A DNA stretch of 35,352 nt from positions 1 through 35,352 of IMG/VR virus record IMGVR_UViG_3300046006_004057; one strand, 5' to 3'. The notes under the pieces were generated by a model. That model was not told the DNA's origin. It ran no database searches and worked only from the letters and a program-made list of their open reading frames with translations. A program made the position numbers and the translations under genes. Positions 1 to 35,352 of this stretch are shown piece by piece. Within the stretch, counting starts at the first letter, position 1. Each line of letters begins with the position of its first letter. Source of the stretch: a virus.

Positions 1-35
1 ATGCAAATAACCTGCAAAAAATAAAGGGCTTTTTA
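1..35. other. Left edge, possible attachment-side leader
   Basis: Short AT-rich stretch before the integrase. It holds the ribosome binding site AAAGGG about 8 bases before the integrase ATG. The integrase is the outermost phage gene, so the left attachment core should be here or just outside. No tRNA end and no repeat that could be matched to a right-hand att site is visible, because the right end of the element is outside the window. Confidence 0.3.
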
Positions 36-1172
36 ATGGCATATGGAATGATTAAAACTGCAAAAACTGGTATATATTACAGACTTACAAAAAACAATGA
101 TAAAATATTTTTTATTACATATATGTTAAATGGAAAATTTATAAGGGAAAAAGTAGGCTCACCAGCTGAGGGAATAACGATACAATTTTGTAGTGCATTA
201 AGATCTAAAAGAACTTCAATTGATAGACTCAAAGAAGATGCTCCTATGAATAAAAAAATTATCCCAACTTTCGATGAAGCTTTTGAAATGTACATCAAAA
301 AGATTGAAGGCAAGAGTGATACTATAAATCAAATAAATAGATATAAACTTCATGTAAAGCCAACTTTTGGAAATCATAAACTTGATGATATTACTACTGA
401 AATGTTAGAAGATTTTAAGAGAAAATCAAAGAACTTAATAAGTGCAAAAACTAAAAGGCCTTATTCACCAAAAACATTAAACGATTGGTTAGATATTATT
501 AGTACAGTTTATAACTATATGAAAACTAATCAAGACTTAGATATTAAAAATCCTGCACATAATGCAAAACTTCAAAGAGAAAAGGTTGATAATGATAGAG
601 AAAGATATTTAGATTTAGATGAGATTCAAAAGCTATGGGAATCAATAGAGAATAGAAAAGGTGATGAAGAGGTAACATATAGATTAAAGCTCTTTGTTGC
701 TTTGTCTTTAAGTACAGGTGCTAGACTTAGAAGTGTAATGACAATTTCCAAAGCAGATATAAACTTGCAGCAAGATACTATTATTATCAAAAATCATAAA
801 TCTAATAGAACATACACGGGTTTTTTACATCAAAATTGGAAAAAATTAATTGAAGATAGAATGAAAAAATTAAGGCCCGTTGATTATATAGTTAGTGGAA
901 CACCAAGTGAGATTGTACGGTCTGTAATTGGTAGAAATTTACAGCCATTATTAGAACAGTTTAATGATGGCATTGATGAAGCTGATACAAAAAGAAGAGT
1001 AGTAATACATAGTTTAAGGCATACCTTTGCAAGTTTACTTGCGATTCAAGGAACGCCTATTTATACCATTATGAGGTTGATGGACCATGCAGATATAAGC
1101 CAAACTATCAGATATGCCAAATTGAGCCCTGATAGTGCAAAGGATAGTGTAAAACAGATAGGTTTTAAATAG
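36..1172 (+). CDS. int: Tyrosine recombinase, phage integrase
   Basis: Site-specific recombinase of the phage integrase family, expected to integrate and excise the prophage. The 378 residues fit the usual 350-400. The N-terminal half holds an arm-binding part and a core-binding (SAM-like) part around residues 70-180. The catalytic domain shows Arg in STGARLRS (about residue 229), the HSLRH box (about 325-329), His in MDHAD and the nucleophile Tyr in IRYAKL (about 359). All expected catalytic residues are present, so it looks active. Start chosen for the AAAGGG site upstream; ATG at 48 is an alternative. It is convergent with the minus-strand early operon, overlapping the last gene by 8 bases. 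Confidence 0.95.
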   Translation: MAYGMIKTAKTGIYYRLTKNNDKIFFITYMLNGKFIREKVGSPAEGITIQFCSALRSKRTSIDRLKEDAPMNKKIIPTFDEAFEMYIKKIEGKSDTINQINRYKLHVKPTFGNHKLDDITTEMLEDFKRKSKNLISAKTKRPYSPKTLNDWLDIISTVYNYMKTNQDLDIKNPAHNAKLQREKVDNDRERYLDLDEIQKLWESIENRKGDEEVTYRLKLFVALSLSTGARLRSVMTISKADINLQQDTIIIKNHKSNRTYTGFLHQNWKKLIEDRMKKLRPVDYIVSGTPSEIVRSVIGRNLQPLLEQFNDGIDEADTKRRVVIHSLRHTFASLLAIQGTPIYTIMRLMDHADISQTIRYAKLSPDSAKDSVKQIGFK

Positions 1173-1410
1173 TTTTAGCCTCGTTTTCAATAATCTGTTT
1201 TGCTATTGCAATAACAGAATAGAGCGGTTTGCCTTTTGGTTTGTTGTTTAGTCTTGTAAATGGAATACCTATTGCTTCTGCTCTATCTTCTTCAAGAGTT
1301 CTTTTTGATATTCCTAATATCTTAGCAGCTTCTTCTGTATCAAGTACAATTTTGCCAGTTTGCTGAGCAATAATAGCTGCTAATATTTTTGAATCTTCTA
1401 GCTTACTCAT
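1165..1410 (-). CDS. Small helix-turn-helix protein, excisionase-like
   Basis: An 81-residue protein with a MerR/excisionase-like winged HTH: TEEAAKILGISKRTLEEDR (about residues 26-44), followed by a short wing and a C-terminal helix. Small proteins of this type bind DNA next to att sites and direct recombination, or act as AlpA-like regulators. It is the last gene of the minus-strand early operon and ends against the 3' end of the integrase, which fits excision control. The start is preceded by an AGGAAG site. The excisionase role is inference from fold and position; a plain transcription factor is also possible. Confidence 0.7.
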   Translation of the reverse strand: MSKLEDSKILAAIIAQQTGKIVLDTEEAAKILGISKRTLEEDRAEAIGIPFTRLNNKPKGKPLYSVIAIAKQIIENEAKTI

Positions 1411-1411
1411 T

Positions 1412-1918
1412 TCATTTCTTCCTCTTCTTCCTAAAAATTTTTTTTGCCATTATAGTATTGTAAATATCTTCTGCACATCGGTAATGAGTAACAAGGTCGT
1501 TGTCTCTTCTGTCTTCGTGTTTTTGATAGTATCCTTGTAAAGAAACGAAATCTATCTCATTAAAATCTAGATATCCCTTTTCATCAAAAATTCTCAAAAC
1601 TTCAATACATAAAAAAGATGGAATCCAGCCCTGACCCAACTTGAAGTATTTTTTTACTGTATCACCAATAGTTTTATAGTAATCACGAAAAGGAGGGTTT
1701 GCGCTAAGTATATTTGAAATATCAGAATAGGTATTATTCTTTTCTTCAATAATATTTTTAATTTTATGAACGGATTCTGCAACAATATCTTCTTCCATAA
1801 CACAAACTCTACCTTTACCTTCTTCTGTTAACTTTTGCGCTTGTACAAGCTGAAAATGAAAATATGCTTGCACTAATCTATATTTATAAGTTCTTATGTC
1901 GTATATGAAGGCGTTCAC
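1412..1918 (-). CDS. Hypothetical phage protein, GTG start
   Basis: A 168-residue soluble protein not recognised as any family. The start codon is GTG at 1916-1918, chosen because a strong GGAG site lies 6-9 bases upstream; no ATG near the N-terminus has a comparable site. The sequence is rich in aromatic residues and charged helices and ends in a basic tail (KKIFRKKRKK), which could bind nucleic acid. It lies between the HNH gene and the HTH gene in the same operon, 1 base from the latter, so it is probably co-translated with it. Function unknown. Confidence 0.75.
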   Translation of the reverse strand: MNAFIYDIRTYKYRLVQAYFHFQLVQAQKLTEEGKGRVCVMEEDIVAESVHKIKNIIEEKNNTYSDISNILSANPPFRDYYKTIGDTVKKYFKLGQGWIPSFLCIEVLRIFDEKGYLDFNEIDFVSLQGYYQKHEDRRDNDLVTHYRCAEDIYNTIMAKKIFRKKRKK

Positions 1919-1936
1919 GGAATCTCCTTTTTTATG

Positions 1937-2515
1937 TTATATTTTAACTTTTCTAATTTCTTTTGATAATTTTATGACTTGTAAAGCCGTTTCTTTTAAC
2001 CTTTCATTGACATGAGCATACTTTTGATTTAGTCTTACAAGCTCATCTCTTGAAACAAGCATCAGATTATCTAATCTTGTATTGAGTGTATTTTTATCTT
2101 TAAAAATCACGCAGTTACCCTTTTGTACTTTGCCATGCTTATGTTCATAAATATACACATGAAGCATTTGCCACTTATTTGGTTCTTCAATTTTAATATG
2201 CATATATAAACTACCATTTTTATCTCTTCTTGTTGAAATACTTCCAACTTTTTTTGTTTGCATAGGTCTATTTCCAAAGTTAAACGATGTTTTATTTGCT
2301 TTCATCAGCCCCTTTGTACCTTTATTTGCAGGAATACTTCCTTTTTTAAAGCAACCATTATTAGGACAAACAAGACCTATTTTTACGCATTTTTGACCCA
2401 ATGCTTTATGACTTATTTCTGTTTTAAACTTACTATTAAAAAGTTCTGCAAGTTCTTTTCTAGGAGTTGCTTCATGTTTTCTTAAAAAATCTTCATGTTC
2501 TTTTAAATATTTCAT
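1937..2515 (-). CDS. HNH endonuclease-like protein
   Basis: A 192-residue protein resembling phage HNH homing endonucleases. The N-terminal part (residues 1-50) looks like an HTH-type DNA reader. The middle holds FKKGSIPANKGTKG, a motif common in phage and intron HNH enzymes. The HNH-like core is around MLHVYIYEHKHGKVQKGNCVIF, followed by NTRLDNLMLVSRDEL, which matches the N-and-H helix seen in HNH_3 proteins. A coiled-coil-like tail follows. It is probably a selfish or recombination-linked nuclease within the early operon. The nuclease call is from motif pattern only; activity is not certain. Confidence 0.7.
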   Translation of the reverse strand: MKYLKEHEDFLRKHEATPRKELAELFNSKFKTEISHKALGQKCVKIGLVCPNNGCFKKGSIPANKGTKGLMKANKTSFNFGNRPMQTKKVGSISTRRDKNGSLYMHIKIEEPNKWQMLHVYIYEHKHGKVQKGNCVIFKDKNTLNTRLDNLMLVSRDELVRLNQKYAHVNERLKETALQVIKLSKEIRKVKI

Positions 2516-2517
2516 AG

Positions 2518-2988
2518 TTAGTCCTGGTATAAACTCTTACCAGCTGGAAATTTTTTTTTATATTGAAGCATCTCAGCTTTTAAAGATAAGTCTGCAATCC
2601 TTATAATTTTATCGGCTAAGTCACACACCACATTTGCTTTTTTAATCTCTGCACTCATATCTGTGCCATCATCTGGGTCAGCTATCTTTTCCAACTGTTC
2701 AAAGAGGAAGTCGTTTAACTTTTTAAAGCTATCATTTTTCTTTTCTTTTATTTCTTCAACTTCTTGTATGTTGCCTTGAGATGATAGTTTCTTTTCAGTA
2801 AAGAGACTCTGCAACTCTGTTGGTAAATCTGATAATTTAACTATATTTGTAATATATGTTTGTTCTTTGTGTCGGATGTAACCATTTTTATCTATAACAA
2901 CACCTTTTGCAAGTATGCTTACCTTAGAAGGAATTACCTCAAAGGTACCATTTACTGCTGCTGCTTTTTCAAAAAGTTCATAACTCAT
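2518..2988 (-). CDS. Hypothetical phage protein
   Basis: A 156-residue protein, unrecognised. The first 60 residues look beta-rich. A charged linker follows (EVEEIKEKKND), then a helical C-terminal half containing an acidic patch (DPDDGTDM) and a long amphipathic helix. The start is directly downstream of the parB stop codon, with a GGAGATT ribosome binding site lying inside the end of parB, so translation is probably linked to ParB. The gap to the HNH gene is only 2 bases. Function unknown; the context is the partition and recombination part of the early operon. Confidence 0.7.
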   Translation of the reverse strand: MSYELFEKAAAVNGTFEVIPSKVSILAKGVVIDKNGYIRHKEQTYITNIVKLSDLPTELQSLFTEKKLSSQGNIQEVEEIKEKKNDSFKKLNDFLFEQLEKIADPDDGTDMSAEIKKANVVCDLADKIIRIADLSLKAEMLQYKKKFPAGKSLYQD

Positions 2989-4083
2989 TTAAATCTCCTC
3001 AATAGTTATCTTGTATGTTTTACCTATTTTAAAAGTACGCTTACCACCTCTTGCATAATTGACAAAATAAAAGAAACCTTCATCATCAAAACTTATACTC
3101 TTATCATTTTCAGCTTTTTTACTAGTAAATACAAACTTTTGTTTTTCTTCCTCTATCTCTATTTGCGTAAGAAAAAAGCTATATTCTTCTTCAACATATC
3201 CTTCTTTAAGGTAACTTGGATATTTCAAATGTGCTTTTAGTAAAGCATTACCTTTATTATATGCTTCAACAATATCACTCTGGTAGAGTATTCCATCTTT
3301 ACAACATATTTCAAGTTCATATTTTTTTAAATTTTCCCGTGGGAAATTTTCATTGAAACTTTTTGCTTGTCCAACTAAATCATTTTCAGCATCTTCAAAA
3401 ATTTTAAAGTGGTCAATCTTAGTTTTTTTAGGCTTGAAATCTTTAATCTCATCCCTGATAATTTCACCAGCTGAATATTTTTCATAAACCTCTTTTTGAG
3501 TACCTTTATCTTTTACTCTTGCAATTTCATCCATAACAGATATTGGAATATCTTTTTTATTTTCTTCTATATGATCTATGATTTCACTATCAAGTTTGAA
3601 ACAACTAAAAGCTTTACTTACAAAGCTATCTGATTTACCAATTCTGTTTGCTAAATCTGATTTTTTTGCATATCTTCCTGATTCCCAAAGTCTTAAAATA
3701 TATTTTGCTACTTCAAAATCTGTTAAATCACTTCTTTGAATATTCTCAATTAGTGTTAGTTCTTCTACTTGTTCATCACTTGATGTAAGTATCAAAGCCA
3801 TGATAGTTTTAGCACCATTATGTAAATGAGCTTTATATCTTCTCTCACCACTTACAATCATATAACCATCATCTTTTTTAACAACTGTTATTGGTTGAAG
3901 TAAACCATGCTCTTTGATGTTTGCTGCAAGTTCTTCAATATCATCAAATTGTTTTCTTGGTTGATTTGGGTTTGGGTAAACTTTTGTAATTACAAGTTCA
4001 TTAAAAGCTGTAATTCCTGAAGTTTTTACTTTTCCAGCTGTAACATTTGCTAGGTTTGATAGGGTGTTTGTTTTTGGACTCAT
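2989..4083 (-). CDS. parB: ParB-family partition protein
   Basis: Centromere-binding partition protein, 364 residues. The ParB/Srx-type N-terminal domain shows NPNQPRKQFDD, the CTP-binding GERRYKAH box, and ENIQRSDLTDFEVA. An HTH follows around KSDLANRIGKSDSFVSKAF. ParB proteins load on parS sites and stimulate the partner ATPase. The gene is in the same operon as parA, separated by two small genes, and its ATG overlaps the previous stop (ATGA). One copy of the dispersed palindrome lies inside the gene at 3333-3346 and encodes NFPREN (about residues 245-250). Whether it segregates an extrachromosomal form or only regulates is not visible. Confidence 0.92.
   Translation of the reverse strand: MSPKTNTLSNLANVTAGKVKTSGITAFNELVITKVYPNPNQPRKQFDDIEELAANIKEHGLLQPITVVKKDDGYMIVSGERRYKAHLHNGAKTIMALILTSSDEQVEELTLIENIQRSDLTDFEVAKYILRLWESGRYAKKSDLANRIGKSDSFVSKAFSCFKLDSEIIDHIEENKKDIPISVMDEIARVKDKGTQKEVYEKYSAGEIIRDEIKDFKPKKTKIDHFKIFEDAENDLVGQAKSFNENFPRENLKKYELEICCKDGILYQSDIVEAYNKGNALLKAHLKYPSYLKEGYVEEEYSFFLTQIEIEEEKQKFVFTSKKAENDKSISFDDEGFFYFVNYARGGKRTFKIGKTYKITIEEI
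3333..3346. repeat. Dispersed palindrome, copy 1 (in parB)
   Basis: TTTCCCGTGGGAAA, with AT-rich flanks extending the symmetry. On the coding (minus) strand it reads NFPREN in frame. It is one of seven copies in this window (see also 8023, 8767, 15385, 17473, 19915, 28135). Confidence 0.85.
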
Positions 4084-4376
4084 TTTTTAGCCTTTTCCTC
4101 ATGCCATTTGTAGCCTAAGCTTTTTAAATATTCTTTACCTTCAATAGTTACTCTATAATAAGGCAAATTTAATCCATTTACTTGAAATGTTGCATATCCC
4201 AGTTCTACTAATTTATCCCATTCATCATCTTGACTTATTTGATAATAATTTCTATATGAAGTAGGGTAAGGGTTATATCTTTTATTTGGTTGCATATAAT
4301 TATTTGTACTTGTATGAGAAATACCTAAACAATGAAGCATATTTCTAATTTGTTTTTCAGGGAAAATTGTTTCCAT
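4080..4376 (-). CDS. Hypothetical protein
   Basis: A 98-residue protein without a recognised family. It starts with a 1-base stop/start overlap (TAATG) with the previous gene and ends with an ATGA overlap into parB, so it is firmly embedded in the par operon. The C-terminal half (DDEWDKLVELGYATFQ... VTIEGKEYLKSLGYKW) reads like a small winged-helix or domain-end motif (VTxEGxxYL) found in phage proteins. Function unknown. Confidence 0.75.
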   Translation of the reverse strand: METIFPEKQIRNMLHCLGISHTSTNNYMQPNKRYNPYPTSYRNYYQISQDDEWDKLVELGYATFQVNGLNLPYYRVTIEGKEYLKSLGYKWHEEKAKK

Positions 4377-4648
4377 TATTTATTCTCTTTATCTATAAAT
4401 TTGTTTGCATCTTCAAAAATCTTCTGTGATTTTTTAAAGTATTCACTGGCCAATGTAATTTTTTTTTCATTCATATACTCTTGTGCTTGATTACTTACTT
4501 TTACTGCTTCATCACACATTCTGTTATATTTAATTATTGGAAGTTTCATAAGAATTCTTTTTCTAAAATCAATTTCCATTATTCCAAGTATTAAATCTTC
4601 TTTTGTATATTCATTTAAGTGATTATGAAAATCAGCCAATAAGCTCAT
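4376..4648 (-). CDS. Hypothetical protein
   Basis: A 90-residue, mostly helical and charged protein, unrecognised. It overlaps the 3' end of parA by 17 bases and the next gene by 1 base, so it is translated as part of the parA-parB operon. The tight packing between parA and parB suggests a partner or accessory of partition, but the sequence itself gives no proof. Confidence 0.7.
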   Translation of the reverse strand: MSLLADFHNHLNEYTKEDLILGIMEIDFRKRILMKLPIIKYNRMCDEAVKVSNQAQEYMNEKKITLASEYFKKSQKIFEDANKFIDKENK

Positions 4649-5243
4649 CTTTTAATCTTTCAATTTCATCCCTTGCTTTTAAATCTGTATATGTAAAAAC
4701 AGATTTACCTAATGCTAAAACATCTTTGTAAGTTTTTCTTTGTCTAATAATTGTTTTTAGAAGTTTTGCACCACTTTCATTTACTACTTTTTCAATCTCT
4801 GTAAAATCTTTTTGTAGCGGATGGATATTATTTAAAACCATATTTATTGAAGTAGCATTTATATCTTCTATAATCGCTTCAAAGGTTTTAAAACCTATTA
4901 CCTCTGTAATGCTTGGACTTATTGGAACAAGTATCTTATCTGCTCTTGAAAGTGCAATTCTGTTAATGTCTGAATCAAATCCACCAACATCAATAATTAA
5001 ATATCCATGATTCTTCTCAATAATCTCTAAAAGTTCACTTCCAGTTTGTGGCTGTAATACTTCAATAGTTGCTTCATTGTTCATTTCTGCTATTGCATTT
5101 ATAAAAAACAATGTTTGTTGAAAATCTAAATCAACGATAGTTACTTTCTCACCATGAGTTAATAAACAATGAGCTAAATTATGAGCTATTGTTGATTTTC
5201 CAACTCCACCTTTTGTGTGTGCTACTGTTATTACTTTTGACAT
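4632..5243 (-). CDS. parA: ParA-family partition ATPase
   Basis: A 203-residue P-loop ATPase of the short (type Ib-like) ParA group, which lacks the N-terminal HTH of long ParA proteins. The deviant Walker A motif KGGVGKST is at residues 11-18. The switch region is VDLDFQQT and the Walker B-like strand is YLIIDVGGFDSD. Such proteins bind DNA non-specifically with ATP and move ParB-parS complexes. It has an AAGGAC ribosome binding site. Its upstream neighbour overlaps it by 13 bases. ParB is 550 bases downstream in the same operon, so a complete ParAB pair is present, which is unusual next to an integrase. Confidence 0.92.
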   Translation of the reverse strand: MSKVITVAHTKGGVGKSTIAHNLAHCLLTHGEKVTIVDLDFQQTLFFINAIAEMNNEATIEVLQPQTGSELLEIIEKNHGYLIIDVGGFDSDINRIALSRADKILVPISPSITEVIGFKTFEAIIEDINATSINMVLNNIHPLQKDFTEIEKVVNESGAKLLKTIIRQRKTYKDVLALGKSVFTYTDLKARDEIERLKDELIG

Positions 5244-5470
5244 GGCTTGTCCTTCTTGATATTTAATTTTAATCTTCCATCTTGTGCAGCATCAACTATT
5301 TTATGAAGTCTAATCCAAGTAGATGTTGTTATAAAGCTTTGGATACAAAATACTGAAACAATATTCATTAATTTAAGTATTTCGTGTATATTTCCTTCTT
5401 GTAGTAACTTCTTGTTTATTCTTTGCTTTATAATAAAAGATGGTCTCACCGTCGTTTTAAAGGCCCTCAT
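5231..5470 (-). CDS. Hypothetical small protein
   Basis: About 79 residues, unrecognised. The N-terminus is basic (MRAFKTTVRPSFIIKQRINKK), resembling a short DNA-binding or ribbon-type segment, followed by a hydrophobic stretch. Start taken as the ATG at 5470 with GGAG 6 bases upstream; a GTG at 5476 is also in frame. It overlaps both neighbours, the parA start by 13 bases and the previous gene's end by 14. A small DNA-binding partition regulator in front of parA is conceivable but not shown. Confidence 0.6.
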   Translation of the reverse strand: MRAFKTTVRPSFIIKQRINKKLLQEGNIHEILKLMNIVSVFCIQSFITTSTWIRLHKIVDAAQDGRLKLNIKKDKPCQK

Positions 5471-5792
5471 GCTCACTCCAATACAATTTATCTTGATGAT
5501 CGTTATTTTCTCTCAATTTTATCTCCAACAAAAACAACTGGCTACAAATACTATGAGCCATGTGTTGCAGTCCTGATTCATCATCTAGGTATTCGCCATT
5601 ATGAAAACTTATTTGATGTCTTAAGCTTGCACTTTCGTATCTTTCATTATTATCAATTAAAACCCAATTTTTTCTATCATATTTTTTTGCTCCATATTCC
5701 ATGACTCTTGCAACTTCTGCAAGTGCCAAAGGACAATCAAACAAAATAGCTATATTTGGTTTTTGTTGGTCTTGTTTTTTGAATTTTTCCAT
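5457..5792 (-). CDS. dATP/dGTP diphosphohydrolase-like protein (DUF5664 type)
   Basis: Matches by eye the phage domain called dATP/dGTP diphosphohydrolase N-terminal (DUF5664). The pattern is KPNIAILFDCPLALAEVARVMEYGAKKY, then NW, then RHQISFHNGEYLDDESGLQHMAHSICSQLFLLE. The acidic ExxD-type helices and the HMAH motif are typical of this all-alpha NTP pyrophosphatase-like group. The expected role is hydrolysis of purine deoxynucleoside triphosphates during phage replication. In some phages (MazZ) it works with PurZ to replace adenine by diaminopurine, but no PurZ is in this window. Start taken at ATG 5792 with AAGGGA about 12 bases upstream; ATG 5822 and GTG 5828 are in-frame alternatives. Confidence 0.75.
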   Translation of the reverse strand: MEKFKKQDQQKPNIAILFDCPLALAEVARVMEYGAKKYDRKNWVLIDNNERYESASLRHQISFHNGEYLDDESGLQHMAHSICSQLFLLEIKLRENNDHQDKLYWSEHEGL

Positions 5793-5832
5793 TTTAATTA
5801 ACATTCCCTTTTTTAATTTCATATTCACATCA

Positions 5833-5879
5833 AAGAGTAGTATTAGTTAAGATTTCACACATACTTCCATACTACTCTT
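5833..5879. other. Inverted repeat between early genes
   Basis: Perfect 11-base arms, AAGAGTAGTAT at 5833-5843 and ATACTACTCTT at 5869-5879, with a 25-base loop. It lies in the gap between the DUF2303 gene and the diphosphohydrolase gene. No U-run follows it on the minus strand, so it does not look like an intrinsic terminator. It could be an RNA processing or stability hairpin, or a protein binding site. Confidence 0.5.
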
Positions 5880-5909
5880 GAATCTAAATATATGACTTAG
5901 AGATTAACT

Positions 5910-6689
5910 CTAAATCATAAATGAACTAACATCTTCACAGCTCTCACATACATCTTTTGTTAAATCTCTGATAGTTTTCTCAATGATTTCATCAAGTTTG
6001 TAGCAAACAAGATTTACAATAAATGAATTATCAGTTGCCTCAAGGAACAGCTCACAATCAAATTGAATTTCAAGTTTTAAATCATTTTTATAAACAGGCA
6101 TTACAAAATGTACATGTCTTGGAATAGTATAGTTTGTGTTTCCTGCTTTTACTTCTGCATCAACTGTAAATCCTTTTAAAGTATTTCTTTGAACACTTTG
6201 AAAATTTTTTGTAGCTTGAAGATTTTCAGCAATTTCAATAATGTCCATATCTGCAACTTCTTTTCCATCAAAACCTTTGATGCAGCTCTCTAATCTTTTT
6301 AAGATTCTAATAAAATCTTTTTGTGTTAGATCTCTATCTAAACAGCTTCTAAACTCTTCAAAGTTTTTTGTGTATTCAAGTTGCATTTCGCAAAAAGAGT
6401 CGTGAAAATCTGCTTTATCTAAAGTTGTATAATTAAATATTGCTTTTATTCTTGAATTGTTGAAAAATATTTTTGTTCCTTCACTCTTGTATTCTTTAAC
6501 AAATTCGATAAAATCATCTTTGTTTAAAATAGATTGTTTTATAACCCATCTAGCTATTTCATGCTCAAAGTTTTTACCTCTATTGTCTTCAACGACTTTG
6601 TAATCATTATGGATAACTTCTCTTCCATCTTCTAAAATTGCAACTGGTTTTAATTTTCCAGTTAACGAACTAAATAACTCTTTTAACAT
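5910..6689 (-). CDS. DUF2303 (YfdQ-family) phage protein
   Basis: A 259-residue protein that resembles the DUF2303/YfdQ family found in early regions of many temperate phages; biochemical role unknown. Recognisable parts are an N-terminal segment, the helical region DKADFHDSFCEMQLEYTK, and the C-terminal beta-rich part with YTIPRHVHFVMPVYK and LEIQFDCELFLEA, typical of this family. It has a strong AAGGAG site and follows the 109-residue gene with no gap, so the two are probably co-translated. Length is near the family norm. Confidence 0.8.
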   Translation of the reverse strand: MLKELFSSLTGKLKPVAILEDGREVIHNDYKVVEDNRGKNFEHEIARWVIKQSILNKDDFIEFVKEYKSEGTKIFFNNSRIKAIFNYTTLDKADFHDSFCEMQLEYTKNFEEFRSCLDRDLTQKDFIRILKRLESCIKGFDGKEVADMDIIEIAENLQATKNFQSVQRNTLKGFTVDAEVKAGNTNYTIPRHVHFVMPVYKNDLKLEIQFDCELFLEATDNSFIVNLVCYKLDEIIEKTIRDLTKDVCESCEDVSSFMI

Positions 6690-7019
6690 TTATTCTCCTT
6701 GATTTTTAAAATTCATTACCATTTGATTTGGTCGGTCTCTTTGTGGCAAATATGTTTGATGATTGACAAAAAAAGCACCTGTGATTTGATGGGTTGGAAG
6801 TTTTGCTCTTGTACTTCCTGCGATAGTTATCATTTCATCATTAGATTTGCTAATTGTAAGTTCAATAATTACAGATGATTTTTTATCTTCAAGACAAGTT
6901 GCTTTTACTGCTTTTTGCAAGTTAGCAGCTGCTTGTCTTGTCAACTCTCCACCACCTATACTTTTCATAGCATCAATCAATACATTTATCTCATCAGGTA
7001 GTATTTCATTTGCTGACAT
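6690..7019 (-). CDS. Hypothetical phage protein, first gene of the early left operon
   Basis: A 109-residue protein, unrecognised, probably a partner of the DUF2303 protein because the two genes abut. It contains KKSSVIIELTISKSNDEMITIAG, a beta-rich segment, and ends with a Q/N-rich tail. It is the promoter-proximal gene of the minus-strand operon. Its start has an AGGA site 7 bases upstream and a perfect hairpin (7037-7062) just before that. Confidence 0.75.
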   Translation of the reverse strand: MSANEILPDEINVLIDAMKSIGGGELTRQAAANLQKAVKATCLEDKKSSVIIELTISKSNDEMITIAGSTRAKLPTHQITGAFFVNHQTYLPQRDRPNQMVMNFKNQGE

Positions 7020-7036
7020 GTTAATCCTTTATAAGT

Positions 7037-7062
7037 TTTTTTATGAGACTACTCATAAAAAA
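7037..7062 (-). promoter_or_regulatory. Hairpin in the leader of the left operon
   Basis: Perfect inverted repeat: TTTTTTATGAG at 7037-7047, loop ACTA, CTCATAAAAAA at 7052-7062. It ends 18 bases from the first codon of the left operon. The U-run is inside the stem rather than after it, so termination is unlikely. It could be an operator or a leader hairpin affecting translation. Confidence 0.55.
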
Positions 7063-7077
7063 GAGCAACTTTCACCA

Positions 7078-7105
7078 AACTAATCAAACTGATTTTTGAT
7101 TAGTT
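7078..7105. promoter_or_regulatory. Inverted repeat, candidate operator of the left operon
   Basis: Perfect 11-base arms AACTAATCAAA (7078-7088) and TTTGATTAGTT (7095-7105) with a 6-base spacer. It sits about 60-90 bases upstream of the left operon. It is related to but distinct from the TATCA-N3-TGATA operators near the repressor. It is probably a protein binding site; which protein is unknown. Confidence 0.5.
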
Positions 7106-7353
7106 CAAAAAAAAATAAACAAAACTAAACAAAAAGATTTTCCTTTTTTTGGTTGGTCCATTTAGATTATTGCTCTTTTGTATAAATAGTTCCTGCATTT
7201 TCTTTTCTTGGTATGCAGCACATGACCTCAATAAACTCAAATCAATCTTAAACCTCTAGGGCGATTGACACCACTTACGCTTTAATTTTCGTATCAAACA
7301 AATAAATGAATTTGTTTTCTTAGTGGGTTTGGACAATGTGTTTTAAAATAACT

Positions 7354-7388
7354 TTATGCATTACGCATAAGAGAACCTTTGATATAAT
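7354..7388 (+). promoter_or_regulatory. Promoter -10 box and upstream inverted repeat
   Basis: TATAAT at 7383-7388, in a T/A-rich context typical of Campylobacterota sigma-70 promoters, 36 bases before the ATG at 7424. Overlapping the -35 zone is TTATGC-ATTAC-GCATAA (7354-7370), a likely operator. It probably drives the zinc-ribbon gene. Confidence 0.55.
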
Positions 7389-7423
7389 ATTTTCGACAAA
7401 AAAACTTATATAAAGGCTCACTT

Positions 7424-7678
7424 ATGTTTAAAGATATAAATGACTTATTAGAAAAAATTCCAGTTTGGAAGGAACTTATTGCTTTACCAAAAAAGGTTCA
7501 AGAGCTTGAATTAAAAATAAAAGAACTTGAAGCTAAATTGGAAAAATCTGAAGGTATATTTTGCCCTTACTGTAAAAGTAAAGATACAGAAAAACAAAAA
7601 AACTCTTTTCTTGATAATTTAGATGATTCAAAAAACTTTTTATGTAAATCTTGTAAATGTACTTTTAAATTAGATTAA
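7424..7678 (+). CDS. Coiled-coil zinc-ribbon protein, unknown function
   Basis: An 84-residue protein. The N-terminal half is a coiled coil (KKVQELELKIKELEAKLEK). The C-terminal half has CPYC, then CKSC with a further Cys, a treble-clef or zinc-ribbon pattern. Similar small coiled-coil/zinc proteins occur in mobile elements but no function is established here. It is expressed from its own promoter and is convergent with the next gene, overlapping it by 4 bases. It may be a lysogenically expressed accessory gene. Confidence 0.7.
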   Translation: MFKDINDLLEKIPVWKELIALPKKVQELELKIKELEAKLEKSEGIFCPYCKSKDTEKQKNSFLDNLDDSKNFLCKSCKCTFKLD

Positions 7679-7869
7679 AATATTTCAAAAAATAAAATCC
7701 AAAGAAATAGAACAATTTCTACAAAAAAAGAAATCATAAAACTAGCAAAAATTATAAATGGGTAATTAAATTTTGCTACTGCATCTTTATTTTCATTTTT
7801 TATGATTTCATACTTCCAAAATATTTTAAAACCAAAAACTAGAACTAAAATAATCATTAGCGTTTTCAC
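7675..7869 (-). CDS. Small membrane protein
   Basis: A 64-residue protein with two predicted membrane helices (residues 3-18 and 38-60) separated by a charged loop. No family recognised. Its 5' end lies about 35 bases from a cluster of repressor-type operators (7903-7983), so it is probably repressor-controlled. Candidate role: membrane-acting phage product such as exclusion or lysis control; this is inference. Confidence 0.55.
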   Translation of the reverse strand: MKTLMIILVLVFGFKIFWKYEIIKNENKDAVAKFNYPFIIFASFMISFFVEIVLFLWILFFEIF

Positions 7870-7902
7870 TTTAGACCTTTTCTAATTAAATTTAAAGAAC
7901 TT

Positions 7903-7983
7903 CATATCAGATTTGATATGCTTGTATTGGAATACTATCAATTTGATAATTAAAATAAGCTTAGAATTACTATCAATTTGATA
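7903..7983. promoter_or_regulatory. Left operator cluster (TATCA-N3-TGATA)
   Basis: Two copies of TATCAATTTGATA (7936-7948 and 7971-7983; centres 35 bases apart), plus a variant CATATCAGATTTGATATG at 7903-7920 with a 4-base spacer. The same operator occurs three times beside the repressor gene 1.5 kb away, giving a lambda OL/OR-like arrangement. It lies upstream of the minus-strand gene ending at 7675. Confidence 0.8.
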
Positions 7984-8022
7984 ATTTAATTGAAAAGTTT
8001 TTTGTTTAATTTCTTTTAATAT

Positions 8023-8040
8023 TTTCACGAGGGAAATTTT
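8023..8040. repeat. Dispersed palindrome, copy 2 (degenerate)
   Basis: TTTCACGAGGGAAA with an AT-rich flank. It matches the family TTTCCC-NN-GGGAAA except at one arm position. Intergenic, just past the terminator of the SHOCT gene. Confidence 0.6.
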
Positions 8041-8046
8041 AGGCAT

Positions 8047-8079
8047 AAAAAAAGGCTAGATAAAATATCTAGCCTTTAA
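8047..8079 (-). terminator. Intrinsic terminator of the repressor-side transcript
   Basis: Stem AAAGGCTAGAT (8051-8061) and ATCTAGCCTTT (8067-8077) with a 5-base loop, followed on the minus strand by a run of seven U. It lies about 20 bases after the stop of the SHOCT-domain gene (8096). Confidence 0.9.
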
Positions 8080-8095
8080 GATTTGTAGGTGGAAA

Positions 8096-8716
8096 TTATT
8101 TTTTTGTTACATTATTTTTTAAAGATAAAAATTCATCTTCTGAGATGAGTCCTTTTTCAAGCATTTTTGATAATTCAATTATTTTATCTGCTTTATCTTC
8201 TATTTTATTTACTCCATATAATTTTTCAATAAAGTTAGGTTTTTCTGCGTCCCATATAGATAACATAACAAACGCACCTTTGTCCTTCACTTCTATATAA
8301 GCATCATTTGAAATGTTTTTTATAAAGAATGTTTGTTCATTATCTACTTTTATTTCAAAATTTTCTTCATTGTAAAATTCTAATGTTTTTTCTTTTATAA
8401 TTTTGAAAGAAACACCATCCTTTTTTATAAGCTTATAATTGCAACCTTTTTCGGTTGGGAATTCTTTGAATAAATCACTTGATTTTGAATTTTTTTCTTT
8501 TGTTATTGACTCTTTTGACTTTCTTCCTATTATTATAAGAACAATACCAAAGATTAAAATCATAAGACTAATCATCAATAAATTTTGCTGTTGAGCTACT
8601 AGGTGTATATTTACAACTCTACTCCCCATAGCCGTAGGCACTGTAATATCCATAACCAAAGCATAAAAAGCCATAACAAAAGCAAATAGAGAGACTAGTA
8701 ATCCGAAGATTTTCAT
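8096..8716 (-). CDS. Two-helix membrane protein with C-terminal SHOCT domain
   Basis: A 206-residue protein. Two membrane helices lie at about residues 3-22 and 45-65, followed by a charged cytoplasmic region and a C-terminal SHOCT motif (IIELSKMLEKGLISEDEFLSLKNNV). SHOCT segments are short oligomerisation motifs. The gene is on the repressor strand between the repressor and a strong terminator, so it is probably expressed in the lysogen. That position fits superinfection exclusion or lysogenic conversion, which is inference. AAGGA-type ribosome binding site after an A9 tract. Confidence 0.75.
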   Translation of the reverse strand: MKIFGLLVSLFAFVMAFYALVMDITVPTAMGSRVVNIHLVAQQQNLLMISLMILIFGIVLIIIGRKSKESITKEKNSKSSDLFKEFPTEKGCNYKLIKKDGVSFKIIKEKTLEFYNEENFEIKVDNEQTFFIKNISNDAYIEVKDKGAFVMLSIWDAEKPNFIEKLYGVNKIEDKADKIIELSKMLEKGLISEDEFLSLKNNVTKK

Positions 8717-8766
8717 ATTTTTCCTTTTTTTTTAATTTGTAATATTATAACAAATTATCAGCAACA

Positions 8767-8784
8767 AATTTCCCGCGGGAAATT
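8767..8784. repeat. Dispersed palindrome, copy 3
   Basis: Perfect 18-base palindrome AATTTCCCGCGGGAAATT. It lies in the gap between the SHOCT gene and the repressor, and overlaps the stop codon of a 22-residue ORF. Confidence 0.9.
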
Positions 8785-8851
8785 ATTCAAATAGCTTATA
8801 GAGATTGTACGAAATAATCAAAACTAGAGTTAAAATAAGAGAAGCTTTCAT
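8783..8851 (-). CDS. Possible 22-residue membrane peptide
   Basis: An ORF of 22 codons encoding a single hydrophobic helix (MKASLILTLVLIISYNLYKLFE is the complete product, given here as 10 + 12: MKASLILTLV / LIISYNLYKLFE). It lies between the repressor and the SHOCT membrane protein, on the same strand. No clear ribosome binding site. The regular hydrophobic pattern with polar ends resembles real small membrane peptides, but such an ORF can occur by chance in AT-rich DNA. Confidence 0.3.
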   Translation of the reverse strand: MKASLILTLVLIISYNLYKLFE

Positions 8852-8878
8852 TCTGAAAATTAAATATTTAAAATTCAT

Positions 8879-9469
8879 TTAAAAATCCCTATCTATTTTC
8901 CCCACAACTCTACCCATGATTAACTCATGTTTATCATCACAATGAATTGTAATTACTTCATAATCGCTATTTATTGGGATTAAAGAGATGATCGTACCAT
9001 GTTCATTCATCTTGTATTTTTTGATTCCACTTTCACCATTTAACCAATAATGAACGATGTTCCCATTATCAATGATTCTATTTGGTTGGCAATATACTAT
9101 ATCCCCATCATTTATTTTAGGTTTCATACTATCACCCTCAGCTTCAACTGCGTACATTCCATCTTTATACATATCAAGTGGAACAGAAACAGGTTCATAG
9201 CCACTTAAATCATAGTCTTTTGGTTTACCACATGATGATTTTCCAATAAGAGGAATTATTTTTTGTTTAATATTTGTTTCAAATCCGTATAGAAAATCAG
9301 TTGTTACTTTAAAAAATTTTGCAATCAATGCTATTTGTTCAGCTGAAAATTTTCTTCCATTTTCTTGAAGTATATTACTTAGATTACCGGTGGGTATATT
9401 TAAAAATTTAGCTAAATCTGCTTGTCTTTTATTGTTCTCTTGTAATAAATTAATTATTCTCTCTAACAT
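8879..9469 (-). CDS. CI/LexA-type phage repressor with S24 peptidase domain
   Basis: A 196-residue lysogeny repressor. The N-terminal HTH_3 domain is at residues 5-60 (RQADLAKFLNIPTGNLSNILQ). The predicted self-cleavage site is Cys80-Gly81 (SSCG). The peptidase domain has nucleophile Ser114 in GDSMKP and Lys150 or Lys151 in GIKKYK. All catalytic parts are present, so RecA-stimulated self-cleavage and SOS induction are expected. It has a GAGG site upstream. It is divergent from the Cro-like gene; three palindromic operators lie between them and two more 1.5 kb to the left. Confidence 0.93.
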   Translation of the reverse strand: MLERIINLLQENNKRQADLAKFLNIPTGNLSNILQENGRKFSAEQIALIAKFFKVTTDFLYGFETNIKQKIIPLIGKSSCGKPKDYDLSGYEPVSVPLDMYKDGMYAVEAEGDSMKPKINDGDIVYCQPNRIIDNGNIVHYWLNGESGIKKYKMNEHGTIISLIPINSDYEVITIHCDDKHELIMGRVVGKIDRDF

Positions 9470-9491
9470 AAAACCTCATTTTTAAATTAAT

Positions 9492-9564
9492 TATCAAAAT
9501 GATAACATTATTTTAACTATCAAATTGATACTTTGTTTAAGTTGGATTTAATATCAATTTGATA
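9492..9564. promoter_or_regulatory. Right operator cluster (OR-like)
   Basis: Three operators in the repressor-cro gap: TATCAAAATGATA (9492-9504), TATCAAATTGATA (9518-9530) and TATCAATTTGATA (9552-9564). The consensus is TATCA-N3-TGATA. Three sites between divergent repressor and Cro genes match the lambdoid OR layout. The last operator ends 10 bases before the Cro-like start codon. Confidence 0.88.
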
Positions 9565-9574
9565 GTATTTCATC

Positions 9575-9832
9575 ATGAAAAGAAAAATAGATATAAATAA
9601 AATCAATGATTTGTTAGAAAAAACAGAATCAACACGAAAACAATTAGCTGAATTTATAGGTTATCCAATTACAAATTTAACTTTAGCTCTTGGTAAAAAA
9701 TATAATCGAACTTTACCAATGGATTATTTAATTAGTGTTTCTGAATTTTTTAAACTAAACCCAAAAGACTTAACTATTTGTATTAATGAAAGTATATCAA
9801 GTCAACAACCACAAATAGACTCCACAATATAA
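9575..9832 (+). CDS. Cro-like helix-turn-helix regulator
   Basis: An 85-residue DNA-binding protein, divergent from the repressor. The HTH is seen in ESTRKQLAEFIGYPITNLTLALGKK (residues about 17-41, shown in part). Its position and size fit Cro: first gene of the rightward early transcript, acting on the same operators. No ribosome binding site is visible in front of the ATG, and the nearest operator ends 10 bases upstream, so a very short or leaderless message is likely. Confidence 0.8.
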   Translation: MKRKIDINKINDLLEKTESTRKQLAEFIGYPITNLTLALGKKYNRTLPMDYLISVSEFFKLNPKDLTICINESISSQQPQIDSTI

Positions 9833-9842
9833 GGACAAAGTA

Positions 9843-10343
9843 ATGAAAAATAAAGATTACACTTACAATAGACAACCTAAAGACCCTAGGTTTTTAGCAA
9901 CATTTAGAAAAGCCTTCAATAAAGACCGTTTAAGAAATGGCTTTACGCATGAAGAATCAGCGAATGAATTAGGTATGACTCTTAATACCTTTGAACAAAA
10001 GCTAAAACCATCTGCTGAAAATGATATTACCGTGACTGAATGGAATCATCATCTTGAATTAACTGCTGATTTTTCTACTTTAGAATATTTTGCCTTTAAA
10101 CATGGCTTTGAACTTAAAAAACTTGATGTTAATAGTCAAGGTATAACTATTATTAGAGTTCTTGAAGATGCAGATAATGCAATGCAAGAATCAAATGAAG
10201 CTTGGGGAAAAATCAAATCATCTTTAAGAGATCAAAAACTATCTAAAATAGAAAAATTAGAATCACTTAGAGAAATACTTGAAGCAATAAAAGCTCTTCA
10301 TCAACTTCAATTTGATGTAGAACAGATTGAAGTACAGGAGTAG
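9843..10343 (+). CDS. CII-like phage regulatory protein (CP76 type)
   Basis: A 166-residue protein resembling the phage regulatory protein CII/CP76 family of temperate phages. It has an N-terminal HTH-like region (TFRKAFNKDRLRNGFTHEES, ANELGMTLNTFEQKLKP) and the family-like segment VTEWNHHLELTADFSTLEYFAFKHG. The C-terminal part is helical and charged. Family members activate or modulate lysogeny genes; the exact role here is unknown. Good AAGGAC site, 10 bases after the Cro-like gene, so it is in the rightward early operon. Confidence 0.8.
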   Translation: MKNKDYTYNRQPKDPRFLATFRKAFNKDRLRNGFTHEESANELGMTLNTFEQKLKPSAENDITVTEWNHHLELTADFSTLEYFAFKHGFELKKLDVNSQGITIIRVLEDADNAMQESNEAWGKIKSSLRDQKLSKIEKLESLREILEAIKALHQLQFDVEQIEVQE

Positions 10344-10346
10344 GGC

Positions 10347-10487
10347 ATGAATGAAGCATTAAATATATTAAAACAATTTAAACCTAATAAAACAAGTCGA
10401 AGTAATTATGTAATTACACATTTAAGCCTAAAGGATGAAAAACCAATTCAACTTTTTGGGAGTAAAAACAATGTACGAAAACAGTAA
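10347..10487 (+). CDS. Small hypothetical protein (46 residues)
   Basis: An ORF of 46 codons starting MNEALNILKQFKPNKTSRSN. It has a near-ideal AGGAG site 6 bases upstream, lying in the end of the CII-like gene, and is in line with the operon. It overlaps the next gene's start (10471) by 17 bases, as expected in a packed early operon. Basic N-terminal half; no family recognised. Confidence 0.6.
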   Translation: MNEALNILKQFKPNKTSRSNYVITHLSLKDEKPIQLFGSKNNVRKQ

Positions 10488-10695
10488 AAAAGAGAAGCCA
10501 TTTAGTCAAATAGTTGAAAAGTATTTGATTGAGGGTAGAAGTGTTGATTTAGACTTTTTGAGCGATAACGGCCATGATGTGAGGAATTTATCCATAATTA
10601 TTGGACGATTGAAAAAGAAGTATCCATACATAGAAATATCATCGAAAGTTAATAGGAATGGTAAATCTATGAGTGTTTATTCGATGCCTATGTAA
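10471..10695 (+). CDS. Hypothetical early protein, possible small winged helix
   Basis: A 74-residue protein. The ATG at 10471 is preferred over an in-frame ATG at 10435 because GGGAG lies 8 bases before it and the upstream ORF ends here. The sequence (FSQIVEKYLIEGRSVDLDFL ... IIGRLKKKYPYIEISSKV) has the shape of a small helix-turn-helix domain that controls rightward early genes, but no family was recognised. Confidence 0.65.
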   Translation: MYENSKKEKPFSQIVEKYLIEGRSVDLDFLSDNGHDVRNLSIIIGRLKKKYPYIEISSKVNRNGKSMSVYSMPM

Positions 10696-10704
10696 TTACA
10701 TAAT

Positions 10705-10902
10705 ATGGGTAAAGCCACAGAATTGATTGAGTTTAGAGCGGGTCGCAAGATTGAAATTAATAGTGCTAAAGAGTTAATAGAGATTCTTAAATACTGTAAT
10801 CCCAGGATGATTAGACACTATCAAAATCAATTAAAAAACACAATCATTCATGGCTTTGGTGAAGAAATAAAATTAAAAAGAGTAGTTTATGATGAGAAAT
10901 AG
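10705..10902 (+). CDS. Hypothetical early protein
   Basis: A 65-residue basic protein with a helical pattern (AKELIEILKYCNPRMIRHYQ) and no recognised family. It lies 9 bases after its neighbour and 12 bases before the initiator gene. No strong ribosome binding site is visible, so translation may depend on coupling. Confidence 0.6.
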   Translation: MGKATELIEFRAGRKIEINSAKELIEILKYCNPRMIRHYQNQLKNTIIHGFGEEIKLKRVVYDEK

Positions 10903-10914
10903 GGGTGTAAAAAT

Positions 10915-11736
10915 ATGAGTGTTAAATTAATGGCAAAAGCTTGGGATTCTGATGTAGGTGGAAATGATTTATTAGTATTACTTGCATTGTGTGATTTTGC
11001 AAATGATGACGGGGAACTATTTCCATCACTTGCAACCATATCAAAAAAAGCAAAGGTTTGTAAATCTTCTTTGGCTTATATACTAAAAGCTTATGAGGAA
11101 ATAGGTGTAATTACACGAAGTCAAAGAAAAAGAGAAAATGGTAGCGATACTTCAACTTTTTATAAAATTTTAACTCTTGAATTTGATTCAAAATCTTATA
11201 AAAAAGCATATCAAAAAGCTAGAAACTATAAGAGTGCTGAGAGTCCACAATGTGAACACCACCAACCACATTGTGAACACCCTCAAAATAAAGGAAATAT
11301 TAAAATTGTGGACACCCCCGACCACATTGTGGACACCCAAAACGCAAATTGTGGACACCTTGAACCATCATATCTTAACCATCATAATCTTAACCATCAT
11401 AAAAAATATATAAAAAAAGAAAATGAAAGTTCTGATTTAAAACCAAAAGACTTAATTACTTTCTACAAAGAAAATATTTCTAATCTTCAATCCAAAATCA
11501 AAGAGATTGGTTCAACCAATGTTATGGCTTTATGTCCTGATGGTTTAGAAAAGATATTAATCGGATTAAAAAACTATGCAAATGATTTGCCTAAGGATAA
11601 TTTTCATATCACGAACTTAGAAAAATTTATCAAAGAAAAGTTTTATATCGATTATCAAGAAGCTATTAAAAAAAATGCACCACTTAATCCCTTGAATATT
11701 TCAAGGAAACAATACACTGCAAATGAGGAGTTCTAA
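10915..11736 (+). CDS. Replication initiator, lambda O-like, with internal origin
   Basis: A 273-residue phage replication protein. The N-terminal 95 residues form a winged HTH of the helix_turn_helix_36/phage O type (ALCDFANDDGELFPSLATIS then KKAKVCKSSLAYILKAYEEIG). The middle (about residues 110-165) is a low-complexity His/Asn-rich stretch because the DNA there carries iterons. The C-terminal part probably contacts the helicase loader. It has a GGGG-type site upstream and overlaps the ORF of the DnaC-like gene. By analogy with lambda O it binds the repeats in its own gene and recruits helicase through the downstream loader. Confidence 0.82.
   Translation: MSVKLMAKAWDSDVGGNDLLVLLALCDFANDDGELFPSLATISKKAKVCKSSLAYILKAYEEIGVITRSQRKRENGSDTSTFYKILTLEFDSKSYKKAYQKARNYKSAESPQCEHHQPHCEHPQNKGNIKIVDTPDHIVDTQNANCGHLEPSYLNHHNLNHHKKYIKKENESSDLKPKDLITFYKENISNLQSKIKEIGSTNVMALCPDGLEKILIGLKNYANDLPKDNFHITNLEKFIKEKFYIDYQEAIKKNAPLNPLNISRKQYTANEEF
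11246..11425 (+). other. Candidate replication origin inside the initiator gene
   Basis: Five iterons of consensus A(A/T)TGTG(A/G)ACACC with TGTG starting at 11251, 11272, 11307, 11328 and 11350, so spacings are 21, 35, 21 and 22 bases. Three near-direct repeats of (T/C)T(G/A)ACCATCAT follow at 11360-11400. A strongly AT-rich stretch (11401-11425) comes next, suitable as an unwinding element. Order and location match the lambda origin within O. Confidence 0.8.
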
Positions 11737-11737
11737 G

Positions 11738-12373
11738 ATGACTATGAAAATGAAAGATTTTAATTTGAAAGATATTATCGGAAAAGATGCAGCAGAACAA
11801 AATGATGTTCAATCGAATATTTTAAAATCGAATGTTGAGCATATACGACAATATGCAAATATTCCTACACGATACAAAGATGCTGAATTTATTGCAAAAG
11901 TAGAAAATCAAGAGAAATTAATAGCAGCTATTAAAGCAAACTTCAATGGTAAAAACTTTAGTCAAATAAGAGATATGCTTATCTATGGTGGTGTTGGAAC
12001 TGGCAAAACTCATCTTGTAGTTGCGATGTTAAATAAAATCATCAATGCGAATATCTATTGCAGATACACAACTGAACATAATCTTTTAGATTTATATTTT
12101 CAAAAGAAATATGATGAGTTTAATGCATTTAAAAAAGTAAACATCTTAGTCATTGATGAAATAGGAAAAAAAGAATTAATCGACTGGCAAATGATACAGC
12201 TGGAAGAACTAATTAGCTACAGATATAATGAACTATTACCAACTATATTTATCACAAACATGAATGAAAATGAGTTTAAATCTTTCGTAGGCGATAGAGT
12301 TGCATCAAGATTGAGAGAGAATAAAGTAGTAAGAGTAATGATGGATGGCCAAGATTTAAGAGGTGGATTGTAA
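11738..12373 (+). CDS. DnaC-like helicase loader ATPase
   Basis: An AAA+ ATPase of the DnaC/IstB-like phage replication family, about 211 residues. Walker A GGVGTGKTHL is at about residues 84-93 and Walker B is VNILVIDEIGKKE; an arginine-finger type Arg lies near GDRVASRLRE. It should load the host DnaB helicase at the phage origin. The ATG at 11738 is preferred because GAGGAG lies 8 bases before it; an in-frame ATG at 11723 has no such site. It directly follows the initiator, as in lambda O-P order. Confidence 0.88.
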   Translation: MTMKMKDFNLKDIIGKDAAEQNDVQSNILKSNVEHIRQYANIPTRYKDAEFIAKVENQEKLIAAIKANFNGKNFSQIRDMLIYGGVGTGKTHLVVAMLNKIINANIYCRYTTEHNLLDLYFQKKYDEFNAFKKVNILVIDEIGKKELIDWQMIQLEELISYRYNELLPTIFITNMNENEFKSFVGDRVASRLRENKVVRVMMDGQDLRGGL

Positions 12374-12376
12374 ACC

Positions 12377-12748
12377 ATGAGTCCAATACCTAAAAGCTTA
12401 TTTGATTATGCAATTGATTCATCAAAGAAACATAACATTGATGTTGATGTAATGAAAGATATATTATCAAACCTCCCTAATATTAAATTAGGTTATGAGT
12501 TAGCATTTATTGTTGAAAAGAAGTTAGGACTTAGAAGTAGATATTTCAGTGAAGCATTCTCAAAAGGTTATTTAATCAAAGCTGATATGCTTAAAGAACA
12601 TGAACACTTATATATAAAACTTGATTATGATATTAAAAAACTTTTAGAACAAAACTATATCTGCTGCAAGATTAATAAAGATGAATCAAATGAATATGAC
12701 TTTGTTATATCTCTAACAAAAAATACTTTATTAGGATTTTATAAATGA
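12377..12748 (+). CDS. Hypothetical protein
   Basis: A 123-residue protein, unrecognised, between the helicase loader and the HNH gene. It overlaps the HNH start by 4 bases (ATGA). Mostly helical and charged, with a Cys pair (ICCK) in the C-terminal third. It may belong to late-early recombination functions, but nothing in the sequence proves a role. Confidence 0.65.
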   Translation: MSPIPKSLFDYAIDSSKKHNIDVDVMKDILSNLPNIKLGYELAFIVEKKLGLRSRYFSEAFSKGYLIKADMLKEHEHLYIKLDYDIKKLLEQNYICCKINKDESNEYDFVISLTKNTLLGFYK

Positions 12749-13086
12749 GTAAAAGAATATGTCCAATACATGGTTTATTTGATAAGACCGAACAACAACC
12801 TCGATGCCCAAAATGTAAAGCTATTAGAGATAAAACCTATGATAAGAAAGAAAGAAATCAAGAATCAAATAAATTTTATCATAGTGTTGAATGGAAAAAA
12901 GTTAGAGATATAGTTTTGAATCGCAATCCTTTCTGTGTTGAATGTGGCAAACCAGCTGATACAGTTGACCACATCATAGCAATTAAAAAAGGTGGTGCAA
13001 AAATAGATTTAGATAACTTACAATCAATGTGTAAAAGTTGCCACAATATTAAAGAAAATCAAGAAGGTAACAGATGGAACAAATAG
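12745..13086 (+). CDS. HNH endonuclease of the packaging module
   Basis: A 113-residue HNH protein with all usual parts. There is an N-terminal Cys pair region (CPIHG, CPKC), then HSVEWKKVRDIVLNRNPFCVECG, the catalytic DHIIAIKKGG, LDNLQSMCKSCHNIK, and two zinc-binding CxxC motifs. It lies directly upstream of the terminase small subunit. HNH proteins in that position of HK97-like cos phages act with terminase in cutting DNA at cos. The ATGA overlap with the previous gene shows translational coupling. Confidence 0.9.
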   Translation: MSKRICPIHGLFDKTEQQPRCPKCKAIRDKTYDKKERNQESNKFYHSVEWKKVRDIVLNRNPFCVECGKPADTVDHIIAIKKGGAKIDLDNLQSMCKSCHNIKENQEGNRWNK

Positions 13087-13180
13087 GGAGGGTAGGTCTA
13101 TTTTCTACAGGTCGAGTCGCTCCTACACCGACCCTTCAGTCAAATTTTTACAAAATCCAGTTTAGAGGGGTACCCCTTAA
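13087..13180. other. Candidate cos region with 12-base palindrome
   Basis: Non-coding, conspicuously GC-richer than its surroundings, between HNH and terminase small subunit, where cos lies in many HNH-carrying phages. It holds GGGAGGGTAGG near the left end and a G/C-rich stretch (13110-13135). A perfect palindrome AGGGGTACCCCT at 13166-13177 ends three bases before the terminase ATG. The palindrome could also affect translation of the small subunit, since its GGGG is the only ribosome-binding-site candidate. Confidence 0.5.
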
Positions 13181-13753
13181 ATGGAAAACATTGAATCTAT
13201 AAAAAAAGAGGTTGAAAATACAAAGCGTTCATACCGTGCGATAGCTAAAGAATTTGGAACGAATCATACACAAATTGGAATTTTAATCAAATTGCATAAT
13301 TGGAAGATTGAGCATAGAGTTTCCAAAAATTCCAATATTTCCACTACTGAATATAACCCCCATGTGGCAATATTAGGTAAAACAGCAATTAGGAAAATTG
13401 AAGAAATAAAAAAAGAACTAGGTAAACAATATTCACCAGTTGATGAACCATTAATTGTGATGTATGCAAAATCTTATGAAAGATATATAGATCTAGAAAG
13501 CAAATTAGGACTAAGTGTTGATAAGATTATTTCAATTAGTACAAAAACTGGTTCTGAATATATGTCACCACTTTTTACAGCAACACTTGCTATTCAAAAA
13601 AATCTAGTAACTATTGCAAATCAACTTGGACTGTCTATTGCTTCAAGAAAAAAACTAGGATTAAACTTTAAAAAAGAAGATGAAGGACAAACTTCAATTT
13701 TTGACTTTGCAAAAAGCTTTGCTATGGATGATGAGGATTTAGATGATATTTAA
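13181..13753 (+). CDS. terS: Terminase small subunit (P27 family)
   Basis: A 190-residue DNA-recognition subunit of the packaging motor. The N-terminal HTH (RSYRAIAKEFGTNHTQIG) reads the packaging site. The C-terminal region with LFTATLAIQKNLVTIANQLG then LSIASRKKLG is typical of P27-type small terminases. The acidic end (DDEDLDDI) probably contacts the large subunit. The gene ends 11 bases into the large subunit gene. Confidence 0.85.
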   Translation: MENIESIKKEVENTKRSYRAIAKEFGTNHTQIGILIKLHNWKIEHRVSKNSNISTTEYNPHVAILGKTAIRKIEEIKKELGKQYSPVDEPLIVMYAKSYERYIDLESKLGLSVDKIISISTKTGSEYMSPLFTATLAIQKNLVTIANQLGLSIASRKKLGLNFKKEDEGQTSIFDFAKSFAMDDEDLDDI

Positions 13754-15389
13754 TGGTCAAGAGGTTCATGCTTATTATGAAAAAACTTTTGAAAGACATC
13801 AAAGGGATTTAGCAGCTGTTGAATCAGGAGCTAAATCTAATCTAAGATTTAATAAAAAGCTAGGACTCGCATATATTCGAATTATTGAGAGTATGAAACA
13901 CTATAAAGGTGAATTTGCTGGACAAAATATAAAACTTGAACCATGGCAAAAGAAATCAATATGTATAGCCTTTGGATGGGAAAAAAAGAACTCAAGAGGT
14001 CAATGGGTAAGAAGATTTAATACAGTATTTTTCTTTATTCCTAGAAAGAATGGTAAAACTCTATTAGCTTCAGCAATAACAATAGCAGATTCAATCATCA
14101 GATATGAAATGGGTGGTGAAGTTGTTATATTTGCTACAAAGAATAAACAAGCAAAATTAGCTTGGACTGGTGTTGAGCATATGGTAAAAGCTCACAAAGA
14201 GTTAAAAGATGATAGTAAAATTACCTACGGTGTAATAACTATGCAAAAAACAGATACAAAGTTTTCAACTCTTGGTAGAGATTCTGATACTGAAGATGGT
14301 TCTAATCCAACAATAGGCGTTGCAGATGAATTACACGCTCATCCTGATAACTCTTTGTGGGAAGTAGTAGAATCAGGTCAAGGTTCAAGAATTCAACCCC
14401 TGATGTTTGGAATAACAACAGCTGGTTCAAATGTATTTAGTCCTGGTTATAATATGTATGAATATGCAAAAAATATTTTAGAAGAAAGAATTGAGGATGA
14501 TAGTTTTTTTGCTTTTATTGCAGAACCTGATAAAGAAGATGATCCATTTGAGGAATTAACTTGGGCAAAAGCAAATCCAAACTATGGGGTTTCAGTTTCA
14601 AAAGATTATATGGAAAGACAAGCAAAACAAGCCTATGAAAGACCAGAGTTAAAAAACAATTTTTTAATTAAAAATTTAAATATTTGGACAAATAGTGCTG
14701 AATCATTTGTACCTTATGAAAAGTGGAAAGCTTGTGCTGGAGAAATGATTGATTTTAGTTTACCAGGAGTTATATTAGTTCAAGGATTTGACCTTTCAAT
14801 AGCAGATGATTTTTCAGATAAAGCAAATGTTTATAAGTATCAAAATAAATATTATATAAAAATGAAACATTACATACCTAAAGAAAATCTATTTGAGAGA
14901 GAAAAGACTCTAAAAGTACCTTTGGTTAGTTGGGTAAATGAAGGATGGATTACAGCAACACCAGGAAGTACAATAGACTATGATTTTATATATGAAGATA
15001 TGAAAATTCATCTTGATAGTTGTAAAGCTGTAACCTATGACCCATGGAAAGCAAAACATTTAGTTAAAAGACTTGAAGATAATGGATATGAAGATAATAT
15101 TCCACTAAGACAAGGTTTTGGCTCTATTTCATCACCTACGAAATTCTTTTTAGATTTAGTAAAAGAGGGTAATTTAGTACATGAAAATGACCCAGTTTTA
15201 AACTGGATGGTATCAAATCTAACAATCATTTCAGATGCAACGGGAAATATTAAGCCTGATAAAACAAATCCAAATAAAAAAATAGATGGACCAGCTGCAA
15301 TAATCAATGCACTTTCATATTTTGAAGCAACTCAAGATGAAAAACCTACAAATGTTTATGAAGAAAGAGGATTGAGGGATTTAGATTAA
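13743..15389 (+). CDS. terL: Terminase large subunit (HK97-type, Terminase_1)
   Basis: Packaging ATPase-nuclease, 548 residues, a full length for the family. Walker A-like FFIPRKNGKTLLA (about residues 97-109), Walker B IGVADELHAH (about 190-200), and the C-terminal nuclease with the acidic motif GFDLSIADDFSD. It packages DNA into the procapsid through the portal. ATG at 13743 has GAGG 6 bases upstream, inside the small subunit gene. Its stop codon is part of a copy of the dispersed palindrome (15385-15408). Confidence 0.95.
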   Translation: MIFNGQEVHAYYEKTFERHQRDLAAVESGAKSNLRFNKKLGLAYIRIIESMKHYKGEFAGQNIKLEPWQKKSICIAFGWEKKNSRGQWVRRFNTVFFFIPRKNGKTLLASAITIADSIIRYEMGGEVVIFATKNKQAKLAWTGVEHMVKAHKELKDDSKITYGVITMQKTDTKFSTLGRDSDTEDGSNPTIGVADELHAHPDNSLWEVVESGQGSRIQPLMFGITTAGSNVFSPGYNMYEYAKNILEERIEDDSFFAFIAEPDKEDDPFEELTWAKANPNYGVSVSKDYMERQAKQAYERPELKNNFLIKNLNIWTNSAESFVPYEKWKACAGEMIDFSLPGVILVQGFDLSIADDFSDKANVYKYQNKYYIKMKHYIPKENLFEREKTLKVPLVSWVNEGWITATPGSTIDYDFIYEDMKIHLDSCKAVTYDPWKAKHLVKRLEDNGYEDNIPLRQGFGSISSPTKFFLDLVKEGNLVHENDPVLNWMVSNLTIISDATGNIKPDKTNPNKKIDGPAAIINALSYFEATQDEKPTNVYEERGLRDLD

Positions 15390-15408
15390 TTTCCCTCGGG
15401 AAATTAAT
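15385..15408. repeat. Dispersed palindrome, copy 4
   Basis: Arms ATTAATTTCCC and GGGAAATTAAT around TC: 11-base arms, the longest copy in the window. It contains the stop codons of two convergent genes, terL (plus) and the 57-residue HTH gene (minus), and may serve as a bidirectional transcript end. Confidence 0.9.
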
Positions 15409-15577
15409 TTTCTTTTTTCTGTCTTAACTCTCTTTCTTCTTTAATCTTTTCAAGCCCTTTTAGCATAAGCTGTAGTTTTAATTTTCCAACAGCAGTATTT
15501 TTATATTCAGAAACAGTTGATTCTCGAACTTGCAAATATTCTGCAAGTTCTTTTTGTGTTGTTTTACATTTCTTCAT
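15404..15577 (-). CDS. Small HTH protein of an opposite-strand cassette
   Basis: A 57-residue protein. An HTH is seen at TTQKELAEYLQVRESTVSEY (residues 6-25), followed by a long basic/acidic helix (LEKIKEERELRQKKEN). It overlaps the upstream 104-residue gene by an ATGA junction, so the two are co-translated. The order larger protein then HTH, on the strand opposite to the structural genes, resembles HigBA-type toxin-antitoxin or other lysogenic morons. The Campylobacterota-style KKCKTTQKELAEYL start is clear; function is inference. Confidence 0.7.
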   Translation of the reverse strand: MKKCKTTQKELAEYLQVRESTVSEYKNTAVGKLKLQLMLKGLEKIKEERELRQKKEN

Positions 15578-15888
15578 TTATTTTCTTTAATTAAATGTTT
15601 ATTTTTTTCAAATAACTCATAAGAAGCCAAACTAGTACAAAATTGACAATTACCTTGATTTAAATAAACTAAGTCTATATACTCAGATTCTAAACCTTTA
15701 TCATAAATTGTATAACTTGAAACACCATTGAATTTGTCTAAAGTTACTTTATAATATCCGCTCATATCAAAAGATAAATCTAAATCGTTTTTATTATTTT
15801 CTATATAAGTTTTTACATCTTTAATTGATATTCCAACAACTGAATAAATTCTTTTTCTTGTTTCTACTGTATAAACTTTTACTTTCAT
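15574..15888 (-). CDS. Hypothetical protein of the opposite-strand cassette
   Basis: A 104-residue protein without a recognised family. It is mixed alpha/beta, with a beta-rich centre (MSGYYKVTLDKFNGVSSYTI) and two Cys (CQFC). It has its own AAGGATAG ribosome binding site and about 185 bases of upstream non-coding DNA, so it probably has its own promoter. It is co-translated with the HTH protein and inserted between terL and portal. Candidate toxin or immunity-type moron; not shown by sequence. Confidence 0.6.
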   Translation of the reverse strand: MKVKVYTVETRKRIYSVVGISIKDVKTYIENNKNDLDLSFDMSGYYKVTLDKFNGVSSYTIYDKGLESEYIDLVYLNQGNCQFCTSLASYELFEKNKHLIKENK

Positions 15889-16034
15889 CTTCTATCCTTT
15901 TTTTATGTTGTTTAATCTTTCTATACAAGAATTATTACATAGTATTTATTAAATTAAACTTAAATAATTCAGTAATACCGAATTAACATAGATAAATAAT
16001 ACAAATTTCCAAATTCTTTTCCAAATCTTTCCAA

Positions 16035-16052
16035 CGCCAACATATGTTGGCG
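16035..16052. promoter_or_regulatory. 18-base perfect palindrome in the divergent gap
   Basis: CGCCAACATATGTTGGCG, a perfect palindrome of 18 bases, GC-rich at the ends, 22 bases before the ATG at 16074. It lies in the gap of 185 bases (15889-16073) between the opposite-strand cassette and the portal operon, the only non-coding stretch there. No T-run follows, so an operator is more likely than a terminator. The 57-residue HTH protein is a candidate binder. Confidence 0.6.
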
Positions 16053-16073
16053 GTAATTTTATAAACTTCTTTC

Positions 16074-16268
16074 ATGGAAAAATTAAAAACCCTTGCAATC
16101 ATATTATTATTTCTATTGTTCCTATCAACAATTATTTCAGTTGGAGTATTTTGTCTTTTTGATTTTAGATACTTTCAAATATCTTTAGGTTCAACATATC
16201 TAATTAGTACAATTTTTATTCTTTCTCAATTTATTTTAATTTTATTAACTAAAGATACTCAAGAATGA
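16074..16268 (+). CDS. Small membrane protein before portal
   Basis: A 64-residue protein with two membrane helices (about residues 6-29 and 36-58). It overlaps the portal start by 4 bases (ATGA). No ribosome binding site is obvious. No family recognised. It may be part of the moron insertion rather than of head assembly. Confidence 0.5.
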   Translation: MEKLKTLAIILLFLLFLSTIISVGVFCLFDFRYFQISLGSTYLISTIFILSQFILILLTKDTQE

Positions 16269-17497
16269 AAAATTTACTAACTCCTTTTATGTCTTCGGAT
16301 ACTACTGAAGTATTTCATAGTGATAGTACTAGATATTTAGATTTGTTTTCTTCAAGAGGTAGTGTATCGGTTGGAACAGCTCAAAAGATTGCAGATGTAT
16401 TCGCTTGTATAAACCTAAAAGCAAATGCAATGGCATTATTGCCATTAAAACTTTATATAGTTACCGAGAATGGCAAAAAAGAAAATAAATCACATTCTTT
16501 ATATAGATTATTAAGAAAAGAACCAAACCCAAATTTAACAGCTTTTGAGTGGAAAAAGATGATTTCTCAAGATTTAGACTTACGAGGAAATCATTATGCT
16601 CAACTTATTAAAAACGGATTAGGGGAAATAGTGGCTATTTATCCACTAAAAGCTGATTTAATGACTGTATCTTATGCTTTAAAAAACAATAATAAAGAAA
16701 AAATCTACAACTATAATGGAACTTTAATACCAGCAGATAGAATATTACATATTATTGATATTCCTGATAATGAGGGATTAGTTGGTATTTCAAGAATTGC
16801 ATATGCAAGACAAACATTGGAATTTGCAAATAATGCTGCAACTCATGGAAATAAATTATTTAAAAATCAAGCAACACCAAGTGGTGCATTTACAAATCCC
16901 TCAGAACTTAGTGATCAAGCTTTTGAAAGATTAAAAACGCAGTTAGAAGAAAAATATTCAGGTTTAGAAAATAGCGGAAAACCTTTATTGTTAGAGGGTG
17001 GGTTAACTTTCTCACCTATTTCAATTTCAAATAGTGATTCACAGTGGCTTGAATCAAGAAAACTTAATCGTGAAAACATTGGTGCTATTTTTGGAGTTCC
17101 TACTTCAATGTTAAACGATTCAACTGCTTCATCTTATGGGAATTTAGAGCAAAAATATTTAGAGTTTCAAACGAATACTATTTTACCAATCTTAATTGCA
17201 ATAGAAGAAAAAGCAGAACAAAAACTATTAAACAAATCGGAAAAATCAAATTTAATTATCAAATTCCAATTTAACGCACTTTTAAGAGCTGATGTAAAAA
17301 CAAAAGCTGAATACTACAAAAACATGTGGGGAATTGGTTCTATGAATCCAAATGAAATAAGAAGTTATGAGGACATGAACTCTTATGACGGTGGTGATGA
17401 GTATTTTATGCAGTTATCTTATGCACCTGTAAGCAGGATAATAAGTGGTGAAGCTACAAAAGATTTAAAAAATTTCACGGGGGAAAATAAACAATGA
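16265..17497 (+). CDS. Portal protein (HK97 family)
   Basis: A 410-residue portal, forming the dodecameric ring at the DNA-entry vertex. Typical features are VGTAQKIADVFACINLKANA near the start, LYRLLRKEPNPNLTAFEWKK, LRGNHYAQLIKNGLGEIVA, and the C-terminal AIFGVPTSMLNDS/ YGNLEQKYLEFQTNTI region. It is followed immediately by the prohead protease with an ATGA overlap. The C-terminus carries a degenerate copy of the dispersed palindrome (17473). Confidence 0.94.
   Translation: MKNLLTPFMSSDTTEVFHSDSTRYLDLFSSRGSVSVGTAQKIADVFACINLKANAMALLPLKLYIVTENGKKENKSHSLYRLLRKEPNPNLTAFEWKKMISQDLDLRGNHYAQLIKNGLGEIVAIYPLKADLMTVSYALKNNNKEKIYNYNGTLIPADRILHIIDIPDNEGLVGISRIAYARQTLEFANNAATHGNKLFKNQATPSGAFTNPSELSDQAFERLKTQLEEKYSGLENSGKPLLLEGGLTFSPISISNSDSQWLESRKLNRENIGAIFGVPTSMLNDSTASSYGNLEQKYLEFQTNTILPILIAIEEKAEQKLLNKSEKSNLIIKFQFNALLRADVKTKAEYYKNMWGIGSMNPNEIRSYEDMNSYDGGDEYFMQLSYAPVSRIISGEATKDLKNFTGENKQ
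17473..17486. repeat. Dispersed palindrome, copy 5 (degenerate)
   Basis: TTTCACGGGGGAAA at the 3' end of the portal gene, read in frame as NFTGEN in place of NFPREN. It also supplies the GGGG ribosome binding site for the protease gene at 17494. Confidence 0.6.
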
Positions 17498-18222
17498 ATG
17501 AGTTTTTGATTGATGGAGAAATAGGCTCTTGGGGTATGAGTGCATCAACTGTGAGAGAATATTTAAATTCTATAACTGGTGATGTAAAAGTAACACTAGA
17601 CAGTCCAGGTGGTAGTGTATTTGAAGGTATCTCCATACACAATGCATTTAAAGAATATGACAAAGGAACTGTAACTATGGTTATGGGTTCTTTGGTAGCT
17701 TCAATAACTACATATATTGCAATGGCTGGAGATAAGATTCTAGCTCATGATAACTCAACATTCATGATTCACAACGCTTGGACTTTTACTTATGGTGATG
17801 AAAACGAATTAAGAAGAATTGCAGATGTGTTGGCTGGACTTTCATCATTAATAGCTAAAAAATACATTTCAAAAACTGGCAAATCAAAAGAACTTATAAA
17901 ACAAGCAATGGATAAAGAATCTTATTACTTTGGGAATGAGATTTTAGATTCTGGTTTTTGTGATGAAATTATCTCAACTGAAAATCAAAACACCAAAGAT
18001 GAATCATTAGCATTAGCAAGAGAGAGTTTTAAAGCTTGTTGTAAAACAGCAAGTGAGAAATTCTCAAATGATGAGTTCGTGCAAGCTGTTGCAAAACTCA
18101 CTAAAGATGGTGTTTTAGATGTTGTTCCTAATGTAGATGATGAAGAAAAAGAGGTGGCATTGAATAATGCTAAACAAAGAGAAAGAGACCTACAAATTTT
18201 AGAAATGGAGATTAACTTATGA
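17494..18222 (+). CDS. Prohead protease, ClpP-like (S14)
   Basis: A 242-residue head maturation protease of the Clp serine protease type. The catalytic Ser70 lies in GSLVASITTYIAMAG and His93 in MIHNAW; the oxyanion-type LDSPGGSVFEGISIH segment is at 35-49. It should cleave the scaffold or delta part of the capsid protein during maturation. The C-terminal helical tail (about 175-242) is an extension typical of a protease that also carries scaffolding function. It overlaps the capsid gene by 4 bases. Confidence 0.9.
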   Translation: MNEFLIDGEIGSWGMSASTVREYLNSITGDVKVTLDSPGGSVFEGISIHNAFKEYDKGTVTMVMGSLVASITTYIAMAGDKILAHDNSTFMIHNAWTFTYGDENELRRIADVLAGLSSLIAKKYISKTGKSKELIKQAMDKESYYFGNEILDSGFCDEIISTENQNTKDESLALARESFKACCKTASEKFSNDEFVQAVAKLTKDGVLDVVPNVDDEEKEVALNNAKQRERDLQILEMEINL

Positions 18223-19349
18223 ATTTACAAGAACTGATTTCAGCAAGAGCTGAAAAATTTAAAGAGATGAAAGCATTAAATGATGCTAACCCAAAAATGG
18301 ATGCGACAATTGAAGCAAAATATAATGCTTTATCTGATGAAGTAAAAGCTTTAACAAGAAATATTGATTTAATTGCTACTGAAAATGGATTAAGAAATCA
18401 AGTTGATGAACCAATTATTGCAGGTGTTAATGCTATGGCAAGTGCGGATTACAGAAATGGTTTTGATAAATATATTGCTGGCCAAGATTTTGCAGATTTT
18501 AAAGCTGCAATGACTGAAGGTGTTGCAGAGGATGGTGGTTATACTGTTCCTCAATCTTATCAAAATACAGTTTTAGAAAAGTTAAATACTTTATCAAGAA
18601 CTAGAAGTATTTCAAATGTTATTAGTACAACATCAACTAGAAATGTTCCAGTTGAAGGTGATGCTCCAACTTTTGCATGGATTGATGAAACTGGAACTTA
18701 TGGAGAGACGGATTCTTCTTTTGGAAACAAACAAATCAACGCATATAAACTTGGTGGAATCATAAAAGTTTCTGATGAGTTGTTAAATGATACAGCAATT
18801 AATTTTGAAGCATATATGGCTAATCAAATTGCAAAAGGTGTTGACAAAGCTGAAGCTCCTGCATTTTGTTTAGGTGATGGTACTAAAAAACCAACTGGAT
18901 ACGCAACTGCATTAGTAGCAACAGCTGATACAACAACAGCAGGAAGTGCTGCAATAACTGGTGCTGAAGTTGCAAAAATTTATTATGCACTAGGTGAGGC
19001 ATATAGAGCAAGAGCTACATGGAGAATGAATACTAAAACTCTTCAAAAAATTAGAGAGTTAAATGATGGGCAAGGTGTTTATTTCTATAAAGATGAAATT
19101 AAATCTTCTATGACAATTGAAGGTAAACCAGTTGTTATTGATGAAAATTTACCTGATATGGGAATAGGTGCTAAATTCATGGTATTTGGTGACTTTAATT
19201 ACTATCAAATTGCAGATAGAGGTGCAATGGAAATCAGAAGATTAAATGAAAAATATTCTGATACAGGAATGGTAGGATTTAGAGTTACTGTTAGAGTTGA
19301 TGCAAAAAGAATGCTTGATGAAGCATTTGTTGTTGCTAAAAATGCTTAA
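18219..19349 (+). CDS. Major capsid protein (HK97 fold)
   Basis: A 376-residue phage capsid protein of the HK97 family. The N-terminal about 100 residues are helical (delta domain, removed by the protease). The mature part starts near the AEDGGYTVPQSYQNTVLEKL region. E-loop, P-domain and A-domain signatures such as FAWIDETGTYGE, ELLNDTAINFEAYM, FCLGDGTKKPTG and FGDFNYYQIADRG are visible. It has a GGAG ribosome binding site and follows the protease directly. Confidence 0.94.
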   Translation: MNLQELISARAEKFKEMKALNDANPKMDATIEAKYNALSDEVKALTRNIDLIATENGLRNQVDEPIIAGVNAMASADYRNGFDKYIAGQDFADFKAAMTEGVAEDGGYTVPQSYQNTVLEKLNTLSRTRSISNVISTTSTRNVPVEGDAPTFAWIDETGTYGETDSSFGNKQINAYKLGGIIKVSDELLNDTAINFEAYMANQIAKGVDKAEAPAFCLGDGTKKPTGYATALVATADTTTAGSAAITGAEVAKIYYALGEAYRARATWRMNTKTLQKIRELNDGQGVYFYKDEIKSSMTIEGKPVVIDENLPDMGIGAKFMVFGDFNYYQIADRGAMEIRRLNEKYSDTGMVGFRVTVRVDAKRMLDEAFVVAKNA

Positions 19350-19361
19350 CAGGATCATCAA

Positions 19362-19718
19362 ATGAAAGTAACAATGTTACAGCATTTAAGTGGTGACATT
19401 TCTCATGAAGTAGGGAAGGATTATGACTTCCCTACCGATGAAGCAATTAGACTTATTGATGCTGGAATTGCAAAACCAAAAAATAAAAAAGAGTACGAAT
19501 CTGCTCTTGTTGAGTTATCAGATATAGAATCTGAAAAACTTGAAAAAGAAAAACAAATTGCAGCTATTCAATATGAAGATGAACTTCTTGATGAAAAGCA
19601 TAAACTTCAAGAACGAATCAATGCAATTAATGAAATCTTAGGAATAACAGAGTCAATTGTAATTGATGAACCTGAAAAAAAAGAAGATGAACAAAACCAA
19701 GGTGATGAAGAAAAATGA
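19362..19718 (+). CDS. Hypothetical head-region protein
   Basis: A 118-residue protein. The N-terminal about 45 residues resemble a small head protein segment (DFPTDEAIRLIDAGIAKP), commonly seen after capsid genes. The rest is a charged coiled coil with an acidic tail (PEKKEDEQNQGDEEK). It lies 13 bases after the capsid gene and overlaps the connector. Probably a head decoration or assembly factor; not certain. Confidence 0.7.
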   Translation: MKVTMLQHLSGDISHEVGKDYDFPTDEAIRLIDAGIAKPKNKKEYESALVELSDIESEKLEKEKQIAAIQYEDELLDEKHKLQERINAINEILGITESIVIDEPEKKEDEQNQGDEEK

Positions 19719-20281
19719 TAGTTCAAAAAGTAGCGCCAACACAAACGGATATTGATAAAATTTTATCTTTAGAAGATGCAAAAAGATTTATAAAAGTAAT
19801 TGGTACTGATGATGATTTAGATATTAAATCTTTTATAGATTCTGCAATAACTGAAGCTCAAGATATTACAAATAGACAATTTGCAAGTGCTACTTATGAA
19901 CTATATTTATCAAATTTCCCACGGGAAAATTTTAAATTTCCTAAAAATCCAGTTCAAGAGATAGTATCTTTTGAATATATGGATATTAATGGAGTATATC
20001 AAACAATAGATTCAACATCATATTATTTATTTAATGAGTATGAAGTTGGAAAAATTGTTTTTAATACTACTCCAAATGTACAGATGAGAAATCATAAAAA
20101 AGCTGTGAGAATTACTTTTAAAAGTGGTTATACCACTAATTTCCCAGCTGATTTAAGACAATGGTTAAAAGTTAGAGTTTCTACTTTGTATGAGTTTAGA
20201 GAAGAACTAACAGCAGGTGTTTCAATTGCAAAAAATAATCATGTTGACTTAATTTTACAAAGATATAGGATAAGAAGTTAA
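19715..20281 (+). CDS. Head-tail connector (gp6-like)
   Basis: A 188-residue head-tail adaptor of the gp6/phage_connect type. The N-terminal half contains LSLEDAKRFIKVIGTDDD and FIDSAITEAQDITNRQF, the standard pattern of this family. The C-terminal half carries the beta part and RQWLKVRVSTLYEFRE. It contains a copy of the dispersed palindrome, read as NFPRENF at about residues 67-73, between the helices and the beta part, where an inserted loop would be tolerated. Confidence 0.85.
   Translation: MIVQKVAPTQTDIDKILSLEDAKRFIKVIGTDDDLDIKSFIDSAITEAQDITNRQFASATYELYLSNFPRENFKFPKNPVQEIVSFEYMDINGVYQTIDSTSYYLFNEYEVGKIVFNTTPNVQMRNHKKAVRITFKSGYTTNFPADLRQWLKVRVSTLYEFREELTAGVSIAKNNHVDLILQRYRIRS
19915..19928. 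repeat. Dispersed palindrome, copy 6 (in connector gene)
   Basis: TTTCCCACGGGAAA with AAA/ATTT flanks. Read in frame as NFPREN, the same reading frame and peptide as in parB. Confidence 0.9.
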
Positions 20282-20610
20282 TGAGAGCAGGAACTTTAAA
20301 TAAATATATAGACTTTCTTTCAAAAAACAAAACTCCAGATGCAATTGGAGCTAGAAAAGTAGAGTTTGAAAATGTATTTAATCAGAAAGTTCCTGCAAGT
20401 ATAAGAGATATTCAGACTACTGAAAAGTATTTTGATAACTCGGTTCTATCAAAAACGGAATTGATTATTTCAGTTAGGTATAACTCATTGATTAATGAAA
20501 AATTAGTTATTGAATATCAGGGCAAAAAATATGAAATTATTAAAGTGAATAATATTTATGCTCAAAATAAACAGTTATTAATCGCTGTAAAAGGTTTTGA
20601 TAATGAGTGA
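20281..20610 (+). CDS. Head closure protein (SPP1 gp16-like)
   Basis: A 109-residue protein of the phage head-tail joining type. It has an N-terminal RAGTLNKYIDFLSKN, a common start for this family, then a small beta barrel (TELIISVRYNSLINEKLVIEYQ) and KYEIIKVNNI. It closes the connector after packaging. Overlaps the connector stop by 1 base. Confidence 0.8.
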   Translation: MRAGTLNKYIDFLSKNKTPDAIGARKVEFENVFNQKVPASIRDIQTTEKYFDNSVLSKTELIISVRYNSLINEKLVIEYQGKKYEIIKVNNIYAQNKQLLIAVKGFDNE

Positions 20611-21064
20611 AATCAAAGGTTTAAAAGAACTTTCAAAAGCTTTGAAAGCTTTTCCACAAAATGTTCAAAACAATATTTTAAATAGTGCTGTAAGAGCAGG
20701 GGCTGTAACTATTCAAAAAGAAGCAAAAAAGAATGTTCCTGTAAAAAGTGGATTAACAAAAGCTTCAATTATTATTAAAAAAAGAAGACCTAAAAGTAAA
20801 AATATTACAAAATTTTCTTTAGGAATAAGAAGAATTAAAGATGGTAGAGAATGGTATGAAAAAAACTTAAATAGTAAATATTTCAAAGATAAACCAAAAG
20901 ATGCATATTATGCTCATATGATTGAATTTGGTACTTCAAAATCTGAAGCCAGTCCCTTTATGAGACCAGCTCTTGAATCAAGAGCAGATGAAGTAATAAA
21001 TGAAGTTAGAAAAAAGATGCAACAACGAATAGATAAAGAGATTGAAAGAAGTAAAAATGCTTAA
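20603..21064 (+). CDS. Tail-completion protein (HK97 gp10-like)
   Basis: A 153-residue minor structural protein. It shows the gp10-like layout: ELSKALKAFPQNVQNNILNS, AGAVTIQKEAKKNVPVKSG, then a basic segment, then YYAHMIEFGTSKSEASPFMRP, the typical family signature. The start is ATG 20603, inside the previous gene's end; a TTG at 20597 is in frame but less likely. It works at the head-tail interface. Confidence 0.87.
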   Translation: MSEIKGLKELSKALKAFPQNVQNNILNSAVRAGAVTIQKEAKKNVPVKSGLTKASIIIKKRRPKSKNITKFSLGIRRIKDGREWYEKNLNSKYFKDKPKDAYYAHMIEFGTSKSEASPFMRPALESRADEVINEVRKKMQQRIDKEIERSKNA

Positions 21065-21404
21065 ACAACTTGTATATCAAAGTTTAAAAAGTAATGAAAT
21101 AGTAGCAATCGTAGAAGATAGAATATTTTCTAAAAAGATAGAAAGTGATACTGCTTTTCCTGCTATTACTTATCAAAGAATTATTGATAATACAGAACAG
21201 CATTTAAAAGGTATGGATAAAGAAAAAGGTATTTTTCAAATATCTCTTTATTCAAAAGATGAGTTGGAACTTGAAAATTTATTTCTAGTTTTAAAAGAGA
21301 GTTTTAAAAATATAGCAGTATATAAAAGTGCAGTTGATGACTATGAAAGTGATACAGAACTTCATAGTATCAAAGTAGATTATCAATTTTATAAAAAGGA
21401 TTAA
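21057..21404 (+). CDS. Tail terminator or completion protein (DUF3168-like)
   Basis: A 115-residue protein resembling DUF3168 tail completion proteins: LKQLVYQSLKSNEIVAIVED then AFPAITYQRI, a helical middle and LHSIKVDYQFYKKD at the end. The start is ATG 21057 (overlap of 8 bases); an in-frame TTG at 21042 is not preferred. It stands between the gp10-like protein and the tail tube, the usual position. Confidence 0.75.
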   Translation: MLKQLVYQSLKSNEIVAIVEDRIFSKKIESDTAFPAITYQRIIDNTEQHLKGMDKEKGIFQISLYSKDELELENLFLVLKESFKNIAVYKSAVDDYESDTELHSIKVDYQFYKKD

Positions 21405-21406
21405 AC

Positions 21407-21847
21407 ATGAGTGGAGCAGTAAACGGTCAAGGTGCAACAATAAGCGTAAGTACAAATGGAACTACTTTTACGGAAATTAGTGAAGTAAAATCATTTGGTG
21501 GTATTGGTGGTGGAACTGCATCAATCAAAGATGTAACACACCTAAAGTCAACAGCAAAAGAAAAAAAGCTAGGATTAAAAGATGAAGGTCAAATTACTCT
21601 AGGTGGAAATTATATAGAAGATGATGTAGGTCAGGAAATGCTACAAACCGCAAGAGATAATAGTACAAAGTTGATAATGAAAGTTGAGTTAGCAAACAGA
21701 AAAACACCAACTGGAAAAGGTACTACTTGGGTTTTTGATGTTTTTGTACAAACATTTAAAACAGATGGAATTTCAGTTGATGAGACAGTAGTTTTTGATT
21801 CAAGTTGTGAAATCACTGGTTCCGTTGCAAAAACTAAGGCTTCATAA
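21407..21847 (+). CDS. Major tail tube protein
   Basis: A 146-residue tail tube protein. Beta-rich, with the start MSGAVNGQGATISVSTNGTT, then the EISEVKSFGGIGGG segment, and HLKSTAKEKKLGLKDEGQIT followed by LGGNY. It stacks in hexameric rings to form the siphovirus tail. Strong AAGGA site. It is next to the tail chaperone, as expected. Confidence 0.85.
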   Translation: MSGAVNGQGATISVSTNGTTFTEISEVKSFGGIGGGTASIKDVTHLKSTAKEKKLGLKDEGQITLGGNYIEDDVGQEMLQTARDNSTKLIMKVELANRKTPTGKGTTWVFDVFVQTFKTDGISVDETVVFDSSCEITGSVAKTKAS

Positions 21848-22182
21848 TGGTATTTTTAAAAGATTTGTTTCTTAAAGAAAATCAAATAAATAAATTCCCT
21901 TTTGAAAATAAAGAGGGTTTGTTTGTTAGTGAATTAACAATAAAAGAGAAATTTTTAGTTGAAAATAAATTAATTGAAAATGCTGTTCACGTGCAAGAAG
22001 GAAAATTAAAAGTAACAGACGAAGCATACTTTGATTCACTTTGTTTAAGAGTTTCTTTTGGGTTAGTAGATGCTGAATCAAATAAAGTTTTTACATTTGA
22101 AGAAATCAAAAATCTAAAAGACAAAGATTTTATAGATAGTGCAAATGAAAAGATTTTAGAGGTAAATAAAGTAAAAAAGTAG
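21847..22182 (+). CDS. Tail assembly chaperone, short form (gpG-like)
   Basis: A 111-residue chaperone, ending KVKK with a stop directly after an A-AAA-AAG slippery heptamer. Domain: ELTIKEKFLVENKLIENAVH and YFDSLCLRVSFGLVDAESN are consistent with gpG-like tail chaperones that bind the tape measure. Most ribosomes stop here; a fraction shifts to the gpGT-like product. Confidence 0.82.
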   Translation: MVFLKDLFLKENQINKFPFENKEGLFVSELTIKEKFLVENKLIENAVHVQEGKLKVTDEAYFDSLCLRVSFGLVDAESNKVFTFEEIKNLKDKDFIDSANEKILEVNKVKK

Positions 22183-22493
22183 ATGATAGGCGGTTTTTAT
22201 TCCGTCTAGCATTAAATCTTGGTTGTACTGTATCAGAACTTGAAAACAAGATGTCATATAAAGAGCTTTGTGAATGGTATGAATATTCACAAATCGAACC
22301 TTTTTTGTCTGATAGAGTAGAAATAATGTTAGCAAAAGAGATGCAGCTATTTGCAAATGTAAATAGAAATCCAAAATCAAAACCTTTTTTAATTGAAGAT
22401 TTTATGATAACAATTAAAAAAGAGCCAAAAAAAGAGCAATCTTTAGCAGAACAAATCATTGAAGCAATGAATAATATTAAGAAAGGACAATAA
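21847..22493 (+). CDS. Tail assembly chaperone, -1 frameshift product (gpGT-like)
   Basis: Join of 21847-22179 and 22179-22493, giving about 215 residues. After the slippery site the -1 frame is open from 22170 onward and reads VDDRRFLFRLALNLGC, TVSELENKMSYKELCEWYEY and DRVEIMLAKEMQLFANVNR, typical of the T domain (DUF4035-like). This domain recruits tail tube subunits to the tape measure complex. The apparent separate ORF from ATG 22251 is only the 3' part of this frame; it has no ribosome binding site. Confidence 0.85.
22158..22208 (+). promoter_or_regulatory. Programmed -1 frameshift site
   Basis: Slippery heptamer A-AAA-AAG at 22173-22179 in the zero frame, followed directly by the stop TAG. 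An internal Shine-Dalgarno-like AGAGG at 22158-22162 lies 10 bases upstream, as in dnaX. A hairpin follows after a 7-base spacer: TAGGCGG (22187-22193) with CCGTCTA (22202-22208), including one G-U pair. Confidence 0.85.
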
Positions 22494-24763
22494 TGGCTAC
22501 TAAAATAGGTGGAGTATTAATTGACGTTGCTGCTGATGTATCAAAGTTAGTTGAGGGCATGACAAAAGCCCAGCAAACAGTTGATAAAACAGTTAGCAAC
22601 ATAAAATCATCATTAGGTCCTTTAGCTGGAATTATCTCAGGAATTGTTTCAGTTTCTGCTATGAAAGATATTATTAATACAGCTGATGCTATGGGTGAAC
22701 AAGCTCAAAAATTAGCATTAAGCTCTGAAGCTTGGAGTAAATATGCTTATATAGCAAAATTTGCAGGAGTTGAAATATCAACTTTAGAATCAGGTTTTTC
22801 AAAATTAATAGCAAATGTAAATGATTTCAATCGTGATGGTGGTGGTGGAGCTGCCAAAGCTTTTGAAGAACTTGGAATTAGTGCATCATTTGCAAAAGAA
22901 AATTTCACATCAACTGAAAAAACTTTTGACATAATCGTTTCTAAACTTCAAAGCATGGATGATGGATATAAAAAAACAGCACTTGTTCAAGAAATATTTG
23001 GAAAAGGTGCAGGAGATTTAGTAAGATATACCGACCTTGGAGCAGATGGGATTGAAAGACTTGGTAAACAAGCTCAAATTACAGGAAATATAATATCTCA
23101 AGATTTTGCAAATTCAGCTGGTGAATTAAATGATGGATTAGATACTCTTGGTTCAATTTCAACTGGTGTAGGAAATAAAATCATGACAGTTTTTACTCCT
23201 GCGTTAGTAGAAGCTAGTCGTGCAGTATCTAATTTTTTAAATATTCAAAGAGAAATGAGTGCTTTTGAACTAAAACAAGAGATAAAAGAAGTAGAAGATA
23301 GTTTAAGAGAACTTAATCAACTTGCAAAAACTAGACCTGATTTAGCAATAACATATAATGCAGAAGCCTCAAGTCAATCTAACAAATTAGGAATCTTAAA
23401 AAAACAACTCGAGGATATTAACAAGTCTGAAGTCCAAAAATCAGCAAACTTAAAAAAACTTGCTGAAGAAAAATCAAAAATAGAAGATGAATTTAATCAA
23501 AAATATAAAAATATAGAAATTGATAAATATGAAAAAGAAAAAAGAATATTAAATCAAAAGAAACAGGATTATTTATCTACTAGCTTATCAAAAGTTGAAA
23601 TAGAAGAATGGTATTCATCGGAAATAAAAAAAATATCTGAGAGAGAAAATAAAGATAATGATAATTTAGTTAATGCTAAAAAACATGCAGATGAAAAATC
23701 AAAAATAGAAGAAGATTTTAACAATAAATATAAACAAGCAACTATGAGCAAATATGATTATTCGGTTTCTTTGCTTGATGCTGAAAAACAAAAACATTTA
23801 AACAATAAAATGTCTGCCGTAAAAGTTGAAGAATGGTATCAATCAGAAATTAAAAGATTAAATGATGAAAAAGTAAAAGATGAAGAAGAAAAAAATAATG
23901 TAATTTTAGAAAATCAAAAACAATTTGATAGCGAATATAACAGAACAATTTTAAATAAATTTGAATATGAAAGAACATTGCTTGATCAACAAGTTTTAGA
24001 CTGGAAAAAACAAGGTCAAGATGAAATCAAAATCAAAGAGATGTATTCTGCTAAATCAAAAGAAATAGCAGCTGATGAAGCTGAATATTTTAAAAGAACA
24101 GAACAAGAAAAAAGAGAAGCTTCAAATGACTGGCATATGGGTATGGAAGATGCGATAAAAGACTATCAAGATAGAGTGAACGATAACTATGCTCAATCAA
24201 GAATGTTTTTTGAAAGAACATTGGATGGAATGACTGATTCGTTAGCTACTTTTGTAGTTGAAGGTAAAGCTAGCTTTAGTGAATTTGCAAGAAGTTTGGG
24301 TGCTGATTTAGCAAAAATTGTTATCCAAAAACAACTTGCAGGAATTGCTGGAAATATATTTGATAATGCTGGTACTACTAGCTTTTTTGGGAATATCTTT
24401 GCAAGTGCAAATGGTAATGTTTTTGATGGCGGACACGATGTTGCTTTTGCAACAGGTGGAGTTGTTGGAAGCCCTACATATTTCCCTATGTCAAATGGTA
24501 AAACTGGACTTATGGGTGAAGCAGGACCTGAAGCAATTATCCCATTAAGTAGAATTGGAAATGATTTAGGAGTAAAGTCTGTTCCTTCAAATGTTGTTTT
24601 AAATATTCAAAATAATACTTCTAGTGAAATAACAGCTGACAAAATAAGTGAACTCACACAAATTAATCAAAATGGGGAAACAGAAAAAGTTTTAACAATT
24701 GTAATGAATGGTGTAAGCAGAAATACAATGGGAATTCGAGATATTATTAAGGGGACCAGATAA
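22493..24763 (+). CDS. Tape measure protein
   Basis: A 756-residue tail length determinant. The N-terminal part has the tape measure start (GGVLIDVAADVSKLVEGMTKA) and the region SAMKDIINTADAMGEQAQKL. The middle is a long coiled coil with three repeats of about 75 residues at roughly 325-400, 402-475 and 475-545, each with a KY.. pattern followed by EEWYxSEIK or a variant. The C-terminal part (FSEFARSLGADLAKIVIQKQ, then GLMGEAGPEAIIPLSR) is the typical tape measure tail. The repeats suggest length evolution by duplication. Confidence 0.93.
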   Translation: MATKIGGVLIDVAADVSKLVEGMTKAQQTVDKTVSNIKSSLGPLAGIISGIVSVSAMKDIINTADAMGEQAQKLALSSEAWSKYAYIAKFAGVEISTLESGFSKLIANVNDFNRDGGGGAAKAFEELGISASFAKENFTSTEKTFDIIVSKLQSMDDGYKKTALVQEIFGKGAGDLVRYTDLGADGIERLGKQAQITGNIISQDFANSAGELNDGLDTLGSISTGVGNKIMTVFTPALVEASRAVSNFLNIQREMSAFELKQEIKEVEDSLRELNQLAKTRPDLAITYNAEASSQSNKLGILKKQLEDINKSEVQKSANLKKLAEEKSKIEDEFNQKYKNIEIDKYEKEKRILNQKKQDYLSTSLSKVEIEEWYSSEIKKISERENKDNDNLVNAKKHADEKSKIEEDFNNKYKQATMSKYDYSVSLLDAEKQKHLNNKMSAVKVEEWYQSEIKRLNDEKVKDEEEKNNVILENQKQFDSEYNRTILNKFEYERTLLDQQVLDWKKQGQDEIKIKEMYSAKSKEIAADEAEYFKRTEQEKREASNDWHMGMEDAIKDYQDRVNDNYAQSRMFFERTLDGMTDSLATFVVEGKASFSEFARSLGADLAKIVIQKQLAGIAGNIFDNAGTTSFFGNIFASANGNVFDGGHDVAFATGGVVGSPTYFPMSNGKTGLMGEAGPEAIIPLSRIGNDLGVKSVPSNVVLNIQNNTSSEITADKISELTQINQNGETEKVLTIVMNGVSRNTMGIRDIIKGTR

Positions 24764-25098
24764 TGGCTATTTATCCTACTACTTTAAATATTGAAAGCTT
24801 TGATGAAAAAACTATTAAACCAGTTACAACAAGTAGTTATAACAGTGGGTATTCTCAAAAAGTTGCAAAATATACTAGAAAAATTTTAGCTTTTTCTTTT
24901 ACACATGAGAATCTAACATTAGTGAAAAAAACAGAGTTAGATACATTTTTTACAACAAATCAAGGGCTTAGTTTTAGTTTCGTACATCCCCTAACTAATG
25001 ATACCCATGAAGTTAATTTTGAAATGGATGAAATCAACTTTTCATACGACAAGATCATGAAAACTTATAGCACTAAAATAGCTTTAAAAGAGGTTTAA
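24763..25098 (+). CDS. Minor tail protein (gpM-like)
   Basis: A 111-residue distal tail protein of the lambda gpM type. The segment YSQKVAKYTRKILAFSFTHEN then LDTFFTTNQGLSFSFVHPL shows the family pattern of aromatic beta strands. It is immediately before gpL-, gpK- and gpJ-like genes, as in lambda. A good AAGGGG site is present. Confidence 0.82.
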   Translation: MAIYPTTLNIESFDEKTIKPVTTSSYNSGYSQKVAKYTRKILAFSFTHENLTLVKKTELDTFFTTNQGLSFSFVHPLTNDTHEVNFEMDEINFSYDKIMKTYSTKIALKEV

Positions 25099-25100
25099 AA

Positions 25101-25724
25101 ATGTTATCTAGCACTACTAAAACAGAAAAAAACAAACTAAACAGCAACAGCGTTTGGCTGGTAATGTTAGAAATAAGTATTCCATCTGTTCCTGAGACTC
25201 TAAGAATTGTAAATAACAATGATGATGTATCTTGGAAGGGATTTACTTGGCTTAAATTTCCTTTTGAGTTGGATGAAATTTCACAAACTGCAAATGCAGA
25301 AACTAGCCAGTTTCAAATAAAAGTTGGAAATGTAAAAAATATTATCGGTCAATACATAAGACAATATGATGTTTATGTAAAAACAAATGGTTTTGAGCCT
25401 ATACGAGTAGTTTTATATATTGTAAATAGTAAAGACTTAGCAAATACAACACCCGTTTATAGCACAAATTTAATACTTACAACTTCAAGTTTAAATCATC
25501 TTGAGGTTAGTTTTACAGTTAGTGCCAGGGATTTATTCCGTGCTAGAACTCCACAAACTAGAATGTTCCCAAACTCTTGTAGATTCAAATTTAAATCTAC
25601 TCTTTGTGGATATGCAGGAAGTGTATCCACTTGTGATAAATCACTTTCAAGATGCCGTCAACTTGGTAATTCTAAAAGATATGGTGGATTCCCAGCAATT
25701 GGAAATCAAGGAGTTTCTAAATGA
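25101..25724 (+). CDS. Minor tail protein L-like, Fe-S Cys motif
   Basis: A 207-residue distal tail protein of the gpL family. The C-terminal domain has four cysteines (CRFKFKSTLCGY and TCDKSLSRC) that in lambda gpL bind an iron-sulfur cluster. N-terminal beta domain with NDDVSWKGFTWLKFPFELDE. It sits in the M-L-K-J order. Overlaps the NlpC/P60 gene by 4 bases. Confidence 0.87.
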   Translation: MLSSTTKTEKNKLNSNSVWLVMLEISIPSVPETLRIVNNNDDVSWKGFTWLKFPFELDEISQTANAETSQFQIKVGNVKNIIGQYIRQYDVYVKTNGFEPIRVVLYIVNSKDLANTTPVYSTNLILTTSSLNHLEVSFTVSARDLFRARTPQTRMFPNSCRFKFKSTLCGYAGSVSTCDKSLSRCRQLGNSKRYGGFPAIGNQGVSK

Positions 25725-26110
25725 TAAATGATTTTATTGGAATCCCTTTTGTTTCTAAAGGTAGAACTTTTAGAGGGTGTGATTGTTATGGACTTGTAAA
25801 ACTATATTACAAAGAAGTTTTAAATATAGAACTTCCTGAAACTGTAATTACAGCAGAACAACCAAGAAGAACTTTTGCAAATTATTTAAATGAAATTTCA
25901 AAAAACTGGACTTTAACAACTCAACAAAAGAATGCAGTTGTTGCCATGAGTGTAAACGCTGAACATCCAAGCTTGGTAACTCACTTTGCAGTAATGATTG
26001 ACGATAAAAGATTTATTGATACAAGAGAAAATATGAGTTCGTATCTTACAAGTATTGATGATGAAAGAATAAAAAACCAAATAAAAGGATTTTACAAATG
26101 GCAACACTAA
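25721..26110 (+). CDS. Tail tip NlpC/P60 peptidase (gpK-like)
   Basis: A 129-residue NlpC/P60-type cysteine peptidase with RGCDCYGLVKLYY near the start (catalytic Cys about 22) and a His in LVTHFAVMI (about 88). It should act on peptidoglycan during DNA entry or shape the tail tip. It is shorter than lambda gpK because the N-terminal JAB domain is absent. Overlaps the gpJ-like gene by 13 bases. Confidence 0.85.
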   Translation: MINDFIGIPFVSKGRTFRGCDCYGLVKLYYKEVLNIELPETVITAEQPRRTFANYLNEISKNWTLTTQQKNAVVAMSVNAEHPSLVTHFAVMIDDKRFIDTRENMSSYLTSIDDERIKNQIKGFYKWQH

Positions 26111-29100
26111 CAACTATATTAAATCCTTTTAATGCAAATGAAAAACACACAAGAACCGTTTCATGTGTTCCTATTTGGGAATTATTAATTCCATATGCTG
26201 AAGATATAGAATTTGTAGTTTCAATAAATGGAGAAATTACAGAAAACTATGAGTATGTTTTAAGAGAAAATGACTTCTTAGCAATAGTTCCAATCCCTGC
26301 AGGTGGTGGCGGTGGTAGTAAAAGTATCATAAGAATCGTGGCAATGGTAGCACTTGCAATTGCTGCACCTTATGCAGCAGGTGCAATGATGGGTGCAACA
26401 GCAGGAATGGTTGGAGCTGGTGTTTATGGTGGGTTAAGTGGAGCTCTAATATTCGGAGGATTACAAGCGGCCGTGATTGTTGGGGGTGGTATGCTAATAA
26501 ATTCACTTTTGCCAGCACCAACTTCTAGCATTGGAACATCAACCACGCTAAATGAAGTTTCTCCCACTTATGCTTATAGTGGCGGTTCAAACGCTAGAGA
26601 AATAGGAGCTACCTTACCTATTTTATTAGGAACAGCAAGAGTATCACCTCCAATAATTTCTAGTTATTTATCTTTAGAAGACGACAAACAGCATTTAAAT
26701 ATCTTAATGGCTGTAAACGATGGAGCCGTGAATAGTATAAGTGATATTGAAATTAATGGCCAAGCAATAGGAAACTTTAATGATATTACATCTTACCAAA
26801 CATTAGGAACAATAAATCAAACAGCAATAGGAAACTTTAGGGATACAGCAATAACCATATCTTTAAGTCGTGCATTAAATGAATTAAACTATGAAACAAC
26901 ATATACAACAACTTCGAATGGCGTAAATGAACTTGAAATTGTTATGCTATTACCTACGGGCCTATTTGTAATAGAAGACAATGGTTCTTACACATCAAAA
27001 ACAATTACTTTTGAAATATCTTATAAAAAATGTAGCGATTCAGCATGGAATACACAAAGTAAGACTATTTCAACTTCTTATAAAACAAGTAAGAGACTAT
27101 CTTATACTTTTAAAAACCTAGTTGCGTCTGATTATGATGTAAAAATTAAAAGAATTACAGCTTTTGATACAAATACAAGAGTAGCTAATAGTTTAGTATT
27201 AGACTATATAAATGAAATTGTTTATGATGATTTTGCTTATCCAGGTGTTGCACTATTAAGTATTAATGCAATGGCTACGGACCAGCTAAATGGAAGCTTT
27301 CCAACTGTTACTTGTTTAGTAAATAATACAGGAACTGTGAAACCAAAATCAAACCCAGCATGGGCTTGTTATGATTTATTAAAACGTGAAGGAATTCCTG
27401 ATAGTGATATTAACTTAACAAAATTCCAAGAGTGGGCTGACTTTTGTAGCGCTAAAAATTTAACAGTTGGCTTATATTTAGATTCACAACAAGAGCTTCA
27501 ATCAGCTTTGAATATGGTATCTGTTTTAGGTCGCGGGATTGTATTACAGTTTGGAAGTATTTTTACTCCAATTGTTGAAAAAGTAGTTGATATCCCAACT
27601 CAAGGTTTTTTATTTACAGGTGGAAATATTATTGATAGTTCATTTTCAATTTCATATATTCCACATAATGAACGAAGTAATACTATTGAAGTTACATACT
27701 ATGATGAAACTGATAGTTATAAAGCAAAAACAGTTCAGGTTCAATCACATGATTTTGATTCAAAAACTATGGAAATTAAATCTTCAATCAATTTGTATGG
27801 TTGCACAAAAAGAGCAATAGCAGCATCTTATGCAAAATTTTTATTAAATAAAAATAGGTACATAAGTGAAACTGTATCTTTTACAGCTTTCGTGGATGCA
27901 ATTGCTTGTAATGTTGGTGATGTAATAAAAGTAGGGGTTAAGTATATGACAAATACTTTGGCGGATGGAAGAATCTTAGGAGTTTTTGAAGGGAATTTGA
28001 TACTAGACCAAGAAGTTGAGCTATTAGACAATGAAGATTATGAAATTCAAATTAGATGTTCAGACGATGAAATCATAACTATAAATATTCCTTCGGTTAA
28101 TATGAACACTGTAACAGATACGATAGAAATTGGAAATTTCCCGCGGGAAATTAATAAATTTGATGTATATGCTCTTGGTAGACTTGATACCGAAGCAACA
28201 AACCTTTATAGAGTGACATCAATTACAAGGGCTAGTGATCTAAAAAGAAAAATAACAGCAATCGAATATAACCCTGATGTTTATAGTGACAATGCAATTA
28301 TTGATGTAGAACCAATAGTATTAATTGATAATACAACAAATGTTCAAGCCGAAGAGGTTTTGATTCAAAAAGATGATGGAACTGTTGAAGAGGTGATAGT
28401 TGTATCGTTTAATGGAAATAAATTAACTAATATTATTTATTTAAATGGTAGAAAAATAGGAACAACATCTACAAACAATTATGAGATAAAAAACCAATTA
28501 ACAAGAGGTAAAACATATGAAATAAAAGTGAACGATAAGGCTATATTACATACTTTTCAAGGCCTTTTAGCAAAAGTTGCTCAACCTAAAGATTTAAGTA
28601 TTAACTTGTTGTCTACAAATACAGTTATTTCATGGGCTTCGGTTGCTTTTGCAGTTGGGTATAAGATATATCATAATGATGTAGTAATTGAAGATAATAT
28701 AAAGTCAACTACTTTTAACTATAAGCTATTAACAGCTGGCACACATACTTTTAAAGTTGAAGCGTTAAATATTGCACTTGCTTCAAGTGATGCGATTGAC
28801 CAAAGTATAGTAGTTGATGTTCCTCTTTCTCCAAACGTGAATGTTTCATATAAAGGTGAGAACGTACTAATTAAATGGGAAGAGTCAAACTCTACTTATC
28901 CAATTTCACACTATATTGTAAACCATGATGATCTTACAACAATAGCAAAAACAACTACTTATACAACAAAAGTAAATTGGAGTTCAAAAACAATTACTAT
29001 TCAAGCTGTTGATATTGCAGGGAATAAATCAACAATTAGATCAGCAACTTCTATTATTACAGTTCCTGTTGCAACTGCTGTTACTTCAAAAGTTATTGAT

Positions 29101-30036
29101 AACAATATTTTACTATATTGGAATCAAACAGCAAAAACACTACCAATTTCACACGCAGAAATAAAAAAAGGCGAATCGCTCGAAACTGCAACATTAATAG
29201 GAACAAACAATTCTACTTTTGCAAATCTATTTGAAAGTGAAAGCAACTATTACACCTATTGGATAATCCCTGTTGATACAGCAGGGAACAAAGGCCAAAG
29301 TTCTAGCACAACAGCACTTGTGAACGAACCGCCTGACTATATTCTTAATGCTTTATGGCTTAGTCTTTTTGGTGGAACTAAAAATAATGCCATCTTAGAT
29401 AATGGAAAACTTTATCTAGGTATAAAAAATGAAACATTTCAAGCACACTTTACTGTAAACAATTGGACTACTCCACAATCTCAAGTAAGTGCTGGATATT
29501 TATTGTATGCACAACCATTTGCAACATCTTCATTTTATGAAGAAATATTTGATTATGGAACTATTTTGCCCTCAACGACTGTTGGTGTAACTCTTGATTT
29601 TGAAAGAGTGGGAAGTGGTGGGTATGAAATAGATATTTCAACAAGTGCAGATGGAACAACTTATAGCTTAAACAGCAATGTTTCAAGAGTGAGTGGCTCA
29701 ACCTTTAGATATGTGAAGGTAAAAATTAGATTTGCAGGAACAGTAAACGATGCGTTTATAATAAATGCAATGGAAGTGAAACTTGACAGCAAAATTAAGA
29801 GTGATAGTGGAAAAACAATAGCAAATGAAAGTGATGCAACAGGAACAATAGTGAATTTCAATAAAACATTTGTTGATATTGTAAATCTTACTATTACCCC
29901 ACTTGGAACCACAAGAAAAACATTTGTTTGCGATTTTGAAGATCTTCCAAATCCAACTTTTTTTAAAGTGTATATATACGACATGAACGGGAATAGAATA
30001 ACAAGCGACTTTACATGGTCAGCGGAAGGATATTGA
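26098..30036 (+). CDS. Tail tip attachment protein (gpI-gpJ-like, FN3 repeats)
   Basis: A 1312-residue central tail tip protein. The N-terminal about 60 residues are ubiquitin-like, as in gpI. A Gly-Ala-rich hydrophobic segment with membrane-helix character (about 75-145) follows, then the gpJ-like hub (ANAREIGATLPILLGTARVS and later). Two to three fibronectin type III-like domains lie at about 845-1060 (KDLSINLLSTNTVISWASVA and following) before a C-terminal receptor-binding part. A copy of the dispersed palindrome encodes NFPREI at about residue 680. The fusion of I and J parts in one protein is known in other siphophages. Confidence 0.92.
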   Translation: MATLTTILNPFNANEKHTRTVSCVPIWELLIPYAEDIEFVVSINGEITENYEYVLRENDFLAIVPIPAGGGGGSKSIIRIVAMVALAIAAPYAAGAMMGATAGMVGAGVYGGLSGALIFGGLQAAVIVGGGMLINSLLPAPTSSIGTSTTLNEVSPTYAYSGGSNAREIGATLPILLGTARVSPPIISSYLSLEDDKQHLNILMAVNDGAVNSISDIEINGQAIGNFNDITSYQTLGTINQTAIGNFRDTAITISLSRALNELNYETTYTTTSNGVNELEIVMLLPTGLFVIEDNGSYTSKTITFEISYKKCSDSAWNTQSKTISTSYKTSKRLSYTFKNLVASDYDVKIKRITAFDTNTRVANSLVLDYINEIVYDDFAYPGVALLSINAMATDQLNGSFPTVTCLVNNTGTVKPKSNPAWACYDLLKREGIPDSDINLTKFQEWADFCSAKNLTVGLYLDSQQELQSALNMVSVLGRGIVLQFGSIFTPIVEKVVDIPTQGFLFTGGNIIDSSFSISYIPHNERSNTIEVTYYDETDSYKAKTVQVQSHDFDSKTMEIKSSINLYGCTKRAIAASYAKFLLNKNRYISETVSFTAFVDAIACNVGDVIKVGVKYMTNTLADGRILGVFEGNLILDQEVELLDNEDYEIQIRCSDDEIITINIPSVNMNTVTDTIEIGNFPREINKFDVYALGRLDTEATNLYRVTSITRASDLKRKITAIEYNPDVYSDNAIIDVEPIVLIDNTTNVQAEEVLIQKDDGTVEEVIVVSFNGNKLTNIIYLNGRKIGTTSTNNYEIKNQLTRGKTYEIKVNDKAILHTFQGLLAKVAQPKDLSINLLSTNTVISWASVAFAVGYKIYHNDVVIEDNIKSTTFNYKLLTAGTHTFKVEALNIALASSDAIDQSIVVDVPLSPNVNVSYKGENVLIKWEESNSTYPISHYIVNHDDLTTIAKTTTYTTKVNWSSKTITIQAVDIAGNKSTIRSATSIITVPVATAVTSKVIDNNILLYWNQTAKTLPISHAEIKKGESLETATLIGTNNSTFANLFESESNYYTYWIIPVDTAGNKGQSSSTTALVNEPPDYILNALWLSLFGGTKNNAILDNGKLYLGIKNETFQAHFTVNNWTTPQSQVSAGYLLYAQPFATSSFYEEIFDYGTILPSTTVGVTLDFERVGSGGYEIDISTSADGTTYSLNSNVSRVSGSTFRYVKVKIRFAGTVNDAFIINAMEVKLDSKIKSDSGKTIANESDATGTIVNFNKTFVDIVNLTITPLGTTRKTFVCDFEDLPNPTFFKVYIYDMNGNRITSDFTWSAEGY
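28135..28152. repeat. Dispersed palindrome, copy 7 (in gpJ-like gene)
   Basis: Perfect 18-base palindrome AATTTCCCGCGGGAAATT, identical to copy 3, read in frame as NFPREI. Confidence 0.9.
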
Positions 30037-30037
30037 T

Positions 30038-31144
30038 ATGAATGCAAATTTTAATTTACCAGTTTTAACCTCGACTTACGCCAACTTTTTAGCAGAAATG
30101 AAATCTAGGGATGAAGATATTGCTGTTTGGTTTGAAGGAACAACATCTACAAATATACCCGCTGGTACAAAAAAGTGGAACAGCACTGGTAATAAATTTG
30201 AAAAGTGGAATGGCGCAACTTGGAGTGATCTATCAACTTTGTATGAAATTAAAGTAAGAGACAGTCACAAGTTAAATGGACAAGAGGCATCATATTATTC
30301 AGCATCTACTCATCTTCATAGTGCTGCAACAACAACTGCAAATGGATTTATGAGTTATACAGATAAAGTAAAATTAAATGCAATCGCAGCTAATGCAAAT
30401 AATTACTCTCATCCAGCTGGTGATGGAAATTTACATGTACCCGCAAATGGAACAGCAAATAATGGTAAATTTTTACAAGCAACTGCAACAGCAGGAATAT
30501 ACGCTTGGGCTTCTCTTCCAGCAACAAGTTTATCAACTTTGGGGGTTACAGCAACGGCTGCTGAATTAAATAAACTAGATGGAGTTACGGCAACTGCAAC
30601 GCATTTAAACTATATTAATACATTAAGTTCTAATGCTCAAACACAGTTGAATAGTAAGGCAAATTTAGCGAGTCCATCATTAACTGGTACACCAATGGCA
30701 CCTACCCCTGCTACTGGAGATAATAGCACAAAGATAGCAACTACTGCGTTTGTTTTAGCTAATAGTATACAAGCTATACCATTACTTACAGCAGGAACTA
30801 AGTTAGAAGCTCAGTCTAATCTTGGAGTATATATTGGGGGTAGTACCTTAACTAAAAAGAAAGAGGTATCTGTAGGGACAGGGGGGGGAATAACAGTATC
30901 TTTTGGGATGTACGCAGACTTCCCAGGAGCATCAGTTGCACAGATATACGTAAATGGGGTAGCACGGGGGACACTGCGTACAACTAGTTCATACACTACT
31001 ATTACATACACAGAAAATATTACAGTAGTTGCTGGGGACTTAGTTCAACTGTATGCAAAAGGAGATGATTTTGATGGCTCACCTGAGGTACTTAACTTTA
31101 AAATATTTGTAGCATCACCAAAAACTAGCTTTGTAATAATGTAA
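30038..31144 (+). CDS. Tail fibre protein with G8 tract
   Basis: A 368-residue tail fibre. The N-terminal part attaches to the tail (MNANFNLPVLTSTYANFLAE). Fibre-type repeats follow: SASTHLHSAATTTANGFMSY and SLTGTPMAPTPATGDNSTKI, typical phage fibre modules. The C-terminal about 100 residues have a different codon use (more GGG, GTA, ACA) from the rest. A run of eight G at 30881-30888 stands at this junction region. Loss of one G gives a stop right after the tract; gain of one gives a stop 32 codons later. The tip would then be lost. It probably decides host range. Confidence 0.88.
   Translation: MNANFNLPVLTSTYANFLAEMKSRDEDIAVWFEGTTSTNIPAGTKKWNSTGNKFEKWNGATWSDLSTLYEIKVRDSHKLNGQEASYYSASTHLHSAATTTANGFMSYTDKVKLNAIAANANNYSHPAGDGNLHVPANGTANNGKFLQATATAGIYAWASLPATSLSTLGVTATAAELNKLDGVTATATHLNYINTLSSNAQTQLNSKANLASPSLTGTPMAPTPATGDNSTKIATTAFVLANSIQAIPLLTAGTKLEAQSNLGVYIGGSTLTKKKEVSVGTGGGITVSFGMYADFPGASVAQIYVNGVARGTLRTTSSYTTITYTENITVVAGDLVQLYAKGDDFDGSPEVLNFKIFVASPKTSFVIM
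30881..30888. repeat. G8 homopolymer in tail fibre
   Basis: Eight G in a row in an AT-rich genome, inside the fibre reading frame (codons GGG GGG GGA). Poly-G tracts of this kind drive phase variation in Campylobacterota. With seven G the frame runs into GAA TAA at once. Confidence 0.85.
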
Positions 31145-31158
31145 TAAAAGGATTAAAA

Positions 31159-31521
31159 ATGTTTGAAGAACTAAAAAATTTAACAATAGATACAATAAAA
31201 GAAGAGTTTAAGGATTTCCCACCTTTTTTAGATGGGCACGTCTTTATTGAATATGATAACGGATTTGTGACAATCGAACCAGAACACCAAATAATAGTGC
31301 CTACAAGTATAACTATGCGACAGGCTAGGCTATATTTACTATCTTTAGAGCTACTAGATGACGTTGAACTTTTAGTATCACAAAACAAAGCTCAACAAAT
31401 AGAGTGGGAATATGCTAGTGAAGTACAAAGAACAAATCAACTTATTCCAGCACTGCAAGAGTCTTTGGGGCTAACAAATGCACAAGTAGACACTATGTTT
31501 ATCGAGGCTAGTAAATTATGA
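31159..31521 (+). CDS. Tail fibre-associated hypothetical protein
   Basis: A 120-residue protein directly after the fibre. The C-terminal half (TMRQARLYLLSLELLDDVEL, AQQIEWEYASEVQRTNQLIP, LGLTNAQVDTMF) resembles a small domain common in phage proteins of fibre regions. It could be a fibre assembly protein. Overlaps the next gene by 4 bases. Confidence 0.7.
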   Translation: MFEELKNLTIDTIKEEFKDFPPFLDGHVFIEYDNGFVTIEPEHQIIVPTSITMRQARLYLLSLELLDDVELLVSQNKAQQIEWEYASEVQRTNQLIPALQESLGLTNAQVDTMFIEASKL

Positions 31522-31763
31522 GAAAAGAACTATTAGAAAAGTTTCAAAACGATATAGAAAAAAGGTCAAGGCTCTTGAGGTTTTTATTAGTTCTTGACCA
31601 AATGCTAAATGTCGTGTTTTGGAATGGGAGTCAAGATGAAACAGTTAGCTCTCATATAGGTAGAAGGATTGATAATGGTGAAGCAACATGGTTTGATAAG
31701 AAGCTTTGTTACTTACTTAGTAAGCTAGAAAATAATCATTGCTCAAAAAGCATTGGTGAATAA
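31518..31763 (+). CDS. Hypothetical phage protein
   Basis: An 81-residue protein with VLDQMLNVVFWNGSQDETVS, then SHIGRRI, a pattern that recurs in small proteins of phage tail-lysis regions but has no established function. Good ribosome binding site (GAGG). In the same operon as its neighbours. Confidence 0.65.
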   Translation: MRKELLEKFQNDIEKRSRLLRFLLVLDQMLNVVFWNGSQDETVSSHIGRRIDNGEATWFDKKLCYLLSKLENNHCSKSIGE

Positions 31764-31784
31764 ATTTAAAATAAAGGAAAAAAT

Positions 31785-32036
31785 ATGGCAACAACAACGA
31801 GAAATGAGACGATTTATGAAAACTGGGAACCAAAAAATTTTTCATTACTTTCCAATGTTTCTCAAGTGACTTTTGAATATTGGCCTGCGCAAACACCACC
31901 AACAGCAAACGACACAGGGCATCCACTTATACCTGGTGCTGGATTAAACTATAACGTATTCGAAGATGATACAGTAATTGTATATTTTAGAAGTAGAAAC
32001 ATGAATGCGATTGCAACTATTACGGAGTCAATATAA
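31785..32036 (+). CDS. Hypothetical phage protein
   Basis: An 83-residue, beta-rich, aromatic protein, unrecognised (VTFEYWPAQTPPTANDTGHP). AAGGA site; its stop overlaps the holin start by 1 base. Probably a small tail or lysis-region product. Confidence 0.65.
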   Translation: MATTTRNETIYENWEPKNFSLLSNVSQVTFEYWPAQTPPTANDTGHPLIPGAGLNYNVFEDDTVIVYFRSRNMNAIATITESI

Positions 32037-32488
32037 TGGAGGTAAGTGCAACAATTACAACAATGAAAATTATTTGGAACGCAATTGCATTTATAGTTAG
32101 CTCTATTTTAGTTTATTTTGGACTAGAGCAAGAATCAATTTTATCTCTTACGGCATTAATTATCATTGATTATGTAACAGGGATAATGAAAGCAAAAAGA
32201 ATTGGTGAATCAATTACAAGCAACAAAATGAAATATGGAGTTGCAAGTAAACTTATACTCTTAATAATCCCAATTACAATTGCAATTGGAGCGAAAGGAA
32301 TCGGAATAGATTTAAGTCAATTGATTTTTATTTCTCTATGGCTGTTGATTTTTTCAGAAATGTATTCAATTTTGGGAAATATTGTTTGTTACACAAAAGG
32401 AACTTATTTGCCAGAAATTGACGCAGCTTCAATTATTGCTAAGCATATAAAAGGTTATTTTTTAAGACAAAATGGAGAAGATAAATGA
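32036..32488 (+). CDS. Phage holin (phage_holin_4 type)
   Basis: A 150-residue membrane protein. Helices are at about 10-28, 38-55, 75-92 and 96-115, with the family-like IIDYVTGIMKAKRIGESITS and NKMKYGVASKLILLIIP. It forms membrane lesions at the end of the lytic cycle. It stands directly before the spanin pair, and the ATGA overlap with Rz supports a lysis cassette. Confidence 0.85.
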   Translation: MEVSATITTMKIIWNAIAFIVSSILVYFGLEQESILSLTALIIIDYVTGIMKAKRIGESITSNKMKYGVASKLILLIIPITIAIGAKGIGIDLSQLIFISLWLLIFSEMYSILGNIVCYTKGTYLPEIDAASIIAKHIKGYFLRQNGEDK

Positions 32489-32820
32489 TAACAGCAATAA
32501 CAGCCCTATTTGGCAAATTTAAATATTACATAATCGCAATATTTATTTTACTTTCATTGTATTTTTATATGACATCTTTAAAAACAACGATTGAATTACA
32601 AAAGCAAACAATTACTAAAAATGAGATTGATAAACAAAATATCATAGACGGCTACGAACTTACTCTAAAAGTTGAAAAAGAAACATCAGTCCAAAAAGCT
32701 ATTACACAAGAACAAAAAGAAGTCGTAGTTACAAAATATAAAACCTTAATCAAAGAAGTTGAAAAACGAGGGGAGATAAAACAAGATGAAAAAAGCAGTT
32801 TTACTATCGTTACTTTTTAG
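32485..32820 (+). CDS. Inner-membrane spanin (Rz-like)
   Basis: A 111-residue protein with one N-terminal membrane helix (about residues 12-30) and a long periplasmic coiled coil, the Rz layout. Its 3' end overlaps the outer-membrane lipoprotein gene by 35 bases in another frame, the typical Rz/Rz1 nesting. Confidence 0.8.
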   Translation: MITAITALFGKFKYYIIAIFILLSLYFYMTSLKTTIELQKQTITKNEIDKQNIIDGYELTLKVEKETSVQKAITQEQKEVVVTKYKTLIKEVEKRGEIKQDEKSSFTIVTF

Positions 32821-33070
32821 TTTTATCTTTGTTGGATGCTCAAACAAAGGAGTTCAAATAGTTTTTAAAGAAAAACTTGTTTGTGTTGTGCAACAAAAAA
32901 TCGAAAGAACTCAACCTGTGCAAATTAGAGTTCACAATGATGATATAGAAGTGGCCAAAGCTTATAAATATGCAATTGATTCAAATATAGAGTTCTATGA
33001 AAAGCAAGTTGATAGAAACAATAAGTTCTGTGAAGATATTAAAAAAATAAATGAAAGTGAGGGAAAATAG
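32786..33070 (+). CDS. Outer-membrane spanin lipoprotein (Rz1-like)
   Basis: A 94-residue protein with a lipoprotein signal (MKKAVLLSLLFSFIFVGC), lipobox Cys18, and a charged helical mature part. With the Rz-like protein it should fuse inner and outer membrane during lysis. It overlaps Rz by 35 bases; a GGGGAG ribosome binding site is inside Rz. Confidence 0.8.
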   Translation: MKKAVLLSLLFSFIFVGCSNKGVQIVFKEKLVCVVQQKIERTQPVQIRVHNDDIEVAKAYKYAIDSNIEFYEKQVDRNNKFCEDIKKINESEGK

Positions 33071-33071
33071 T

Positions 33072-33209
33072 ATGTTTAGTTTGTTTCAACGGTTTAATAC
33101 TTTTAATATGTTTGGAAATAATAGAAATAATAAACGAATAATTTTCACAAGTTCAGATAATTTTATAATAATCAGTTCAGATAATTTCATAATAACAGGA
33201 AGGGGATAA
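33072..33209 (+). CDS. 45-residue protein with tandem SSDNFII repeats
   Basis: A small ORF with GAGGG 8 bases upstream, filling the gap between Rz1 and the DGR target. Its C-terminal half contains two copies of SSDNFII from a 21-base direct repeat (33150-33170 and 33174-33194; one mismatch, period 24). It ends 1 base before the DGR target start codon, and the AGGAAGGGG site for that target is within it. It may be a small partner of the variable protein. No family recognised. Confidence 0.55.
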   Translation: MFSLFQRFNTFNMFGNNRNNKRIIFTSSDNFIIISSDNFIITGRG

Positions 33210-33210
33210 T

Positions 33211-34533
33211 ATGCCAATTGACATAACAAACAAAAACGAAAAAAAGATAAATTTAACAGGTGCTCAAATAGCATCTGCTTTGATAAATAGTCATGAAAAT
33301 TTAGTAGTTTTAAATGATTTATATAATATTGGTGTGCCAGGAACAATTGGCTTTGGAGTAGGAGCGATTCCCTCTTCTCAAATCCCAACAGGTATGTATC
33401 CAATGGAAGGACACTATGACAAAGCTCATTCAAATTATGGAAATGTGATTACTTCAACTGGTTCTATTATGGTTGCAATTCCTAAGTTTTATTACAAAAT
33501 TATGCCGCCTAGTGTAAATGTATTTCTAATTTCTAACATTCAGTATGATGGATATGTACTAGACAGAATGTTCATTAACGCAAATACCGAACTGGACTAT
33601 GTCTTAGTAGATAAATTTACTTGTGGAAATGTAAATGGAATATTTACAAGTAAAGCAGGGATTGACCCATGCTCTACTGCTACGCTACATAATCCAATTG
33701 GAAATTTAGCAAATACTCCTACTAATACAAATGGTGGATTATATAAAGCTGTTAAAACAAGAGGTGAAAATTACTTTTTAACTTCGATATTTATTTATAG
33801 TGCTTTAGCAAGATTAGCAAAAGCACACGCAGATGCTGGAACTATTGCAACTTGTGCATTTAAAGATGTTGCACCATATTTACCTAAGGGATGTAACAAT
33901 AATGCCCTTAAAGATTCAAATGATGCTTCTGTTGTTTATGAAGCTAGTGGATATAGCAACTGTGGAAAAACAGGAGCTATAACTAACTTTGCAAAAACAA
34001 CGCACAATGGTCAAGCTTGTGGAGTTGCTGATTTAAATGGAAATATGTATGAAGTTGCAAGTGGATTTATAAGAACTACAGCTTTAGGATTTTTAATATT
34101 AAAAGAATCTGTAAATATTGCAGCTATCCAAACAGACTCGGTGACTCTTGGAGCTGGCGGAGCATACGACACAAATCTCTATGATGTAATAGACCTGAGT
34201 GATTTAATATCTAATACAGAAGTAGGAACTTGGGTTAAATTTGGAAATGCAGCAGAACAAGTTTTTGGATTTAGTACAGATAGAAATAGTGCAGCATATA
34301 AAAGAACATCTCTTAATATGCCATTAGTAAATGGAGTAAGCGTAAATGGTACAACGGAATTCGGTACAGATGGTTTATATAAATTTTTAAGAGATGGCTT
34401 GGCTTGCTTGGTCGGGTTTAGTTGGGGTAATGGGTCGAATGCGGGTGTGTTCGCTTCGAGTTTGAGCAATGCTCGGTCGTTCTCTTACGATTATGCGAGT
34501 GGTCGTGCCTCTTACAATGTGAAGATGTCATAG
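33211..34533 (+). CDS. DGR-diversified receptor-binding protein (C-type-lectin-like)
   Basis: A 440-residue target protein of the retroelement. The C-terminal half looks like the C-type-lectin/formylglycine-generating-enzyme fold used by DGR target proteins such as Mtd: ACGVADLNGNMYE in the middle and, at the end, ACLVGFSWGNGSNAGVFASS then LSNARSFSYDY, which resembles the Mtd end. The variable repeat covers about residues 396-434. It has a strong AGGAAGGGG site. It probably forms the tip that contacts the host receptor. The N-terminal 90 residues probably attach it to the tail. It is directly followed by avd. Confidence 0.88.
   Translation: MPIDITNKNEKKINLTGAQIASALINSHENLVVLNDLYNIGVPGTIGFGVGAIPSSQIPTGMYPMEGHYDKAHSNYGNVITSTGSIMVAIPKFYYKIMPPSVNVFLISNIQYDGYVLDRMFINANTELDYVLVDKFTCGNVNGIFTSKAGIDPCSTATLHNPIGNLANTPTNTNGGLYKAVKTRGENYFLTSIFIYSALARLAKAHADAGTIATCAFKDVAPYLPKGCNNNALKDSNDASVVYEASGYSNCGKTGAITNFAKTTHNGQACGVADLNGNMYEVASGFIRTTALGFLILKESVNIAAIQTDSVTLGAGGAYDTNLYDVIDLSDLISNTEVGTWVKFGNAAEQVFGFSTDRNSAAYKRTSLNMPLVNGVSVNGTTEFGTDGLYKFLRDGLACLVGFSWGNGSNAGVFASSLSNARSFSYDYASGRASYNVKMS
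34397..34510 (+). repeat. DGR variable repeat (VR)
   Basis: 114 bases near the 3' end of the target gene, matching the template repeat at 34985-35098 (offset 588). There are 17 differences. Ten fall at A in the template (10 of 22 A changed, against 7 of 92 other bases). Amino acid changes concentrate at template Asn/Thr/Asp codons (N to S, F, Y; T to S, A; D to A). Confidence 0.93.
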
Positions 34534-34558
34534 TGAACGATAGTGAGCGGTATATCTA

Positions 34559-34954
34559 ATGGCAACAAATAGTGAAGCAGTTTTAAATCATAGATATTTT
34601 GAAATGATTAAATTATTGAATATATATCTAAATCATTTTCCAAGATATGAAAAGTTTGCATTAGCAAATAATATAAGAATCACTGCATATGAAATATATG
34701 ATTTAATAACTGAGTGTCAAAAGAGGTACTTTAAAAAGACCTCTTTAACACAACTAGATGTTACCCATGAGAAATTAAGAATGCAAATATATCTAGCAAA
34801 TGAACTTGGATACTTTTCTTTCAAAGATGGCAAAAAAGATAAAGAAATAGAATCCATGCATAGGTATTTAGCTATTTCAAAACTTGTTGATGAAATAGGA
34901 AAAATAATAGGTGCATGGATGAAAAAACTAAAAGAAGATGGAAATTTTAAATGA
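34559..34954 (+). CDS. avd: Avd, accessory variability determinant
   Basis: A 131-residue four-helix-bundle protein of the DGR Avd type. The family pattern NHFPRYEKFALANNIR, ITAYEIYDLITECQKRYFKK, LRMQIYLANELGYF and RYLAISKLVDEIGKIIGAWM is clear. Avd forms a pentamer that binds the reverse transcriptase and template RNA and is required for cDNA synthesis. It sits between target gene and template repeat, the usual place. Its stop overlaps an ATG (34951) that opens the reading frame of the reverse transcriptase. Confidence 0.92.
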   Translation: MATNSEAVLNHRYFEMIKLLNIYLNHFPRYEKFALANNIRITAYEIYDLITECQKRYFKKTSLTQLDVTHEKLRMQIYLANELGYFSFKDGKKDKEIESMHRYLAISKLVDEIGKIIGAWMKKLKEDGNFK

Positions 34955-35352
34955 ATAATCTAGGGCAACATAACAATATGTTTAGCTTGGCTTGCTTGGT
35001 CGGGCTTAATTGGAGTAATGGGTCGAATGCTGGTGTGTTCGCTTCGAATTTGAGTAATGCTCGGACTAACTCTAACGACAATACGGGTGGTCGCGACTTT
35101 AGTTCTAAACCTGAAACTACAAAGGTAGAGACTGGAACTATAGGGATATGTTGCCCTGCTAATAGCGAAATAGAAAATAAATTTAGTCTTTTGAGTAACA
35201 CAATTGAAAAACAGACTAAAACAAAAAGAATAGGATATTTATTTGAAAAAGCATTTACTTTGGAAAATCTTTATGAATCTTTCTTGATTGCTAGAAAAGG
35301 CAAAAGAAAAAAAATAGCTATTTTAAGATTTGAAAATTCTCCTTTTTCTTCT
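34951..35352 (+). CDS. DGR reverse transcriptase, N-terminal part (cut by window end)
   Basis: An open frame from ATG 34951 (ATGA overlap with avd) to the end of the window, 134 codons, still open. The last part, RIGYLFEKAFTLENLYESFL then IARKGKRKK and AILRFE, is a typical start of a DGR reverse transcriptase (LFEK..LENLY..AR.GKR). No ATG lies in frame between the template repeat and that motif. Thus either translation begins at 34951 or 34978, with the template repeat as coding sequence, or at a rare codon such as TTG 35191. The catalytic YxDD core is outside the window. Confidence 0.8.
   Translation, partial: MNNLGQHNNMFSLACLVGLNWSNGSNAGVFASNLSNARTNSNDNTGGRDFSSKPETTKVETGTIGICCPANSEIENKFSLLSNTIEKQTKTKRIGYLFEKAFTLENLYESFLIARKGKRKKIAILRFENSPFSS
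34985..35098 (+). repeat. DGR template repeat (TR)
   Basis: The 114-base template, A-containing at the codons to be varied (AAT, AAC, ACT, ACG, GAC). It is in the same reading frame as the VR and also in frame with the reverse transcriptase ORF. Homology ends at about 35098/34510. At the 3' end, GGTGGTCGCGACT versus AGTGGTCGTGCCT carries non-A changes, in the zone where the IMH/IMH* sequences of other DGRs lie. Confidence 0.93.

What the first reader, a model, noticed from the sequence alone, without database searches (positions are those of the whole stretch)
33211..35352. Diversity-generating retroelement in a Campylobacterota-type temperate phage
Target gene, VR, Avd, TR and the start of a reverse transcriptase are in order. 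The VR/TR alignment (114 bases, offset 588) has 10 of 22 template A positions changed and only 7 of 92 other positions. Changes fall in Asn/Thr/Asp codons, giving S, F, Y and A. The target ends in a C-type-lectin-like domain. So a phage of this AT-rich lineage probably varies its receptor-binding tip by mutagenic homing. DGRs are known from BPP-1 and many phages; this particular one may be new.
Basis: partly seen in the sequence, partly recalled or inferred. Interest (0 to 1): 0.88.

Follow-up and report, generated by a model that had tools for sequence, protein, structure and literature searches.

The report
Phage hypervariation cassette with translated template
A prophage of a Campylobacterota bacterium carries a genuine diversity-generating retroelement that rewrites the tip of a tail protein, and in its lineage the RNA template appears to be read by ribosomes as the front end of the reverse transcriptase gene itself, which suggests how that enzyme could be made without a start signal of its own.

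Summary
The DGR is real and correctly placed: target 33211-34533, VR 34397-34510, avd 34559-34954, TR 34985-35098, RT from 34951 off the window end. Sister contigs hold the full RT with the DGR motifs SQ and YVDD. Two phage-B contigs with no differences in 1300 nt of target gene differ at 9 VR positions, 7 of them at template A. The predicted target resembles the DGR protein TaqVP. The host is a Campylobacterota bacterium. Two things are added. First, the window's TR did not write its VR (7/92 non-A changes; 146 of 149 related pairs have 3 or fewer). The VR fits another TR allele (1/92), and the window's TR fits a sister phage's VR (1/92). The record switches between two phages inside 34886-35028, most likely a mis-assembly. 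Second, TR and the structured spacer RNA (Rfam RT-14-like, strong covariation) form an open frame fused to the RT in this Campylobacterota RT clade, starting at a start codon at the avd stop. In relatives from other proteobacteria the same frame instead ends at the RT start (ATGA). So the template is probably translated. TR/RT-ORF overlap was catalogued before (DiGReF group 3); I found no report of this conserved coupling.

The parts
33211..34533 (+). DGR target gene (440 aa), C-type-lectin-like variable protein at the end of the tail/lysis module
   Evidence: AlphaFold2 model pLDDT 85, Foldseek best hits TaqVP 5vf4 E 7.5e-16, then Mtd 1yu0-1yu4
34397..34510 (+). VR (variable repeat), 3' end of the target gene; written from TR allele alpha (carried by L002-L005), not from the TR in this record
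34559..34954 (+). avd (131 aa, four-helix-bundle accessory protein); its TGA stop (34952-34954) overlaps the RT-frame ATG at 34951
34951..35352 (+). Reverse-transcriptase ORF, cut by the window end (422 aa in L015). Residues 1-91 are encoded by TR and its flanks; the RT domain begins at K92 (35224)
34985..35098 (+). TR (template repeat), allele beta from base 35029 on; lies in frame inside the RT ORF
35097..35220 (+). Spacer RNA (probable RT/Avd-binding and cDNA-priming region), Rfam RT-14-like, overlapping the RT reading frame
   Evidence: RF02921 40.3 bits, E 8e-4, below its gathering score of 48.1; covariation in 16 relatives
34886..35028 (+). 143-base stretch identical in phages A and B, where the record switches from phage A to phage B sequence
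35337..35352 (+). Last 16 bases match no sister contig (they read RFENSPFSS instead of RFEKNLGTE); probably a contig-end error
2..19 (+). att core TGCAAATAACCTGCAAAA, left prophage end; also present at the right end in L012, L002 and L015
36..1172 (+). Tyrosine integrase (378 aa) of the temperate phage that carries the DGR
   Evidence: Phage_integrase 7.8e-20

Best explanation
This is a working-type diversity-generating retroelement of a Campylobacterota prophage. Avd and the RT copy the TR RNA into cDNA with errors at template adenines, and the cDNA replaces VR at the end of a C-type-lectin-like tail protein, varying the phage's probable receptor-binding tip. In this lineage the template is also coding sequence. 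A ribosome that finishes avd restarts at the overlapping ATG/GTG, reads through TR and the structured spacer RNA, and makes the RT with a roughly 91-residue, probably disordered N-terminal extension that is the unvaried version of the lectin tip. One transcript would thus serve as messenger for the RT, as mutagenesis template and as structured priming RNA. In the wider lineage the same TR frame ends at the RT start codon (ATGA), giving translational coupling instead of fusion. Shown by sequence: all parts, the A bias, the open frames, the start-codon positions and the RNA covariation. Inferred: that the DGR is active, that ribosomes do translate TR, and receptor binding. Separately, the window's TR and VR come from two co-occurring phages (A and B) joined at an identical 143-base stretch, most likely by the assembler.
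For: DGR. A-specific variation between two phage-B contigs: 9 VR differences, 7 at template A, 0 in the 1300 nt upstream. Mismatched pair: VR_A against TR-alpha 9/22 A and 1/92 non-A; L001 VR against window TR 10/22 and 1/92; own pairs 7/92 each; norm 0-3 in 146 of 149. Translated template: VR frame open across the TR-RT spacer in 45 of 68 non-redundant relatives against 11.8 expected, with 50 stops in that frame against 112 and 202 in the others. A start codon in the TR frame within -4..+6 of the avd stop in 17/20 fused loci (control frames 1 and 1) and 20/28 coupled loci (controls 0 and 13), with ribosome-site energies better than background (p 6e-5 and 4e-11). Inside the extension the other possible starts have ribosome-site energies near background on average and none is present in all loci. 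Relatives with their own RT start mostly do have such a site. 10 spacer-length changes on the tree, all multiples of 3. RT tree: fused state in a supported Campylobacterota clade; a 7-row subclade that has an ATG with a strong ribosome site mostly has stops in the TR frame. Spacer RNA covariation 13 double-changed pairs against 7.0 +/- 1.5. Extension modelled as disordered.
Against: Spacer codon-position pattern is weak (0.20/0.28/0.34, dN/dS about 0.65), so the extension's amino acids are hardly constrained. Sampling columns of the RNA alignment alone leaves the frame open about 73% of the time per locus, so RNA conservation explains part of the openness. An in-frame TTG at -33 (35191 in the window) exists in many members and could be a weak RT start; L107, L035 and L017 have a ribosome site in front of it. 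The shuffle and start-codon counts are over related sequences and so are not independent trials. BPP-1 and phage Bise are not coupled this way. No expression, proteomic or read data were available. The stem-loop usual downstream of VR was not found.
Confidence: 0.78

Rival explanations
1. Ordinary DGR. The RT starts at a non-AUG codon (TTG at -33, window 35191) or an ATG inside the spacer; the long ORF through TR is a by-product of TR needing to be open in the VR frame plus a conserved, stop-poor spacer RNA.
For: TTG at -10 to -48 in 12 of 18 fused loci and an ATG at -75 to -120 in 10; RNA-profile sampling leaves the frame open about 73% of the time; weak codon bias in the spacer.
Against: Neither start is present in all members, and phages A and B already differ at the ATG (35123). 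Their ribosome sites are near background on average, whereas most non-fused relatives have clear ones. All 10 spacer-length changes keep frame. The avd-stop/ATG junction is kept in the RT frame in 17/20.
Confidence: 0.2
2. The switch between phage A and phage B inside TR is a real recombination event (exchange of TR/RT modules between co-resident prophages) rather than an assembly join.
For: Two records (window and L001) show opposite A/B joins around the same identical stretch; A and B can share an att site and host flank.
Against: The shared 143-base stretch is longer than usual assembly k-mers (k-mer sizes from general knowledge). The window breaks off 324 bases after the switch with an unmatched tail. 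In four metagenomes phage A carries TR-alpha. No other viral contig holds the TR-beta 3' end.
Confidence: 0.2
3. A decayed or inactive DGR, with the RT truncated at the window end (RFENSPFSS).
For: The last 16 bases of the window do not continue the RT seen in sister contigs.
Against: Sister contigs that are identical up to 35028 have an intact RT, and phage B shows recent A-specific VR changes. The odd stretch is only the contig end.
Confidence: 0.04

Closest known systems
Bordetella phage BPP-1 DGR (mtd-avd-TR-brt)
   Same: Same gene order (target/VR, avd, TR, RT); RT core alignable to brt (8ub7, 9e-54, RT residues 92-376 to chain 3-285); spacer RNA between TR and RT (Rfam RF03022 in BPP-1); predicted lectin-like target
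   Different: In BPP-1 TR is outside the RT ORF, and the TR-frame ORF ends 29 nt before the brt start. Here TR is in frame inside the RT ORF and the spacer resembles a different Rfam family (RT-14).
DiGReF structural group 3 DGRs (Schillinger et al. 2012, PMC3521204)
   [quoted passage not shown] Here frame conservation, start-codon placement, covariation and a tree argue that the overlap is a maintained state in one clade.
Rfam RT-14 RNA (RF02921)
   Same: The spacer matches the full model, 40.3 bits
   Different: Below the gathering score of 48.1; here it overlaps the RT coding frame and lies directly 3' of a TR.
TaqVP, Thermus aquaticus DGR variable protein (5vf4)
   Same: Best fold match of the target over most of its length
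   Different: 17% identity; TMq about 0.54.

Membership tests
Diversity-generating retroelement (DGR) | DGR-type RT (SQ in motif 4, Y-x-DD, no maturase domain) | tested here: met
   GIPIGNLLSQ (or GVPIGNLLSQ) and YVDD in all four first-aligned relatives including phage A; Pfam RVT_1 2.4e-18 is the only Pfam domain; best structure match is the BPP-1 DGR RT. The RT core itself is beyond the window and was read from sister contigs.
Diversity-generating retroelement (DGR) | TR/VR pair with substitutions confined to template adenines | tested here: met
   Matched pairs: 9/22 A and 1/92 non-A (phage A), 10/22 and 1/92 (phage B); the pair as found in the window: 10/22 and 7/92.
Diversity-generating retroelement (DGR) | Accessory protein Avd | tested here: met
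   bAvd 3.6e-17; PHROG Avd 5.8e-21; NCBIfam DivGenRetAVD 69 bits (cut-off 80).
Diversity-generating retroelement (DGR) | VR at the C-terminus of a C-type-lectin-fold target | tested here: met
   VR ends within the last 8 codons of the target; model pLDDT 85 matches TaqVP and Mtd. No Pfam domain above threshold.
Diversity-generating retroelement (DGR) | Structured RNA 3' of TR | tested here: met
   RT-14-like and covarying; its role in priming is inferred from BPP-1.
Diversity-generating retroelement (DGR) | IMH element and stem-loop downstream of VR | tested here: inconclusive
   No strong hairpin after VR; IMH not tested separately. The 2026 BPP-1 study reports the stem-loop as important but not strictly required.
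Diversity-generating retroelement (DGR) | A-specific variation in nature or experiment | tested here: met
   L001 vs L014: 9 VR differences, 7 at template A, none in 1300 nt upstream. Two contigs only; no read data.
TR-RT translational fusion (proposed state) | TR and RT in one uninterrupted frame with a start codon upstream of TR, maintained over divergence | tested here: met
TR-RT translational fusion (proposed state) | A protein that includes the TR-encoded segment exists | not testable with these tools
   Needs proteomics, ribosome profiling or a tagged construct.

The most novel reading that the evidence does not exclude
In this DGR lineage the mutagenesis template is a translated gene: TR plus its structured spacer RNA is kept as an open frame that is either fused to the RT or ends in its start codon, so that one RNA is messenger, template and primer scaffold at once, and RT production depends on ribosomes crossing the template.
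Probability: 0.65. Interest if true: 0.72.

Novelty: new variant of a known kind. Interest (0 to 1): 0.6.

Why it matters
The published view is that the placement of TR relative to RT does not matter and that the RNAs are most likely made separately (PMC3521204), and the reconstituted BPP-1 system needed an added ribosome site before brt (PMC12875486). If TR is translated in a whole lineage, RT expression and template use are tied on one RNA. That suggests a way for the RT to be made from the native operon, predicts that stop codons in TR would silence the RT, and gives a natural case of overlapping protein-coding and structured-RNA constraint. The mismatched TR/VR pair is also a practical warning: non-A differences between TR and VR are a sensitive flag for chimeric phage contigs or swapped cassettes.

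Tried and rejected
Other VRs in the window: none besides the one at 34397. Nucleotide relatives among 50,697 phage records: none by megablast. BPP-1 and phage Bise as coupled examples: rejected, their TR-frame ORFs do not reach the RT start. Protein-level selection on the spacer: weak, so the claim is restricted to frame, not amino-acid sequence. RNA conservation as the full cause of the open frame: tested by column sampling; it explains much but not the frame-keeping indels or the start codons. Translation starts inside the spacer as a general solution: rejected because none is present in all members and their ribosome sites are near background on average. tRNA attachment site: none found by ARAGORN. 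A single-sequence fold of the spacer is not significant (z -0.6); only the alignment shows the structure. A true phage-B contig with TR-beta: not found in IMG/VR.

Full report
Observation. The window is a 35,352-base IMG/VR virus record. The direct repeat is as stated: 114 nt, 34397-34510 and 34985-35098, with 10/22 template-A changes and 7/92 others (Fisher p 8e-5), and only 1 of 13 VR A positions changed in the reverse direction. The gene between is avd. The ORF from 34951 runs off the end and starts an RT.

The missing RT. Five IMG/VR contigs carry the same locus. L002-L005 are the same phage ('A'): every base compared from their start to window 35028 is identical. L002-L004 continue into a complete 422-aa RT with GIPIGNLLSQ and YVDD. 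Its best solved relative is the BPP-1 DGR RT (8ub7, 9e-54), confirmed by fold.

The pair in the record is not a true pair. From 35029 the window differs from L002-L005 at 11-15 sites, 9 of them in TR. The VR of phage A fits the TR of L002-L005 ('alpha') with 9/22 A and only 1/92 non-A changes, but fits the window's own TR ('beta') with 7/92. L001 is a related phage B (93% and 83% identical to the window in two blocks). Its VR fits TR-beta with 1/92 but its own TR (alpha) with 7/92. L014, another phage-B contig, also fits TR-beta with 1/92. Among 149 related TR/VR pairs, 146 have 0-3 non-A changes. So window and L001 are opposite joins of A and B around a 143-base stretch (34886-35028) in which A and B are identical. 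I read this as mis-assembly; real recombination is not excluded. The last 16 bases of the window match nothing and are probably a contig-end error.

Population evidence. L001 and L014 have no difference in the 1300 nt before VR but 9 in VR, 7 of them at the 22 template-A positions (p 1e-4).

Target and host. The target model (pLDDT 85) matches the DGR protein TaqVP (5vf4, E 7.5e-16) and then Mtd. The phage has a tyrosine integrase, terminase, tail protein J and holin. The att core TGCAAATAACCTGCAAAA is at window 2-19 and at the right end of sister contigs. Beyond it, L012 carries host desulfoferrodoxin and thiL. Campylobacterota genomes have thiL up to 83% identical, and six of the eight best loci hold desulfoferrodoxin (90-98% identical) beside it. 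The genus was not determined.

The template inside the RT frame. In phages A and B the RT ORF begins at 34951, overlaps the avd stop, runs through TR and the spacer, and reaches the RT domain at residue 92 (35224). I fetched DGR relatives from genomes and viral contigs and located TR, VR and RT in each. In all relatives down to about 69% RT identity, TR is in frame in the RT ORF; the same clade also includes L114, L117 and L019 at 60-66%. Among 68 non-redundant lineage members the VR frame is open across the spacer in 45, against 11.8 expected from dinucleotide shuffles, with 50, 112 and 202 stops in the three frames. Where the ORF is not fused, it most often ends four bases into the RT start (ATGA or TTGA). 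Because the RT second codon starts with A, that stop is automatic; the informative part is the open frame before it. These loci share ancestry, so the counts are not independent trials.

Start codons. In 17 of 20 fused loci an ATG/GTG in the RT frame lies within -4..+6 of the avd stop (ATGA, TAATG, TGATG, TAGTG, TAAATG); the two other frames score 1 and 1. In 20 of 28 coupled loci a start lies there in the TR frame (controls 0 and 13). Ribosome-site energies are better than background (p 6e-5, 4e-11). Possible starts inside the spacer (ATG at -75 to -120, TTG at -10 to -48) are near background on average and patchy. Phages A and B differ at the ATG (35123 A/T). Non-fused relatives mostly have ribosome sites at their RT start (mean about -6 kcal/mol).

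Tree. The fused state occupies a Campylobacterota clade (SH-aLRT 95, 23 rows, 16 fused; hosts are named only for the genome loci). A nested 7-row subclade has an ATG at -39 to -51 with a strong ribosome site, and 5 of its 7 members have stops in the TR frame. Separate fusions occur in L124/L131, L027 and L038. Spacer length changed 10 times among fused members, always by multiples of three.

The spacer is also structured RNA. It matches Rfam RT-14 over its full length (40.3 bits, below gathering 48.1). Sixteen spacers give 97.4% paired cells and 13 pairs with double changes against 7.0 +/- 1.5 in shuffles, and 2-6 when slid. In BPP-1 the equivalent spacer is Rfam Phage_DGR. RNA constraint explains the low synonymous rate and part of the openness (73% per locus under column sampling). 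The extension itself is modelled as disordered (pLDDT about 25), so its amino acids probably matter little and its frame matters more.

Known work. [quoted passage not shown] The reconstituted BPP-1 system lacked a clear ribosome site before brt, and adding one raised activity 100-fold (PMC12875486). I found no report of translation or coupling through TR in the papers searched. The library holds only open-licence papers, so the claim of novelty is limited.

Verdict. The DGR is an ordinary, genuine member of its kind. Its lineage shows a variant with a probably translated template. The TR/VR mismatch is most likely an artefact of two co-occurring phages.

Noticed in passing
L015:3025-3297 and L002:5127-5399: Two att-core copies 255 bases apart with a fragment of desulfoferrodoxin between them, identical in two independent assemblies; a tandem prophage remnant or an imprecisely excised circle.
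   Followed up: partly
window 35097-35220; L106:2961-3086: Rfam RT-14 RNA (RF02921) is matched by the DGR spacer, so that RNA family is probably a DGR template-RNA spacer.
   Followed up: partly
window 34951-35352: PHROG 1423 (reverse transcriptase) aligns to the TR-encoded residues, so some members' annotated RT starts lie upstream of TR; family profiles of DGR RTs contain template-encoded sequence.
   Followed up: no
window 34529-34548: Imperfect tandem repeat ATAGTGAACG/ATAGTGAGCG just after VR, also in L001, where a stem-loop would be expected; no strong hairpin there.
   Followed up: partly
L123, L133, L064: Three other relatives with 6-12 non-A TR/VR differences; possible further swapped or chimeric cassettes.
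   Followed up: no
L015:1995-2531 and 2519-3004: Two ORFs (178 and 161 aa) between RT and the right att site, without a Pfam match in their L012 copies.
   Followed up: no
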